The notes beneath the pieces are model-generated. The model did no database searches, had not been told where the DNA came from, and saw nothing but the letters and a program-made list of their open reading frames with translations. DNA of 64,000 bases, taken from the NCBI GenBank assembly GCA_029262995.1, contig JAJCYH010000026.1, positions 124,001 to 188,000 of the forward strand. Direction: 5' to 3'. Both the position numbers and the translations under genes were made by a program. The DNA comes from Saprospiraceae bacterium. Its GTDB lineage: Bacteria > Bacteroidota > Bacteroidia > Chitinophagales > Saprospiraceae. This document shows positions 1 through 64,000 of this stretch, piece by piece. The first letter of the stretch is position 1; every line of letters begins with the position of its first letter.

Positions 1-17
1 AAAAAGCAGAATAAATT

Positions 18-1202
18 ATGAGTTTAAAAAATGGCAAAATAGCAACCATACTCAACCACGATCAACACAAGGACCAATATGGCGCTGTTGTTCCTCCGAT
101 ATACCAAAATTCTTTATTCACCTTTGAATCGTGGGACGATATTGATAATGCGTTTGATGATAAAAGTGAGAACTTTATTTATTCTAGATTACTAAATCCA
201 ACGGCAAAAATTACAGAGGATAAAATAGCAAAAATTGCAGGTGGTGAAAAAGCAAAACTTTGTGCTTCTGGAATCGCAGCCATTAGCAGTGCCATCTTAC
301 ATTGTGTTTCAGCAGGAGACCATATCATTACCGTTAATAATATATATGGACCAAGCAATAATTTTATTTGTAAATATTTAAAAGATAAATTCAACATCAC
401 CAGTAGCTTTATTGATGGAACTAACATAGAGGAATTTGAGAAACATATTCATCCCAATACCAGCCTCATATACCTTGAAAGTCCTTCCTCTTTAAACTTT
501 GAATTACAAGATCTTGAGGCTGTTGCCAAAATTGCTAAAAAGCACCATATAAAAACCGTTATCGATAACACTTGGGCTTCTCCAATATTTCAAAAACCAC
601 TAACTTTAGGAATTGATATAGAAGTGCATTCTGTCTCCAAATACTTGTGTGGACATAGTGATGTCGTAGCAGGTGTTATTATATCAAACAAAAAACTACT
701 TGATGAAATATTACTTGCTGAGCATGAATTGCTTGGCGCAAAAATTGCTCCCTTCGAAGCATGGCTAATTTTACGAAGTTTAAGAACTTTAAAAATTCGA
801 ATGTTGGCGCACCAACAAACGGCCATAACTGTAGCCAATTATCTTGACAAGCATCCTAAGGTGAAAAAAGTAAACTATCCAGGACTACCTCATTTTGAAC
901 AATTTGATTTAGCCAAAAAGCAAATGAGTGGATTTAGTGGTCTGCTCAGTTTTGTATTAGATACAAAAGACATTGAAAAGATTAAACTTTTTGTAAACAA
1001 ACTAGAGCTATTTAAGCTTGGCGTCAGTTGGGGTGGTCATGATAGCCTTGTTTATGCGCCTATTATTTCTTATTTAAAAGAACTAAAACCTGAACAATTT
1101 AAGGCTATGAATATTACTGAAGGGCTGATTCGCATCTCAATAGGATTAGAAGATGCTGATGACTTGATAAATGATCTCGAAGAGGCTCTCGTTTTGATTT
1201 GA
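18..1202 (+). CDS. Cys/Met metabolism PLP-dependent enzyme (cystathionine gamma-synthase / beta-lyase type)
   Basis: A 394-aa fold-type I PLP enzyme of the Cys/Met metabolism family, which carries out transsulfuration or lyase reactions on cystathionine or related thioether and sulfhydryl amino acids. Seen: the YSRLLNPT motif near residue 55 (Tyr and Arg that contact the neighbouring subunit's PLP phosphate), DNTWASP near 183 (Asp pairing with the PLP nitrogen), and SVSKYLCGHSD with the probable Schiff-base Lys208. Length is normal for the family. The ATG lies 17 bases from the window edge, so the promoter is not visible. Which family reaction it performs cannot be decided from the sequence. 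Confidence 0.9.
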   Translation: MSLKNGKIATILNHDQHKDQYGAVVPPIYQNSLFTFESWDDIDNAFDDKSENFIYSRLLNPTAKITEDKIAKIAGGEKAKLCASGIAAISSAILHCVSAGDHIITVNNIYGPSNNFICKYLKDKFNITSSFIDGTNIEEFEKHIHPNTSLIYLESPSSLNFELQDLEAVAKIAKKHHIKTVIDNTWASPIFQKPLTLGIDIEVHSVSKYLCGHSDVVAGVIISNKKLLDEILLAEHELLGAKIAPFEAWLILRSLRTLKIRMLAHQQTAITVANYLDKHPKVKKVNYPGLPHFEQFDLAKKQMSGFSGLLSFVLDTKDIEKIKLFVNKLELFKLGVSWGGHDSLVYAPIISYLKELKPEQFKAMNITEGLIRISIGLEDADDLINDLEEALVLI

Positions 1203-1299
1203 TTCTTTGATTAGAAGGCTATACTTTCATCTTGTTGATCATTGAATATACTCATCTTCAATATATAATATCTCTTGTACGTTTTATAAAAAAAATCAA

Positions 1300-2211
1300 T
1301 TGGATTGGAATTCATCAATATCGGGATTTAAAGCTTATTTGAAATTGGAAAGATCTATGTCAAAGCATTCCATAGAAGCATATATCCGAGATACTGGAAA
1401 GCTAAAAGAATACATTGAACTCTCAGAAACCAACAAGTCTCCAATTGAAATTGATTATGATGATATTCAGGCCTTTATATTTTACCTGAACAAGCTCGGT
1501 CTAGGGGACAGAACACAAGCAAGAATTATATCTGGATTGAGAGCATTCTTTAAATATTTGTTGCTTGAAGATCTTATCAACAATGATCCTACGGAACTTA
1601 TTGAAGGACCAAAGCTGAAAAGAAAAATTCCAGATGTCTTGAGCGTTGAGGAAATAAACCAAATCTTAGATGCCATTGATTTAAGCGAAGAAACTGGGCA
1701 TAGGAACCGGGCTATGCTGGAAACATTGTATGCTTGTGGTTTGAGAGTATCAGAATTGATAAATCTCAAACTATCAAACTACTTCCCGGAAAATGAATTT
1801 TTAAAAGTAGTAGGGAAAAACAATAAAGAAAGAATTGTTCCGATCGCTAAGGATGCCATCAATCATAATGATATCTATATAAATTCAATTCGAAATAAAC
1901 TAAGCATTCCCGATCAATTTACCGACTTTGTCTATCTAAATCGGCGTGCAAAGCCCTTAAGTCGAGTGATGATATTTACTATTATTAAGAATCTTACGGT
2001 AAAAGCTGGCATCAATAAGACAGTAAGCCCTCATACATTTAGACACTCATTTGCAACACACCTGGTAGAAGGAGGAGCAAACCTCAGAGCAGTACAGGAT
2101 ATGCTGGGACATGAATCAATTCTTACTACTGAAATATATACTCACCTCGATCAACGGTATCTTAGAGATACAATTTTAAACTTTCACCCTAGAAACAATC
2201 CTCAGCAATAA
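1300..2211 (+). CDS. xerD: Tyrosine recombinase XerD
   Basis: Site-specific tyrosine recombinase of 303 aa, expected to act with XerC at dif to resolve chromosome dimers. It has an N-terminal SAM-like core-binding domain (about 1-90) and a C-terminal catalytic domain. All catalytic residues are visible: R149 (ACGLRVSEL), K173 (VVGKNNKER), H245 and R248 ([11 protein letters not shown]), H271 (MLGHES) and the nucleophile Y280 (TEIYTHL). The start appears to be TTG: there is no in-frame ATG nearby upstream, and the family begins at about this point (xxWxxxIxxFKxYLKLERS). It stands alone with no phage or integron genes beside it, which favours the housekeeping role. Confidence 0.92.
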
Positions 2212-2251
2212 AAGGACGCTGAGTAAACGTTATTTTTGTGTCCAAATATCT

Positions 2252-3868
2252 ATGAAGAAACTATTTAAATATCTATTGTTTGGCGGGACCTTTCTAATAT
2301 ATGGCTCCTGTGCACAATTTGGAACTCCTCTGGGTGGGCCCCAAGACAAAGAACCACCATACATTATTAAAGAACTTTCAGAAGAAAACTTTCAGACCAA
2401 TTTCTCAAAAAAAACATTTGAACTGCATTTCAATGAATGGATCCAGGTAAGCAATCCATTAAAAGAAGTCATTGTATCTCCTCCTACAAGTTATCCCGTA
2501 AAAGTTTCGGCTCGAGGGAAAGCCGTAAAGTTTGAGTTTTCAGAAAAAGAGTTGCTTAGGTCAGATGCTACTTACCAAATAAACTTCGGTGACGCTATTA
2601 GGGATTTTACGGAGTCTAATGTCTATAAAAATTTCGTTTTCGTCTTCTCCACTGGAAATGTCATTGATTCCCTTAGCGTTAGTGGTACAATCTATGATGC
2701 TGTTACCGATAAGCCACGTGGAGAAATTGTAGTGTGTTTGTATGAAGAATTAACCGACAGTTGCTTTTTAAAAAAACGTCCATTTTATTTTACAAAAACG
2801 GATGCTTCTGGAAAGTATAAATTGAACAACATTAAATCCGATACTTTTCAAGTATTTGCCCTGAAAGACGAAAATGTAAATTACTATTTTGACCTCACAT
2901 CAGAAGAAGGAGGATTTTACGATAAGTTATTAGTGCTTAAAGACAGCAGCCTAATCAATATCGATCTTAAGATTTTCGATGAAGAGGATTCTCCCAGATT
3001 GGTAGAACTTAAACAAGCAATGACTGGATTGATTAAGGCATTTTTCAACCCTAAGGCATCCTCCGTTAATATTGCTGCAATCGGTGACAGTTCGGTACGA
3101 CTACATCATGAATTTATAAAAGACAGTTTATATATTTGGCACAATTCAATAGCAACTGACTCTATCCTATTATCCTTTAAATATGGTAGTCAATTAGATA
3201 CAATCAAACTTAAAAAAGCAAAACAAAATATCACGACTCGTCCATTAAGGTTGGATGCAACAATAAAGAAGGCCATAAGCTTTCATCAAGACGACTCATT
3301 AAAAATACTATTCAATCGCCCTCTTGCGAATGTTGAAAGTTCCAAAATTATATTAAAAGATACAAGCAATTCTTTTAGGGTTAAACAAGCCATCGTTTCC
3401 GGCAGACACTTAATCCTTTTAGCAGATAGCTTGATGCATTCAAGGGATTATAAACTTGAAATTTTGCCACAAGGCATAAAAGATTTTTATTCAATTTTAA
3501 ATGTTGATACACTTCGAGTTGGTTTAAAAACGTATAATCCTGAAGATTTCGGAAATATTGATTTAAATATCATCAACGATCAGGACACAAATTATATCCT
3601 CCATGTAATGCTTGGAAGCTCCATAATAAAAGAAAGCTATATCCAAGACAACAAAGTTTTGCAACTTAAAAAGCTGATAAAAGGAAAGTATACCATTAGA
3701 CTTACAGAAGATATTGATAGAAATAATAAATGGACCAGTGGAAAGGTCATTAATAAAAGAATGCCTGAAAGAATTAAAGAAATATCTTTGGAGGAATTAA
3801 AGGCAGGATGGGACCTAGAATTGGACATAATAATTAAAGATATTTTTAATGGAATTGAGAGCAAGTAA
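2252..3868 (+). CDS. Ig-like (Big_5-type) domain lipoprotein
   Basis: A 538-aa lipoprotein. The signal peptide ends in a lipobox with Cys20 (LIYGSC), followed by the GGPQDKEPP segment typical of Bacteroidota proteins with an N-terminal Ig-like (Big_5) domain. That domain spans about residues 35-130 ([11 protein letters not shown]...VFVFSTG). A carboxypeptidase-regulatory-like beta domain follows at about 140-230 ([14 protein letters not shown]). The function of the family is not established; a cell-envelope role is likely. Its end overlaps the start of lptB by 20 nt, so the two are translationally coupled. A TATTTTTG element at 2231-2238 could be a -7 box, but no clear TTTG lies at the right distance upstream. 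Confidence 0.8.
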
Positions 3869-4607
3869 TCTTGTAAAAAACTATGGCCTTCGATGTGTTG
3901 TCCAATCTGTTGATATTCATGTCAAACAAGGTGAAATTGTTGGTTTGCTTGGTCCCAATGGTGCAGGTAAAACAACAACGTTCTATATGGTTGTTGGATT
4001 TATAAAGCCCGATGGAGGAGAGGTTTTTCTTGACGATGAGGAAATCACGCAAGCGCCAATGTATAAAAGAGCGAGAAAGGGAATTGGATATTTACCCCAA
4101 GAAGCTTCCGTCTTTAGAAAACTATCTGTTGAGGATAATATTTTGGCCATTTTAGAGATGACAGATCTCAGCAAAGAAGATCAAAAACTCAGATTAGAAG
4201 AACTCATTTCAGAGTTTGGTCTTGAAACAGTACGTAAAAACATTGGAGATTCACTATCTGGCGGTGAAAGGAGGAGAACGGAGATTGCTAGGGCATTGGC
4301 TTCATCTCCAAAGTTTATATTGCTTGATGAACCCTTTGCCGGTATTGACCCAATCGCGGTAGAAGACATCCAATCCATTGTTCAAAAACTGAAGAAGAAA
4401 AACATTGGTATCTTGATTACTGATCATAATGTTCAGGAAACACTTTCAATTACAGATCGTGCTTATTTAATGTTTGAAGGTAAAATACTTCGTGCTGGAA
4501 CAGCTCAGGAACTTGCTGATGATGAGATCGTAAGAAAGGTTTATTTAGGAAAACATTTTGAGCTAAAGAAAAAAAATATTGACCTTGATGAAGACCCCAA
4601 CAATTAG
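3849..4607 (+). CDS. lptB: LPS export ABC transporter ATP-binding protein LptB
   Basis: ATPase of the Lpt machine that extracts lipopolysaccharide from the inner membrane and drives it across the periplasm. The 252 aa carry every ABC element: Walker [11 protein letters not shown] (35-44), Q-loop Gln84 ([12 protein letters not shown], an LptB hallmark), signature LSGGERRR (136-143), Walker B ILLDE followed by [10 protein letters not shown] (157-171) and the switch His193 (ITDHNV). It starts inside the preceding lipoprotein gene and overlaps the next small lipoprotein gene, so it sits in a compact operon. The permease genes lptF and lptG are not in the window. Confidence 0.96.
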
Positions 4608-4842
4608 AATCATACTTTACCTTTTTATTGTTGTTTTCAGTTCTTGTGGTGAATATGAAAACCTCGAAATCGACAAGGACGCTCGTAGGGTAGCAGATTC
4701 TTTGTTTAGAGCACAAAAAGATTCTTTGGTTGTCAGGTTTGACTCCTTGTGTGTCCAAAGCCATGATTCCCTTTATCAGTATTATTTCGACTCCCTTAAG
4801 CTTGTCAAGGCAGAGAAAATAAAACACTTGCTAAACAGATGA
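4588..4842 (+). CDS. Small lipoprotein, unknown function
   Basis: An 84-aa product with a signal peptide and lipobox (VVFSSC, Cys20), then a short charged helix-rich tail with repeated DSL motifs ([22 protein letters not shown]). I recognise no family. The ATG at 4588 lies inside the end of lptB. A TTG nine bases upstream would also be in frame, but the ATG gives a normal signal-peptide length. It overlaps the next lipoprotein by an ATGA. Its position after lptB suggests an envelope role, which is inference only. Confidence 0.6.
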
Positions 4843-5153
4843 AAAAAATTCTTTCAATAGCGGTGATTGTCTTTCTACTTTCTTGTCAAAATGAAGTTGT
4901 TGATAAACAGTCTTTGGTTAATAACTATTATCAACAAAGATTTGAAGCCCTAGCCTCTGAGAAAAAAGAAGTTTGCAAAGAAGAAATTATTAAGGAAATT
5001 CAAATTGCCATTGACTCACTTATAGACACATGGGTAAATGCAGAATTGGTTGATACTATTAATTTTCCTGGCAAACCAATTAAGCCTATAAAACCTCCTG
5101 CTATTATTAATGACTTTCAGAAGTTTAGTCTTGATTCCCTTGATATAAAATAA
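4839..5153 (+). CDS. Small lipoprotein, unknown function
   Basis: A 104-aa predicted lipoprotein with lipobox FLLSC (Cys16). The mature part is short and helical, with a proline-rich patch (GKPIKPIKPP) near residues 78-87. It is last in the lptB-linked operon, overlapping the previous gene by an ATGA, and ends 4 nt before the stop codon of the convergent dinB. No family recognised. The tight coupling and the lipobox support a real gene. Confidence 0.6.
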   Translation: MKKILSIAVIVFLLSCQNEVVDKQSLVNNYYQQRFEALASEKKEVCKEEIIKEIQIAIDSLIDTWVNAELVDTINFPGKPIKPIKPPAIINDFQKFSLDSLDIK

Positions 5154-5156
5154 AAT

Positions 5157-6344
5157 TTACTCTTCTTTAGGAGGTTTTCTTTTCCTTTCATCCATATAGG
5201 CTGCCCTGATAATTTTGTCCTGCCCAAACCGATTACGGATCCAGTCTTTTTGCTGCATTAATGATATATCTTTTACTGTATCATCGAACAGATTTATCTG
5301 ATAACTGCCATGGACCAATCCACTGAATTTTATACCAACAAGTCGTATCAGTTGTCTGCGTTCAAAAAGACTATCAAATAGCTCTGCTATATGCTGTGAC
5401 ATAACATTTTCATTTGCTGTATAGTGTATGTGTTTTTGCTTTGTGTAGGTATTAAAATCTGCGTAACGTATTTTAACTGTTACACAAGAACATAGTTTAC
5501 CTGATGCTCGTAGGTCAAAGCTCAAGTCATCAACCATTCTAAGCATTATATTTCGTATAAAGTTAATATTCAATGTATCCTCAGTAAAAGTCCTTTCTTT
5601 CGACATTGACTTTTGTTCACTATAAGGAACAATAGGTGTCGTATCAATAGCATGTGATTTTTCCCAAAGCTTTTTTCCAGACTTACCAAATTCTCTTTCA
5701 AGCAGTCGAGGAGGAATTTCGCTCAATGTTTTAATCGTCCTTACGCCCATAAAACTCAGTTTTTTATAGGTTTCTTTGCCAATGCCTGGAATTTTCTTTA
5801 CCGACAAGGGAAATAAAAAGCCCTTCTCCGTTCCTTTTACCACCTGTTTGGTCCCGTTTGGTTTCGATTCTCCTGTTCCAACTTTGGACACAAGTTTATT
5901 AACAGATAAACCAAAAGAAATAGGTAAGCCCGACTCCTTAATAATTTGTTCTCTTAAATTCAAAGACCATTTAAAACACCCGAAATGCTCATCCATTCCG
6001 CTTAGGTCCAAGTAAAACTCATCAATAGAAGCCTTTTCATATACTGGTGCATCCTCTGCAATAATTTCAGTTACCAACTTAGAATATTTTGAATAACTGT
6101 CCATGTCTCCTCTTAAAACTATCGCTTGTGGACACAGCCGTAATGCCATCTTAACCGGCATTGCAGAATGCACACCAAAGCGACGGGCCTCATAGCTACA
6201 TGATGCTACAACACCCCGGTTGCTCTTTCCTCCAATAATTATTGGCTTTCCTTTAAATTCGCTGTTTTTCAGACATTCAACAGAAACAAAAAATGAATCC
6301 AAGTCCATATGGAGTATCGCTCGATCAAATAATTTTTCACTCAT
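5157..6344 (-). CDS. dinB: DNA polymerase IV (Y-family)
   Basis: Error-prone lesion-bypass polymerase of 395 aa. Motifs: ILHMDLDSFFVSVE at the N-terminus (first metal-binding Asp), YSYEARRFGV-type finger segment (SYEARRFGVHSAMP), ASIDEFYLDLSGM (catalytic Asp-Glu), helix-hairpin-helix KKIPGIGKETYKKL, and a little-finger domain to the end. The frame is open to 6440, but the first 32 residues are hydrophobic and absent from the family. The Met at 6344, just before SEKLFDRAILHMD, is the likely start. The C-terminus ends in a basic tail and shows no obvious beta-clamp motif. Confidence 0.9.
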   Translation of the reverse strand: MSEKLFDRAILHMDLDSFFVSVECLKNSEFKGKPIIIGGKSNRGVVASCSYEARRFGVHSAMPVKMALRLCPQAIVLRGDMDSYSKYSKLVTEIIAEDAPVYEKASIDEFYLDLSGMDEHFGCFKWSLNLREQIIKESGLPISFGLSVNKLVSKVGTGESKPNGTKQVVKGTEKGFLFPLSVKKIPGIGKETYKKLSFMGVRTIKTLSEIPPRLLEREFGKSGKKLWEKSHAIDTTPIVPYSEQKSMSKERTFTEDTLNINFIRNIMLRMVDDLSFDLRASGKLCSCVTVKIRYADFNTYTKQKHIHYTANENVMSQHIAELFDSLFERRQLIRLVGIKFSGLVHGSYQINLFDDTVKDISLMQQKDWIRNRFGQDKIIRAAYMDERKRKPPKEE

Positions 6345-6515
6345 TGATGAATTATTCGTCCATATTTTGTCGATATTTTCGGCAAGATACATCATTTGGG
6401 CTATTACAACAATCAAAAATTCAAGAAAAATGTTATCCAATACCCTTGAATCAAACCATTAAAATTTATTATCTTCTACAATTAAACTTTCTAAGATTAT
6501 TAATATCAAATACAG

Positions 6516-7829
6516 ATGAAGAATAGCATACTCCCAGTAGTGATCTTATTTTTCTTTTCACAGATTAAAACCCAGGATGGATTTTACTTTCCTCCAAAGG
6601 ATTCGGATAATTGGGAAACCCAAAGCATAGAAGATGCAGGATGGTGTCCTGATCAGATGGATGCCTTAATGCAGGAATTAGAGGACAATCAAACCAAAGC
6701 ATTTATTGTATTAAAGTCAGGGAAAATAGTTATTGAAGAATATTTTGATGGCTTTAAACAAGACAGCTCTTGGATATGGTTTTCTGCTGGTAAGTCACTT
6801 ACTGCATTTTTAACGGGATTAGCACAAGAACAGGGCCTTCTAAATATTGAAGACGCAACAAGCAACTATCTCGGTTCTTCCTGGTCTTCACTGGAGGGGG
6901 AAAATGAAAATATGATCACCATCAGAAATCAACTTAGCATGACTACAGGCTTAGACTACAACGTTGATGATCCCTTTTGTACAGATGCTGAATGCCTACA
7001 GTTTTTAAACACTCCTAATGAGCATTGGTACTATCATAATGCACCTTATTCATTACTTCGGGATGTTCTTGAAAATGCTACAGGAAGAAATATAAGTGTA
7101 TATACTTTTTTAGAACTCCATCAAAAAACAGGGATGGATGGCCTATGGCTACCAAGTGGCTTTAATAACTTTTTCATAAGTACGGCTAGGTCAATGGCAC
7201 GCTTTGGTCTCCTAATGCTCAATAACGGGGATTGGGGTGAAACGACAATAATGAATGATAAGAACTATTTGCAAGAAATGACAACGAGTTCTCAAAGTCT
7301 AAACCCTGCCTATGGATTACTCTGGTGGTTAAACGGCAAAACAAACCATAAGTTACCTGGCTCAGACTTGGTCTATAACGGTCCACTTGATAATCACGCA
7401 CCTTCCGACATGTATTGTGCAGTTGGAGCAAGCGGCCAAATTTTATGTATAATTCCAAGTCAGGAAATCGTTATGGTAAGAATGGGAAGTTCCAATTTAA
7501 CAGGCCTTGTCCCAATAGATTTATTAAATAAAATCAGTGAAAAATTTCAATCACTAATCTGTAATACCAGCAGTATAGTAAATATTAAAGCTGAAGAAAA
7601 AAGCGTTGATATTTATCCAAATCCCATTAACGGCAATGAATTAAATGTTTATATAAAGCATACAAGGAATGTTAGACTTGAGGTATTTAATCATCAGTCC
7701 AAAAGATTGTTAATCATTAATAATTATAATTCTGGTAGGATAGCATTTGATTTTCCTAAAGGCATTTACTATATAAAACTTAAAGATAAAAGCGGCTGGA
7801 GTAGCGTGCAAAAAATTGTGAAAATATAA
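6516..7829 (+). CDS. Secreted serine hydrolase (beta-lactamase class C / PBP family) with T9SS sorting domain
   Basis: A 437-aa exported hydrolase of the class C beta-lactamase or D-Ala-D-Ala carboxypeptidase fold. Seen: signal peptide (about 1-20), nucleophile motif SAGK at 90-93, and Y173-H-N175 as the YxN motif. GAVGASGQ-type sequence near residue 310 may serve as the third motif. From about 365 there is a type A T9SS C-terminal domain (DIYPNPINGNELNV ... KGIYYIKLKDKSG ... KIVKI). It should therefore be exported across the outer membrane by the type IX system. Its substrate is unknown. It is divergent from dinB. Confidence 0.85.
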   Translation: MKNSILPVVILFFFSQIKTQDGFYFPPKDSDNWETQSIEDAGWCPDQMDALMQELEDNQTKAFIVLKSGKIVIEEYFDGFKQDSSWIWFSAGKSLTAFLTGLAQEQGLLNIEDATSNYLGSSWSSLEGENENMITIRNQLSMTTGLDYNVDDPFCTDAECLQFLNTPNEHWYYHNAPYSLLRDVLENATGRNISVYTFLELHQKTGMDGLWLPSGFNNFFISTARSMARFGLLMLNNGDWGETTIMNDKNYLQEMTTSSQSLNPAYGLLWWLNGKTNHKLPGSDLVYNGPLDNHAPSDMYCAVGASGQILCIIPSQEIVMVRMGSSNLTGLVPIDLLNKISEKFQSLICNTSSIVNIKAEEKSVDIYPNPINGNELNVYIKHTRNVRLEVFNHQSKRLLIINNYNSGRIAFDFPKGIYYIKLKDKSGWSSVQKIVKI

Positions 7830-7843
7830 TTAAAATATTTACG

Positions 7844-8635
7844 ATGAAAAGGACAAGGTCAGCAACCCACCCTGTTTATAGTATTGAATTTTGCCTAGAT
7901 TATACTGAAAAGATTTATAAAAACTACGGTGCTCAATATTATGCTTCCAGAGAAGATTTAGCAACAATCTTCAATCAGAGTTCGGCAGCACAACAACAAA
8001 AGATAAGTTCCTGCGTGCAATATGGTATGCTTGAACTTAAATCTGGTGATGGTTATAGAGTAAGTGATTTATTTACAAAGTATTATAGACCATCTACTTC
8101 TGATATTGAAATAGGTAGAAGAGAATCTTTATTAGAAATGTTTAAGAATCCCACAGTCTACCAATCAATAGTTGAAATGTTTGATGGAAACATCTTACCT
8201 GCCGAAAGACCTTTGTCTAACATTTTATTCCAACTATAGGGTATTTCAGAAAGAGCATGTGAAAATGCGGCTTCTGTTATATATGATAATTATAGATTTT
8301 TAAATATCCTAACTGATGACAATAGCTTGTCCATCAGACTACTAAATGAGCATGCAGGTGATTCTAGCGAAATATTAGATAATGATATAATCGAAGAAGA
8401 TAGCATTTTGGAGTATGGCACAAGTTTTCCTATTATTCAATTTAATAAAAACGATAATCCCGAAGAAGAAAATTTGAATAATGGCAATCATGCAAACCAT
8501 GTAGGTCGTATTCCTTTCAATATTCCATTAAAAGGGAGAAGAATTGCATAAATCATAATACCAGAGGACACTAAAAGTAGTGACTTTGATACTATATTAA
8601 ACTGGGTTAGATTAATGAAAGAATCATTTGATTAA
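7844..8635 (+). pseudogene. Gene broken by two in-frame stops (DUF5343-like hypothetical)
   Basis: One reading frame runs from the ATG at 7844 to the TAA at 8633-8635 (about 263 codons) but is interrupted by TAG at 8237-8239 and TAA at 8549-8551. There is no frame change. Coding-like sequence continues on both sides of each stop (SNILFQL / GISERACENAASV, then GRRIA / IIIPEDTKSSDFDTILNWV). The layout of N-terminal winged-helix-like sequence and a terminal IIIPEDxxxxDxxxxLNWV tail resembles DUF5343-type proteins, but that assignment is weak. It begins 14 nt after the serine hydrolase gene and marks the left edge of the accessory island. Confidence 0.65.
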
Positions 8636-8725
8636 AATAAAAAAGCCACCTTTTGAGTCGCTCTTAGATTTTTATTACATTAAAATACTGGACAAAAGTA
8701 GCAGTATTCTAAAATCCAACTATAG

Positions 8726-8824
8726 GGTTCATAACGGTCATGCCTCATTAGCTTTCAATTATGAACCACGCAGGTATATCGCCTCGACTTAAAACCTCTC
8801 ATTAGGGGAATAGGTCGGGGTTTT
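8726..8824 (+). ncRNA. Candidate small RNA: 5' hairpin plus intrinsic terminator
   Basis: In a stretch without genes, a perfect 9-bp inverted repeat (GGTTCATAA 8726-8734 / TTATGAACC 8759-8767) is followed by a second strong hairpin that ends in TTTT. A hairpin followed by a terminator is a common small-RNA layout. No good promoter box was found just upstream, and no known RNA family is recognised. It may instead be a relic of a mobile-element end. Confidence 0.3.
8782..8824 (+). terminator. Intrinsic terminator-like hairpin
   Basis: CCTCGAC (8782-8788) pairs with GTCGGGG (8814-8820), with one T-G wobble. Inside it CCTC (8795-8798) pairs with GGGG (8805-8808) around the loop TCATTA. TTTT follows directly. 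The orientation suits plus-strand transcripts, either from the broken gene upstream or from a short RNA. Confidence 0.5.
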
Positions 8825-8830
8825 ATCATA

Positions 8831-8880
8831 TATGGGTATTAATAATTTTGGTGTTATGCAAAATTATTAAGCGATAACCC
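8831..8880. repeat. Inverted repeat resembling two facing mobile-element ends
   Basis: A perfect 10-bp inverted repeat AATAATTTTG / CAAAATTATT with an 8-nt loop is flanked by GGGTATT on the left and AAGCGATAACCC on the right. Read inward, both sides begin GGGT and then reach AATAATTTTG. It lies about 80 bp before the broken transposase. It could be IS end sequence, but no matching copy was found downstream of the transposase. Confidence 0.35.
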
Positions 8881-8961
8881 TATAATTTTTATCTTAAAAT
8901 AGTAAGTTAATACGTGCATTTTAGTAAGTATATACTTGTCTTTAGTGTATAATTACAGAAA

Positions 8962-9899
8962 ATGTGTAAGACTAAACAAATTAGAGATTTTGACAGCTTT
9001 TATGAATTGGTATCATACTATGACACAGAGGAAAAGTGTCAAGAACATTTGGCTACGTTACGATGGAACGGAGAGCCACAATGTCCTTATTGCCAATCTA
9101 AAAAAGTTAATTCTTAAAAGGAAACACAAAGCGATATAAGTGTTACGGATGCAGAAAGCAGTTTGGTGTAAGAGTAGGTACAATATTTCACGACTCTAAA
9201 CTTTCATTTAGAAAATGGTTCTTTGCTATCCTCTTATTTAGCGTACATAAAAAAGGTGTTAGTTCTCACCAACTATCAAGAGACTTTAAAATCACTCAAA
9301 TAACTGCTTGGTTCGTACTTCATAGAATTAGAGAAATTTACAAAGCAGAAAAACCAATATTTGTAAATCCAGTAGAAATTGACGAGACATATATCGGAGG
9401 TAAGGAAAAGAATAAACAATCAATAGAAAAACTCAAAATAATCAAGGTAGAAGTACAAAGACCAAAACACCAGTAATTAGAATCTTAGAAAGAGACGGTA
9501 AAGTATATGCACTTCCAGTATCAAGAACAGATAGTACAACGATTAAAAGTTTAGTTAGCGAAACCGTTGCAAACTGGTAATACAATCTTCACCGACCAAT
9601 ACAGACCTTATAATACACTTAATTCAAGTTGGGATAGACAAGTAGTTCAACACTCCGCAGGTGAATACGTAAGAGGCGATGTACATACAAATAACATTGA
9701 AAACTTTTGGTCTCACTTTAAGAGAGGTGTTTTCGGAATCTATCACCAAGTATCTGACAAGCATTTAGCTTCTTACGTGAACGAATTTTCATATAGATAT
9801 AATGGTAGAACTTTAACCAATGGTTCAAGATTTGATTTAACTTTGGCTAACTCACAAAAAAGATTGACATATAATGACCTTATCAAAAAAGGAAATTGA
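8962..9899 (+). pseudogene. ISXO2-like (IS1595 family) transposase, broken by three frameshifts
   Basis: Three-frame translation rebuilds one DDE transposase. It starts with an N-terminal zinc ribbon (CPYC ... CYGC, about 9082-9155), then IDETYIGGK (first catalytic Asp, about 9375), TDQYRPYN (second Asp, about 9590) and HTNNIENFWSHFKR (last acidic residue, about 9690). The frame changes near 9115 (stop TAA), between about 9415 and 9445, and near 9575 (stop TGG-TAA). The element is therefore dead. The terminal inverted repeats are not clear. It is the only mobile-element gene beside the dinD pair and suggests how the island arrived. Confidence 0.85.
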
Positions 9900-10167
9900 G
9901 AAACTAAGGAAAGACAATCCAAACATTGTAATTCCAGACAAGGATATAAACATTGATAGCTTTAATACACTTCTTAAAAAGTCTTACGACAATGAGTACA
10001 AAACTATTAAGCCAATCAAAAAAGAACTTGGTTTAAAGGATGCAGATATTGCCGAAATGTTTGTTTACAAGAACGCTGTAAGCTATCGTAATTCAGAAAG
10101 AAGGCCACATATTGAGTCAGGAATTGAGGGGATTTATAATCATACAATAAAAAAGAATAGAATATGA
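9874..10167 (+). CDS. Small hypothetical protein coupled to dinD
   Basis: A 97-aa basic protein whose ATG lies inside the last 26 nt of the dead transposase frame. Its stop overlaps the dinD start as ATGA, which indicates translational coupling. The C-terminal half (KKELGLKDADIAEMFVYKN ... ESGIEGIYN) reads like a small helix-turn-helix or coiled unit. I do not recognise a named family. It is intact although the sequence just before it is decayed, so it may have been kept by selection together with dinD. Confidence 0.6.
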   Translation: MTLSKKEIEKLRKDNPNIVIPDKDINIDSFNTLLKKSYDNEYKTIKPIKKELGLKDADIAEMFVYKNAVSYRNSERRPHIESGIEGIYNHTIKKNRI

Positions 10168-11006
10168 AAAAGGAATTAATTACAGAATTATTTGAAAAAT
10201 TTGAAGCTGCTTGTAATAATGTAGAAGGGCTAGAATGCTGGAGTGCGAGGGATTTGCAATCTACTTTAGGATATAAAGATTGGCGAAATTTCTCGAATAT
10301 TATTAAAAAAGCGTCAATAGCTGCTGAAACTTCAGGCGAGAATGTTTCAGACCATTTCGTTGGTGTCAACAAAATGGTTGAGTTAGGAAGTGGTTCGTCA
10401 AGAGAAATTCAAGATGTATTGCTTACAAGATACGCATGTTATTTAATTGCGCAAAATGGTGACGCATCAAAGCCCAAAGTTGCATTTGCACAAACTTATT
10501 TTGCCGTTCAAACAAGAAAACAAGAATTAATTGAAGCAAGGCTTTTAGAAATTGCCAGAGTGAACGCAAGGGAGAAGCTGTCAAAATCTGAAAAAAAATT
10601 ATCTGGAATTATTTATGAACGTGGTGTAGATAATAGAAGTTTTGCACTAATTAGGTCAGAAGGTGACAAGGCTCTATTTGGAGGTAAAACAACGCAATTT
10701 ATGAAAAGAAGACTTGGCGTTCCAAGTAGTAGACCTTTGGCTGATTTTCTTTCAACCCTTATGATTAAAGCTAAAGATTTTGCTACTGAATTAACAAGTC
10801 ACAATGTTCTCGATAAAGATTTGACTGGCGATAGAAGTATTACAAGAGAGCATGTTCAAAACCATTTGGAAATTAGAAATATGTTAAGGAAGAGAGGTGT
10901 CGTTCCAGAAAATCTACCTCCATCTGAAGATGTTAAAAAAGTCCAAAGACGGTTGGACGGTGAAGAAAAGAAAATTTTGAAAGATTTAAAAAAGAATAAA
11001 AAATAA
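10164..11006 (+). CDS. dinD: DNA damage-inducible protein D (BRO-N / antirepressor-like)
   Basis: A 280-aa homologue of DinD, about the family length. The N-terminal region (about 15-110) has the BRO-N-like pattern WSARDLQSTLGYKDWRNF ... DVLLTRYACYLIAQNGD. The C-terminal half is the DinD-specific region (RSEGDKALFGGKTTQFMKRRLG, ARPLADFL-type sequence). In E. coli DinD is SOS-induced and is reported to inhibit RecA-mediated strand exchange; relatives are common on mobile islands. No LexA box could be identified here. It is co-translated with the 97-aa protein upstream. Confidence 0.85.
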   Translation: MKKELITELFEKFEAACNNVEGLECWSARDLQSTLGYKDWRNFSNIIKKASIAAETSGENVSDHFVGVNKMVELGSGSSREIQDVLLTRYACYLIAQNGDASKPKVAFAQTYFAVQTRKQELIEARLLEIARVNAREKLSKSEKKLSGIIYERGVDNRSFALIRSEGDKALFGGKTTQFMKRRLGVPSSRPLADFLSTLMIKAKDFATELTSHNVLDKDLTGDRSITREHVQNHLEIRNMLRKRGVVPENLPPSEDVKKVQRRLDGEEKKILKDLKKNKK

Positions 11007-11037
11007 ATTTCTTGGGTTACACAGATATATCGTTGCC

Positions 11038-13455
11038 TTAATTTTTAATTCTATCCTTCTCTGATTCAAGACCTGTATTTCGTTGTCTAGATTTCACCTT
11101 ACTGTTTCCAAAAGAATAACTAGCAGAAAGTTTGACACGCCTCGAATCCCATGATCCCTTTGCTAAGATATATTGCGATCCAAATGTTGTCTCTCCTCTC
11201 CAATTCTGTGATTTAAAAACATCACTAACACTTAATTTCATGTTTAACCTGTCATTAATTAATGATTTTTGAATTCCAAAATCAATCGAATACATCGCTG
11301 AGGACTTAAAGTTTCCTTCCCAAATCGAAGGTGAATTATACCATCCTGAAAGCTCAACTGAATAATTCCCTGGAAGATTAAAGTTATGTTGGCTATAAAC
11401 ATTAAAGGTGTACGCGGTTAAATCTATAGTTTTTCCTTCTCCAAAGTCGGCTTTATTCTGAGCTCTGAGTCCAGATACAGAAGTATAGCTATTCCACCAT
11501 GATGTAATCGGTAGAGGAGCGCTTAGGTTCAATGTATATGTATATTGATCTGCTATGTTTTTCCATGTTATGAAAGCAAATTTTTCTTCTTCAGAATCCG
11601 TAAGTCTAGCAATTAAGTCAGAGGTATGGCTATATGAAATGGAAGTGGTTAACTTATAATTCCAAGAATGTGACAACTGAATGCTCGAAGCATATTCTGG
11701 ACTTAAAAAAGGATTTCCCTGTTCAAAGGTAAGTTCATCAAGCCTTTGTCGAAATGGATTCAAATCAACATAAGAAGGACGATTTAATCTTCTGCTATAG
11801 CTTAATTGAAAACTGTTCTTGTCATTTAGTTTGTATGATAATCCAAATGAAGGAAAGAAATCAAGATAATCACGTTCAACTTTTTCATTATCTTGAGGAA
11901 GCATTGATTCTAGGTCGCCTGTTGAAGTAGTATGTTCTACTCTTAATCCAACATTATAATCAAATGCACCTATCGTTCGTGAATAACTTAAGTATGCAGC
12001 ATTAACTCTTTCATCATATATAAATGCATTGCTTCTTGTAATGTCTAATTCCTTAGTACCATTAAATACATTATAGAAATTAAATGTATTCTTAGTTAAG
12101 ACTTTCGACAGTTTAATTCCCGTTCCAAGTTTGCCTCCTAATAACTCTTGTTCATAATCCAGTTTCAATGTAACAATCTTAATGTTATTGGAAGATTCGG
12201 TTGCAAAGTTCTTGGTTTGCAAAATCTCCGATTTATTTGCGCTGTAATAAGTATTTGGCTGGTCTTCAATTCTATCGTTGGAATAATTGCCATAATCCAA
12301 ATCAATATTGAAACTTCTTCCTGCTGAGTTATCAAACTTATAATTAAAATTATAGGTGTTGTTGTTCCTATCCCAATCATTCAGAGTTTGAGCTACAAGA
12401 ATGCTGTCAATTATTGAACTTCCATCCATTAAAATGTATGTTTCGGAGTTTTGAATATTACCACCATTTCGGTCAGATCCTGTAACTAGAAAACCTAATG
12501 TGTGTTTTGAATTTATTAACAAATCTGTTCCCAAGCGATAATTCAATCCTTTATTGCTGCTATTTCCTTCTGCTGATTGATCAAAAATAAATCCTGACTG
12601 AACACGATACAGGCTAAAGGGATTATTGCCGTCATTATTATAATAAGACAGGCTTCCAAAGGTATTAAGCTTCTTACTTCTGTTTGTTAATCGGAGTGAA
12701 GAACTTTGGGAGGTCTTAATACCTTTTGCTGCAGATAAATTAATAGATCCACTGGTTCCCAATTTTTTGTCTCTCCTTAATCTAATATTAATTATTCCTG
12801 CATTGCCTTCGGCTTCATATTTCGCTGATGGATGAGTAATAATTTCAATGGATTCAATTTCTTCTGAGCTGATTGATTTAAGATAGACGGCAAGGTCTTG
12901 ACCACTAAGTGGAGACGGTTTGCCATCGATGAATATTTGAACACCCCCTTTCCCCAACATTAAAATATTGTCATTATTATCAATCACTACGCCTGGTGCT
13001 TTCCTCAATAAAGTAAATGCATCTGAAGCTGATGAAGTTATGCTGCCTTCTACATTTAGTACAATTTTATCCGGCTTCATTTCCAGCATTGGTTTTTTGG
13101 CACTTACAATAACCTCATCTAATGCGTTGGTGGGTTCATCAAATTTTAGTTGGCCCAATTCAATTACAGATGCATCATCAACGATTATGTTTTTTACAAC
13201 CAGATCGGGATAACCAATATAACGACATTCAAGCCAATATTCACCTGCTTGAACTTCATCAAATGTAAATAAGCCCTTACTATCCGAGTACTGAAGATCA
13301 ACTATAGCACTGTCAGAAACACTGAATAGAATTACATTGGCGTAGTAAACTGGATTGTCTTTATCGGATTTTAAGGTACCGTTAATTGAGGTGGCATTCA
13401 GACTATAAGAAAATAGAAATAGTATGAATAATGTAAAGAGTCCTTGATTTTTCAA
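11038..13455 (-). CDS. Outer-membrane beta-barrel protein, TonB-receptor-like
   Basis: An 805-aa outer-membrane protein of the group with a carboxypeptidase-regulatory-like domain, a plug and an OMP_b-brl_3 barrel. Order: signal peptide (1-21), regulatory beta domain (about 22-105, INGTLKSDKDNPVYYANV), plug-like domain (about 120-225, LLRKAPGVVIDNNDNILMLG ... VQIFIDGKP ... IEIITHPSAKYEAEGNAGIINI), then a long barrel ending in SYSFGNSKVKSRQ. No SusD partner is adjacent. These proteins are generally orphan receptors or porins of unknown ligand. It converges on dinD with a 31-nt gap. Confidence 0.85.
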   Translation of the reverse strand: MKNQGLFTLFILFLFSYSLNATSINGTLKSDKDNPVYYANVILFSVSDSAIVDLQYSDSKGLFTFDEVQAGEYWLECRYIGYPDLVVKNIIVDDASVIELGQLKFDEPTNALDEVIVSAKKPMLEMKPDKIVLNVEGSITSSASDAFTLLRKAPGVVIDNNDNILMLGKGGVQIFIDGKPSPLSGQDLAVYLKSISSEEIESIEIITHPSAKYEAEGNAGIINIRLRRDKKLGTSGSINLSAAKGIKTSQSSSLRLTNRSKKLNTFGSLSYYNNDGNNPFSLYRVQSGFIFDQSAEGNSSNKGLNYRLGTDLLINSKHTLGFLVTGSDRNGGNIQNSETYILMDGSSIIDSILVAQTLNDWDRNNNTYNFNYKFDNSAGRSFNIDLDYGNYSNDRIEDQPNTYYSANKSEILQTKNFATESSNNIKIVTLKLDYEQELLGGKLGTGIKLSKVLTKNTFNFYNVFNGTKELDITRSNAFIYDERVNAAYLSYSRTIGAFDYNVGLRVEHTTSTGDLESMLPQDNEKVERDYLDFFPSFGLSYKLNDKNSFQLSYSRRLNRPSYVDLNPFRQRLDELTFEQGNPFLSPEYASSIQLSHSWNYKLTTSISYSHTSDLIARLTDSEEEKFAFITWKNIADQYTYTLNLSAPLPITSWWNSYTSVSGLRAQNKADFGEGKTIDLTAYTFNVYSQHNFNLPGNYSVELSGWYNSPSIWEGNFKSSAMYSIDFGIQKSLINDRLNMKLSVSDVFKSQNWRGETTFGSQYILAKGSWDSRRVKLSASYSFGNSKVKSRQRNTGLESEKDRIKN

Positions 13456-13574
13456 AGCTGTGTATTTTAAAGATTAGAAGAAATTGTTTCCAACGCCTTT
13501 AATACGAAACTTTCAATTCTAAGGTTACATAGCTTTGTCTATGAAAATATACCGTTTGTCTAAGGATATTAAAA

Positions 13575-13601
13575 AGCCCTTGACATAAAATGCCTAGGGC
13601 T
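13575..13601 (-). terminator. Intrinsic terminator after the PpiD-like gene
   Basis: AGCCCT (13575-13580) pairs with AGGGCT (13596-13601). On the minus strand the stem is followed by TTTTTAATATCC. It lies 25 nt past the stop codon of the peptidylprolyl isomerase gene. Confidence 0.7.
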
Positions 13602-13625
13602 ATAATTCTTAATTTTTATGCTTCT

Positions 13626-15746
13626 TTAAAAGAATGTAGATCTGTTGTCTTTGATCTTAGCATTTTCTTTCAAGTTTTCTAATACCTTAAAAGCAACCTG
13701 TGATTTGGTAGCGGTTGAGATATTCTTCTTTAAAAAAGGAATATTGTTTGGTGCTGATGCTTCATTAACACTTAATGGTGAGATAACATAAACGCCACTG
13801 TTACCAACGATTGGCTTAGAAACAGATTGAACTGCGCTTGAGAAAGCCATGCCAATTACTTTTGGTTCTGAACCCATTCCTGGTACGAAGTCACTAGCAA
13901 GTGATATATCAACGGCATTCTGAACCTCTGTATTCATTTGTGAAGCTACTGCCTCTAATGAAGTGACATTTAATTCTGAAGCAAACTTTTCTCCTTTCTT
14001 TCTATTGAGGACGATAGGCTCGATTTGTGCTCTGACATCTGATAATGGCTTCATTCCTTTAGGGATAATCCTGTCTAAGGCTGCAATCACATATTTGTTA
14101 TCATAATAATTGATTTGATCCGAGAATCTATAAACTTCAGGTGATATTTCACCGGAATCAGTGTCAGATTCAAACATCCACATTATGATATCTCTTGAAC
14201 CTTGATTAGATCCAAGGTCACCCAAAGTAAAATCGTTTTTCATAACTGGAGGAGATTCTTGCAATGACACACCTTCAATATTGGTTAGTGCATTTTGAAG
14301 ATCTTCAATTGTTCTGCTTGAAATAACAATATCACTTACAATTTCATATACCGAGTCTTGAGTTTCTTGAGAAGGAATTACACTTTGAACTATCGTTGAA
14401 ACTCTATACTTATCTTCGTCGTTGTTAAATATTTGATCTTCAATCTTGATAAGGTGAACACCGAACTCAGTAGTAACTGAATACAATCCACCTTCCTTGC
14501 CAGTAATAAAACAGACATCACCAAACTCTCTAACCATTGTTGATTGAACAAACTTACCAAGGTCTCCCCCATTGGTTGCAGCTGATGGATCTTGACTGTG
14601 TTCTCTTGCTAATGCTTCGAAGTCTCCTCCTCCAGTAATAACATTTCTCAAACTATCAATATAGGCTTGTGCAGTAACCACAGATTGTGGGTTGGTTCGA
14701 TCTGCACTTCTTAAAATATGCTTCGCTTCAACTGTATCAGCAACAGGTCTTTTGTCAATCATCTTAACCACAAATAATATGTCTTCTTCCTGAAATGGAC
14801 CATATACTTCTCCTACATTAAGTGCAGCAATTTCTTCACGAGCAACTTCAGGTAACATGTCTTTTGTGCCATAAATATGTGTATAGGAACCTCTATTTGT
14901 AACCGCAAAAATAGAATCGTTTTCTGTTTGCAAAAATTCTGCTTTCATCGCCACCATTCTCTCCTCTATCTTTTGGATATCAGCATCCGTTGCTTCTACA
15001 TTAAAAACAGCCAATTGCGCAGTCCTCGTTTCTTCTTTTGTGGTAAATTGATCTTTCTTCTCATTCATATAAGCTTTCAAGTCAGCATCACTTACTTCAA
15101 TACCTGTTCCATCAATTTCATCAAAAGGAATCTTTACAAAATTGAAATCAACTTTAGAGTTTTCCATTTTGAATGTCTCCTCAGCCATCCAAGATGGCGT
15201 ATACACAGATTTATTTATCAAGCTGTATAGTTTGGCTTGTAAAGCTTCTTTTACAATTTGCTTTTCTTGTTCAGCCCAATAAGCTCTAAACTCTGGGTTT
15301 AAGGCCTCTCCACTTTCTATTGTGGTCCTAAATTGTTGTAAAGTCGCCTGGTCAACTTGTCCCGTCTGAGGATCTGACCAGTTTGATTTAATGACGGGGC
15401 TCTGGTTTACACCAAATTGAAGATCCATAAGTTCGTCATATGAGACGTTCAAACCTAAATCTTCAGCTTCGTTTCCAATCAATGCTTTTTCAACATAGAA
15501 ATCCCAAATGTTCTTCCTTTTTTGAAAAGCATCCAATTGAGCATTTCTGTAATATGCTTGTTCTGTTTGCTGAAATTCCTGGTAATTGATCTTTTCTCCA
15601 TCAATATTACCCAGGGTCATGCTGGTAACTGCGCCTGCTGGACCACCGCTTCCTGACATATCCATCATAATAAAAGCAGCCAAAGCCATACCCAACAATA
15701 AAAGAACAAACCAAAAGTTCTTTCTAATCTTTCCTATCAGAGCCAT
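13626..15746 (-). CDS. Periplasmic peptidylprolyl isomerase / foldase, PpiD-SurA type
   Basis: A 706-aa membrane-anchored chaperone. One N-terminal transmembrane helix (about 10-28, WFVLLLLGMALAAFIMM) is followed by a SurA_N-like helical domain to about 230. A parvulin PPIase domain occupies about 335-440 (VEAKHILRSADR ... DFEALAREHSQDPSAATNGGDLG ... FGVHLIKIED) and a long C-terminal region follows. It probably helps fold exported outer-membrane proteins at the inner-membrane exit site, as PpiD does. It is alone, with about 300 bases of gene-free DNA upstream. Confidence 0.9.
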   Translation of the reverse strand: MALIGKIRKNFWFVLLLLGMALAAFIMMDMSGSGGPAGAVTSMTLGNIDGEKINYQEFQQTEQAYYRNAQLDAFQKRKNIWDFYVEKALIGNEAEDLGLNVSYDELMDLQFGVNQSPVIKSNWSDPQTGQVDQATLQQFRTTIESGEALNPEFRAYWAEQEKQIVKEALQAKLYSLINKSVYTPSWMAEETFKMENSKVDFNFVKIPFDEIDGTGIEVSDADLKAYMNEKKDQFTTKEETRTAQLAVFNVEATDADIQKIEERMVAMKAEFLQTENDSIFAVTNRGSYTHIYGTKDMLPEVAREEIAALNVGEVYGPFQEEDILFVVKMIDKRPVADTVEAKHILRSADRTNPQSVVTAQAYIDSLRNVITGGGDFEALAREHSQDPSAATNGGDLGKFVQSTMVREFGDVCFITGKEGGLYSVTTEFGVHLIKIEDQIFNNDEDKYRVSTIVQSVIPSQETQDSVYEIVSDIVISSRTIEDLQNALTNIEGVSLQESPPVMKNDFTLGDLGSNQGSRDIIMWMFESDTDSGEISPEVYRFSDQINYYDNKYVIAALDRIIPKGMKPLSDVRAQIEPIVLNRKKGEKFASELNVTSLEAVASQMNTEVQNAVDISLASDFVPGMGSEPKVIGMAFSSAVQSVSKPIVGNSGVYVISPLSVNEASAPNNIPFLKKNISTATKSQVAFKVLENLKENAKIKDNRSTFF

Positions 15747-15949
15747 CGTAAAATCTTAATAGTTAGTGATATATAAATAATTGATTTTTTAATCTAATTA
15801 CTGTTAAGTTATTTCATTGGTTAACAAGTAATTATCTAATGCTTTTCCTCAATCTATTGGAATGAAAAAAGTTTTGCAAATGTAGCCTATTTTATAGCAA
15901 TAATCAAAAACAGGCAGGTAAGTCAAGTATTATTTTACAAGAATTTTGG

Positions 15950-16049
15950 CATATTCTTTGCAAGCTAATACACGAGATTGAGTTTTTGCCATATTCATTG
16001 GTTCTTTTAAAAGCTTAGTGGACCGTTCTTAAGAAGAGCGGTCTTTTTT
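15950..16049 (+). ncRNA. Candidate plus-strand small RNA in a gene-free gap
   Basis: The 300-base gap 15747-16047 contains no open frame. It ends in a strong plus-strand terminator, although every gene for kilobases on either side is on the minus strand. A box similar to a -7 element (TATTCTTTG, 15953-15961) lies about 60 nt upstream, but its spacing is one base off the TAnnTTTG consensus. A transcript of roughly 75-85 nt is possible. No known RNA family is recognised. Confidence 0.3.
16021..16049 (+). terminator. Strong intrinsic terminator without an obvious plus-strand gene
   Basis: A 10-bp stem, GACCGTTCTT (16021-16030) with AAGAGCGGTC (16034-16043) including one wobble, has the 3-nt loop AAG and is followed by TTTTTTA. 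The T-run points to the plus strand. It overlaps the stop codon of the minus-strand thioredoxin gene. Confidence 0.65.
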
Positions 16050-17520
16050 ATTTACCATTCTTGTCCCTCTCAATTATCTGGTCTATCTGGAAAACTTTGA
16101 GATTTTTACCAATTATAGTTCTATCCTTGTTCAACACATAAATTTCAGGTGTAACATTTACATAATACTTTGCATATATAGATCTGTTGGTTGGGTCAAA
16201 AACATTGGTAAAGTTCATTTTCTTTTCCTTGATATAAGCCTTCCATTCCTCTTCATCAGTATCTATGGCAATGGCAAAAACATCTACTCCTTTTGATTTG
16301 TTTTTATTGTACCATTCAACCAAAAGTGGTGTTTCTTTCAAACAATGCTCACATGTAGGATTGTACATATAGACAATTATATAATCAGCTGTCTTCTCAT
16401 AAATTGACTTTGTATTTCCATTTTGATCTGTAGAAACTACGTCAGGACCTTTAAGACCAATAAGGCTTTGAGCCATTTCATTAGCTCGTTGCTGAAGAGC
16501 ATAAACTTCCATGGAATCAGACCAGAACGCTTTTCCCCTGGTAAAATAATTTTGAATCATATACACAAAAACAGCTTCTGCATCCATCAGAGTTGTCTTA
16601 GCGGGTTCATACTGAATGGCTATCCAATTGGTAAAAAATTTAAAATAATCTGGCTTGTCTAAAACCTTGTCTATTAAAACTTTTGCATACTTTTTTATAG
16701 AATCTGGATCCTGAGGTGTCAAATCCTTAATATATCTACTTAACTTATTACTTATTACAGGTGTTCTAAGCAAACGCCTATCATTAAAGTCGACATTATC
16801 CCAAAATTCTTTCCTGTAGAAATAAACTTTTTGGTCTTCAGAAACATCTTCCCTTATTTTAGGGTTCTGTCCTGATCTTTTAAAATTTACAAATAACAAA
16901 TCATCATTTCCCTTGTAAATACTTTTTAGGTGATCTTCTCGAGTTTGTTCAAGCAGCTTTCTTTGCTTTTCAAGTGCCATATATTCTGCGCCCTTTTTAT
17001 CACTCATACCCGACATTTGTTTAGTCAGCTCTTGAAATTTTGGGTTATAACCCTGCTCAAACTTAAGGTTGGTATAAAAGATCTGATTCTCTCTACTTCC
17101 TGTCACCTTCATTGAATTAATCATATCGTTCCCATCAAAAGCTAATTCAAATTCCTGGTCCTTGCCGAGAAACATTTGTACAAACTCATTATTTGGTAAG
17201 GAAGCATAGTATAGACCTTGAGGATATCCTGAAGCAAGCTCATATGACATTTTCCCACCCACAAGCATAGTTGAATCCATTCTAAAATTTCCACCTGCTA
17301 CGGAGGCAATCAAATAGCTCCTTCCATCAGGAACATTACTTGCTGTAAGTAGAATTTTGGTGGGACCACCCATAATCGGCTCCTCCTCTGTACGTTGTGC
17401 ATCAGATGTGCTGGCCTTTTGCTCTGTATTTTCATGTTCCGTAACAAGCTGATTTTCACTAGAATTGGTATTGCCACAAGAAATAAGTATTATAAAAAAA
17501 ACAATTTGTATAAACCTCAT
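16048..17520 (-). CDS. Thioredoxin-fold lipoprotein (DUF4369 / DUF5106 type)
   Basis: A 490-aa envelope lipoprotein with lipobox ILISC (Cys15). An N-terminal DUF4369-like beta domain (about 50-160) is followed by a helical middle region like DUF5106 (about 160-340). The C-terminal TlpA/AhpC-type thioredoxin domain has the redox pair CEHC (in NPTCEHCLKETP, near residue 385) and the cis-Pro loop VTPEIYVL. It is probably a periplasmic thiol oxidoreductase. It lies 6 nt downstream of the glycosyltransferase gene and may be read through from the polysaccharide operon. Confidence 0.85.
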   Translation of the reverse strand: MRFIQIVFFIILISCGNTNSSENQLVTEHENTEQKASTSDAQRTEEEPIMGGPTKILLTASNVPDGRSYLIASVAGGNFRMDSTMLVGGKMSYELASGYPQGLYYASLPNNEFVQMFLGKDQEFELAFDGNDMINSMKVTGSRENQIFYTNLKFEQGYNPKFQELTKQMSGMSDKKGAEYMALEKQRKLLEQTREDHLKSIYKGNDDLLFVNFKRSGQNPKIREDVSEDQKVYFYRKEFWDNVDFNDRRLLRTPVISNKLSRYIKDLTPQDPDSIKKYAKVLIDKVLDKPDYFKFFTNWIAIQYEPAKTTLMDAEAVFVYMIQNYFTRGKAFWSDSMEVYALQQRANEMAQSLIGLKGPDVVSTDQNGNTKSIYEKTADYIIVYMYNPTCEHCLKETPLLVEWYNKNKSKGVDVFAIAIDTDEEEWKAYIKEKKMNFTNVFDPTNRSIYAKYYVNVTPEIYVLNKDRTIIGKNLKVFQIDQIIERDKNGK

Positions 17521-17526
17521 GTTGAA

Positions 17527-18660
17527 TTATTTAGAACAAAAATACGCTTGTGAAATGATTTCGTAAAGTTCCTGTGAAATTTTTTCTGAATTAAATTCTA
17601 AGATGGCCTTGCTTCTTCCTTTTTCACCCATCTCATATCGTTTTTCGTCATGCAATTTACAAGTTTTTAGTATTGCCTCTGATAATGAATTAACGCTTTG
17701 ACAATCAACAAGAAAGCCATTCTCTCCATTAACTACAGCTTCTCGACAACCAGCTACATTACTTGCAATAACCATCTTCTTCATAGACATAGCCTCTAAT
17801 ATAACTCTTGGCATTCCTTCTCTGTAACTTGGCAATACTATACAATCACTCTGAGAAATTATATCTCTGATATCATCAACAAAACCAAGGTAATTTATTA
17901 GATCGTCTTCAATCCATGACAATAGTTCCTTTCTAGATATCATCGACGGGTTACCTGCGTCAAGCTCACCCACAACCCAACATTCAAAATTGTCGGTTTC
18001 TTCTTTTAATAATTTTGTAGCCTCAACAAATTCTTTTATGCCCTTGTCGTATAACAACCTGCCAATAAAAGTAAAAACCAATTTATCTTTCCTTTTACTA
18101 TTCTCCTTGGGCTTATAATATTCAACATCCACGCCACACCCTTTAATTGATATTCCCTTAGAACCGTTCAATATTTTAAGGTCAATGAATAATTTCAAAT
18201 CATCTTCGTTTTCAAAAATAACTTTTTGATGATATCGATTGCTAATGCCATATAGATATCTCGTTATACGATTAATTATTCCTTTGTGTATAAAAGCATA
18301 ACCCAACCCCGTTACAACCGCGATGGATGGTATTGCTTGAAGAGTGGCTGCAAAACCTCCAAAGATATTGGGCTTGTGGGTAAAATGTATAACAATATCA
18401 AATTTGTATTTCTTATAAATTGAAGACAGTTCTAGGAGTAGTTTAATTTCCGTGATTGGGTTTGTACTATCTCGTGAAAGGTTTTGAAGAGCGATATGCT
18501 TCACAGAAGGAAATTGTTCTTTATATGAAATGAATTCATCTAGAGGTGCTATTACATAAACCTCATGATCATGACCACATAACTTGTCTATAAGGTTGAG
18601 TCGAAACTTATAAATGTTCCAACAAGAATTCGCTACGATTGCAACTTTTGTAAAATTCAA
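17527..18660 (-). CDS. Glycosyltransferase family 4
   Basis: A 377-aa GT-B fold transferase. The N-terminal domain contains HFTHKPNIFGGFAA and VTGLGYAF, as in GT4 enzymes that add a GalNAc or related sugar to a lipid-linked intermediate (PglA-like). The C-terminal domain has FTFIGRLLYDKGIKEF and the EX7E motif in SYREGMPRVILEAMSM, followed by NVAGCREAVVNGENGFLV. It is the last sugar-handling gene of a minus-strand operon with manC, a sulfotransferase, a Wzy-like protein and an aminotransferase. Donor and acceptor sugars are not known. Confidence 0.88.
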   Translation of the reverse strand: MNFTKVAIVANSCWNIYKFRLNLIDKLCGHDHEVYVIAPLDEFISYKEQFPSVKHIALQNLSRDSTNPITEIKLLLELSSIYKKYKFDIVIHFTHKPNIFGGFAATLQAIPSIAVVTGLGYAFIHKGIINRITRYLYGISNRYHQKVIFENEDDLKLFIDLKILNGSKGISIKGCGVDVEYYKPKENSKRKDKLVFTFIGRLLYDKGIKEFVEATKLLKEETDNFECWVVGELDAGNPSMISRKELLSWIEDDLINYLGFVDDIRDIISQSDCIVLPSYREGMPRVILEAMSMKKMVIASNVAGCREAVVNGENGFLVDCQSVNSLSEAILKTCKLHDEKRYEMGEKGRSKAILEFNSEKISQELYEIISQAYFCSK

Positions 18661-18672
18661 AACCTTCTATAA

Positions 18673-19758
18673 TTATATAAAGCGAGGATCATCAATTGTC
18701 TTCCTGAGTTCCTTTATTTTTTGTTCTTCGGATTTTGGATATATCAACAACACATCTTTCTCATCTATAACTATATAGTCCTTAAGCCCTTTAATTACAA
18801 CAAGTTTTTCTGAATCTGACCTTACCATACAGTTCTTAGAATCTATTAATAAAGAGTTATCACCCAATACAACTGAGTTATCTTCATTCTTTCCTAAATA
18901 AGAATATAATGCATTCCAAGTTCCTAAGTCACTCCATCCAATATCCAGTGGAATTGTATAAACATTATCTGCCTTTTCAAGAATGGCATAATCTACTGAA
19001 ATATTTGGTGTCAAAGGATATACTCGATCTATATATTCTTGTTCATCGCTTGTGTTAAAATAGGCAGGACTTTCTGTTAATACATCATATATTTCCTTTG
19101 AGTTCTTTTTGAATGCATTCAAAATGGTTTTTACCGACCAAACGAAAATTCCTGCATTCCAGTAATAGTTTCCCTTTTCAATGTACGCTTTAGCTGTTTC
19201 TAAATCTGGCTTCTCCTTAAAAGAACTTACTTTTTCAATATCTCCACTTATCTTCTCTTTGCTTGTTTCAATATATCCATACCCGGTGTCTGGTCTTGAA
19301 GCCTTAATTCCAAGGGTTATAATCGCATCATTTTCTGAAGCATAATCCAGAGCTTCAATTATCTTGGATTGAAAGAGTGCTTCATTTATAACTATATGAT
19401 CAGAAGGAGCTACGACAAAACAAGCCTCCTCATCCATGGCCAACAATCTCAAAGCCGTATAAGCCACACAAGGTGCTGTGTTGTTTCTTGAAGGTTCCGA
19501 AATAATATTAGATTCTGGAATTTCTGGAATGTGTCCATGAACTAAATTCCTATACATTTTATTGGTGACAACAAGTATCCTTTCAGGAGGTATAATCTTT
19601 TCAAATCGTTCATAAGTTAACCTTAACAATGATTTGCCAACGCCTATGATGTCCAAAAACTGTTTAGGCAAGTGCTCTCGGCTGGCCGGCCAAAACCTTG
19701 AGCCTACGCCACCAGCCATTATGGCCACATAATATTTATTTCTATTCACCATTTTCAT
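18673..19758 (-). CDS. manC: Mannose-1-phosphate guanylyltransferase
   Basis: A 361-aa nucleotidyltransferase making GDP-mannose from GTP and mannose-1-phosphate. Signature MAGGVGSRFWPASREHLPKQ near the N-terminus holds the nucleotide-binding loop; FVVAPSDHIV and FKEKPDLETA carry the metal and sugar-phosphate motifs; WNAGIFVW and YAILEKAD follow. It is the short form without a fused mannose-6-phosphate isomerase domain. The start is at the first Met or the third residue. It supplies GDP-mannose or GDP-fucose precursors for the surrounding polysaccharide operon. Confidence 0.93.
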   Translation of the reverse strand: MKMVNRNKYYVAIMAGGVGSRFWPASREHLPKQFLDIIGVGKSLLRLTYERFEKIIPPERILVVTNKMYRNLVHGHIPEIPESNIISEPSRNNTAPCVAYTALRLLAMDEEACFVVAPSDHIVINEALFQSKIIEALDYASENDAIITLGIKASRPDTGYGYIETSKEKISGDIEKVSSFKEKPDLETAKAYIEKGNYYWNAGIFVWSVKTILNAFKKNSKEIYDVLTESPAYFNTSDEQEYIDRVYPLTPNISVDYAILEKADNVYTIPLDIGWSDLGTWNALYSYLGKNEDNSVVLGDNSLLIDSKNCMVRSDSEKLVVIKGLKDYIVIDEKDVLLIYPKSEEQKIKELRKTIDDPRFI

Positions 19759-19780
19759 TTATTGATTCAAAGATAGCTTA

Positions 19781-20635
19781 TCAATATCCTAAATCATGAA
19801 GCTTATCTTCAATCATTGGATAAATTTTATTGATTTTTTCTTTCTCTTCCTCAGTATAAGCTTTCCTAGGTTTTATATGCTTAAACTTTGCACGCCATAC
19901 CTTATTGTCATATTCTAAAGAAGAAAATTCAAATATTTTCATTAATACTGATTCTGGTTGAGAAACCAAATCTTCATATTTGATTTTCAACACTTGAGAT
20001 TTTGGTACTTTATTAAGCCCTTTTTCGGCAGTTTTTACACTTTCGAGCCATTGCTTTGTACAAGTTTCAAGAATACTGTGGGAGTTCCTATATTCTTGGA
20101 TACCTTCAAAATAAGGACCCCAAATAAAGCCTCTTTTAGGAAACAACAATCTGCCTGGAACATCTCTAAGAAAACCATACAAATATTTTGACCATTCCCT
20201 CAAAGGAATTTCCCAGCTCACCAGTCGCCTAATTAAAGCAGAACGGTCTGGCTTGCTTGTCCACTTACTTTCAGCAGATAACATAACATCCCTTCCATCC
20301 CTAACAATATAGATGAAGTGGGCACTGGGAAATACTTTTAAAATAAAAGGAATACGAAATACATTACTTGGTGTCTTTTCAAGAAGCCGAGATTTATTAT
20401 TAGCATATAAAAAGTCAGAGAATTTTGTTCGTATATAATTGATAACCTTGTATGATGCTTGACTCTCGTCTCTTAGATCACTTTTTGCCGAAGCGTTACC
20501 ATATCTCCATATATACTTGGGTTCTAACCAATAAGCTATGTCAGGATGATGACTCATCAGCTCACCTAAAAGTGTGGTACCTGATCTTGCAGCACCTATT
20601 ATGAAAAGTGGTTTGTCAAACTTCTGATTCTGCAT
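19781..20635 (-). CDS. Sulfotransferase family protein
   Basis: A 284-aa PAPS-dependent sulfotransferase. The N-terminal 5'-phosphosulfate loop is FIIGAARSGTTLLGELMSHH, and the 3'-phosphate site is FIYIVRDGRDVMLSAESKW. A C-terminal ILKIKYEDLVSQPESVLMKIF segment fits the Sulfotransfer_1/3 fold. Its start lies 20 nt inside the end of the Wzy-like gene, so the two are coupled. In this context it probably sulfates a surface polysaccharide. CysC, which makes PAPS, is encoded in the second polysaccharide cluster at 61 kb. Confidence 0.88.
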   Translation of the reverse strand: MQNQKFDKPLFIIGAARSGTTLLGELMSHHPDIAYWLEPKYIWRYGNASAKSDLRDESQASYKVINYIRTKFSDFLYANNKSRLLEKTPSNVFRIPFILKVFPSAHFIYIVRDGRDVMLSAESKWTSKPDRSALIRRLVSWEIPLREWSKYLYGFLRDVPGRLLFPKRGFIWGPYFEGIQEYRNSHSILETCTKQWLESVKTAEKGLNKVPKSQVLKIKYEDLVSQPESVLMKIFEFSSLEYDNKVWRAKFKHIKPRKAYTEEEKEKINKIYPMIEDKLHDLGY

Positions 20636-21836
20636 ACAATATTTGATTCAATCTTTTTTTACGGCTAAGATATAATACAGAAGCCAATATCAACCCAATC
20701 ATTGATTGCATCAATTGTATTTGTGTGAAAAGTAAAACAACAAAGAGGATAAAACCGAAGAGCTCCTTGTTTTTATACAACAAGTCTTTGAAAGACAAGT
20801 AAATTGCTATTGGAAAAAGCAAACCTAAGAATCCAAGATGAAATAACACCATATTTATTCCACCTCCCAGTCTTCCAATTTCAAGTACTATATGCTTGTT
20901 TAAAAGTTTAGGGTATTCTCCAGATTTGTATAGTCCTGAAATAAATGACTTATAATTCCCCATCCCCATTGGCAGAAAGGCGTTGTGCTTTGCAGCCAGA
21001 AATGGTGAAATACTACTTGTAATTCTTACACCCGCACTAACATCCAGTTGTGCAATCAATAAAGGATTATTACGTATTTCATTTATCAATATAGAAGCTC
21101 TGCTACTTTCAAGATTGTCTACCATCTTCTGATAGATGACATTTGCGACAAGCAAGATTATCACTCCTGCCAAAACATACTTTAAGCGGAATCTCATGAT
21201 TTGTAGTCCCATAAAAATCAAAGCAGCTATTATAAGAACCAAAATTGAAGTGGCAGACTGAGAAAAGAAGACCACCTGGAATATTAATATAGGCAATGAG
21301 AAAAGATTATATTTCAGAGGGTACTGTACCAATGAAAAAACACAAAAGAAAAGACACAATGAACCATAAAAAGCAGGTTCAGGACTTAAAGATACAACAC
21401 CTCTACCACCCAACATCACACCTCGAGCACCTTGATTCAATAAAAAAGTCATGAAGTCAGGATCATAATACATTTGTACAAATCCTACAAAAAAGTATGT
21501 CATAATAACCAAAAAGAAAATCTTAAAACTCAATTCGAATGAAGACTTTAAATACATATTATATGCTGCAAAACAAAGCAATGGCACAGATAAGTAGTTG
21601 AGAACATTTTTAGCAGTCTCAATTCCAGATAAATTTGATGTCGGCACTAAAAGAATGGCAAGAATAAACAATAACCAAAAAATGATAATCGGTAGGTTGA
21701 CCATCTTCTTCCTCATTGTAATTAACAATATTATTGATGCAATCAAAGCATTAGGCTGTGTATCCGTTCCAATACGTATGATATCTATGTAAGGAAAGAA
21801 ACATAAAAAGAAAAATATATAAATTAATAACTTCAA
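20616..21836 (-). CDS. Polytopic membrane protein, O-antigen polymerase-like (Wzy)
   Basis: A 406-aa protein with about ten predicted hydrophobic helices and a large extracytoplasmic loop near residues 265-330. Sequence identity among Wzy polymerases is low; the call rests on topology, size and position between polysaccharide genes. The motif GMGNYKSF in the large loop is like those in O-antigen ligase/polymerase proteins. It would join repeat units of the surface polysaccharide in the periplasm. It overlaps the sulfotransferase gene. Confidence 0.65.
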   Translation of the reverse strand: MKLLIYIFFFLCFFPYIDIIRIGTDTQPNALIASIILLITMRKKMVNLPIIIFWLLFILAILLVPTSNLSGIETAKNVLNYLSVPLLCFAAYNMYLKSSFELSFKIFFLVIMTYFFVGFVQMYYDPDFMTFLLNQGARGVMLGGRGVVSLSPEPAFYGSLCLFFCVFSLVQYPLKYNLFSLPILIFQVVFFSQSATSILVLIIAALIFMGLQIMRFRLKYVLAGVIILLVANVIYQKMVDNLESSRASILINEIRNNPLLIAQLDVSAGVRITSSISPFLAAKHNAFLPMGMGNYKSFISGLYKSGEYPKLLNKHIVLEIGRLGGGINMVLFHLGFLGLLFPIAIYLSFKDLLYKNKELFGFILFVVLLFTQIQLMQSMIGLILASVLYLSRKKRLNQILYAESEV

Positions 21837-21847
21837 ATATTGATTAT

Positions 21848-23053
21848 TTACTCATATTTATTTTTTGCATAATCAAGTGCAGAACATATTATGTCTATTG
21901 CACTTTGCAGCTCTTCCATTGTATAAATCAATGGAGGAGCTAGTCGAAAGCATTTATTATTAAATAAAAAATAATCGATTAGTGCTCCCTGTGAAAATGC
22001 TTCCTGAACTACATGCTTCAAGTATTTCCGTTTTGTTAATTCAACAGCCATCATCAGTCCAGCAGCTCTTACTTCCGCAACAATTCCATGCTCTTGAAGC
22101 CTACTTGTTATATATTCGCTTTTTGTATTTACCTGCTCAATCAAATTTTCTTCAATCAACACTTCTAAAGTAGCCTTTGCTGAAGCACAAATTACCGGGT
22201 GCCCTGCGAAAGTAGAAATATGCCCTAGGTCAGGGTTATTGGAAAACATATTTATCAATCCTCTATTTCCTACAAGTGCGCCTACTGGTAGGCCTCCGCC
22301 CATCGCCTTGCCTAGACAAAGAAGATCTGGCAATATCTCGTATTTTTGATAAGCAAACAATTGCCCTGTTCTTCCAAAACCGGTTTGTATTTCATCCAAT
22401 ATTAACAAGCAACCGACTTCAGCACAACGTTTTTGTACTTCCTTTAGATATTTTGCTTTTGGCAAAATCACCCCTGCTTCAGCTTGTATTGGTTCAAGAA
22501 TTATTGCAGCAGTTTTGCCTGTGATTCTATTAAGATCATCAAAATTGTTAAATTCAATATGTTTGATGCCTGGCAGTAGTGGTAAAAAACTTCTTGAAAA
22601 CTCGTGATCAGATCTTAGAGATTCAGAGCCTTGTGAGCTGCCATGATAGGCATTCCTACAAGAAATAATTTCATATCTTCCAGTAGCTCGCTTTGCTAAT
22701 TTCATAGCTGCCTCTATAACCTCTGTACCAGAATTTAGATAGTAAATACAATCAAGCTTAGGATTTAGTTGTGTCATTAACAATTTTGCATAATCAGTTT
22801 GAGGAGACTGGATATGCTCTCCATAAACCATAGTATGCATATACTTATCTAGTTGAGTTTTGATAGCACCAATAACTTTTGGATGTCTATGTCCCAAAGA
22901 ACTTACGGAAATACCTGAATTTAAGTCGAAATATTTCTTACCGCTTTTGTCAATAATATAAACACCATTAGCACTTTCGACTTCCATGGCTAGAGGGTAA
23001 GTGCTGGTTTGGGCAATATTATGAAAAAATATTTCTCTTTTTGATAATGACAT
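21848..23053 (-). CDS. Class III aminotransferase (acetylornithine aminotransferase-like)
   Basis: A PLP-dependent class III aminotransferase of 401 aa. Motifs: YLNSGTEVIEAAMKLAKRATGR, NAYHGSSQGS, ILDEIQTGFGRTG (Asp that binds the PLP nitrogen) and CLGKAMGGGLPVGA (Schiff-base Lys). The frame is open further upstream, but the Met at 23053 (MSLSKREIFF) fits the family better than the Met at 23089. It resembles ArgD, but its place at the head of a polysaccharide operon with no arginine genes nearby leaves its substrate open. It could instead make an amino group used in surface modification. Confidence 0.82.
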   Translation of the reverse strand: MSLSKREIFFHNIAQTSTYPLAMEVESANGVYIIDKSGKKYFDLNSGISVSSLGHRHPKVIGAIKTQLDKYMHTMVYGEHIQSPQTDYAKLLMTQLNPKLDCIYYLNSGTEVIEAAMKLAKRATGRYEIISCRNAYHGSSQGSESLRSDHEFSRSFLPLLPGIKHIEFNNFDDLNRITGKTAAIILEPIQAEAGVILPKAKYLKEVQKRCAEVGCLLILDEIQTGFGRTGQLFAYQKYEILPDLLCLGKAMGGGLPVGALVGNRGLINMFSNNPDLGHISTFAGHPVICASAKATLEVLIEENLIEQVNTKSEYITSRLQEHGIVAEVRAAGLMMAVELTKRKYLKHVVQEAFSQGALIDYFLFNNKCFRLAPPLIYTMEELQSAIDIICSALDYAKNKYE

Positions 23054-23231
23054 AGTGTCAGAGCTATTTACAATCAGAATATAAATCAAAAATATACATA
23101 ACTAATATGGTAATTATAATAATATATAGTTAACACAAGCCTATTAACAACATAGTTGAGCGAATGTGGTTATTATTTGTAGTACAATACTGTTTTTTTA
23201 ATCAAATTTGTAGATATTAAATTTAAATAGA

Positions 23232-24404
23232 ATGAAGCGACTTATACAAATATGCATCTGTCTGATATTTTCAGTATCCCTGCAATCTCAAGGTATATCT
23301 TTTTTTGAAGGCAACTGGGAGACTATTATTAAGGAAGCTCAAAAAGAAGACAAAATTATATTTGTTGATGCTTACGCAAAATGGTGCGGTCCTTGTAAAA
23401 GAATGGCACGTGAAGTATTTACGCAAGAAAAAGTCGGGAGATTCTTCAATGACAATTTTATCAATATAAAAATGGATATGGAAGAACCTTCGGGAATTAA
23501 TTTTGGTAGAACTTATCCGGTAAGTGCATATCCTACTTTATTGTTTTTGGATATTAAAGGAAACATCCTAAAAAAAGTTGTCGGAGGAAAAGGTCCTGAT
23601 GATCTAATTCAGTTAGCTAAAATGGCGATCAAGTCCTATGACAAATCAGATCAATTTGCTGAAAGATATGATGCCGGTGAAAGAGATTTTGATCTTATGA
23701 TTAACTACGTTAAAGAATTAAACAAGGTTGATAAGCCTAGCGCAAAAATCGCAAATGACTATTTGAATAACGACCCAGAAATCTCTGACAGTCAAAAAGC
23801 TTTGTTTCTCCTAGCCTCCGTTCAAGAATCTGACTCCAAATTGTTTGAGCAGCTTCTTGATCTTAAGTCTGAAGCAATTCGTCAAAGTTCTGAAGAAGAA
23901 TTTGAGTTGTGTGTTTCAAAAGCTGTATTTAATACAATTGAAAAAGCTGTTGATTATGACTATGAAGCCTTATACCTTGAAGCAGTAAATAAATTTAAAG
24001 ACTCAGGAATAGGTGATAAAAAACAATTTGAGCTTGAAGCAGGATTGTATTATAATGCATTAAATGGAAATTACAAAGAGTGGGAGGCTCTATCAAAAAA
24101 ATTCTTGAAAAAATATGCAAAGAAGAACATATTACCCTATCAGGAACATATTACCCAAATCAAAAAATATTTTAGTTATTCTCCAGAAGCAAAGATATAC
24201 CTTTATGATATCTGCAAAGAGCTTATTAAAAAGGATGATAGTGCCGACAACTATATGCTTTACTTGGGTCTCTTAATGAATGATGCTAAATATGAAAAAG
24301 CATTTTCTATATGTACCAATGCATTGAAAAAACATGAAGACAGTCACCTTGGCAGTCAGTTTAGACAAATGCACGAATTCCTGGAAAAGAAGAATATGGA
24401 CTAA
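23232..24404 (+). CDS. Thioredoxin-family protein with long helical C-terminus
   Basis: A 390-aa exported protein: signal peptide (1-20), thioredoxin domain (about 25-135) with active site WCGPC near residue 51 and cis-Pro in SAYPTLLFLD, then a long helical region of TPR-like character to the end (DNYMLYLGLLMNDAKYEKAFSIC). It probably acts as a periplasmic thiol oxidoreductase or a thioredoxin-fold scaffold. It is monocistronic and converges on the exonuclease III gene with a 9-nt gap. Confidence 0.85.
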   Translation: MKRLIQICICLIFSVSLQSQGISFFEGNWETIIKEAQKEDKIIFVDAYAKWCGPCKRMAREVFTQEKVGRFFNDNFINIKMDMEEPSGINFGRTYPVSAYPTLLFLDIKGNILKKVVGGKGPDDLIQLAKMAIKSYDKSDQFAERYDAGERDFDLMINYVKELNKVDKPSAKIANDYLNNDPEISDSQKALFLLASVQESDSKLFEQLLDLKSEAIRQSSEEEFELCVSKAVFNTIEKAVDYDYEALYLEAVNKFKDSGIGDKKQFELEAGLYYNALNGNYKEWEALSKKFLKKYAKKNILPYQEHITQIKKYFSYSPEAKIYLYDICKELIKKDDSADNYMLYLGLLMNDAKYEKAFSICTNALKKHEDSHLGSQFRQMHEFLEKKNMD

Positions 24405-24413
24405 AGCTCCTTA

Positions 24414-25181
24414 TTAAATGTCTATATCCATTATTACCGGTCCGTGATCAGAATGTGTCGCTTCACGAAGCTGTCTTACTTCTCTTATTCCTTTGCTTAT
24501 TTTCTCTGTAACAGATATATAGTCTATTCTCCAGCCTTTGTTTTTTTGCCTTGAGCCCGCCCGGTAGCTCCACCAACTATAAGCATCCTCTTTGTCCGGA
24601 TACAAATATCTAAAGGCGTCAACAAAACCGTTTGTAAACCAATCTTCCAGCCACTTCCTTTCTTCAGGTCTAAACCCTGATGGATTGTCTTTCCTACCTG
24701 GATTATGTATATCAATGTCTAGTCTTACAATGTTATAATCACCTAAGACAATAGTATTCTTTCTCTCTTTCTTTAACTTGTAGATCCATGGCTTAATGTC
24801 TGCCAGAAATTCCATTTTAAATTCATGCCTTTCTTCACTACTGCTTCCCGAAGGAAAATATCCATTAACGACAGTCAGCTCACCGTAATCACATCTTAAT
24901 ATTCGTCCTTCATTATCATATTTTGTCATGCCTATTCCAGAAACAACCTTATCCGCTTTTTGCTTTGAATAAGTAACGACTCCTGAATATCCTTTTTTCT
25001 CTGCAGAATGCCAATAAGCATGATATCCTAGCTCCTCAAACAATTCTGCAGGCACTTGATCTTCTTGAGATTTACTTTCTTGTATACAAAATATATCTGG
25101 ATCTTCTTCTTTTAACCAATCTAACAATCCTTTTTTCAAAGCTGCTCTAAGTCCATTTACATTATAGCTGACTATCTTCAT
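24414..25181 (-). CDS. xth: Exodeoxyribonuclease III
   Basis: A 255-aa AP endonuclease and 3'-5' exonuclease of base-excision repair. Motifs: SYNVNGLRAAL, FCIQESKSQ (metal-binding Glu), VVNGYFPSG, VLGDYNIVRLDIDIHNP (Asp/Asn pair) and TEKI...THSDHGPV with the catalytic Asp-His. Length and order match the ExoA/Xth family. It is convergent with the thioredoxin gene and divergent from radA, another repair gene. Confidence 0.93.
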   Translation of the reverse strand: MKIVSYNVNGLRAALKKGLLDWLKEEDPDIFCIQESKSQEDQVPAELFEELGYHAYWHSAEKKGYSGVVTYSKQKADKVVSGIGMTKYDNEGRILRCDYGELTVVNGYFPSGSSSEERHEFKMEFLADIKPWIYKLKKERKNTIVLGDYNIVRLDIDIHNPGRKDNPSGFRPEERKWLEDWFTNGFVDAFRYLYPDKEDAYSWWSYRAGSRQKNKGWRIDYISVTEKISKGIREVRQLREATHSDHGPVIMDIDI

Positions 25182-25325
25182 GTTATTTTCAGTTTACTTT
25201 CCTTTATTTATAATATTTAACAAACATAATTGTTCTTTTCAATAGAACTCCAATTAAGCAGGCTAATCGAATAAAATGAAAAATAATAGGTTTGCTTTCT
25301 CAATTCTTTAAACGATTTTTACAAA

Positions 25326-26693
25326 ATGAAAGAAAAGGTGCTTTTTGTATGTAATAATTGCGGAAACCAAACAACCAAATGGGAAGGTCGCTGTGTCAAT
25401 TGCCAAAGCTGGAACAGCTATGAAGAGCAAACCATTAGAAAGGAAACGACTAAAGCAGAAAAAAAACACTGGAAAGAAGGACCTACAATTAAAAAGTCTG
25501 CTCAACCGATTGCAGAGATTCAATACAGTAAATCCCCTCGTTTAGAAGTTCCGGACAAAGAACTCCAAAGAACACTAGGGGGGGGAATAGTGCCTGGCTC
25601 AATTACTCTGATAGGCGGAGATCCTGGAATTGGGAAATCGACTCTATTGCTCCAATTGGCCGTAAATTCGCCATATAAAATTCTATATATCTCTGGGGAA
25701 GAAAGTGCCCAACAAATAAAAATGCGTGCTGAAAGAATTGGTATTAAGAATCATGATTGTCTGATCCTTACCGAAACCAATCTTAATACCATTTTTGAGT
25801 CAATCAAAAAGGAAAAACCCGAATTGGTTATCATCGATTCCATACAAACCATATCTTCTTCGCTTGTTGATTCGTTTCCAGGAAGTGTTACACAAGTCAG
25901 GGAATGCACTGCAGAGCTTCAGATATTTGCTAAAGAATCTCAAATTCCCGTTTTTCTAATTGGTCATATCAATAAAGAAGGACATATTGCTGGACCAAAG
26001 ATTCTGGAACATATCGTAGATACTGTTTTACAATTTGAAGGCGACCGAAACCATATCTACAGGATTCTCAGAACCAAGAAAAATAGATTTGGTTCAACTG
26101 ATGAATTAGGCATCTATGCCATGGAAACAACCGGTTTAAGAGAAATCGCCAACCCATCGGAACTCCTATTGTCACAGAGCGATGAAAGCCTTAGCGGAAG
26201 CGTTATAGCTGTCACTATTGAAGGCATGAGGCCAATGCTTATTGAAACCCAAGCCTTGGTAAGTCAAGCTATTTATGGGACACCACAAAGGTCGTCAACT
26301 GGGTTTGATCTCAGGCGATTAAGCATGCTTTTAGCCGTCCTTGAAAAAAGAGCAGGACTATTCTTCGGTCAAAATGATGTATTTCTGAACATAGCTGGTG
26401 GGATGAAAGTACATGATACATCTATTGACCTTGCTATTGTCGTAGCGCTGATTTCATCTTTAAATAACATCCCAATTGATAAAGATTGTTGCTTTGCTGG
26501 AGAGATTGGCTTAACCGGTGAAATAAGAGCTGTTAATCGAATTGAGCAACGTATCGAAGAAGCCGCCAAACTAGGTTTTAAAAAAATCTACATTTCTAAA
26601 TACAATCTTAAAGGACTAAAACTTAAAAATAACAACATCGAGATTTTCCCATTGGCAAAAGTGGACGAACTTATTCCTGTCCTTTTTGCTTGA
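25326..26693 (+). CDS. radA: DNA repair protein RadA
   Basis: A RecA-like branch-migration helicase of 455 aa for recombination intermediates. The N-terminal C4 zinc finger has Cys 9, 12, 23 and 26 (CNNCGN ... CVNCQSW). Walker A GGDPGIGKST lies at 97-106, Walker B LVIIDSIQ at about 173-180, and the RadA-specific KNRFGSTDELGIY motif at about 255. The C-terminal domain (about 290-455) is Lon-like with VFLNIAGGMKV and FAGEIGLTGEIR. Full length. Confidence 0.95.
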   Translation: MKEKVLFVCNNCGNQTTKWEGRCVNCQSWNSYEEQTIRKETTKAEKKHWKEGPTIKKSAQPIAEIQYSKSPRLEVPDKELQRTLGGGIVPGSITLIGGDPGIGKSTLLLQLAVNSPYKILYISGEESAQQIKMRAERIGIKNHDCLILTETNLNTIFESIKKEKPELVIIDSIQTISSSLVDSFPGSVTQVRECTAELQIFAKESQIPVFLIGHINKEGHIAGPKILEHIVDTVLQFEGDRNHIYRILRTKKNRFGSTDELGIYAMETTGLREIANPSELLLSQSDESLSGSVIAVTIEGMRPMLIETQALVSQAIYGTPQRSSTGFDLRRLSMLLAVLEKRAGLFFGQNDVFLNIAGGMKVHDTSIDLAIVVALISSLNNIPIDKDCCFAGEIGLTGEIRAVNRIEQRIEEAAKLGFKKIYISKYNLKGLKLKNNNIEIFPLAKVDELIPVLFA

Positions 26694-26793
26694 TTTTTGG
26701 TTTCAAATTGACTTCAAACAAATAGCCCTAAGTGCTTCTTTTTCATTAACTTGTCAAAGTTAAAGTTCATTTATTAGCCATAAATAAATAAAG

Positions 26794-27114
26794 ATGTCAA
26801 AAACCAACAGTTGCGACGAGTCTATTTTTAAGGGAACAAGAAATGAGTATCAAAATATCCAATTATCCGTTTGTGAAGGAAGCCTACCCGACAAGCTCTA
26901 TGGTGTAATTTATTTTCAACCTCAATGTGGAACCATCGTCTCGGGCTTGGTTGAGAACTATGGAATATTAAACTTAAATATTGGTTATGCTTTTAACGAT
27001 CAACTTAGCTTGACAGTATCTACTCAAAATGCCTTGAACAATAAATACCGTATCATGCCTAATATGCCTCAAATTGGAAGGATGATATTGGCTAAATTTA
27101 GTTATTCATTATAA
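26794..27114 (+). pseudogene. C-terminal remnant of a TonB-dependent receptor
   Basis: A 106-codon open frame. Its last 55 residues read as the final strands of a TonB-dependent receptor barrel (YGILNLNIGYAFNDQLSL ... QNALNNKYRIMPNMPQIGRM) and end in FSYSL, a terminal-strand pattern with aromatic residues. Only 100 bases separate it from radA, so the rest of a 700-900-residue receptor is missing. The N-terminal 45 codons look non-homologous. It is probably a deletion remnant rather than a functional gene. Confidence 0.6.
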
Positions 27115-27131
27115 ATTTAAAATCTACTAAA

Positions 27132-27557
27132 ATGGAAATTAATTGGTTATCGTTCATCATCGCTACTTTAACGCCTACTATCGTAGGGTTTGTTTACTAC
27201 CACAAAGCTGTTTTCGGTTCTGCCTGGATGCAGTCTATCGGTATGACTGAGGAAAAGATGCAAAGTGCTAATATGACTAAAGTATTGAGCATTGCTATTC
27301 TTGTATCTGCCCTAATAGCATTCTTCTTGCTTAACTTTTGCAACGGTCCATGTCAAGAGGCTGAGTTTGATAGCTTTAAACATGGTGCTACTCACGGCGC
27401 AATTATCTCTGTATTTTTAATACTGCCTATTTTGGTAACAAATGGACTATACGAGCAAAGATCATGGAAAGGTGTATTTATCGGTTTTGGGTATTGGATC
27501 ATTACACTTGCACTAATGGGAGGAATTTTGGATGCAATGCATCATTGGCCTAATTAG
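27132..27557 (+). CDS. DUF1761 family membrane protein
   Basis: A 141-aa protein with four predicted transmembrane helices in the pattern of DUF1761: W-F-x-x-x-x-LTPTIVGFVYYHKAVFGSAW at the N-terminus, then three helices ending in GYWIITLALMGGILDA. Function of the family is unknown. A related but distinct copy lies at 27760-28161 on the opposite strand, converging on this one. Confidence 0.8.
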   Translation: MEINWLSFIIATLTPTIVGFVYYHKAVFGSAWMQSIGMTEEKMQSANMTKVLSIAILVSALIAFFLLNFCNGPCQEAEFDSFKHGATHGAIISVFLILPILVTNGLYEQRSWKGVFIGFGYWIITLALMGGILDAMHHWPN

Positions 27558-27566
27558 ATATAAAAA

Positions 27567-27600
27567 AAACGCATCTACTTTCTTTAAAGTAAATGCGTTT
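27567..27600. terminator. Terminator for the DUF1761 gene
   Basis: AAACGCAT (27567-27574) pairs with ATGCGTTT (27593-27600), with an inner ACTTT/AAAGT stem. It starts 10 nt after the stop codon of the plus-strand DUF1761 gene. A-rich and T-rich flanks make it able to work in both directions. Confidence 0.65.
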
Positions 27601-27608
27601 ATACCTTT

Positions 27609-27713
27609 AATAACACCCTTTGTATTATAGACAACTGGTTTACAGTTTACACCTACGTCATTTTTATAATTATTTATTTAAATGTGTAAGTGTGTAATAC
27701 AGAAGGTGTTATT
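27609..27713. repeat. 19-bp inverted repeat between convergent paralogues
   Basis: The arm at 27609-27627 (AATAACACCCTTTGTATTA) is repeated inverted at 27695-27713 with 17 of 19 positions matching, enclosing 67 bases without a reading frame. Size and terminal repeats resemble a very small non-autonomous element, but no target duplication is evident. It could also be a long hairpin in the 3' region of both genes. Confidence 0.5.
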
Positions 27714-27759
27714 GTAAAATCTTTTTTATAAAAAACCATCGTTTTTTATAGGGGTGACG

Positions 27760-28161
27760 TTATGCTAACTTTAATGCCGCCATTACACCTCCTGAAAGAC
27801 CAAGAAATAATACCACATAAGCTGCGTCAATTAAAAATAACTTAAGCGATTTACGCTGATACAAATAATTAATAGCAATAGCTGGAACACAGTAAAATGC
27901 TGCTGCCATAATACCATGCAATCCGCCGTGCATAAATGTTTGATCTGCAGGCTCATGATAGCCTATGATCATATTGACGGCATAAGACAAGACGATCATC
28001 ATTAAAAAAGCAAGTCCATGTGTTCTTGCAACATCGCCTTGGACATCTTCGTCAGATATTCCTGTTTCTGCCTGCCAAGCTTTTCCGAATAGTTTTGTGT
28101 ACCAAAGAAAGCCTAAGGCAAAAGCAGCTAAGGCACCAATTACGGGTTCTAGATATTCCAT
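27760..28161 (-). CDS. DUF1761 family membrane protein (second copy)
   Basis: A 133-aa four-helix protein of the DUF1761 family (VIGALAAFALGFLWYTKLFGKAW at the N-terminus, DAAYVVLFLGLSGGVMAALK at the end). The shared spacing of FxWYxxxxFGxxW and LxGGxxxA shows it is a paralogue of the gene at 27132, but the two are divergent in sequence. Function unknown. Confidence 0.8.
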   Translation of the reverse strand: MEYLEPVIGALAAFALGFLWYTKLFGKAWQAETGISDEDVQGDVARTHGLAFLMMIVLSYAVNMIIGYHEPADQTFMHGGLHGIMAAAFYCVPAIAINYLYQRKSLKLFLIDAAYVVLFLGLSGGVMAALKLA

Positions 28162-28350
28162 AGTATAAATTTTGATTAGTTAATAGCCATTAAACTACGA
28201 AAAAGCTTTAAAATCAGATAATTATATATTTAAATTTTACAATTTGATCTTATGTTTTGTACATTTTTCAAAGCCAGCTTTACAAATTGATGGGTTCTTT
28301 AACAGTCGGTAAGTACAAAAACTTTGTTAATCCTTATTGGTAAAATCAGC

Positions 28351-30000
28351 TTAGCGCCTTTTCTTAAGCAAAACATATGAAGTAAGACTTTTGTCTCTGG
28401 TCCGAGGGTTTAAAAATTCAACACCGAAAGATTCCCCAACAAAATGATCAAAACGAGCAATTTCTTCATGGGTATAACTCATTCTGTTAATATATTCATC
28501 TACGCGTGATAAGATTAACTCATTTGTTTGATACTTAGTAAAATCATCATCTGAAGGTGTCCAGTTTTTCGTAACCTTACCATTTGTGTAAAACAAAACC
28601 CTATTAGAAACTGGTCCTAAAACAATAAGTTCGTCATTGGGATAATTCTTGTTAACATATGCTGCTGCTTTGTTATCTCCTCTATACGCTGCAATGGTTG
28701 GAAATATATTGATGCTTAGAATAAGATTGATAATGATTACAACAAATGCCGACATATAAATGCATTTATCCAGACCTTGCTTTATATATTTATTGAATAA
28801 AAACATGCCGACTAAGAAAGCCACTATTATCAAAACGTAAATATAAATAGCAACATTCCAAAGATAATAACTACCACCAATAAGCAACATGCCTAATCCA
28901 ATTTGAAGCCATTGGACAAGCTTTAAATATTTTAAACTGCCCCTACCAATTGCACTCTCAAAAGTGTTGGCTACAAGTATTGCATAGAAAGGAAATATAA
29001 TAGTGATATAATGAGGAAGTTGAAATTTGGAAACTGAAAACAACAATAACATAAGCATTGCACCAGAAAAACTATACATCTCTACTGCCAAAACCCTCTT
29101 GATGAGATTTCTGACTATTTGATATAAAGCAAAGTAAAGTGCTAGACACCAAGGGAAAAAAGCCCACAGCTGTGTATGCAGAAAATAAACAATGTCACCT
29201 TTAGCTCTAGTAATCGGTCCTTCGTTGATCAGTCTGGTAAATTGACTATCCCAGAAAAACCATTTTATACCAGAGACGTTATTCCTGCCAAAAACTAATT
29301 TATCTGGTTGGCTATCAAATTGAACCCAAAGCGAATAGACTTCAGGTAATAAAAACAAGACTATCAGAGCAAATATAAAAATCCAATACGGCTTAAAAAT
29401 GAATTTTAAACTTCTTGATTTGTACAACAAATGACCTCCAATCGCACCAAATATAGGCACTACTAGAAACAATCCTTTGGACATAATAGCACCTGCAGTG
29501 AACAAACTCATACACACCAAATGTATTGTCTTAGTTTCCTTTGTAAAGCGATCAAAATGAAAGACCGCAGCAATAATGAATAACATCAAAAAGGGTTCTA
29601 CCCGTCCTTCTGTGCCAGCCATAAAACTATACTGTGAGCAAAGAAGTATGAGTATGCTTAACCAAGCCGTTTTGTCATTGTAATATTGACGAGCAAATAA
29701 AAAACAATAGTAGCAAGCTAGAAAGAAAGCTATGGTATGTGGGAGAAGGTAGACGAATGAGTTTACACCAAAAATTTTAAAAAAGACGGCTATAATCCAG
29801 AATGGTAAATGTGGTTTATCCAACCAATCACGGCCTTCTACAAACAATGATAACCATTCGCCCGTATCTGCTATTTGAGCAGCTATTGTTGCAAAGAGTC
29901 CTGAATCATCGATATAGAATTCCAGTCGTAGGTTAAACAGGTATAATAATCCTGCCAAACCAATAAGATATTTGATTACGAGATGTTGTGAGCGTTTCAA
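28351..30000 (-). CDS. Glycosyltransferase family 39 (ArnT/PMT-like) membrane protein
   Basis: A 549-aa polytopic protein with about 11-12 hydrophobic helices. The first periplasmic loop holds the GT39-type DDSGLFATIAAQIADTGEW segment and EGRDWLDKPHLPFWIIA, as in ArnT, where an Asp-Glu region is catalytic. A soluble C-terminal part follows at about 450-549. It would transfer a sugar from a polyprenyl-phosphate donor to lipid A, glycan or protein on the periplasmic side. It is monocistronic, and the 210 bases upstream (30001-30210) hold nothing I can identify. Confidence 0.85.
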   Translation of the reverse strand: MKRSQHLVIKYLIGLAGLLYLFNLRLEFYIDDSGLFATIAAQIADTGEWLSLFVEGRDWLDKPHLPFWIIAVFFKIFGVNSFVYLLPHTIAFFLACYYCFLFARQYYNDKTAWLSILILLCSQYSFMAGTEGRVEPFLMLFIIAAVFHFDRFTKETKTIHLVCMSLFTAGAIMSKGLFLVVPIFGAIGGHLLYKSRSLKFIFKPYWIFIFALIVLFLLPEVYSLWVQFDSQPDKLVFGRNNVSGIKWFFWDSQFTRLINEGPITRAKGDIVYFLHTQLWAFFPWCLALYFALYQIVRNLIKRVLAVEMYSFSGAMLMLLLFSVSKFQLPHYITIIFPFYAILVANTFESAIGRGSLKYLKLVQWLQIGLGMLLIGGSYYLWNVAIYIYVLIIVAFLVGMFLFNKYIKQGLDKCIYMSAFVVIIINLILSINIFPTIAAYRGDNKAAAYVNKNYPNDELIVLGPVSNRVLFYTNGKVTKNWTPSDDDFTKYQTNELILSRVDEYINRMSYTHEEIARFDHFVGESFGVEFLNPRTRDKSLTSYVLLKKRR

Positions 30001-30210
30001 TGACTAAATATTATAAATTATTAGGCATTGTAAATGAGCCTTGAGTCAATAATAATAGCTTGTATAATAAATTGCTATTCAATGTTATGGACCATAGGAA
30101 AGGATAACTGGTGTTATCTGATCGTTACTAGCACCTTAAGTTTCATCTAACCAGATATTAATTTTCCTATATACATAAAATCCATGGCTTTATCCATTGA
30201 TTCTCCTGAT

Positions 30211-31389
30211 TTACATTTTCACAAATGGTATCAATTCAATTTTACCCTGTCTATCTTTAAGCTGAAGATAATACATCCCTTTTTCAAATTCCGTTAGTTG
30301 AATCTGTTGTGTAGTAATATTTAATTGTCCTGATTTAAGAAGCTGACCAGAAGAAGAGACAATGTAATAATCCAAATTCGCTTGCTCATCTCCTATAACA
30401 TTTATAAAATTGGAAGTCACCGGATTTGGAAATATAGAATAAGCTAAGCTTGTCTGGAATGAAACCGCTGTTGATAATTCAACCTCTATCTCTCCACTTG
30501 AAATACTACAGCCGTTGGTATCGGATAGGTTCACAACATAAAAGCCAGCAGCTAAATCCTCAATATCTTCTTCGGTGGACAAGACATTTCCATCTTCATC
30601 TAACCATTGGAAAAAATAAGGAGGTTCTCCCCCTTCAACCGTTATATTTATGCTGCCATTATCCTCGTTAGGCTCGCTAGGAAAAGACTGTATTGCGCTG
30701 ATGACAAGAGCATTTTCTATGATTGGATTTTCCACAAATATTGAAGCCTCACAATCTTCACTGTCTATAACAACTACTTCAACGCCAGTATTGGTGGTAT
30801 TAAATTCACTTTCATATGGTGGCGTTCCTCCTGTAATCGTAAGATCGAGAGTCATAATTGCTCCTGAACAACTATCTATAGATGTTATTTCTGCAGTAAT
30901 ATCAATTGGGCTTGGTTGTCCCACTCCGAAAATCTCTACCAACATACAATTGTCATCGGTATCAGTAATTGTAATTCCGTAGGTCCCTCCTGTCACTGTG
31001 GTTGAGAATATTCCTGTTGAAACTTCACTGATTGGTGGATTACCATCGATCATTACTATATAATTTCCCGAGCCTCCAGCAATGTTTATAATTGCTTCGG
31101 TGGTTTCATTGCCCGTACAGTCCACTTCATTCAGCACATCTACAAAAATAGACAAGCCACCAAGTTTGCTGTTGGTTTCCCAGTTGTTGATGATATGATC
31201 TATCACATCATTGTGACCTTCAGGAACTAATGAACTGTAATCGAAATGTTCAATATCACATAATTTCTCCATTTTGTCTGATGCTTCATTTTCATGAAAA
31301 CAATCAGTTAATGGCAAACTGAAGCCTTTATTAGTGATGAATAGTGTTGCGACGAATAAGATTGGGGTTATTATTCTAGTGTTTTTCAT
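30211..31389 (-). CDS. SprB-repeat protein with T9SS sorting domain
   Basis: A 392-aa secreted protein: signal peptide (about 1-24), then three beta-repeat units of the SprB type, each ending in a GxYxxxxTDxxxC pattern (GGTYGITITDTDDNCM, AAGFYVVNLSDTNGCS). The type A T9SS C-terminal domain runs from about 310 (AYSIFPNPVTSNFINV ... EKGMYYLQLKDRQGK). SprB is a gliding adhesin in flavobacteria, but proteins with these repeats are widespread and may have other surface roles. A strong hairpin lies just before the start codon. Confidence 0.85.
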   Translation of the reverse strand: MKNTRIITPILFVATLFITNKGFSLPLTDCFHENEASDKMEKLCDIEHFDYSSLVPEGHNDVIDHIINNWETNSKLGGLSIFVDVLNEVDCTGNETTEAIINIAGGSGNYIVMIDGNPPISEVSTGIFSTTVTGGTYGITITDTDDNCMLVEIFGVGQPSPIDITAEITSIDSCSGAIMTLDLTITGGTPPYESEFNTTNTGVEVVVIDSEDCEASIFVENPIIENALVISAIQSFPSEPNEDNGSINITVEGGEPPYFFQWLDEDGNVLSTEEDIEDLAAGFYVVNLSDTNGCSISSGEIEVELSTAVSFQTSLAYSIFPNPVTSNFINVIGDEQANLDYYIVSSSGQLLKSGQLNITTQQIQLTEFEKGMYYLQLKDRQGKIELIPFVKM

Positions 31390-31407
31390 ACTCCAAAAAT
31401 AGAAAAA

Positions 31408-31431
31408 GGGAAATACTTTGCAGTATTTCCC
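31408..31431 (-). terminator. Hairpin with T-run in the leader of the SprB-repeat gene
   Basis: A perfect 10-bp stem (GGGAAATACT 31408-31417 / AGTATTTCCC 31422-31431) with a 4-nt loop is followed on the minus strand by TTTTTCTATTTTTGGAG and then the start codon, 18 nt away. It could end an upstream transcript or act as a leader attenuator or stabiliser. The upstream 31440-31930 holds no gene I can support. Confidence 0.5.
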
Positions 31432-31937
31432 TCAGCTCTTTGTTCAGATTGCTATCTTCATTTTATCTTAATCACTGGATTTTTCCGATTCTTGCGAATC
31501 TTCCAACGCCAATGTTATTGGTTCTATTCAGATTGGTTCGCTTTGAAATGTTCCTGTTTGCACATTCCCATTAACACAAACCACGCAATCGTCATGAATG
31601 AATATTATTACAAGAATTCTGTTCATTGATCCTCTTGAATTACTTTGGAGTGACCCGCAATAAATCAATGCTTTCAAATCCCTAGAGAATTGCTTCTCTC
31701 GGAAATTCAAGAATTGCTTCTTGTCCTCCCTTTCGTTCTCATTAATTCAGACATTTTTTTCAAAGAACTAAATGATGTTCAGCCTAAGCTTTCCGTCATT
31801 GTTATACTAAGTTATATTTTGTAAACCAAAAATGCAATTGTTATTTATAATGTTTTTCAACATTTCTTGAGCCTTAAGTGTTGATAACTCTTGAATTGTC
31901 AGTATTTTATTTGTTTTAGGGTGTTGGTTATTTTAAG

Positions 31938-32169
31938 AAAAGTTTTTATTCGTGGGTAGTCCATTGGAGGTCTTGAATATCGATTGATCATAGATTGTGA
32001 AAATTCCTCTGGACATTTAATCCAAACCATTGTCGATCATAATAAATTTAAGAAAGGCATGCATACACTTGATGTCGTTTTGAAAAGCAATTATGGAAAT
32101 GGATTATACCTAATGAAAATAGAAACAGAAGAGGGTCACTTATTTAGAAAATTGTTGGTTGTAAGGTAA
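31938..32169 (+). pseudogene. Orphan T9SS sorting-domain fragment
   Basis: About 60 codons up to the TAA at 32167-32169 match a type A T9SS C-terminal domain (SSGHLIQTIVDHNKFKKGMH, NGLYLMKIETEEGHLFRK). There is no start codon other than an internal TTG (31984) and no passenger protein upstream. It is the tail of a lost secreted protein. The rest of 31390-32365 has no recognisable coding content. Confidence 0.55.
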
Positions 32170-32365
32170 TTACTACAATAAATTAATAGTTTCTTATGTA
32201 AAGCCTAATCATTAACCTATACCTAGTATGCGATTATGTTTTTCCCAATTCACTAAATTAATTATCTTAACCATATGAATTAATTCCTCTGAGACAACTT
32301 TTCGCCATTTCAATATATGTGGCGACTGCCTCGATGGAGATCTGCCAGACCTTAATTCCAATTGT

Positions 32366-33055
32366 TTATCTTGTGCTGAACCCTAAGCTGTTATTAACTA
32401 CTCTAAATAATAGAAAAAACAAAATTATAGACAATAATCCTATAATGCCCGAAACAGCAGTTACTTGATAGTGTTGGATAAGTGAAATACTATTGTTAGT
32501 TGAACCAGGATGAATGATTATAAGTAGGTTTTGAACAATTATGAATACAAATTCAAATAGGACAAATGAAAACAATAATTTCTTAATCGTGTATTTATAC
32601 CTTTTAAAAATTAATAACCCGAATTGTATTGAAGAGAATATTATAAGAGCTACCAATGTGATAAGTATCAATTTCATTGATGTAAAATAATAAGGTACTG
32701 GTTTAGAAAAGTCTATATCAGAATTAATTAATATTGGTGAGTCAATTAAGAAATATACTATTATCATCTGTTTAAAGTACATTATCAATAGAACTAAAAT
32801 TGAAATATAGAAAACTATTTGTTTGAGTGGTGAAATTTTAATAAGCTCTTTCTTAATTCTAAGGGTGTCTCCAAACCTCTTTCGAGCAATCAAAATGGCT
32901 TCTTGTAAGGAAAGGTTAATTCCGAGTAATATTTCAATTTCGGAATAAAAGTAATCTGAAATCTCACTCCTCTCTAACAGGTTAAATAAAATTCCAGAAT
33001 TTATTTCTTCGTTTACAAGATTGATTTCTTTTTCTATTAGATTATTGGTTTCCAT
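32366..33055 (-). CDS. Membrane protein paired with PadR regulator
   Basis: A 229-aa protein. The N-terminal cytoplasmic part (about 1-75) resembles permease prefix domains (SEIEILLGINLSLQEAILIARKRFGD), and four hydrophobic helices follow (about 80-100, 125-150, 160-180, 200-220). In the family pattern this prefix normally precedes a MacB-like permease; here no permease domain follows. Its start overlaps the PadR gene by 19 nt, so the pair is co-translated. Probably a membrane component that the regulator controls; the function is unknown. Confidence 0.65.
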   Translation of the reverse strand: METNNLIEKEINLVNEEINSGILFNLLERSEISDYFYSEIEILLGINLSLQEAILIARKRFGDTLRIKKELIKISPLKQIVFYISILVLLIMYFKQMIIVYFLIDSPILINSDIDFSKPVPYYFTSMKLILITLVALIIFSSIQFGLLIFKRYKYTIKKLLFSFVLFEFVFIIVQNLLIIIHPGSTNNSISLIQHYQVTAVSGIIGLLSIILFFLLFRVVNNSLGFSTR

Positions 33056-33369
33056 ATATTATTTAGAGTTGAGTTCATTAACTTCCATTGATTAATAAGT
33101 TCAATCAGCCTAATTCCCCCTGATTTCTTAATGGAATAATATTTTCGTTTTCTTCCTTGGCACTCTTTAAAATAAGATTTAGCGAGATTCTGTTTTTCTA
33201 GCTTAGCTAAAACTGGATAAAGTGAACCTTCTTGCCAATTTAGATTTCCTTCACTCAGTTGAGAAACTTTTTTAATAATGCTATATCCATAATCATCTCC
33301 TTTCTGTAATATTGATAATACAAGAGGGATAGTAGAAGCAGCAATCAATTCCTTAGAAAATTCAGACAT
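33037..33369 (-). CDS. PadR family transcriptional regulator
   Basis: A 110-aa winged-helix regulator with the PadR pattern: LSILQKGDDYGYSIIKKVSQLSEGNLNWQEG, then SLYPVLAKLEKQNLAKSYF and RKRKYYSIKKSGGIRL. PadR proteins repress membrane-transport or stress genes, often their own operon. The coupled downstream membrane-protein gene is the likely target. A small wHTH of the short (PadR-s1) class without a long C-terminal dimerisation domain. Confidence 0.88.
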   Translation of the reverse strand: MSEFSKELIAASTIPLVLSILQKGDDYGYSIIKKVSQLSEGNLNWQEGSLYPVLAKLEKQNLAKSYFKECQGRKRKYYSIKKSGGIRLIELINQWKLMNSTLNNIWKPII

Positions 33370-33405
33370 ACCTAGTGGTTCTAAGTATAATGATACATAA
33401 ACGAT

Positions 33406-33680
33406 CTAAGTTTTCAAAATAAATTGAACTTTTAATTGTGTTGACAATAGTACCAGTTTATCTAATATCGCTTTCGGATCTTTATTCCTTTTAAAAAATT
33501 CATGGACATCGGTTTGTCTCTCAAAGTTTAGATAAAAAAAATGATATTCACTTCTGCCAAAAGTCTTGAGCAAAGTCGTTTTACCGATCTGGCGAGCAGC
33601 CAACAGTAATAAAGGTTTTCTTTTGGGTTTTGATTTTCTTGTTTCTAGATCTTTACATAAGTCTCTCTTAAATTCCGTTT
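33406..33680 (-). pseudogene. N-terminal fragment of an AAA_14 / DUF4143 ATPase
   Basis: About 90 codons in one frame match the start of the AAA_14-DUF4143 ATPase family (FKRDLCKDLETRKSK, KPLLLLAARQIGKTTLLKTF with the P-loop, YHFFYLNFE). A stop follows soon after (QFILKT), so 300 or more residues are missing. An in-frame TAA just upstream removes any good start codon. It is a relic on the left side of the toxin-antitoxin region. Confidence 0.65.
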
Positions 33681-33871
33681 AACTGATTTACAGCGCAAAT
33701 TCATTCTATTCGTTCCATAAATGTGATTATTTGCACATTATTGGTCCATAAAATGTGATATATCGCACTTTATTCAATCACAATATGTGCTCATCTTTTT
33801 GTTTTCCAAAACAATATTATCCAAATTAATAATTATGAATATCTACAAAACAATTGTTATATTTTAAACAC

Positions 33872-33956
33872 ATAATCGGAATTATTCCGATTATACATTT
33901 GCTTTTCTACACACAATTGTTATATTTGCACCAGTTAATCGGGTATTATCCGATTA
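33872..33956 (+). promoter_or_regulatory. Two inverted-repeat operators of the abiE operon
   Basis: IR1 at 33872-33894 is a perfect 11-bp inverted repeat (ATAATCGGAAT / ATTCCGATTAT, one central base). IR2 at 33936-33956 shares the TAATCGG / CCGATTA arms. They bracket the promoter. A direct repeat also connects them: ACAATTGTTATATTT occurs before each. AbiEi antitoxins are known to bind two inverted repeats at their own promoter and repress it cooperatively, so these are the expected operators. Confidence 0.75.
33898..33928 (+). promoter_or_regulatory. Bacteroidota-type promoter of the abiE operon
   Basis: TTTG at 33898-33901 and TATATTTG at 33921-33928, separated by 19 bases, match the -33 TTTG / -7 TAnnTTTG consensus exactly. 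Transcription should start near 33934, which rules out the ORF start at 33854 and supports the ATG at 33977 for the antitoxin. Confidence 0.7.
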
Positions 33957-33976
33957 TCATACATAATAATGACAAC

Positions 33977-34615
33977 ATGGATTTTAGAACGATGATAAAG
34001 GATTATTCTGAAGCTCCTATATCTAGACATTTAATTTTAGAATTACTAAGTGATTATCGGAGTCCAAATGATAAAATTAGTGAGCTACTTAAAAGCAAAG
34101 AACTTATTTCTATTAGAAGAGGGCTTTATATAACTGGACCAAAAATGGACTTGCCCTCACCAGAACCATTTCTAATAGCTAATCACCTTAGAGGACCGAG
34201 CTATGTGTCATTAGAGTCTGCATTGTCTTATTGGAACATGATACCAGAACGGGCCTATGAAATAAGTTCAGTAACCATAAAAACTTCAAAAATATATAAA
34301 ACTCCCGTTGGCCGATTTAGTTACCAACAATTAAGAATTCCTTATTATTCTTATGGAATAAAAAACATAGAATATTCAGCAAAGCAAACAATGTTGCTTG
34401 CCTCACCTGAAAAAGCTTTGTGTGACAAAGTTATATTAACACCCACAATTAATCTTAGAAGCATCAAACAAACTAAAGACTTTTTAATGGAAGATCTTCG
34501 TATGGATAGTGAAGTATTAAGCACACTAGATACGGAAGTTATTGAATTGTGGATTAAAAATGCTCCTAAAAAAAGTAGTCTAAAAATGCTTATTAAAACA
34601 CTTATAGAAATATGA
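33977..34615 (+). CDS. abiEi: Type IV toxin-antitoxin antitoxin, AbiEi family
   Basis: A 212-aa antitoxin. The N-terminal winged helix (ISRHLILELLSDY ... ISELLKSKELISIRRGLYI) and the C-terminal domain (EPFLIANHLRGPSYVSLESAL, SPEKALCDKV) follow the AbiEi pattern. It autoregulates the operon and counteracts the AbiEii nucleotidyltransferase without direct binding in known systems. The frame is open further upstream, but the promoter lies inside that extension, so ATG 33977 (MDFRTMIKDY) is preferred. Its stop overlaps the toxin start (ATGA). Confidence 0.88.
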   Translation: MDFRTMIKDYSEAPISRHLILELLSDYRSPNDKISELLKSKELISIRRGLYITGPKMDLPSPEPFLIANHLRGPSYVSLESALSYWNMIPERAYEISSVTIKTSKIYKTPVGRFSYQQLRIPYYSYGIKNIEYSAKQTMLLASPEKALCDKVILTPTINLRSIKQTKDFLMEDLRMDSEVLSTLDTEVIELWIKNAPKKSSLKMLIKTLIEI

Positions 34616-35241
34616 TAAAAGAGTGGATAGCGGAATATAAACCTCAAAATGAAGAAGAAATATTATCTGCATTACGAGAAATAATGCAAGAAATTACTTT
34701 AGCAGGTTTATCAAGAACTGATTTTTTTGAGAAAGCAGCTTTTTATGGAGGAACCGCTCTCCGAATATTTTATGGGTTGGATAGATATTCAGAAGATTTG
34801 GATTTTTCTTTACTTAAACCTGATTCTAATTTTTCAATTGAGCCATATTTCAATTCCATTCTCGATGAATTTAAGTCCTTGGGACTGACGGTTAGTATTA
34901 AAAAAAAGAGTAAACAAACAGCTATTGATTCTGCTTTTCTGAAAGCTGAAACCATTTGGCAAGAAATTGTACTTGAACACATCATCAAAGAAACTGGGGT
35001 GCGTTCTAACAAGACTTTGAAGATAAAAATAGAAGTTGATCGAGAACCTCCATTAAATTTCAAAACCGAAGAAAAGTTATTACTCCGTCCTTTTTCATTT
35101 TACGTGAAATGTTTTACTAAACCAAGTTTATTTGCTGGTAAAATGCATGCCCTACTATTTAGAAAGTGGAAAGATAGAGTCAAAGGAAGGGATTGGTATG
35201 ACTTAGAATGGTATATTAAAAAAGGAATTCCTTTGGATTAA
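34612..35241 (+). CDS. abiEii: Type IV toxin AbiEii nucleotidyltransferase, C-terminally truncated
   Basis: The N-terminal nucleotidyltransferase part of AbiEii is present: FYGGTALRIFYG (46-55) and SEDLDFSLL (metal-binding D62 and D64), then KIEVDREPPLNF and the SLFAGKMHALLFRKWKDRVKGRDWYDLEWY motif. The 209-aa product ends at IPLD, where family members continue with a helical tail and usually reach about 280-300 aa. The following bases are IS21 istB sequence. The catalytic core is intact but the missing tail probably inactivates or alters the toxin. Confidence 0.8.
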   Translation: MIKEWIAEYKPQNEEEILSALREIMQEITLAGLSRTDFFEKAAFYGGTALRIFYGLDRYSEDLDFSLLKPDSNFSIEPYFNSILDEFKSLGLTVSIKKKSKQTAIDSAFLKAETIWQEIVLEHIIKETGVRSNKTLKIKIEVDREPPLNFKTEEKLLLRPFSFYVKCFTKPSLFAGKMHALLFRKWKDRVKGRDWYDLEWYIKKGIPLD

Positions 35242-35468
35242 AACCCCTAGATCAGATCAACCGGCATGCATTGATGGAAATAATTGAAGACAGACATGGT
35301 AAACGATCTACTTTGATTGCTTCTCACCTTCCCGTTCAACAATGGCATGAAATAATAGGAGAAAATACTATTGCAGATGCAATTTTGGATCGTATTGTTC
35401 ACAGCTCTCACCGTATAGATCTCAAAGGAGAATCTATGAGAAAAAAAAAAGACAAAATTATTAATTGA
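35231..35468 (+). pseudogene. C-terminal fragment of IS21-family helper ATPase IstB
   Basis: From FGLKPLDQINRHALMEIIED through DRHGKRSTLIASHLPV, ENTIADAILDRIVHSSHRID and LKGESMRKKK the frame is the C-terminal third of IstB. The P-loop part and istA are gone. The fragment begins inside the abiEii stop region (shared CTTTGGATTAAA), so the insertion or deletion joint coincides with the toxin's end. Confidence 0.85.
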
Positions 35469-35519
35469 AACAGTTAAATTAAAGCAAAATTTAGACAACT
35501 TTTTTGACTTGACTTTGGG

Positions 35520-35567
35520 TGGTCACTTTCCACCGGAATACCCTGGTCAGTTTCATCGGAATATGCA
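35520..35567 (+). mobile_element. Right end of an IS21-family element
   Basis: Two related 20-bp repeats, TGGTCACTTTCCACCGGAAT at 35520-35539 and TGGTCAGTTTCATCGGAATA at 35544-35563, followed by TGCA. Repeated TGGTCAxTTTC..CGGAATA blocks at the ends are typical of IS21-type elements, which terminate in CA-3'. The 52 bases between istB and the repeats hold nothing else. The left end is not in the window. Confidence 0.65.
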
Positions 35568-35615
35568 TATGACCTTGATGTCGAAGAATAATTATGTAAT
35601 CAAAAAACTAAAACC

Positions 35616-36857
35616 ATGGAGCTTAAACTGTATAAAGATATAGGCTCTGAAAATCTAGATAAATCACTAGCATCTGTTGCAGAGTTAATTAAAATATATT
35701 ATGTCTACTATGGCAGGAATGCCTGGAATGCAACTTGGGTTACCCAGTATACAAATGGTTGTATGCATACCTCATTAGAGTCAGCAAAGTCATTTGCTGA
35801 GAGAGGTAGAAATCAAGGTAATGTGTTTTACATAAATGAGTTACCTGCTTTACTGATTAAATCCAATAAAGGGTTTTTGATAGTGACAGAGATGAACTCC
35901 CAATATCCCCTAGATTCTTATTCTCATACATACGATGTCTATGAAAGCTATTATGAATATGGTCCATGTGAAACAATTCTTACCTGTGCAAAAAATGTTA
36001 AACTAAATGTGATAGAGGATTCATTTCGTCCATTTTCTGATAATGGGGAAAATTATAAGAGTAGGAATTCAGTAATAACATTAGGGTTAGAGAGAATGGG
36101 TGTATTATTTGAGAAATTCTACAAGAATAAAAGTCAAAGATATACCTCTTATTCAATGGGAGGAGACTATAGGTTGGGGTGGTCCCAAAACAAATTAGAT
36201 CGTAATCCAGTATACATAAAAAGTATAATCAGGCTTTTTGAGATTTATAGTTTAAAATACGTACCACTTTATAATAAAGTTATAAGCTGGGTAAGTCGTT
36301 ACAAGTTCGACTATCTGGCAAATTCACAAAAGCTATTAAGTATATCTGATGAAATATTTGATGAAATAAAATCAAGAAGTTATCCTTTAAAAAAGAACAT
36401 CGAAGTATTGGTTCATGAAAACATCTTTGACGATACAGTTTTAAATGATATGAATAGGATATCAAAAAAAGTAAAGATGAATTACATCTTCAATGTGGAA
36501 GAAGTTCCTAGAAAAGACAAGGTCCTCTTCACTTTAAAATACCCAATCAACTTTTGGGAAAAACTAATGGAAACACGTTTTAATGAAGATGTTTTCGAAT
36601 CATTAAAATTGCTTTTAATAAGGACCAAATTAAAGATGGATGATAGACGAAGAAAAAATTACAGTATATGTCTAAAGTTCAGTGATGGTTATTTTAAAGA
36701 AAGAATATTCTATTTCCACGGCAGAAGTGATAAAGTTGATTGGTTGCGTGCTTTGAATATGCTTTATCTAAAAATTCCTGTGTTTTTTGATTCGGAATAT
36801 CCAGATCACTTTGGAGCAATATATGAAGAAAACGGTTATTGGGTTTATAAGTCCTAA
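35616..36857 (+). CDS. Hypothetical protein of the accessory region, 413 aa
   Basis: I recognise no family. The protein has no signal peptide or membrane helix and is rich in Tyr, Lys and Asn. The N-terminal part (about 1-170) is mixed alpha/beta; the middle (about 205-300) is helical (SIIRLFEIYSLKYVPLYNKV); the C-terminal part holds beta strands with paired positives (DRRRKNYSICLKFSDGYFKER). It begins 49 nt after the IS21 end and is followed after 91 nt by the DruH-like gene on the same strand. Possibly part of a defence-type module, by location only. Confidence 0.6.
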   Translation: MELKLYKDIGSENLDKSLASVAELIKIYYVYYGRNAWNATWVTQYTNGCMHTSLESAKSFAERGRNQGNVFYINELPALLIKSNKGFLIVTEMNSQYPLDSYSHTYDVYESYYEYGPCETILTCAKNVKLNVIEDSFRPFSDNGENYKSRNSVITLGLERMGVLFEKFYKNKSQRYTSYSMGGDYRLGWSQNKLDRNPVYIKSIIRLFEIYSLKYVPLYNKVISWVSRYKFDYLANSQKLLSISDEIFDEIKSRSYPLKKNIEVLVHENIFDDTVLNDMNRISKKVKMNYIFNVEEVPRKDKVLFTLKYPINFWEKLMETRFNEDVFESLKLLLIRTKLKMDDRRRKNYSICLKFSDGYFKERIFYFHGRSDKVDWLRALNMLYLKIPVFFDSEYPDHFGAIYEENGYWVYKS

Positions 36858-36948
36858 TCAACACTTATAATCTAATGTTACCTCATTTATAAATCCAATT
36901 TATTATATTCATGATTGCAGTTAGTCCAAATTAAAACTTCCAAGCCGA

Positions 36949-38268
36949 ATGGCCAACAACTTACTTAAAACTCCTGGTGATTGGTTAAGGCAGTTCTATT
37001 TTAAAAGGAATTTACCTGAACCCACTGGCAATCCATTATACACTTATAAAATAAGTAATACTGAGTATATAACTCTAAAACATGTTCTCCAGACAGATTC
37101 TTATTATAAAAATCCCCAATGGAAACAATGTTTCGTAATGTATGCCGCAGAGTGGTGGAGGAGACAATATCAAGGAGGGGCTTGGAAGTGGGACCCTATT
37201 TTATCAAACATTCAAAAGTCAAGTATTCCTACTGGTGATCGTAATAAGATTGTCGAAATTGGTTTAAACTGTTGGAAAAGAGATGTTATTAAAACAGCTT
37301 ATGGAAGAGAACTTCTTGGTTCAATAATTATTGAAGCAGGATTGCCTCAAAGTTTGCTGACAATGAATAACTATATAAATATTATTATTGAAGAATTATA
37401 TCAGGAATTGGGAAGCATTTCTTCAACCAATCAGGACATCATTGATATTGTAGAATACATTTGCGACAAAAATGGACTCCCGAATATTTACAGGTCAGAA
37501 GAGTTTTATAGATTACTTCTAAATTTTGTTGATCCAATAGTTAGGCTATCTGATAAATATTCTCTCTCAAAAGAAAAAGACCCAGTAAGACATCTGGATT
37601 CAGAGTACCAAGAATGGCGCTCACTTTTTCCTATACGTATTAATGAAAATGCAGAAAGGTTTTTAGATAAGCTTATATCAGACGTTTCTCAATCAATAAC
37701 TAAATACCAAAATGACATATCTATAAAATATCGATTAAAAAGTTTTGGCTCAACTTGGACTTGTAGTGCATATTTATCTATAAAAAGTGGTGCTCACCAC
37801 CACCATAATTTAGGTCTCTTAGAAGAAGAATATAATTCACTATCTAATAAAACGACATTGCTTATTAACATCGGAGCTTCCGCGTCCAATACAACACACG
37901 TCTTTAAGCTAGAGAGTAAAAGCCAACTAAGAATAGATGGTCTTGACAATTATAAGATTACCTCAAATATAGATCAGCTTGCTGAAATAAGTGTGTCATT
38001 GTTTGATGATAAGTCCCTTGATGAATATCTACTCTCGTCTGAATCAGAAATAGATTGGGATTTATCTAATCCGTTGATATTTTCAAAAAAAGATAATCAT
38101 GAATCTTGGGAGTTAATTTCAGCTGGAAGTTGCACATTAGCAATTGATGAATACATTCTATTAACCAAAGAAGCAATAAGTGAAGATCAAATATTAAGCA
38201 ACAAGCTTACTCCTATTAAAAACCATTCTGAGTCATTTTTTTTATACAAAACCTTCAATAACTATTGA
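36949..38268 (+). CDS. Protein resembling the N-terminal part of STY4851/ECs_5259 (DruH-like) family
   Basis: The 439-aa product opens with the order typical of that family as I remember it: TPGDWLRQFYFKRNLPEPTG, PLYTYKISNTEYITLK, then FVMYAAEWWRRQYQGGAWKWDPIL (about 60-85). Family members, one of them DruH of type III Druantia defence, are around 1000 aa and lie beside a very large DruE helicase. Here the protein is less than half that size and no helicase is present. A His-rich stretch (GAHHHHN) lies near residue 283. It may be a truncated orphan, or a short relative with its own role. Family call from memory of motifs, not a search. Confidence 0.45.
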   Translation: MANNLLKTPGDWLRQFYFKRNLPEPTGNPLYTYKISNTEYITLKHVLQTDSYYKNPQWKQCFVMYAAEWWRRQYQGGAWKWDPILSNIQKSSIPTGDRNKIVEIGLNCWKRDVIKTAYGRELLGSIIIEAGLPQSLLTMNNYINIIIEELYQELGSISSTNQDIIDIVEYICDKNGLPNIYRSEEFYRLLLNFVDPIVRLSDKYSLSKEKDPVRHLDSEYQEWRSLFPIRINENAERFLDKLISDVSQSITKYQNDISIKYRLKSFGSTWTCSAYLSIKSGAHHHHNLGLLEEEYNSLSNKTTLLINIGASASNTTHVFKLESKSQLRIDGLDNYKITSNIDQLAEISVSLFDDKSLDEYLLSSESEIDWDLSNPLIFSKKDNHESWELISAGSCTLAIDEYILLTKEAISEDQILSNKLTPIKNHSESFFLYKTFNNY

Positions 38269-38621
38269 AGTATGATATGTTCAAATTAGATCTCTGACTA
38301 AAAATGAGATTGATTATACGTGTCCTTAATGGTAAGTTCATAATTGGAATATTATGATACAATAACACCTTTGATAAACCGAGCATGTTTGTGAACCGTC
38401 ATGGGGAACAAATATTATTTGTAATTTAGAGAAGGTAGAATCAAATGGCATCTTTGGTAAACACGAATTAACTTTTGAGTTAAAATAACAATAGTCTATT
38501 AATCAGAGTAGCGTATAAAGAGGAAGTTTCTACATGATTATTTCATACTAGAATATTATGAAGAAAGAAGTGGTTGATATAAACTTGTTACCCAAAAGCT
38601 AAAGAGCGAATATTTACTTAT

Positions 38622-38702
38622 TTCCATATTCGAATATGGAATATACATACATAAATGGTTGTAATACTGTATTTTAAATTGTACTATTGCATATTCGAAT
38701 AT
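38622..38702 (+). promoter_or_regulatory. Paired palindromic operators of the HTH-nucleotidyltransferase module
   Basis: TTCCATATTCGAATATGGAA (38622-38641) is a perfect 20-bp palindrome. Its core ATATTCGAATAT recurs perfectly at 38691-38702, eight bases before the ATG at 38710. The site centres are 65 bp apart and flank the promoter. Two identical core sites around a promoter, directly before a gene for a winged-helix protein, suggest self-repression. Confidence 0.75.
38658..38689 (+). promoter_or_regulatory. Probable promoter of the HTH-nucleotidyltransferase module
   Basis: GTTG ending at 38661 and TACTATTG at 38682-38689 with a 20-base spacer fit the TTTG / TAnnTTTG pattern with one mismatch in each box. 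The start point would fall near 38695, inside the second palindrome. Confidence 0.5.
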
Positions 38703-38709
38703 AGAATAT

Positions 38710-39246
38710 ATGAAGCCTAAGCAAATCTTTATATCTCCATTAGACATACTAATTTTATTGAAAATTATCTCTTTGGGAGATAATAAATGGTACCAAATTG
38801 ATATCGCAGAATCACTTGACATTAGTCAATCTGAAGTTAGTAAGTCCCTGAAACGTCTAAAAACATCATGGCTTCTTGCTCCAAATAGTTCAATAGTAAT
38901 TATGAGGGAAAATGTTTTAGAATTTCTTCGGTATGGTATTAAGTATATTTTTCCTCAATGGCCTGGATCAATTGTCAGAGGAATACCAACTGCTCATAGC
39001 GCCCCTGTATTAAATAATGAAATCCTCAGCACTGAAAATTATGTCTGGCCATATGCAAAAGGTCAAGTAAGAGGTCAAAGTATTATTCCCCTATATCCAA
39101 CTGTACCAAAGGCAAGTAATGACGACAAAAAACTATATGAGTTGCTCGCTCTAATTGATGCAATAAGAATAGGGAATGCAAGAGAAAAGGAATTAGCTTA
39201 TAAAAAATTGAAAAATAGAATAATCCTTGGAGAATATAACAATTAA
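38710..39246 (+). CDS. HTH regulator / putative antitoxin paired with a nucleotidyltransferase
   Basis: A 178-aa protein with an N-terminal MarR-like winged helix (ISPLDILILLKIISLG, YQIDIAESLDISQSEVSKSLKRL, about 8-60). The C-terminal half has GIKYIFPQWPGSIVRGIPTAHS, a pattern I associate with small regulators next to nucleotidyltransferase toxins. Its last 20 nt overlap the nucleotidyltransferase gene. Palindromes directly upstream suggest it represses its own operon. Confidence 0.72.
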   Translation: MKPKQIFISPLDILILLKIISLGDNKWYQIDIAESLDISQSEVSKSLKRLKTSWLLAPNSSIVIMRENVLEFLRYGIKYIFPQWPGSIVRGIPTAHSAPVLNNEILSTENYVWPYAKGQVRGQSIIPLYPTVPKASNDDKKLYELLALIDAIRIGNAREKELAYKKLKNRIILGEYNN

Positions 39247-39919
39247 TAAAGACTTAGTTAAGGAGGTTGCAAATGCTCTTGAAGAGCTCAAAGAAATAAT
39301 GGTTTTTGTGGGAGGTGCAACTATAAGCCTATATACTGATGACAAAGCTGCTCAAGAAATACGACCTACTAGTGATATTGACATGACAATAAGACTAGCA
39401 CATAACTATGCTGAATGGGCTAAAATTAATGAAAGACTCTCAGAATTAGGATTTTACCCAGATCCAGAAGGACATGCAATTTGTAGTTATAAATACAAAA
39501 ACATTAGTGTAGATATAATGCCATCAGAAAGTGGTCATATGGGTGAAGCGAACAAATGGTATAAAGTCGGATTTAAAAACATACAAACAACATATATTGA
39601 TAACGAAGAAATATCAATATTAACAGCTCCATGTTTTTTAGCGACCAAATTTGAGGCATTTAAAGACAGAGGAACTGATTACAGAACAAGTCATGATTTT
39701 GAAGATATAATTTATGTTATTGACAACAGAACTACAATAGTGGAGGAAATAGAAAAGGATGAGAAAGAAATAAGAGATTTTTTAAAACATGAATTAAACA
39801 AAATACTTGAGATGTCAAATACTTATGAAATTCTATCATGCCATATTCATCCATTAGTGCTTGATGACAGATATCCAATACTTGAGGAAAAAATAAAGAA
39901 GATTGTTCATTTAGACTAA
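39227..39919 (+). CDS. Nucleotidyltransferase (AbiEii/AbiGii toxin-like)
   Basis: A 230-aa protein of the nucleotidyltransferase superfamily: FVGGATISLYTDD (GG at 29-30), then RPTSDIDMTIRL with metal-binding D50 and D52, and SVDIMPSE as a possible third acidic position. A helical region (ALATKFEAFKDRG-type: FLATKFEAFKDRGTDYRTSHDFEDI) follows, as in minimal toxin-type nucleotidyltransferases. The start is taken as TTG 39227, inside the HTH gene; no nearer ATG precedes the GG motif. It is probably the toxin or effector of a two-gene module. Confidence 0.75.
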   Translation: MENITINKDLVKEVANALEELKEIMVFVGGATISLYTDDKAAQEIRPTSDIDMTIRLAHNYAEWAKINERLSELGFYPDPEGHAICSYKYKNISVDIMPSESGHMGEANKWYKVGFKNIQTTYIDNEEISILTAPCFLATKFEAFKDRGTDYRTSHDFEDIIYVIDNRTTIVEEIEKDEKEIRDFLKHELNKILEMSNTYEILSCHIHPLVLDDRYPILEEKIKKIVHLD

Positions 39920-40167
39920 AATAGCCAGTGTATTTATCGTGGCATTTTAATAAAAAAGACTTTCTGGGAATCACTACGCGTATAAAGAAAAAACACCTAA
40001 TAAGGTTATTTTAGGGCTATACATAGGGTAGAATATCTACCTATCATATACGCGCACAAGACCAACTTTTTTAATGTTAAAAATAGAGACGTATTTCAAT
40101 TACCGTGAATCTATACATATTTTAGTAATTCTCACTTTGAATTAATTAACTCTAAACCGCTATTAAA

Positions 40168-40719
40168 ATGAAAACTATTGCTATAATTCTATTTTTTTCA
40201 ATAAGTCTATCCTCTCAAGATTTTATTAAACCGTTTAAGATTAACGAACAAGATAGATTTTTTATAGATACTATTTATGTTGATTCAAACATCACTAAAG
40301 ACGCCTTTTACAACAAAAGTAAAATCTGGATTGCAAAGGCATTTATTGATGGAAAAGAAGTTGACATTTTTTCAGATGAAGAAAAGGGTCAAATAATCGG
40401 CAAAGGTTCAATTGAAGTAGTTTCTGGATTAGCAAGTTTCACTAGCGGAAAAGATTACTTAAACTATACTATTAACATTTATTGTAAAGATGGGAGAGCG
40501 CGTTTGGTAATTGATAATATTTTTATGTACATGCCAGAAAACCCCTACGCCAAAGAACCCATAGCAATTGAAACATACTACTTTAAAGGTGGAGATGTAA
40601 AAGGAAAACAATTTAAAGGAAAAAAGAAGTTTAAAGAAAACAAAGTAGAACATGTTAACCAAGTAATACAATCTTGGATTGATTCTATAAATAGCGATGG
40701 AGGTTACTCCGACTTTTAA
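40168..40719 (+). CDS. DUF4468-type exported protein
   Basis: A 183-aa product with a signal peptide (about 1-16, IAIILFFSISLSSQ). It carries the DUF4468 pattern: paired YxKSKIWIAKAFIDGKEV and GQIIGKGSIEVV, then a beta strand region ending NYTINIYCKDGRARLVIDNI. Members occur widely in Bacteroidota and have no established function. It stands alone; the 248 bases upstream (39920-40167) show no gene. Confidence 0.75.
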   Translation: MKTIAIILFFSISLSSQDFIKPFKINEQDRFFIDTIYVDSNITKDAFYNKSKIWIAKAFIDGKEVDIFSDEEKGQIIGKGSIEVVSGLASFTSGKDYLNYTINIYCKDGRARLVIDNIFMYMPENPYAKEPIAIETYYFKGGDVKGKQFKGKKKFKENKVEHVNQVIQSWIDSINSDGGYSDF

Positions 40720-40827
40720 TCTGTCAAATATTCCACTTCGTACCACTTAGCGTACCCCTTGAGCATGACTAAACGATTTCCAACAAAGTTGGAATGAATG
40801 TCCTAAATGGACTTTCAAGTGAAGAAA

Positions 40828-41101
40828 CCGACGCCTCCTGTAGGACGGTGCCTACTGGATAAATCAGCGGCGGGTGGGTGAGCAATTGGTTTCGCCTCTG
40901 GCGAAATTGTATTGACTAAATGTCAATACAAAAAGAGTGAACCGCTTCATCCTGTAAGACGGTGCCTACTGGATAAATCAGAAGCGGATGGGTGACCGAA
41001 TGGTTACGCTTTTTGCGTAATTAGATTGACTAAATGTCAATACAAAAAGAGCGAACCGCTTCATCCTGTAGGACGGTGCCTACTGGATAAATCAGTATCG
41101 G
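40828..41101. repeat. Third hairpin element (C) of the array, three full copies
   Basis: A 31-nt core beginning CCTGTARGACGGTGCCTACT and ending GGATAAATCAG starts at 40837, 40951 and 41065, exactly 114 nt apart. The core folds on itself (ATCC/GGAT, GTAGG/CCTAC). It is enclosed by an outer stem, clearest in copy 2 (CCGCTTC 40942-40948 / GAAGCGG 40981-40987). Copies 4 and 5 lack the core and keep only a short hairpin: in copy 5 CCGCTTC-ATCA-GAAGCGG (41400-41417). The core is therefore an optional insert in the loop. Confidence 0.8.
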
Positions 41102-41174
41102 GTGGGTGGCAGAATCTTTACCTACAGTAATGAAATGAAGGTAGGCGTATGCAACTTGTATAACTTTATCACCG

Positions 41175-41195
41175 CGGATTGCCTTTGGCGATCCG
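41175..41195. repeat. Extra hairpin inside array copy 4
   Basis: CGGATTGCC (41175-41183) pairs with GGCGATCCG (41187-41195) around TTT, 9 bp with one wobble. It belongs to a roughly 90-base stretch (41112-41200) found only in the fourth unit, making that unit about 210 nt long. Confidence 0.6.
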
Positions 41196-41491
41196 GATAG
41201 GGTGAACAAATGGTTTCGCCTTTTAGCGAAATCACATTGACTAAATGTCAATGTGAAATGCGTGAACCGCTTTATCAAAAGCCGATGGGAAGCCCAACAA
41301 GATTCCTAAGCTTCACTTCGTTATGGTCGCGAGCATGACCGAATGGTTACGCTTTTTTGCGTAATTAGATTGACTAAATGTCAATCTAAAATGAGGAAAC
41401 CGCTTCATCAGAAGCGGATGGGTGGCAGAATCCGCGAGTGATCTCTTCAATTCTGCGAAGCAGAATATTTCTTCACTAAAGTGAAGAAATA

Positions 41492-41524
41492 AATAAGCCC
41501 CGAAGTAAAACTTCGAGGCTTATT
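41492..41524 (-). terminator. Terminator of tRNA-Cys
   Basis: AATAAGCC (41492-41499) and CGAAG (41501-41505) pair with CTTCG (41511-41515) and GGCTTATT (41517-41524), one C-A mismatch, loop TAAAA. On the minus strand TTATTTATTTC follows. It starts two bases after the last hairpin of the array. Confidence 0.75.
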
Positions 41525-41528
41525 GAAG

Positions 41529-41599
41529 AGGTCGCGAGCGGATTCGAACCGCTGTACAAGGTTTTGCAGACCTCTGCCTAACCGCTCGGCCACGCGACC
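41529..41599 (-). tRNA. tRNA-Cys (GCA)
   Basis: A 71-nt cloverleaf on the minus strand: acceptor GGTCGCG / CGCGACC, D-arm with AGCGGTTAGGC, anticodon loop CTGCAAA giving anticodon GCA, T-arm GCGGTTCGAATCCGC, and discriminator U, as expected for tRNA-Cys. The 3' CCA is not encoded. Confidence 0.95.
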
Positions 41600-41683
41600 A
41601 TACGTAAATTCGGATGGCAAATATAAAGTAAAAATATTTCTGTTTCCACTAAATACCAACTTTTAGCAACAGCTGAAAGACAC

Positions 41684-43999
41684 TTACCGAACCACCAATA
41701 TCTTAGTTACCGCCGTATCTGGATCCCGAAATGAATCCGATGAAGAACTGAAAACCAAATAAACACCTCCAGCAACCGTATTTCCCAACAGATCCATCCC
41801 ATCCCAAATCGCCTGCCCTCCCAGAGCCTGCGTCTGGAAAACAAGATGACCATCGATATCCGTAATCTTAATTTCTGCATCTCTAGCCAAGCCCTTAATC
41901 GCTATGTTACCATTATATTCCGGCCTTACAGGATTCGGAAATGCATATACATTAGAACTGTGAACCACCCTTGCAGATGTCGTTCGTGTTCTGAAACTCT
42001 GCAATCCCTTGTTGGTAGCAATCATCATCTCTCCACTTTCGCCACTATAAGCCATGGCCTTAATATTGTTATCAAAGAGTGGGCTGTTCTCCGTATTGTA
42101 TTGTGCAATCTGTTCTTCTCCGCTCGGTGATTGGACAAAAATGCCATTTCGAGTACCAAACCACTTCCGGTTAGCTCCATCCACTGCTATTGAAATTACA
42201 TCTTCTGTCTCCAATAAGAATGCACCCAGGTTATCCTGAAATACTGTAGGCTTATTGCCTTGACAAATATCCTCGAAGACAGCCCCTCCACATTCAAATA
42301 CAACCACTCCCTGACCAGTGCCTACCCAAATCGCGCCGTCCAAGTCCTTTGCGATGCAATTGACAAGGTTGGATGGTAATTCAGAATTGCTGACATTAAA
42401 TACTTTGGCAGGCAAATCATCAGTAGGGTCTTTAATATTATTTCCTGGATTATAAACAACAACAGCTCCAGCAGAAGCAGAAACAACAGCCCATACATTA
42501 CCTATATCATCAACCACAAGGTCGGTGAGCCTGTCGTCTCCTGGTAAATCAAAATTATGCCAAGTCTGCTCGTTTGTATATACTGAAAGTGGTCTAGAAG
42601 CATTATAAGATGCTATCCATAGGTTATCATCATCGTCAAAGCTTAAGCCCGAAATCCTGGTACGCTGCTCATCACCAACGGACGAAAGAATAGCGTTTTG
42701 TGTATTCGCTGCCGTATAAAGGACCTGCTCCTTTGTTTCTAAATTATACTCTACAAGTCCCGCCCAAAATGAACCTATATAGACTTTTTCTTGCGATGGG
42801 TGCGCTTCAATCTGGTAAAACTGTATGACGTCTTTATCTTTGAAAAAGGGATTGTTTTCTTGGTTAATATTGTTCCACTCACCTCCTTCTTCCAAAATAT
42901 ATATGCCTTTACGACCAAACAAGTCTCCAAAATTGTCTGTGATGCCTCCAGAGGCCACAAAGATCTCATTGCCTTTTATACTAATATCAGAGGCTTCAGC
43001 ACTGAAAGGACCTCTATAAACCTCTTGTGTACATGAACCATCTGCTTGTAGCGTTCGTACAAAAAGCCAGTCATCAGCGAAGTATATCGTTCCATTATCA
43101 TCGAAAGATATATCGACCAATCTATTGGTGCAACTGTTGATTTCATTAACCATTGTATTCATGTCGTCAAAGATCATAACCAAACTCCTTGAAGACCTGT
43201 CTTTTAGTCCAAGCACCCAATTATTATCATATGACTCCAGAAAAACTACATCATAAGTTGAATTATCTATAACTTGGACTGGAATGAATATGTTATTGTC
43301 ATCAGAAGAGTAAACCAATTCTGAAGTAGCCAAATAGACTTTCTCATTAAAAGAAATAATATCCTCTGCCTTGTACTCGTTAGGTAGTCCTTCGCTTAAT
43401 CTTGTCCAAGATGAAAAAGCATTGGGAAAATTATCGTTTTGATAATCAAGGTAATAGGCACCGTTGTCACCAACGATATATAGAAAGTTATCATTTCCAT
43501 CAACCTTCGAAATTTTTTGACCTGCATCTAAAGTAAATCCAAACTCTCGGGTTTGAAGGTTATATTGCAGCAAACCAAAGCCTGTCGCCAGATATAACCA
43601 TTCATCATTTTGAATAAACATATCGTTAATCTTTCGGTTAACGAAATTGCTGTTGTTACTGATGTCAAAAATTGGAAAAACACCTTCATCGTCTACAATG
43701 TCTAACACGCTGTTTTCGTAGGCGATTATTAAAGCATCATTAATGTCATTATAAATTATCTTTTCAATACCAGTCTCTGTTAGACCTTCAACTTTTGATA
43801 GGTATTCTACGCTACTGTCGTCTTTGTCTATTGTAAAAATTGACTGTTGTGTTGCATAAATTACCTTATCCTGGCTTTGCTCAACCTGGAGAACAATATT
43901 ATGGGGCAAATGAGACTTCCACTGACCGATTTCAATATTGCTTTGTGAAAACAAAGGAGACGTCAGGATAATAAAAGCAAATACTGTTCTAATATTCAT
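41684..43999 (-). CDS. porZ: PorZ-like beta-propeller protein with T9SS sorting domain
   Basis: A 771-aa secreted protein similar in order to PorZ, the surface component of the type IX system that delivers anionic LPS to the sortase. Signal peptide (about 1-18), then IGQWKSHLPHN and the two-component-regulator propeller repeats (YATQQSIFTIDKDDSSVEYLS, KVEGLTETGIEKIIYND, LYLATGFGLLQYNL). The C-terminal sorting domain has VYAFPNPVRPEYNGN and TAVTKILVVR. The start MNIRTVFAFI is preferred to Met at 44041, which would place a hydrophilic stretch before the signal peptide. Confidence 0.8.
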   Translation of the reverse strand: MNIRTVFAFIILTSPLFSQSNIEIGQWKSHLPHNIVLQVEQSQDKVIYATQQSIFTIDKDDSSVEYLSKVEGLTETGIEKIIYNDINDALIIAYENSVLDIVDDEGVFPIFDISNNSNFVNRKINDMFIQNDEWLYLATGFGLLQYNLQTREFGFTLDAGQKISKVDGNDNFLYIVGDNGAYYLDYQNDNFPNAFSSWTRLSEGLPNEYKAEDIISFNEKVYLATSELVYSSDDNNIFIPVQVIDNSTYDVVFLESYDNNWVLGLKDRSSRSLVMIFDDMNTMVNEINSCTNRLVDISFDDNGTIYFADDWLFVRTLQADGSCTQEVYRGPFSAEASDISIKGNEIFVASGGITDNFGDLFGRKGIYILEEGGEWNNINQENNPFFKDKDVIQFYQIEAHPSQEKVYIGSFWAGLVEYNLETKEQVLYTAANTQNAILSSVGDEQRTRISGLSFDDDDNLWIASYNASRPLSVYTNEQTWHNFDLPGDDRLTDLVVDDIGNVWAVVSASAGAVVVYNPGNNIKDPTDDLPAKVFNVSNSELPSNLVNCIAKDLDGAIWVGTGQGVVVFECGGAVFEDICQGNKPTVFQDNLGAFLLETEDVISIAVDGANRKWFGTRNGIFVQSPSGEEQIAQYNTENSPLFDNNIKAMAYSGESGEMMIATNKGLQSFRTRTTSARVVHSSNVYAFPNPVRPEYNGNIAIKGLARDAEIKITDIDGHLVFQTQALGGQAIWDGMDLLGNTVAGGVYLVFSSSSDSFRDPDTAVTKILVVR

Positions 44000-44053
44000 A
44001 TGCTTGAGCAAATCTGTTATTCTAATCATGCAATAACGCAAAAGAATGCAAAA

Positions 44054-44647
44054 TTATTGAATGTCAACCTTATCATAGACCGGATAATCACTCAAGTATT
44101 CATATACCTTGTCTGGAACAAGATATTTAATGGATTTTTTCTCCTTTATCAGTTTTCGGATATAAGAAGACGATATGTCTAGCAATGGCGCCTCAGTCAT
44201 AATTATATTCTCATGCTCTATCAGTTCCGAAGAAGCATAATCGGGTCGCTTATAGATATATATCTTATAGTTTTCTAACAACAATTCATAGTTTTTCCAC
44301 TTATGCAAACTTAGAAGATTGTCACCGCCCATGATCAAACTGAAGTTTTTGCCAGGATATTTTTCCACAAGATACGTCATCGTATCAATAGTATACGAGG
44401 GTTGCGTCAGAGAAAACTCGATGTCTGATGCCTTTATGTTTAATGTGTCACCAATCGCTAGATTGACCAGGTGCAGTCGATCATAGTCATTGGCTAATGT
44501 TTTTTTCTTTTTAAGTGGATTATGTGGGCTTACAACGAGCCAGATAGCTTCAAGGTCCGTATGGTTAAGCATATGATTGGCAATGATCATATGCCCATTA
44601 TGTACTGGATTAAATGATCCAAAAAAGAGACCTATATTCACTAGCAA
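44054..44647 (-). CDS. nadD: Nicotinate-nucleotide adenylyltransferase
   Basis: A 197-aa enzyme converting nicotinate mononucleotide and ATP to deamido-NAD. Motifs: GSFNPVHNGH (10-19) with the HxGH-type nucleotide site, VSPHNPLKKK, FSLIMGGDNLLSLHKWK and DISSSYIRKLI, the ISSTxIR-type ATP site. Length is normal. It follows dnaN by 4 nt on the same strand and lies 54 nt before the PorZ-like gene. Confidence 0.95.
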   Translation of the reverse strand: MLVNIGLFFGSFNPVHNGHMIIANHMLNHTDLEAIWLVVSPHNPLKKKKTLANDYDRLHLVNLAIGDTLNIKASDIEFSLTQPSYTIDTMTYLVEKYPGKNFSLIMGGDNLLSLHKWKNYELLLENYKIYIYKRPDYASSELIEHENIIMTEAPLLDISSSYIRKLIKEKKSIKYLVPDKVYEYLSDYPVYDKVDIQ

Positions 44648-44651
44648 TTAA

Positions 44652-45773
44652 TTAATGACTCATCATTACTGGCATAACCAACATCATAAGCTTCTCCTGT
44701 TCATTCTCTTCTGCTGGCAATAAAATTCCAGCTTTATTTGATGCTGATAACTCAAGGATTATTTCATCGGTTTCAATAACACCTAGCATTTCAACAAGGA
44801 ATTTTGCATTAAAACCAATAGTCATAGGTTCTGCTTTATAACTACATCCAACTTGCTCAGTCGCTTCATTTGAAAAGTCAAGATCTTGAGCAGAAACCGT
44901 AAGGCTGTCTTCGGCAAGGCTCAATACAACCTGATTGGTCGTTTTGTTAGAGTAAATAACAATCCTTTTCAATGAATTTTGAAAGTCAGATCTATTCAAT
45001 GTTAGGATCTTATCGTTATTGACAGGAATAACAGCGTTGTAATCAGGGAACTTTGCATCAATCAATCGGCTGATTACCAATGTATCTCCTGCCCTGAAAA
45101 AGATATTCTTGCTGTTAAAAGCCAGCTTTGCCTTTTCATCATCCAAAGAAGCCGCGGCTGCTCTGAATATGCTTAAACATTTCTTAGGAATTATAACAGA
45201 CTCCGTAAGTTCAGTGTTAAGACCCCCGATGGTATATTTTACAAGCTTGTGTGCATCGGTTGATACAAAGATGACCTTGTTAAAATCCATTTGCATTAAT
45301 ACACCAGTCATTGCTAATCGTAATTCATCGTTGCTTGTCGCAAAAACAGTATAATTGATTGCCTTTACTAAAGCATCACAGTCTAACTCAATTTCATGTG
45401 TGTTCTCATCAACTGGCGTTTCAGGGAAATCTTCATGGTTATCTCCTGAAAGCTTATATTCACCATATGCAGAATTAAGTGTTACAGATTTGCTTTCGCT
45501 TTCTACCTTAAATTTAACCGGGTGATCAGGTAGGGCTTTAAGTGTTTCCAATAAAATCCTTGCTGGTAATGCCACACTTCCGTCTTCAGTCCCCATTACA
45601 TTCAGCGTAGAAATAATAGTTACTTCCAGATTAGTTGCTGAAATTGTTAATTCGTCTCCGACAAGTTCAAATAGATAATCTTCCAGAATCGGAATGACAG
45701 GGTTTGAACTAATTGCACCAGAAGCAATCTGTAGTTTTCTCAATAACTCACTTGACGATACCTCAAATATCAT
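44652..45773 (-). CDS. dnaN: DNA polymerase III sliding clamp
   Basis: The 373-aa beta clamp that tethers the replicative polymerase and other repair polymerases to DNA. Three clamp domains of about 120 residues each can be followed: FEVSSSELLRKLQIASGAIS with NPVIPILEDYLFEL at the start, MTGVLMQMDF and FVSTDAHKLVKY in domain 2, and the C-terminal LLPAEENEQEKLMMLVMPVM pattern. Length is standard. There is no dnaA or recF next to it; it sits with nadD instead. Confidence 0.96.
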   Translation of the reverse strand: MIFEVSSSELLRKLQIASGAISSNPVIPILEDYLFELVGDELTISATNLEVTIISTLNVMGTEDGSVALPARILLETLKALPDHPVKFKVESESKSVTLNSAYGEYKLSGDNHEDFPETPVDENTHEIELDCDALVKAINYTVFATSNDELRLAMTGVLMQMDFNKVIFVSTDAHKLVKYTIGGLNTELTESVIIPKKCLSIFRAAAASLDDEKAKLAFNSKNIFFRAGDTLVISRLIDAKFPDYNAVIPVNNDKILTLNRSDFQNSLKRIVIYSNKTTNQVVLSLAEDSLTVSAQDLDFSNEATEQVGCSYKAEPMTIGFNAKFLVEMLGVIETDEIILELSASNKAGILLPAEENEQEKLMMLVMPVMMSH

Positions 45774-45935
45774 TTATTCTATGTTTTATGTGGATTCAAA
45801 ATTAAGCCACAAAGATAAGCTAACCTTACTTAATAATAAATTTTAATTTATTCTCTTGATAAAAATCAATTATTCTTGTGCTCTCGTTCACTGTTGCAAG
45901 AATTTTATTGATTTTTGCAAGCCACATAAAAGATT

Positions 45936-47210
45936 ATGCTTGATAGAAAAGTAGGACCTCGAATCACTAATGATTTTGACTTAAAAATCAGAAATGTAGA
46001 ACATTCCATTCTTGAAAATGGCTTGGAAGTGTTCGAATTAAACTCTGGAACTCAAGAAATTATAAAAATTGAGTTGGTTTTCCGTTCTGGAAGGATTCAG
46101 GAAAAGAAGCCGGCTGTTGCAAAAGCAGCCATTAAACTTTTGCGTGAAGCATCAAAATCTAGAACAGCGGAACAAACGGCTTATACCTTTGATTACTATG
46201 GTGCCGTCTTTAAGGCAGAATGCAATATGGAGTTCTCCTCTGTTAGTCTGGTTTGTCTCAATCAGCATCTAGACAAACTATGGCCCATATGGCTGGATAC
46301 AATACTTAATCCTGCATTTGAAGAAGAGGAGTTAACCAAGTATAAAGAACTGGTAAGCAAGAACCTGAGCGACCAATTATCAAAAAATGATGTTATTGCT
46401 TATCGTGTTTTTACCGAAGAATTATATGGCTGTAAACATCCTTATGGATACAATACCGAAGTGCAGGATGTTCTATCCTTGACCAGCCAAGATATCAAAA
46501 GCTACTTTGAAGAAAACTGTAAGCTAGGCAATGCTTTTTTAATCCTTAGCGGAAAATATAATGATACACTTAGGTCAATGATTCTTAAAGACCTGGAAGG
46601 TGTTGATCGTAGACACAAACCAAGCTCTGTGGTTTTTCCTCAAACCCAATCCTTTATAGGAACTAAACTGGTCAAAACAAAAAACGATTTGCAGACCAGC
46701 ATAAAGATAGGTTCACTTTGGGTTCCTAGAGATCACCCTGACTATGTTTCTCTGAAAATATTGAATACTGTTCTTGGTGGATACTTTGGGTCAAGGCTGA
46801 TGAAAAATATTCGAGAAGAAAAAGGTTATACCTATGGTATCTACTCTTCTTTCGACGTATGGATGCAAGGAGGATACTTTTATGTTAGTACTGATGTGGG
46901 TACAGAATACCTCAATCAGACTATTCAAGAAATTTACAAAGAAATCAAAATTATAAAATCTGTCGAGATCAACAATATAGAGTTGAAAATGGTAAAAAAC
47001 TACTTGCTTGGTCAATCCTTAAACTTAATCGACGGACCATTTGCAACCGCTCAATTGGTCAAAAGTCTTCGCGCTAAAAACTTAGAATTATCAAGATTTG
47101 AAAGTTCGATTGAAGAAATCAAAACCATTGAAGCCAAACATTTATTATCTCTTGCCAATCAGTATTTAAAAGAGGAAGAGTTTACAATCGTCATAGTTGG
47201 AAAAAACTGA
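45936..47210 (+). CDS. M16 peptidase homologue lacking the zinc site
   Basis: A 424-aa member of the insulinase/processing-peptidase family. At the place of the zinc-binding HxxEH the sequence reads AIKLLREAS (about 65-73), so it is the non-catalytic subunit type. The C-terminal half keeps SRLMKNIREEKGYTYGIYSSF, with the Arg/Tyr pair that contributes to substrate binding in the heterodimeric M16B enzymes. Such subunits usually lie beside a catalytic partner with HxxEH; none is adjacent here. A terminator-like hairpin follows the gene. Confidence 0.85.
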   Translation: MLDRKVGPRITNDFDLKIRNVEHSILENGLEVFELNSGTQEIIKIELVFRSGRIQEKKPAVAKAAIKLLREASKSRTAEQTAYTFDYYGAVFKAECNMEFSSVSLVCLNQHLDKLWPIWLDTILNPAFEEEELTKYKELVSKNLSDQLSKNDVIAYRVFTEELYGCKHPYGYNTEVQDVLSLTSQDIKSYFEENCKLGNAFLILSGKYNDTLRSMILKDLEGVDRRHKPSSVVFPQTQSFIGTKLVKTKNDLQTSIKIGSLWVPRDHPDYVSLKILNTVLGGYFGSRLMKNIREEKGYTYGIYSSFDVWMQGGYFYVSTDVGTEYLNQTIQEIYKEIKIIKSVEINNIELKMVKNYLLGQSLNLIDGPFATAQLVKSLRAKNLELSRFESSIEEIKTIEAKHLLSLANQYLKEEEFTIVIVGKN

Positions 47211-47262
47211 TGAAGATCTAACTCTTATAATAAGCATCTTAGCGATAATTATGTTATAATTG

Positions 47263-47289
47263 CAGCCGTAAACCCCTCTGGTTAGGCTG
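47263..47289 (+). terminator. Terminator-like hairpin after the M16 gene
   Basis: CAGCC (47263-47267) pairs with GGCTG (47285-47289) and AACC (47271-47274) with GGTT (47280-47283), followed by GATTTTTAC. It lies 53 nt after the stop codon and well before mreB. Confidence 0.5.
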
Positions 47290-47401
47290 GATTTTTACAT
47301 TCCAATCAGAAATTAATTTGCAAATTATAAACCCATATCGTTTAATTGTTACTTGGGTACAATATTTGATTCATAATTTGATTACTAGATTATAGACCGT
47401 A

Positions 47402-48433
47402 ATGGGATTATTTAACTTTTTCAGGCAAGAGTTGGCCGTTGATTTGGGAACCGCAAACACTCTGATCATGCAAGATGGGAAGATTGTTATTGACGAACCT
47501 TCTATCGTAGCAATCAATAGAAAGACAGGAGAGGTTTTGGCTGTTGGTAACAAGGCCATGCAAATGCATGAAAAGACACATAGTAATCTGGAAACCATTC
47601 GTCCTTTGAAAGATGGTGTAATCGCAGATTTTCAAGCGGCTGAAAGTCTAATCCATGGTCTTATCGAAATGATCGGAGAAAGAAGAAAATTCTTTTCTCA
47701 TCTTAAAATGGTAATCTGCATTCCTTCGGGAATTACGGAAGTTGAAAAAAGAGCTGTATTTGATTCCGCGGACCATGTCGACAGTAAAGAAACATATTTG
47801 ATTCATGAACCTATGGCAGCAGCTTTGGGGATAGGCCTCGATGTGCAGGCACCTCAAGGCAACATGATTATTGATATTGGAGGAGGAACGACAGAAATTG
47901 CTGTTATTGCATTATCAGGAATCGTAACCGATCAATCCATTCGTACAGCTGGTGATGAATTTACCAATGACATCATTGACTATATGAAGCGAAAGCACAA
48001 CCTTCTTATTGGAGAAAGAACCGCAGAGGTTCTTAAGATACGTATTGGTTCTGCTGTTGAAACTCTTTATGACCCACCCGAGCCCATAGGCGTAAATGGA
48101 AGGGATTTATTAACAGGAATTCCAAAACAGGTAATGATGGATTATACAGAAATTGCCGAAGCTTTGGATAAGTCTGTTGCTAAAATAGAAGAGGCTGTCC
48201 TAAAGGCACTGGAAGACACTCCACCTGAATTAGCAGCTGATATATATAGAAACGGTATCTATCTGACGGGAGGAGGAGCCCTCCTTCGTGGGTTAGACGA
48301 GCGCTTAGCCAAGAAAACAAAATTGAACGTTCACGTAGCAGACGACCCTTTAAGGGCAGTCGTAATTGGTACTGGTTTGGCACTTAAAAATACTGACATA
48401 TATACATTTTTAATGGATAGACAGAGTTTGTAA
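47402..48433 (+). CDS. mreB: Rod shape-determining protein MreB
   Basis: A 343-aa bacterial actin that guides lateral wall synthesis. Motifs: DLGTANTLI (14-22, phosphate 1), HEPMAAALGIGLD, MIIDIGGGTTEIAVIALSGIV (phosphate 2) and LTGGGALLRGLDERL (adenosine). Length matches the family. First gene of mreB-mreC-mreD-pbp2-folA; an 18-nt gap to mreC follows. Confidence 0.96.
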   Translation: MGLFNFFRQELAVDLGTANTLIMQDGKIVIDEPSIVAINRKTGEVLAVGNKAMQMHEKTHSNLETIRPLKDGVIADFQAAESLIHGLIEMIGERRKFFSHLKMVICIPSGITEVEKRAVFDSADHVDSKETYLIHEPMAAALGIGLDVQAPQGNMIIDIGGGTTEIAVIALSGIVTDQSIRTAGDEFTNDIIDYMKRKHNLLIGERTAEVLKIRIGSAVETLYDPPEPIGVNGRDLLTGIPKQVMMDYTEIAEALDKSVAKIEEAVLKALEDTPPELAADIYRNGIYLTGGGALLRGLDERLAKKTKLNVHVADDPLRAVVIGTGLALKNTDIYTFLMDRQSL

Positions 48434-48451
48434 CCAATAGCTTTATAGGAT

Positions 48452-49282
48452 ATGCGTAACCTAATATACCTTATCATTCGATACAGCGCATTATTCCTTT
48501 TTCTGGTTTTAGAGTTTTTTGCTTTCTATCTTATTGTAAATTACAATAGGAGTCAAAAAGAAATATGGGCACATTCATCTAACCTCCTCACTGGAAATCT
48601 TTATAAAAAAATTGAGCACATAGAAGACTATTTCGATCTGCGAATACAAAATGACAGTCTACAAAATGAAAACTCCAAGCTTTTGGAAAAAATAATTAAT
48701 TATCGTGTATTAAGCAGAGATAATGCTTTTCAAAAATTCGAATCTACAGATACACTCAATAATTATCATCTTCTTCCAGCAACCATCTGTAATAAAACTC
48801 TAAATCTCAGAAATAACTATTTCACATTATGCAAAGGGAGAGAAGATGGTATTGAGGTTGGAATGGGAGTCATATCAGATTACGGGATCGTAGGTATTGT
48901 AAACTCTGTTTCAAGTCATTTTGCAACAGTTCTATTAATAATCAATAGCCGAAGTAATATCAGTGTAAAGGTCAAAAACAAAAACTACCCCGGAAGTTTG
49001 GTTTGGAACAACTCTAATCCCGACATTCTGAATCTGATTAATATCCCTAAACACGCAAGTATTGAAGTAGGAGACAGTGTCGTTACAAGTGGTTATTCCA
49101 TTTCATTTCCACCAGAAATATTTGTTGGTAAAATAAATGATTTCTCTATTGAAAGTGGAAGCAATAACTATAGAATAGACATTAACCTTGATTACCAATT
49201 ATCCAGGCTAGAATTTGTTTATGTTGTAAAATATGATCTGATTGAAGAGAAGCAAACTTTAATACAAATGGAAAATGAATAG
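48452..49282 (+). CDS. mreC: Rod shape-determining protein MreC
   Basis: A 276-aa bitopic membrane protein that activates PBP2/RodA-type wall synthesis. One N-terminal helix (about 8-30, ALFLFLVLEFFAFYLIV), a coiled-coil segment (about 50-85), then the two-barrel periplasmic domain with ATICNKTLNLRNNYFTLCKG, VISDYGIVGIVNSVSSHFA and PKHASIEVGDSVVTSGYS. Its stop overlaps the mreD start by 8 nt. Confidence 0.92.
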   Translation: MRNLIYLIIRYSALFLFLVLEFFAFYLIVNYNRSQKEIWAHSSNLLTGNLYKKIEHIEDYFDLRIQNDSLQNENSKLLEKIINYRVLSRDNAFQKFESTDTLNNYHLLPATICNKTLNLRNNYFTLCKGREDGIEVGMGVISDYGIVGIVNSVSSHFATVLLIINSRSNISVKVKNKNYPGSLVWNNSNPDILNLINIPKHASIEVGDSVVTSGYSISFPPEIFVGKINDFSIESGSNNYRIDINLDYQLSRLEFVYVVKYDLIEEKQTLIQMENE

Positions 49283-49793
49283 TGTATTAAAAAGAAATAT
49301 TTACCGTGCCATTTTTGTTCTCTCGGTACAACTGATTCTTCTAAAAAGAATTGACATCACCTTTGGTGACTTCAACTATATTCATTTTACTATTTATCCA
49401 ATTATCATTGCGCTACTGCCTTTCAAAACCAACAAAACCCTTGTCGTTTTAATTGGCTTTATGATGGGCCTTTTCATTGATTTGTTTTATGATTCTCTTG
49501 GAGTGCATGCTGCTACTGCCTGTTTTATTGCCTATAGTAGATATTACATCTTAATGTTAATTGCTCCAGCAGAAGGCTATAATAAAGAGGGACTTACTTC
49601 TTATGCCTATGGATTCGTTTGGTTTGTTAGCTACATCAGCATCTTACTTTTCTTACATCTTTTTATCTTGTATAGTATAGAAGCCTTTTCTTTCGTTTAC
49701 TTTAAAGAAATAATTCTAAGAACGATTTTCAGTTTTCTCGCATCGCTCTTTTTAATCATTTTGAGTCAACTGATTTTCAACCCAAAATACTAA
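49275..49793 (+). CDS. mreD: Rod shape-determining protein MreD
   Basis: A 172-aa integral membrane protein with five to six hydrophobic helices and the MreD-type FMMGLFIDLFYDSLGVHA motif (about 74-91). It belongs to the elongasome complex. Identified by motif, topology and position between mreC and pbp2. Confidence 0.88.
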   Translation: MNSVLKRNIYRAIFVLSVQLILLKRIDITFGDFNYIHFTIYPIIIALLPFKTNKTLVVLIGFMMGLFIDLFYDSLGVHAATACFIAYSRYYILMLIAPAEGYNKEGLTSYAYGFVWFVSYISILLFLHLFILYSIEAFSFVYFKEIILRTIFSFLASLFLIILSQLIFNPKY

Positions 49794-49803
49794 AATCGGA
49801 TCA

Positions 49804-51654
49804 ATGAAACAGTTTCACAGCAGGCAGGTTCCAATCATCATCAGCTTTATTCTGGGGTCATTGGTTTTGGTTGTGAAACTTGCAGAAATCCAGCTCTTTG
49901 ATGACAGCTATAAAAAGCTAGCGCAAAAAACCATTCTAGACAAACAAATTATCTATCCAGCTCGAGGGCTTATATATGACAGAAACGGAAAAATTCTGAC
50001 CTATAATAAAGCCATTTATGACCTAGAAGCTATTTACAGAAATGTAAATAAAGAAATGGACACTTCATTGTTTTGCAAACTTTTAGATCTTGATCATCAA
50101 TCATTTGAAAAAAGACTTAATAAAAACTGGAGTGATAGAAGATATCACAAATCTTTACCTTTTACCTTTCTGTCTAAAGTAGACCAAAGTGTTTATGGCA
50201 GGTTTCAAGAACACCTTTTTCGTTTTCCAGGCTTCTACCCGATTGTTAGAAACATAAGAGCTTACCCTCACCAAAGTGCTCCCCATATTCTTGGCTATTT
50301 AGGAGAGGTCGATAACAATGTAATTAAAAACTCAAATAACGTATACAGCGCAGGTGATTATATTGGAATGAGTGGTCTAGAACGATATTATGAAGATAAG
50401 CTTAAGGGAAGGAAGGGTGTAAAATTTCTATTGCGAGACAATGTTGGACGTGAAGTTTCCTCTTTTAGTGAAGGAAGGTTAGATTCAATTGCTGTGGAAG
50501 GAACTGATTTAACCACAACTATTGATCTGGACCTTCAAGCCTATTGTGAATCACTAATGATAAATAAAAGAGGCAGTATTGTTGCCATCGAACCATCAAC
50601 GGGTGAAATCTTAGCAATGGTTTCGGCACCTTCCTATGACCCCAATGATCTAAATCTTGATCAGGATAGAGGAAGGGCTTTTGCAGCATTAACAGAAGAT
50701 AATGTTCAAAAACCTTTGTTGGATAGATCTATTTCTGCCCGGTATCCTCCCGGTTCTATCTTTAAACCTATTCTATCTCTGATCGCTTTACAAGAAGGTA
50801 TTATTCAACCGAATACCTATGTAAATTGTAAGTCCTTTTATCAATATAAGTCATTCAAATACGGGTGCCACATACACCCACAGCCTTTTAATTTACAAAT
50901 AGCCCTTACTCATTCCTGCAATAGCTATTTTTTTTCTATGGTACGGGAAGTTATTGAAAAGGACGGGTTCAACAATCCATCTTCAGGATTGAATATGCTT
51001 AACAGTTACTTGTATAAATTTGGATTAGGAAACAAACTTGGTGTAGATCTAATGCACGAATCTGAGGGTTTTGTTCCTACCCCAGAATATTATAAATATT
51101 TATATCGTACAGAGGGAGGTCGCTGGTACTCGACTTATATTATGTCAATTGGTATTGGTCAAGGAGAACTAGAACTTACTACACTTCAAATGGCAAATCT
51201 GGCAGTAATTCTTGCTAACAGAGGTTACTACTACACCCCTCATCTTATTAAGTCATTCAGCAATCCTGATTTCACTTTGGATGAAAAGTACACAAAAAAA
51301 ATGTCTGTGGGTATTGATAAAAAACATTTTAATGTTGTTGTTAACGGATTATACAATGCCATAAATCGAGGGACAGGATATCGGGCATACGTCAGAGGTC
51401 TCGATATTTGTGGAAAAACGGGAACTTCTCAAAACGCACAAAGCGATGGAAAGGACCACTCGGTATTCTATGCCTTTGCGCCAAAAGACAATCCAAAAAT
51501 CGCTTTAGCTGTCTATGTTGAAAATGCGGGCTATGGTGGTGATATCGCCGCACCAATAGCAAGCTTGGTAATAGAAAATTACCTAAATGGTAAAACTTCA
51601 AGAAAGGAACAAGAAAATTATATCAAAAGTATAAATTTAATAGATCTCCCATAG
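49804..51654 (+). CDS. mrdA: Penicillin-binding protein 2 (elongasome transpeptidase)
   Basis: A 616-aa class B PBP that cross-links peptidoglycan during elongation. N-terminal membrane helix (about 10-30), pedestal with YPARGLIYDRNGKILTYN (51-68), then the transpeptidase domain with nucleophile motif S318-I-F-K321, S371-C-N373 and K538-T-G540. Active-site motifs are complete. It follows mreD by 10 nt and is followed 1 nt later by folA, where rodA would be expected in many Bacteroidota. Confidence 0.95.
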   Translation: MKQFHSRQVPIIISFILGSLVLVVKLAEIQLFDDSYKKLAQKTILDKQIIYPARGLIYDRNGKILTYNKAIYDLEAIYRNVNKEMDTSLFCKLLDLDHQSFEKRLNKNWSDRRYHKSLPFTFLSKVDQSVYGRFQEHLFRFPGFYPIVRNIRAYPHQSAPHILGYLGEVDNNVIKNSNNVYSAGDYIGMSGLERYYEDKLKGRKGVKFLLRDNVGREVSSFSEGRLDSIAVEGTDLTTTIDLDLQAYCESLMINKRGSIVAIEPSTGEILAMVSAPSYDPNDLNLDQDRGRAFAALTEDNVQKPLLDRSISARYPPGSIFKPILSLIALQEGIIQPNTYVNCKSFYQYKSFKYGCHIHPQPFNLQIALTHSCNSYFFSMVREVIEKDGFNNPSSGLNMLNSYLYKFGLGNKLGVDLMHESEGFVPTPEYYKYLYRTEGGRWYSTYIMSIGIGQGELELTTLQMANLAVILANRGYYYTPHLIKSFSNPDFTLDEKYTKKMSVGIDKKHFNVVVNGLYNAINRGTGYRAYVRGLDICGKTGTSQNAQSDGKDHSVFYAFAPKDNPKIALAVYVENAGYGGDIAAPIASLVIENYLNGKTSRKEQENYIKSINLIDLP

Positions 51655-51655
51655 T

Positions 51656-52156
51656 ATGATTATTTCTGCAATAGTAGCTGTATCAAAAAATAATGCCATT
51701 GGAAAAGACAATGATCTTCCCTGGCACCTTCCTGCTGATTTGACTTTTTTTAAAACCACAACCAAAGGATACCATATAATACTCGGTAGGAAAAACTTTG
51801 ACTCCATTGGTAAACCTCTTCCAGGAAGAACCAATATTGTAATTACAAGACAAGATTCGTTCTACCACTCCGGGACAGTAGTCGTAAAAAGTATTACCGA
51901 GGCGCTAGATTTTTGTGTAAAGGCAAATCAAAAAGAGGTCTTTATTATTGGCGGAAGTATGATATACGAACAGACACAAAACCTTTGGAACAAACTTTAT
52001 ATAACACGAATAGATACTGTCGTAGAAGACGCCACAGTCTTTTTTCCTGAAATAGACTTTTCAAAATGGAAGTTAAGCTGGCAGGAAGATCACCTCATGG
52101 ACGAGAAAAACAAATACAACTACCAATTTAATCTTTACGAACGCCCACTAAAATAA
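51656..52156 (+). CDS. folA: Dihydrofolate reductase
   Basis: A 166-aa enzyme reducing dihydrofolate with NADPH. Motifs: AIVAVSKNNAIGKDNDLPWHLPADL with the active-site WHLPADL and acidic residue Asp28, ILGRKNFDSIGKPLPGRTNIV, and FIIGGSMIYEQ. Length normal. The start codon follows the pbp2 stop by one base, so it is read as part of the mre operon. Confidence 0.93.
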   Translation: MIISAIVAVSKNNAIGKDNDLPWHLPADLTFFKTTTKGYHIILGRKNFDSIGKPLPGRTNIVITRQDSFYHSGTVVVKSITEALDFCVKANQKEVFIIGGSMIYEQTQNLWNKLYITRIDTVVEDATVFFPEIDFSKWKLSWQEDHLMDEKNKYNYQFNLYERPLK

Positions 52157-52207
52157 TTCGTGTTTACCTTTTGAATATTCTTGCATAGCATTTTGATTGA
52201 TCAAACT

Positions 52208-53473
52208 ATGCGAGAAGAACTGTTACATCATATCTGGAAGTTTAAACGCTTTAACCATCATCAGTTATGCTCGACTACTGGTGAGGCAATCTCAATAATA
52301 AACTATGGTTCGCATAATCAAAATGCAGGTCCTGATTTTCTAGATGCCCGAATATATATAAATAAAACGCTATGGGTAGGCCATGTTGAAATGCATATTT
52401 ATTCAGCAGAATGGGATAAACACAGGCATCAGTCAGATTTGGCTTACAACAACGTCATTCTACATGTTGTGCTTGAAGATAACAAGAAAGTATGCAATCA
52501 CAATGGAATTCCACTTTGTACTCTAGAACTAAAAAACAGAATTGATACTAAAGTACTTGCCAATTATCAAAATTTATTCAATCCCGTACTTAGCATTGCA
52601 TGTCAGGCCTCTATTAAAAACTATCCTCTTGAACGTCTTCCTATATATTTGGAGCAATTACTAATACATCGCCTTGAACGAAAGTCTCATCACCTGAATT
52701 CATTGCTTAAGCGTTGTAAAAACAATTGGGAACTCTTTACCCTTCGCTTACTGATAAGTTATATCGGTGGTAAAGTAAATAAAGAAGCCTTTGAAAATCT
52801 CGCTTCCAAAATACCTTATCGTCATGCATTAAGAATGACTTCATTGTCTCAGATGGAAGCCCTATTATTTGGTCTAGCTGGTATGCTTGAAAACCCCTTA
52901 GACAAATATTCAAAGACACTGGCAAAAGAGTTTTCCTTTCTTAAAAAAAAATATACGCTTCAGACGATGAATCCCATAGAATGGCGGTTTTCAAGAATGA
53001 GACCTGTTAACTTCCCCTCCATAAGAATTGCCCAACTCGCTTCTCTCATCATTAACACCAGTAAATTATTTAATAAAATTGTTAACAGTACAGGAGTCCA
53101 AGAATTGTTTTCTCTACTCAACCATCAAACATCAGCCTATTGGGATCAACACTATTGTTTTGGCCGACACAGTAAACAAAAGAAGAAAACCATCGGCAAA
53201 TCAATGAAAACGGTCATCACAATTAATGTTTTTATTCCTGTTATCTTTACCTATGCTTCGGTTAGCTCTGATTTGATGCTGCAGGAACTATGTCTGGAGA
53301 TGTATTCCAATATTCCTCCTGAAAACAATAAAATCATAAGATTATGGAAAAATTTAGGTATCAAATGTCAAAATGCTGCCCATAGCCAAGCTTTAATCGA
53401 ATTAAAAACTCAATTTTGTGAACCAATCAAATGTTTGAATTGTCAAATAGGAACGAAGCTGTTGCTTGAATGA
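52208..53473 (+). CDS. DUF2851 family protein
   Basis: A 421-aa cytosolic protein matching the DUF2851 pattern: MREELLHHIWKFKRFN at the start, IINYGSHNQNAGPDFLDARI, LWVGHVEMHIYSAEWDKHRHQSD and NVILHVVLEDNK. Function is unknown in the family. A TTG at 52181 would extend it, but the ATG at 52208 fits the family N-terminus. Its end overlaps lpxK by 4 nt. Confidence 0.88.
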   Translation: MREELLHHIWKFKRFNHHQLCSTTGEAISIINYGSHNQNAGPDFLDARIYINKTLWVGHVEMHIYSAEWDKHRHQSDLAYNNVILHVVLEDNKKVCNHNGIPLCTLELKNRIDTKVLANYQNLFNPVLSIACQASIKNYPLERLPIYLEQLLIHRLERKSHHLNSLLKRCKNNWELFTLRLLISYIGGKVNKEAFENLASKIPYRHALRMTSLSQMEALLFGLAGMLENPLDKYSKTLAKEFSFLKKKYTLQTMNPIEWRFSRMRPVNFPSIRIAQLASLIINTSKLFNKIVNSTGVQELFSLLNHQTSAYWDQHYCFGRHSKQKKKTIGKSMKTVITINVFIPVIFTYASVSSDLMLQELCLEMYSNIPPENNKIIRLWKNLGIKCQNAAHSQALIELKTQFCEPIKCLNCQIGTKLLLE

Positions 53474-54537
53474 AAAATAATCTAGTTTTTAAAGTACTAT
53501 TGTCGCCTTTCTCACTGCTTTTTGCATCTATAATTTCGTTAAGAAATATTATTTACGAGACAGGTCTTTTGAAGTCTACAAGTTTCAATCTTCCAGTGAT
53601 CAATGTTGGCAACCTCACTGTTGGCGGAACTGGTAAAACACCTCACATAGAATATCTTATTCGGTTATTGTCTCCCTATATCAAAGTTTCTACCCTCAGT
53701 AGGGGTTATAAAAGAAAGTCTAAAGGATTCAGGCTTGTTGGTCCGTTAGACAATGCAATTGACAGTGGAGATGAACCATTACAATATAAAAAGAAGTTTC
53801 CCTCCATTCCCGTTGCTGTTTCTGAAAGTCGAAATATAGGAATTCCAATGCTCATAAGACATCATCCTGAAGTTCAGGCTGTACTATTAGATGATGCTTT
53901 TCAGCACCGTTCTGTTGTTCCCGGTCTAAATATTTTATTAACGGAATACGGAAATCTTTTTGTGGATGATATGTTACTCCCTGCTGGACGACTGCGAGAA
54001 CCCAAATCATCATATGTAAGAGCAGACATCATTATTGTAACAAAAACACCTTTTGCCCTTGAGGACGAAGAAAGAGAAAGAATAACAAAAAAAATTAAAC
54101 CTTATCCATTCCAAAAGCTACTCTTTTCAAAATATGAATATGGTCAAGCCTACTTTATTTTGGATCAGAATATTAAAGTAGAACTTAATCAATCTTTGAA
54201 AATACAGTTGATATCCGCAATTGCTAGCGTCGATTACCTTCTCGGTTATCTAAACGAAAAATGTATTGTTGAGAACGTTATAAAATTTGAGGACCATCAC
54301 TATTTTTCAGAATATGAGATGGAACATTTCAATAAGATTGCCTCAGAAAATGATTTCGAAAACACAATTTTCCTAACCACAGAGAAAGATGCTACAAGAT
54401 TATTGTTATATAAAGACTATATAAACGAACATCAGATACCTATCTTCGTTCTTCCTGTTAATGTGTCGTTTCATGACGAGGATAACATTATCTTTGATCA
54501 ATGTATAAAGCAGTTTTTATTAAATTTCAAAGTTTAA
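53470..54537 (+). CDS. lpxK: Tetraacyldisaccharide 4'-kinase
   Basis: A 355-aa inner-membrane kinase that phosphorylates the lipid A disaccharide. Membrane-associated N-terminus, then NVGNLTVGGTGKTPHIEYL (P-loop GGTGKTP 52-58), LSRGYKRKSKGF, DDAFQHRSV and LPAGRLREP. All are LpxK signatures. It overlaps the previous gene by ATGA and the next gene by 37 nt. Confidence 0.94.
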   Translation: MKNNLVFKVLLSPFSLLFASIISLRNIIYETGLLKSTSFNLPVINVGNLTVGGTGKTPHIEYLIRLLSPYIKVSTLSRGYKRKSKGFRLVGPLDNAIDSGDEPLQYKKKFPSIPVAVSESRNIGIPMLIRHHPEVQAVLLDDAFQHRSVVPGLNILLTEYGNLFVDDMLLPAGRLREPKSSYVRADIIIVTKTPFALEDEERERITKKIKPYPFQKLLFSKYEYGQAYFILDQNIKVELNQSLKIQLISAIASVDYLLGYLNEKCIVENVIKFEDHHYFSEYEMEHFNKIASENDFENTIFLTTEKDATRLLLYKDYINEHQIPIFVLPVNVSFHDEDNIIFDQCIKQFLLNFKV

Positions 54538-56240
54538 AACTCCAGAAGATTATTACTCAGGGGTTTTTACTCTTCATTGTTTCTGTTTTCAATGTAATTA
54601 CATGCGCCTCTCAAAGTGCCTTTTTAGATTATAACCATCAAGGCTATACCATAGTAGACAGACTAAATCATTTACATAATACCTTTTCTCAAGAGCATTT
54701 CTCAACAAGGAAAATTAAAATGAATGCTCTAGCTGATAACTTAAAGTTAATTGATACACAAAGCTATTCGGCTATTGATCAAAGTGATATTTTATATTTG
54801 AAAAAAGAACTCAATGACCCTGAGTTATATACTATTGAAAATGCTGGCCTTTGGGGTTTGTTCTATCAAAATCCAGCCTACCTATATCAGCTTAAAACCG
54901 AAGATTTCAATATAAATGTAAATGCGTTTTTTAACTTTAGCACTGGACACGAACGTGAAGAAGATAAGTTTATATTTCTCAATAAAAGAGGAATAGAATT
55001 CTGGGGAGACCTTGATCAGAAACTATATTTCTATAGTGCTATTCATGAAAATCAAGCTAACTTTCTCAACTACATACAAACTTTTATAAATCAATATCAG
55101 ACTATTCCTGGTCAAGGGCACTACAAGCCTTATCAAAGTTCTTTAGTATCTGCGTTCAACGGATATGACTTTGCTAATGCAAAAGCCTATTTGGGATATC
55201 AAACTTCTCGCCATACAAATATTGAACTTGGTCACGGAAATCATTTCATTGGTAATGGTATTCGCTCTTTACTACTAAGTGATTTTTCTCATAATTATTT
55301 CTATTTCAGTTTTAATGTAAATGTCTGGAAACTAAATTACCAAAGCATCGTCTCTGAATTAAATCCTATTTCGTCAAGACAAACCTTAGGCAACACCGTT
55401 CTTCCTAAAAAGTATATGGCAACACATTATTTAAGTTTAAAACTAAATCCCAAATTTGAAATTGGCCTTTTCGAGTCTGTCGTGTTTTCACGAGAAAATC
55501 AATTTGAATTTCAATATTTAAATCCAGTAATTCTATACAGAACAGTCGAAGCATTGTTTGATAGTCCCGACAATGTACTTTTAGGCATAAACATTAATTG
55601 GATGATGTTACCAAGAACATCCGTTTATAGTCAACTACTCATAGACGAGTTAAAAACCTCAGAAATATTTTCAGGCAATGATTGGTGGGGAAATAAATGG
55701 GCCCTACAATTGGGTCTAAAGCATTTTGATCTTTTTAATATAGACCACCTTGATTTACAATTTGAATATAATAAAGTAAGACCCTTTACCTATTCACACA
55801 ACACTACAGTACAGGGCTTTAGTGATTTTGCATTAAGCAATTATTCTCACTTTAATCAGCCCTTGGCACATCCGCTTGGGTCAAATTTTTCAGAAGTTAT
55901 ATTTAGGTTAAGGTATCGACCAATTAACAGAATATATATTTCTACTCAGTACTTTTATACCAAAGTAGGTAGAAATCATTCAGAATTTAATTTTGGAAGA
56001 GATATCTTGTTAAACAATGAAAGTAGATCTAGTAATTTTGGCGTAAAGCATATACAGGGAGCTGAAAGTAAAATTACATCTCTTAATGTTAGTTTAAGTT
56101 ATAGAATTTTACACGACTTGTTCTTCGATATAAACTTAAGGTTTAGAACTGACGATAATGCAATACTTGGAAAAACAGAAACAAATTATACCGGAGTTGG
56201 ACTTCGTTATAATATTGAAAATAATAGCATAGATTATTAA
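54501..56240 (+). CDS. Wzi-like outer-membrane capsule assembly protein
   Basis: A 579-aa outer-membrane protein: signal peptide (to about residue 40; the ATG lies inside lpxK), then a beta-barrel. It has the stretch [20 protein letters not shown] and [16 protein letters not shown] resembling the Wzi/capsule assembly family, which helps attach polysaccharide to the surface. The C-terminus ends in alternating hydrophobic strands ([11 protein letters not shown]). Substrate unknown. Confidence 0.7.
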
Positions 56241-59200
56241 TGACATTAAGAGAAATAATTACTTCAAAAATTCTTGTCTTGGATGGCGCCATGGGAACTA
56301 TGATTCAGAGGCACAAGCTCAAAGAAGAAGATTATCGTGGCGAAAGATTTATTAACCATCCTTCTGACCTAAAGGGTAACAATGAACTGTTATCTATAAT
56401 TAGGCCTGATATTATTTCAAATATTCACAATGAATATCTGAAAGCTGGAGCAGATATTATCGAAACGAACACTTTTAATGCAACATCTGTTTCGCAGAAT
56501 GATTACAATCTTTCAGAGTTAGCTTACGAATTAAATCTCCAATCCGCTAAACTCGCTAAGGAACAAGCACAAATATATTCTGGCATTACTCCGGATAAAC
56601 CAAGGTTTGTTGCCGGTGCAATAGGTCCAACAAACAAAACGGCTTCCATTTCCCCTGATGTAAATGATCCCGGATATCGAGGAGTTGACTTTGATGAATT
56701 AGTTAGCGCCTATCTTGAACAGGTCAATGGATTAATCGATGGAGGTTCAGATCTCCTATTGGTAGAAACAATCTTTGATACTCTCAATGCCAAAGCTGCT
56801 CTGTATGCAATCGATATGGCCTTTGAAAACAAAAACACTTCCCTCCCTATAATGGTTTCTGGCACTATTACTGATGCAAGTGGAAGAACCCTAAGTGGAC
56901 AGACGGTTGAAGCTTTTTGGATTTCAATAAAACATGCAAATCTCTTTAGTATAGGCCTTAATTGTGCCTTAGGAGCACAAGAGATGAGACCCCATATCAA
57001 AACGCTTTCATCAATGGCCAATTGCTACATTAGTGCATACCCCAATGCAGGCTTGCCAAATGAACTGGGAGAATATGATCAAGGCGCCGAAGAAATGCAA
57101 AACTATATCAAAGGTTTCGCATCTGATGGATTGGTAAATATCATTGGTGGTTGCTGTGGTACTACACCAGAACACATAAAGGCAATGAGTGAGGCAGTGA
57201 TTGGCGTGAAACCTCGTAAGCCATCTGTAAGAACACAACTGTCACAATTTTCAGGACTGGAACCTCTCATTGTTCGTGATAATATGAACTTTATTAATGT
57301 GGGAGAGAGAACCAATGTTACTGGGTCCAAAAAATTTGCTCGTCTTATAAAGGAAGGTAATTATCAGGAAGCTTGTTCTGTAGCTCTTCAACAGGTAGAA
57401 GGAGGTGCACAAATTATTGACATAAACATGGATGATGGTTTGCTTGACGCAAAAAAGGAAATGAAAAACTTTCTCAATATCATTATGTCCGAACCTGACA
57501 TCGCTCGCCTTCCTGTTATGATTGATTCCTCAAGGTTTGATGTTATCGTCGAAGGCTTAAAATGTGTTCAAGGCAAATGTATTGTTAATTCCATATCACT
57601 TAAAGAAGGAGAGTCGGCATTCATTGAGCAGGCAAAAATTGTAAAACGCTTCGGAGCCGCTGTTGTCGTTATGGCCTTTGATGAAAAAGGACAAGCTGAA
57701 ACATCTGATCGTAAAGTGAGTATTTGTAAAAGGGCATATGACATATTAGTCAATAAGCTCAACTTTTTGCCTCAGGACATAATATTTGATCCAAACATAT
57801 TTGCTGTTGCAACAGGAATCTCTGAACATAACGAATATGCAATCAACTATTTAGAATCTGTTAAAATAATAAAGAAAGAATGCCCTGGTTCCTTGATATC
57901 AGGAGGTGTGAGTAATATATCTTTTTCCTTCAGGGGAAATAACCCTGTTCGGGAAGCCATGCACTCTGCGTTTCTCTATCACGCCATTCAAGCCGGAATG
58001 GACATGGGTATTGTAAATGCAGGTATGGTTGAAATTTATGAACAAATTCCTAATCAATTGCTAACACTTGTAGAAGATGTGCTTTTCAATAAAAACGAAA
58101 ACGCCACTGAGGCATTGACAGAGTATGCTTCTACTCACAGTTCAGGAGGACGAAAACTTGAAAGAAACCTTGAGTGGAGAAACGAAAGTATAGAAAATAG
58201 ATTAACCCACGCATTGGTAAAGGGAATTACAGAATATATCATTGAAGACACTATTGAAGCTCACGAAAAATATAATAATCCTCTTTTAGTAATAGAAGGA
58301 CCACTAATGGATGGAATGAATGTCGTTGGCAGATTGTTTGGAGAAGGTAAAATGTTTTTACCCCAAGTCGTGAAAAGTGCACGAGTTATGAAACAATCTG
58401 TAGCCTATCTGACGCCTATTCTCGAAAGAGAAAAACTATCTGGTCAACGAACACAAAAAGGAAAAATACTCTTAGCTACCGTTAAAGGTGATGTTCATGA
58501 TATTGGTAAAAATATAGTTGGTGTTGTCTTAGCATGCAATAATTATGATATTGTCGACTTAGGGGTTATGGTCCGGGGAGATAAAATCTTAAAAGCTGCT
58601 ATAGAAAATAATGTAGATATTATTGGTCTTAGTGGTTTGATTACGCCGTCATTAGACGAAATGGTTTCTGTTGCTCAAGAAATGGAAAGACTTAATTTTA
58701 CCAAACCCCTATTAATCGGTGGAGCCACAACATCTGCACTACATACCGCTCTTAAAATAGAACCGCATTATACTGGAGACGTTGTTCATGTTTTAGATGC
58801 CTCAAAATCTGTATCCGTATGTTCACAGTTGTTAAATAGTGATGAAATAATAAGAAAAAACTATAGCCATAGCGTTAAGGAATCACATGAGGCAATTAGA
58901 AAAAGAAGAAGCCAAAGGGATAGTTTCACCAAATTTGTAAGCATAGATTTTGCAAGAGCTAATCCCTTTATCATTGACTGGGCTAATTATAAGAACAAAA
59001 CACCCAAGTTCTTGGGTATAAAATCATATGAAAACTACCCTATTGAAAAGCTGGTTGACTTTATTGACTGGACTCCTTTTTTTACAAGCTGGCAACTTAA
59101 GGGGAAATATCCCAAAATATTTGATGATCAATATGTAGGGGAAGAAGCGCGAAATCTCTTTAATGACGCTCAAAGTATGCTAAGGAGAATTATTGATGAA

Positions 59201-59905
59201 AGCTGGTTAACAGCAAAGGCTTGCTTTGGCATTTTTAATGCAAATAGCGATCAAAAAGATAATGTCCTTATATACAACACCAAAGCCGAAGAAATAGAAA
59301 GATTATGCTTTTTAAGACAACAAACCAAAAAGGCTGAGGGTCTTCCATATTATTGCCTTTCTGACTTTATCGCACCCAAAGACCTTGGTCAGACAGACTA
59401 CATCGGTGCCTTTGCAGTAACCGCTGGAATTGGTATAGAGAAATGGGTGAAACACTTCGAAGCGCAACATGATGATTATTCTGCAATCCTCCTAAAGGCT
59501 TTAGCGGACCGGTTAGCGGAAGCTTTTGCTGAACATCTGCACAAAGAAGTAAGGACTTCACACTGGGCCTATGCAGAATCAGAAATTTTGGACAATGACG
59601 CTCTAATTAAAGAAAAATATCTAGGAATTAGACCTGCTCCAGGCTATCCTGCATGTCCAGAACACAGTGAAAAGGAGAAACTTTTCAGACTTCTAGATGT
59701 AAAAAATACAATTGGCATTTCTTTGACCGAGTCTTTTGCTATGTATCCTGCCGCTTCTGTTAGCGGTTGGTATTTTGCAAATGAAAACTCTAAATACTTT
59801 GGGATCAATAAAATAGCCGAGGACCAATTACAAGATTATGCTGAAAGAAAGCAAATAGATCTCGATCTGGCTAAGAAACAAATGCCTTATCTACTATCTT
59901 TATGA
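56240..59905 (+). CDS. metH: Cobalamin-dependent methionine synthase
   Basis: A 1221-aa enzyme transferring a methyl group from methyltetrahydrofolate to homocysteine via methylcobalamin. Order: homocysteine-binding domain ([12 protein letters not shown]; zinc site [14 protein letters not shown]), pterin-binding domain ([18 protein letters not shown] ...), cobalamin domain with base-off [14 protein letters not shown], and the activation domain ending in [12 protein letters not shown]. All four modules are present and full length. It overlaps the previous gene's stop (TAATG). No cobalamin riboswitch was found. Confidence 0.96.
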
Positions 59906-59956
59906 TATAATCCTTGTTAGCTTTAAGCTTTCTATATGCAATAATTAAATTTGTTT

Positions 59957-61048
59957 ATGCCTCTTGACAATGACACAGACATTTCTTTAAAGCAGTTGAT
60001 CCTAAACATCAAAGAGTATCTGTCTTATTTTATGCTGCGATGGAAATCGATAGCTTCCGTTTCTGTTATTGTAGCACTTTTATTCCTTTTGTATAACCTT
60101 GGTCAGGAAAAGCGTTATTCTGCAAGCCTTTCGTTTATGTTAAACGTTGATGAACGAGGACTAAGCAGTGGCGTTTCGTCATTATTGGGTCAACTTGGTT
60201 TTGGCATTCCGGGTACAGAAACCAATTTTGACAAAATAATGGAACTTTCACGCGCTAGAGCAATAAGTCAAAGTGCTTTTTTTGACACTATAAAGATTAA
60301 TAACAATAAAGATCTATTAGCCAATTTACTTATTGATGAGTTAGAAAAAATTGATAAGTGGAGCCATACTGGCTTGCTTTCATTCTCTGATGACACTCTA
60401 TCTTTAGATGGCTTTCGGTTTTCACATGACTCTGTTCCTTCGTTTACAGTACTAGAAAACAAAGCATTAAAACATCTTCATACAATACTTGTCGGCGATA
60501 AGAAAAATAAACCACTATTCATTTCTAACTACGATGAACTTACCGGCATCATGTATTTAACAATGAGCTCAAGTAACGAAGCCTTATCAATTTCCATTGT
60601 AATAACCATGTATGAAAAATTAAGTAAGTACTATATTGACAAATCCACAGAAAAACAAAAATATGAACACGACATAATTCAAGAGAAATATGACTCTATT
60701 AATTATGCTTTGGGGAATGTTCAATATCGCCTAGCTGCTTTTGAAGACAGCAATCTAGACATTTATAGAAAAATAGACATCCTCCAAAAAAACAAACTCA
60801 AGGTAGAAGAACAAAAATTACTTATCATGAGTGGTAAAGCCGAAGAACAATTGCAAATAGCTAAAATTACATTAGAAAACAAAACGCCATACATACAGGT
60901 AATTGATCTTCCGATTGGTCCTATTAAGCCAGATAACCCTTCCTTAATATACTATTTTGTTATCGGATTAATCACGGGTATTACGCTCTCTCTCATTTGG
61001 TTAGGAGGAGGTAAAATGTATCGGGATATTCTTTCTCCAGAAAATTAA
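59957..61048 (+). CDS. Wzz-type polysaccharide chain-length determinant
   Basis: A 363-aa protein with two membrane helices (about 30-50 and about 330-352) flanking a long extracytoplasmic part. The part between includes a coiled-coil section (about 225-315), typical of Wzz/chain-length proteins. The second helix is preceded by a Pro-rich PIKPDNPSL motif near the membrane (IDLPIGPIKPDNPSLIYYF). No tyrosine-kinase domain is fused. It opens a polysaccharide cluster of at least four genes. The ATG at 59957 is preferred over a Met two codons upstream. Confidence 0.8.
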   Translation: MPLDNDTDISLKQLILNIKEYLSYFMLRWKSIASVSVIVALLFLLYNLGQEKRYSASLSFMLNVDERGLSSGVSSLLGQLGFGIPGTETNFDKIMELSRARAISQSAFFDTIKINNNKDLLANLLIDELEKIDKWSHTGLLSFSDDTLSLDGFRFSHDSVPSFTVLENKALKHLHTILVGDKKNKPLFISNYDELTGIMYLTMSSSNEALSISIVITMYEKLSKYYIDKSTEKQKYEHDIIQEKYDSINYALGNVQYRLAAFEDSNLDIYRKIDILQKNKLKVEEQKLLIMSGKAEEQLQIAKITLENKTPYIQVIDLPIGPIKPDNPSLIYYFVIGLITGITLSLIWLGGGKMYRDILSPEN

Positions 61049-61051
61049 TCT

Positions 61052-61648
61052 ATGGAAAATATACATCCTATATTTGATCAGCTAATTTCAAGAAGCGATA
61101 AAGAAGAGTTCTTAAATCAAAGAGCAAAAGTACTTTGGTTTACCGGTCTATCAGGGTCAGGAAAAAGCACAATTGCTTCTGCCCTTGAAAAACTCTTGTT
61201 TTCAAAAGGGTACTTATCTCAGGTTTTGGATGGTGATAACACACGTTCTGGAATAAACAGCAACCTGGGTTTTGACCTTAATGACCGTACTGAAAATATA
61301 CGACGAATTGCAGAAATAAGTAAACTGTTCCTTGATACTGGATTAATCTGCATAAATAGTTTTGTAAGTCCAACAATTGAAATAAGAAAACTTGCTAAAG
61401 AAATTATTGGCAAAGAAAATTTCATTGAAATTTATGTGAACACCCCGTTGGAAGTATGTGAAAAAAGAGATGTAAAGGGTCTATATAAAAAAGCAAGATC
61501 AGGAGAAATTAAATCTTTTACAGGCATTGATTCTCCTTTTGAAGCACCTATCAATCCTTCCCTAGAAATATTAACGGATGGTCAAAGTGTAGAGGAAAGT
61601 GTTGAACAAGTACTTGAATATATTTTACCTCATATTTCTCTTGGATAA
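61052..61648 (+). CDS. cysC: Adenylylsulfate kinase
   Basis: A 198-aa kinase making PAPS from APS and ATP. P-loop GLSGSGKST (32-40), DGDNTRSGINSNLGF, ENIRRIAEISKLF and FIEIYVNTPLEVCEKRD, KGLYKKARSGEIKSFTGID. No fused ATP sulfurylase. Its position between Wzz-like and FemAB-like genes, with no cys operon nearby, suggests that PAPS is made for sulfation of the polysaccharide. Confidence 0.93.
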   Translation: MENIHPIFDQLISRSDKEEFLNQRAKVLWFTGLSGSGKSTIASALEKLLFSKGYLSQVLDGDNTRSGINSNLGFDLNDRTENIRRIAEISKLFLDTGLICINSFVSPTIEIRKLAKEIIGKENFIEIYVNTPLEVCEKRDVKGLYKKARSGEIKSFTGIDSPFEAPINPSLEILTDGQSVEESVEQVLEYILPHISLG

Positions 61649-61657
61649 TCTAACATT

Positions 61658-62605
61658 TTGTATCAAACAAATAAAGAAGAATTTCGGGCACTTTCTAAAA
61701 AGCATAAGATCCCAATACAGTTCACACCTGAATGGATGGACGCCGTTTGTATTAAAGGTGATTGGGATGTAGCAATAACCAAAGATAATAAAGGCAACTG
61801 GTCTGGAATTCTGGTATATCACTATAGAAAGATATTCGGTATTAAGATTATTCTAATGCCCTCTATGACATTCTACAATGGCATATATTTCTTTTACCCA
61901 GATAATATCACCCCTTACAAAAAAACGGGATTCGAAAACAAGGTGTGTGAAATACTGATTGCTCAACTTCCTAAGCATCACTTCTATTATCAACAGTTTC
62001 ACCATTCATTCACTAACTGGAGTCCTCTCTTTTGGAATAAATTTAAACAAACAACACGTTATACTTATATTATTGATTCTAGTAAACAGTTGTTGAAGTT
62101 AGAAGAACTAAAACCATCACTTAAACGAAATATAGTGAACGCATCCCAGGTATGTGAGATTACAAAATCCACCTTCGATGCGTTTTGGCTTGCTTTAGAT
62201 TCTTGTTATAAAAACAGAAGTATTCCTTTTTCAAAAGCAGTGATGTTACGAATTAATAAGAACTTAGAAAACAAAGAAAACTGCTTGTTCTACCTATGTA
62301 AAGAGAAATCAACTGGATCAATACTAGCTGGGAGCTTTATCGTAAATGATCAAATATCTAGCTATTACGTTGCTGGTTTTTATAATCCTGAAAGGAAAGA
62401 TATTTCAGGAATTAGCTACTTGTTGTGGCATCATATCGAAAACAACAATCGCCTCATTTTTGATTTTGAAGGAAGTATGATCCAAAACATTGAATTCTTC
62501 TTTCGAGGCTTTGGTGCTACCTTAACTCCAGTCTCAAGAATTTGGAAATGCAACTCGTCTTTACTCAAACTCCTTTTCAAAATCAAATTTAAAGACTTAT
62601 TATAA
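61658..62605 (+). CDS. FemAB / GNAT-like acyltransferase
   Basis: A 315-aa protein of the FemAB-like GNAT-fold type: IQFTPEWMDAVC at the start (FxTxEWLxAxx-like) and a middle helix SLKRNIVNASQ. The C-terminal half has LAGSFIVNDQISSYYVAGFYNPE, SYLLWHHIENNNRLIFDFEGS and FFRGFGATLTPVSR, a typical FemAB ending. It would transfer an acyl or aminoacyl group onto a sugar. Start is a TTG at 61658; later in-frame ATGs would remove the conserved first strand. Confidence 0.7.
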   Translation: MYQTNKEEFRALSKKHKIPIQFTPEWMDAVCIKGDWDVAITKDNKGNWSGILVYHYRKIFGIKIILMPSMTFYNGIYFFYPDNITPYKKTGFENKVCEILIAQLPKHHFYYQQFHHSFTNWSPLFWNKFKQTTRYTYIIDSSKQLLKLEELKPSLKRNIVNASQVCEITKSTFDAFWLALDSCYKNRSIPFSKAVMLRINKNLENKENCLFYLCKEKSTGSILAGSFIVNDQISSYYVAGFYNPERKDISGISYLLWHHIENNNRLIFDFEGSMIQNIEFFFRGFGATLTPVSRIWKCNSSLLKLLFKIKFKDLL

Positions 62606-62609
62606 ATAT

Positions 62610-63704
62610 ATGTCTAGCTCTATCAATTTAGTTGAAAGTCTCGGAGGGACAAAAACCCTAGAGCATGCACTAGATAAAAATCTGAATTGGATCAAATTGA
62701 GCTTTCAGGTTAACAACAATCTAGGTTCTTCGGCTCATCAAACGATAAGTGGGAAGTGGTCAATTTCTTATCCAGAAACAACTGGCTACTTAGTGCCTAC
62801 GTTATTGTCTGCCTCTTTGTACAAGGATGATGAAGAATTAAGTCAACTTGCACATAGACAGTTAATATATTTTAAATCAATTAACTCTATTGATGGTGGA
62901 TTCTATTCCAACAATCAAAAAAACAAAAAACTTTTCTTCGATAACTCTCAAATTCAATTTGGACTTATTGCTTTATATAAGTTGAATAATGATCAGATCA
63001 AAAACACATTGATTGACAATTACAATTGGTTACTTGAGCAAATAGAACCCGATAAGCCAATAATAAATAATAGTTATAAAACCGATTACATTCCTTCTTA
63101 CTTTAGTAGAAGCTGTTGGGCATTACTTGAAACAGAACAGGTTTTAAATATTGACCACAGCCACAAAACATATTCTCTATTAGATTTGGTCAAAAATAAA
63201 AAAAATAAAAATCACAGTTTTAAATCCTGGAGCTTTGATGGTCGTGACCGCGCATTTTCTCACTCAATCATATATGCCTTTAGAGGACTCTTGGAGTCCG
63301 CGATTATCTTAAAAGATCAAACTCTTATAGATCAAACTCTTGATAGTGTCAAATATATAAATCAAGAAATAGTACCAAAATTTAAAAATCAGTTGTGGGG
63401 GTCATATGACCAAAAATGGAAACCTGATACAAGCTATATTTGCAGTGTAGGAAATGCCCAATTTTGCTTGCTTCTTTTATTAAGTTATAAAATTACCGAT
63501 GATCCTTCTTATCTAAAAAACATAGTCGCTTTAGCTAGGCCCTTAATCTCGTCTCAAAATAATATTTTGAATTCACAAAAAGGTGCACTCCCTTCCTCAA
63601 TTCCTATCTGGGGTAAATATCAAAGATTCAATTATACAAACTGGACACAAAAGTTTTATACGGACCTGCTATTAAGTTTACTTAGTTTTCAGATTCAAAA
63701 ATAA
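62610..63704 (+). CDS. Alpha/alpha-barrel-type protein of the polysaccharide cluster
   Basis: A 364-aa soluble protein of alternating helices with repeated WSISYPETTGYLVPTLL, SCWALLETEQ and FNYTNWTQKFYTDLLLSLL motifs. These resemble six-hairpin glycosidase or terpenoid-cyclase-like toroids found in polysaccharide loci. No catalytic residues can be named with confidence. It could modify or cleave the polysaccharide. Its 3' end overlaps the convergent partial gene by 23 nt. Confidence 0.65.
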   Translation: MSSSINLVESLGGTKTLEHALDKNLNWIKLSFQVNNNLGSSAHQTISGKWSISYPETTGYLVPTLLSASLYKDDEELSQLAHRQLIYFKSINSIDGGFYSNNQKNKKLFFDNSQIQFGLIALYKLNNDQIKNTLIDNYNWLLEQIEPDKPIINNSYKTDYIPSYFSRSCWALLETEQVLNIDHSHKTYSLLDLVKNKKNKNHSFKSWSFDGRDRAFSHSIIYAFRGLLESAIILKDQTLIDQTLDSVKYINQEIVPKFKNQLWGSYDQKWKPDTSYICSVGNAQFCLLLLLSYKITDDPSYLKNIVALARPLISSQNNILNSQKGALPSSIPIWGKYQRFNYTNWTQKFYTDLLLSLLSFQIQK

Positions 63705-64000
63705 ACGGCTCTCCTACGATGTTGTGTGCATTATATGAATAATAGGAAAGAACAAAATATCTATACTTATCAATATTATATACAGGATTATTGTAGTAAT
63801 GATTCTCCCCGATTATTATCCCTTTTCGATCACGCTCTAAAAAATCTAAAAAGTTTATTCTTATTTTAAGTGGTAAAAGATCCAACAACCGATGATAGAA
63901 AGAATGATTGGCTCCTCTTAGAATTAAAGTATATAAGAGGTCGGGTTTAGCACTTACTCTAACAACAATATTTGTTTGATTTACATCCTCTCCTTTGGTA
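63682..64000 (-). CDS. Partial gene, cut by the window edge
   Basis: A minus-strand frame is open from the window edge to the stop at 63682-63684, about 105 codons. The readable part (NIVVRVSAKPDLLYTLILRG, GANHSFYHRLLDLLPLKIRI, DRKGIIIGENHYYN) looks coding, with ordinary amino-acid use. No family is recognised. It converges on the preceding gene and overlaps it by 23 nt, which is unusual but possible. Confidence 0.5.
   Translation of the reverse strand, partial: TKGEDVNQTNIVVRVSAKPDLLYTLILRGANHSFYHRLLDLLPLKIRINFLDFLERDRKGIIIGENHYYNNPVYNIDKYRYFVLSYYSYNAHNIVGEPFIFESEN

Follow-up and report, generated by a model that had tools for sequence, protein, structure and literature searches.

A type III Druantia locus is required to carry, beside druH, the gene for DruE, a YprA-like helicase-nuclease, and no such gene stands beside the druH sequence described here. 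In a 2026 preprint (PMC13192584), DruH is proposed to be an infection sensor with a dimerisation-dependent nuclease activity and DruE to be the helicase-nuclease effector, and a stable complex of the two proteins was not seen. A second report (PMC13316683) describes an interaction between DruH and DruE and a defence system that needs both proteins; DruH alone inhibits the growth of M. smegmatis, and DruE neutralises that effect. According to the same preprint, residues 257-464, 465-631 and 632-748 of DruH form Ig-like domains, N672, Y733, D735, R1064 and K1067 are used by an ATP/Mg site, and alanine changes at 14 positions abolished defence, some of these positions having been tested only in pairs or triples. 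A short form of DruH is named in no title or abstract opening of the literature that was found on Druantia, DruH/DruE, YjiT or STY4851/ECs_5259.

The window, by which we mean the whole 64-kb stretch of DNA that was analysed, contains an open reading frame of 439 amino acids whose product looks like the first third of this known anti-virus protein, and which has the appearance of a relic rather than of a new, smaller system.

The DruH fragment and its break point

The reading frame occupies positions 36949-38268 of the plus strand in the ORF list of the window and begins with ATG. Its product matches the NCBIfam model NF038336 (YjiT_fam, STY4851/ECs_5259) with 252.6 bits and an E-value of 7.7e-75, above the curated cut-off of 150 bits, and the alignment places residues 12-411 on profile positions 1-400 of 1090, which falls short of full-length coverage. 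Ten DruH models from PADLOC, which were used for this check in place of those of DefenseFinder, match the fragment as well (best E-value 3.7e-54, residues 8-411 on model positions 11-415 of 1100), and phmmer aligns residues 11-399 with residues 12-401 of the solved DruH chain 9tud_A at an E-value of 9.4e-21. Judged by these sequence comparisons the resemblance to DruH is far above the chance level, and the homology is a direct observation. The original prediction, which had assigned the protein to the STY4851/ECs_5259 (DruH-like) family at under half the expected length and had proposed an HMM search for similarity to DruH, was right on both points. The result bears on annotation hygiene, because a fragment that passes the NF038336 cut-off can be named YjiT or DruH even though nearly two thirds of the protein and its partner are missing.

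The homologous part of the frame lies at 36949-38181 (plus strand, residues 1-411) and comprises the N-terminal helical region, approximately residues 1-250, and after it part of the first Ig-like domain. The N-terminus of DruH, as represented by 9tud_A and NF038336, aligns with residues 11-411, including the pattern F-x(2)-Y-A-A-E-W-W-R-R ... W-x-W, and the fragment keeps residues known to be functionally important in that part of DruH; it differs in ending at about residue 413 of 1119, before the remaining Ig-like scaffold and the ATP/dimer site, and in having no DruE. The numbering standard for this comparison was the DruH of two enterobacterial plasmids (L090 and L092), in which all 26 of the residues taken from PMC13192584 are present at their published numbers. 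When aligned with 50 further DruH proteins (47 of them distinct), the window protein tracks this standard as far as residue 413-415 and then ends, a break point that is directly visible in the alignment. Since the limits of the first Ig-like domain are given as 257-464 in that preprint, the break lies inside the domain, and all five residues of the ATP/Mg dimer site lie in the region that is absent. Past the break, the frame continues into a tail that is unrelated to DruH, 28 codons long and closed by a stop (38182-38268, plus strand); the alignment with full-length DruH ends at 411-415.

An AlphaFold2 model built from a 48-row alignment scores above 85 in 20 of the first 25 ten-residue blocks, which make up the N-terminal helical region, is weak in the Ig-like part, and has a pLDDT below 50 over residues 412-439. 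The low values over the tail are weak evidence, because this part of the protein is covered by no relative. The model has no Foldseek match at an E-value of 0.001 or below. As a separate observation, when the predicted helical segment encoded at 37339-37707 (DruH residues 131-253) was compared with the VIA-align library, which ends in April 2026, the best rows were N-terminal helical domains of COMMD proteins (Z 7.2, rmsd 3.7, 101 residues aligned, which is below the level that the tool treats as meaningful), with several further COMMD entries; 9tud was not among the best rows listed.

The reading frame of the fragment has neither internal stops nor frameshifts, and the N-terminal domain that carries a functional surface, DruH residues 63-137, is present. 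At the 14 loss-of-function positions the fragment agrees with enterobacterial DruH at nine, and the median of 48 further DruH proteins is the same, with values from 6 to 11. G136, which belongs to the 14 and is the first glycine of GGLP, is alanine in the fragment and glycine in all 50 of the other proteins (47 distinct). Of the columns conserved at thresholds of 95, 90 and 80%, the fragment has lost 2 of 21, 3 of 29 and 7 of 42, which ranks it third, fifth and fourth of 51 proteins, among the highest losses; enterobacterial DruH of the tested type loses more (5 of 21, 5 of 28 and 13 of 44). Taken together, the clean frame, the median agreement at functional positions and the column ranks do not clearly indicate a long decay, and as far as the sequence goes some function may have been retained. 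Most of the Ig-like scaffold is lost, as are the ATP/dimer interface and the partner protein, and the fragment therefore most likely gives no defence; its product is most likely inactive and probably has no present function.

The missing remainder and DruH loci elsewhere

The remainder of the locus was sought downstream of the break, in the window and in the rest of the genome, and its absence is likewise observed directly. The approximately 700 missing residues of DruH have no match within the 64-kb window. When two DruE proteins encoded elsewhere in the phylum served as tblastn queries, the lowest E-value was 0.28, and with an enterobacterial DruE added to the queries there were no matches at 1e-3 in the window. 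The match at 0.28, between a C-terminal stretch of DruE and positions 36108-36602, was taken as chance. In the genome as a whole no DruE-like gene was recognised, the search returning only two weak matches, approximately 75-100 residues in length, within frames that are 472 and 420 amino acids long, and the family model finds this DruH fragment alone.

The fragment is followed by an AT-rich stretch (38269-38709) in which no forward frame is open throughout, and the G+C content over 38190-38709 is 27.5%. Neither translation nor tblastn revealed a match to the DruH C-terminus or to DruE in these approximately 440 bp, and an 88-aa frame on the minus strand (38556-38822) overlaps both the AT-rich stretch and the gene that follows it, described below as PDC-M21A. 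The junction DNA matches itself and otherwise gives only short, weak matches in the genome, and a search of 38150-38760 for repeats found no repeat or insertion sequence end exactly at the junction. A signal scan counted 14 promoter-like sites, compared with 21.3 in shuffled sequence, and five terminator-like sites, compared with 1.8; all five are on the minus strand and within the 439-aa frame and the 413-aa frame that precedes it.

The usual arrangement of such loci is a further direct observation. A scan of genome contigs from other genomes with the DruH alignment yielded 52 DruH loci, all of which have DruH-matching sequence beyond residue 600, and DruE is detectable at 50 of them; at the remaining two, L044 and L050, the DruH frame is cut off by the end of the contig. 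At three loci (L070, L079 and L081) the DruH frame at the best match is short, yet DruH sequence continues to positions 944-1121 and DruE is present. A plasmid search with the fragment gave 19 records, none of which spans 80% of the query at a single place, and no DruH relatives of the fragment were found in viral contigs or in phages. Another genome, G493, encodes a diverged DruH-like protein of 924 amino acids, cut by the contig end (L015:3470-6241; PADLOC DruH, E-value 2.2e-5), which comes after a 345-aa regulator with WYL/WCX domains and may represent a remote branch of the YjiT family.

The 439-aa frame is very probably the 5' remnant left by a deletion in an ordinary type III Druantia locus of the druH-druE kind. 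A deletion or rearrangement would have taken the last 700 or so codons of druH and the whole of druE, approximately 6 kb, and would have fused druH at about codon 411 to unrelated AT-rich DNA, the presumed source of the 28 codons and stop. The deletion is an event that we infer and have not seen. DruH without DruE might burden the cell, a burden that would disappear once the C-terminal two thirds of DruH were lost; any order of these losses is speculation. The prediction that no DruE neighbour is present is borne out by the empty searches with the three DruE queries. Two ways in which the idea of an unusual short protein could fail had also been named, a frameshift and a deletion of the remaining parts of a standard Druantia locus. 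The frameshift is rejected, because matches to the DruH C-terminus and to DruE are absent downstream in every frame, while the deletion has become the best reading.

The 413-aa neighbour and other readings

The original prediction had also raised the idea that the fragment and the protein encoded ahead of it in the same direction form a different, shorter system. The ORF list confirms the arrangement: a gene for a protein of 413 amino acids, of unassigned family, lies at 35616-36857 on the plus strand and is separated by 91 bp from the 439-aa frame. Searches of Pfam and NCBIfam at an E-value of 1, and of PADLOC at 10, gave no match for this protein; its PHROG match is non-significant (E-value 0.051), the comparison with solved structures gave no relative and a single match at 1.6, and a fold predicted without an alignment has a mean pLDDT of 30 and is useless. 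The only relatives found are on plasmids, in three Vibrio records, as a protein of 214 amino acids; none were found in viral contigs, in phages, or in genome contigs searched with exact octapeptide patterns, an insensitive method. The 214-aa protein of Vibrio plasmid NZ_CP046164.1 is 38% identical to the 413-aa protein over residues 25-208 of the latter, but it lacks the C-terminal half and has no DruH annotated nearby, and its gene is one of a series of small genes that we read as resembling an integron cassette array.

In a two-gene defence system, the N-terminal part of DruH would act as the sensor or DNA-binding component and the 413-aa protein as the effector. The common strand, the short spacing and the other defence-type genes of the region are in keeping with such a pairing, as are the open frame of the fragment and its nine matches among the 14 functionally important positions. 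We nevertheless consider it very improbable, because the two genes were not found together elsewhere. No relative of the 413-aa protein (E-value of 1e-3 or below) occurs in the stretches around the 52 DruH loci, 34 of which are at least 20 kb long. In a sample of 395 genomes from the phylum, four match the DruH fragment and one, the genome under study, matches the 413-aa protein. In samples from the family, the DruH family is present in 4 of 398 genomes (two of them above the cut-off) and the 413-aa protein has a match in 2 of 388; the genome under study is the only overlap, and the other 413-aa match is spurious, since it falls in a chorismate-binding enzyme. The proposed survey of co-occurrence thus found no genome with both genes except this one in the samples searched. 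In addition, the Vibrio relatives sit among unrelated small genes, the break in DruH falls within a domain by the limits in PMC13192584, and the tail is unrelated to DruH, so the claim of a shorter system is not supported. Equally little credence is given to the related idea of a minimal Druantia-derived system, in which the N-terminal domain of DruH would persist by itself, sensing infection or serving as a decoy, and the 413-aa protein would be a new effector.

It is also highly unlikely that the fragment acts as a solo gene in a role of its own, for example as a decoy or regulator that works through the N-terminal domain of DruH alone. What speaks for such a role is that two of the four matching genomes in the phylum sample have an N-terminal stump, with no DruE in the DNA that was examined. 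The second of these, G112, has a DruH stump of 366 amino acids (L009:7819-8919) that resembles the fragment in its DruH N-terminus and phylum, and the 15 kb fetched, of which approximately 4.7 kb lie past the transposase gene next to the stump, gave no match to DruE or to the remainder of DruH. The ends of the two stumps differ, however, since the fragment has 411 homologous residues and the G112 frame has 366 and stops against a gene for a DDE transposase; the G112 stump is an independent one with a different end.

That a complete Druantia locus was misjoined in assembly is scarcely credible, since, although the genome is a draft (3.77 Mb in 32 contigs, 97.7% complete), the fragment lies approximately 162 kb inside the 299-kb contig of which the window is a part, and searches of its other contigs found no DruE and no trace of the missing part of DruH.

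Genomic setting and nearby genes

The druH fragment lies in a stretch of 36.5 kb (5154-41683) that is absent from the matching place in one congener. In this genome (G640, same genus), the blocks corresponding to 1300-5153 and to 41684 onward are approximately 3.7 kb apart, compared with 36.5 kb in the window, and 29 window ORFs from between the blocks that were used as queries have no match (E-value 1e-8) in a 16.5-kb stretch of G640, the only one of six congener stretches fetched to contain both flanking blocks. A gene for tRNA-Cys (41528-41599) stands at the border of the 36.5-kb stretch, and a tRNA-Cys is near the same conserved gene in four of the six congener stretches. The border and the difference in length together look like the mark of a gene-turnover site, and, with its break point and its lack of DruE, the druH fragment would be a clear example of the loss of a defence locus at such a site beside a tRNA gene. 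A protein of 549 amino acids encoded at 28351-30000 is found in none of four congeners.

Another gene is cut upstream of the 413-aa gene. An AbiEii-type gene (34612-35241, plus strand), which matches positions 1-198 of a 270-position PADLOC model and retains about three quarters of it, runs directly into a remnant of an IS21-type element (35242-35600, plus strand) that consists of the C-terminus of IstB and, as judged by eye, the right end. The IstB peptide, typed by eye, matches positions 166-235 of 238 of the Pfam model IstB_IS21 at an E-value of 9.2e-22, and a second IstB remnant, 76% identical, is present on another contig (C25:318-491). Such decay close by is in keeping with a deletion in druH, as is the stump in G112. 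On the minus strand at 33429-33670, before AbiEi, a remnant identified by eye resembles the P-loop region of an ATPase and may be one more disrupted gene of this stretch.

Downstream of the AT-rich stretch, two overlapping ORFs at 38710-39919 match the PADLOC candidate-system models PDC-M21A (E-value 6.3e-50) and PDC-M21B (E-value 2.4e-52), the latter ORF also matching Pfam AbiEii. A paralogous pair is present on contig C25 (L107:1313-2528; E-values 1.2e-46 for PDC-M21A and 3.5e-43 for PDC-M21B), and a search of 60 genomes found relatives of PDC-M21A in 8, this one counted; no literature on PDC-M21 was found. Directly 5' of the PDC-M21A start are two palindromic repeats of 24 nt (38622-38645 and 38687-38710) that are 92% alike and share the self-complementary core TATTCGAATA, which occurs at these two sites and nowhere else in the window; they are possible operators for the PDC-M21A HTH protein.
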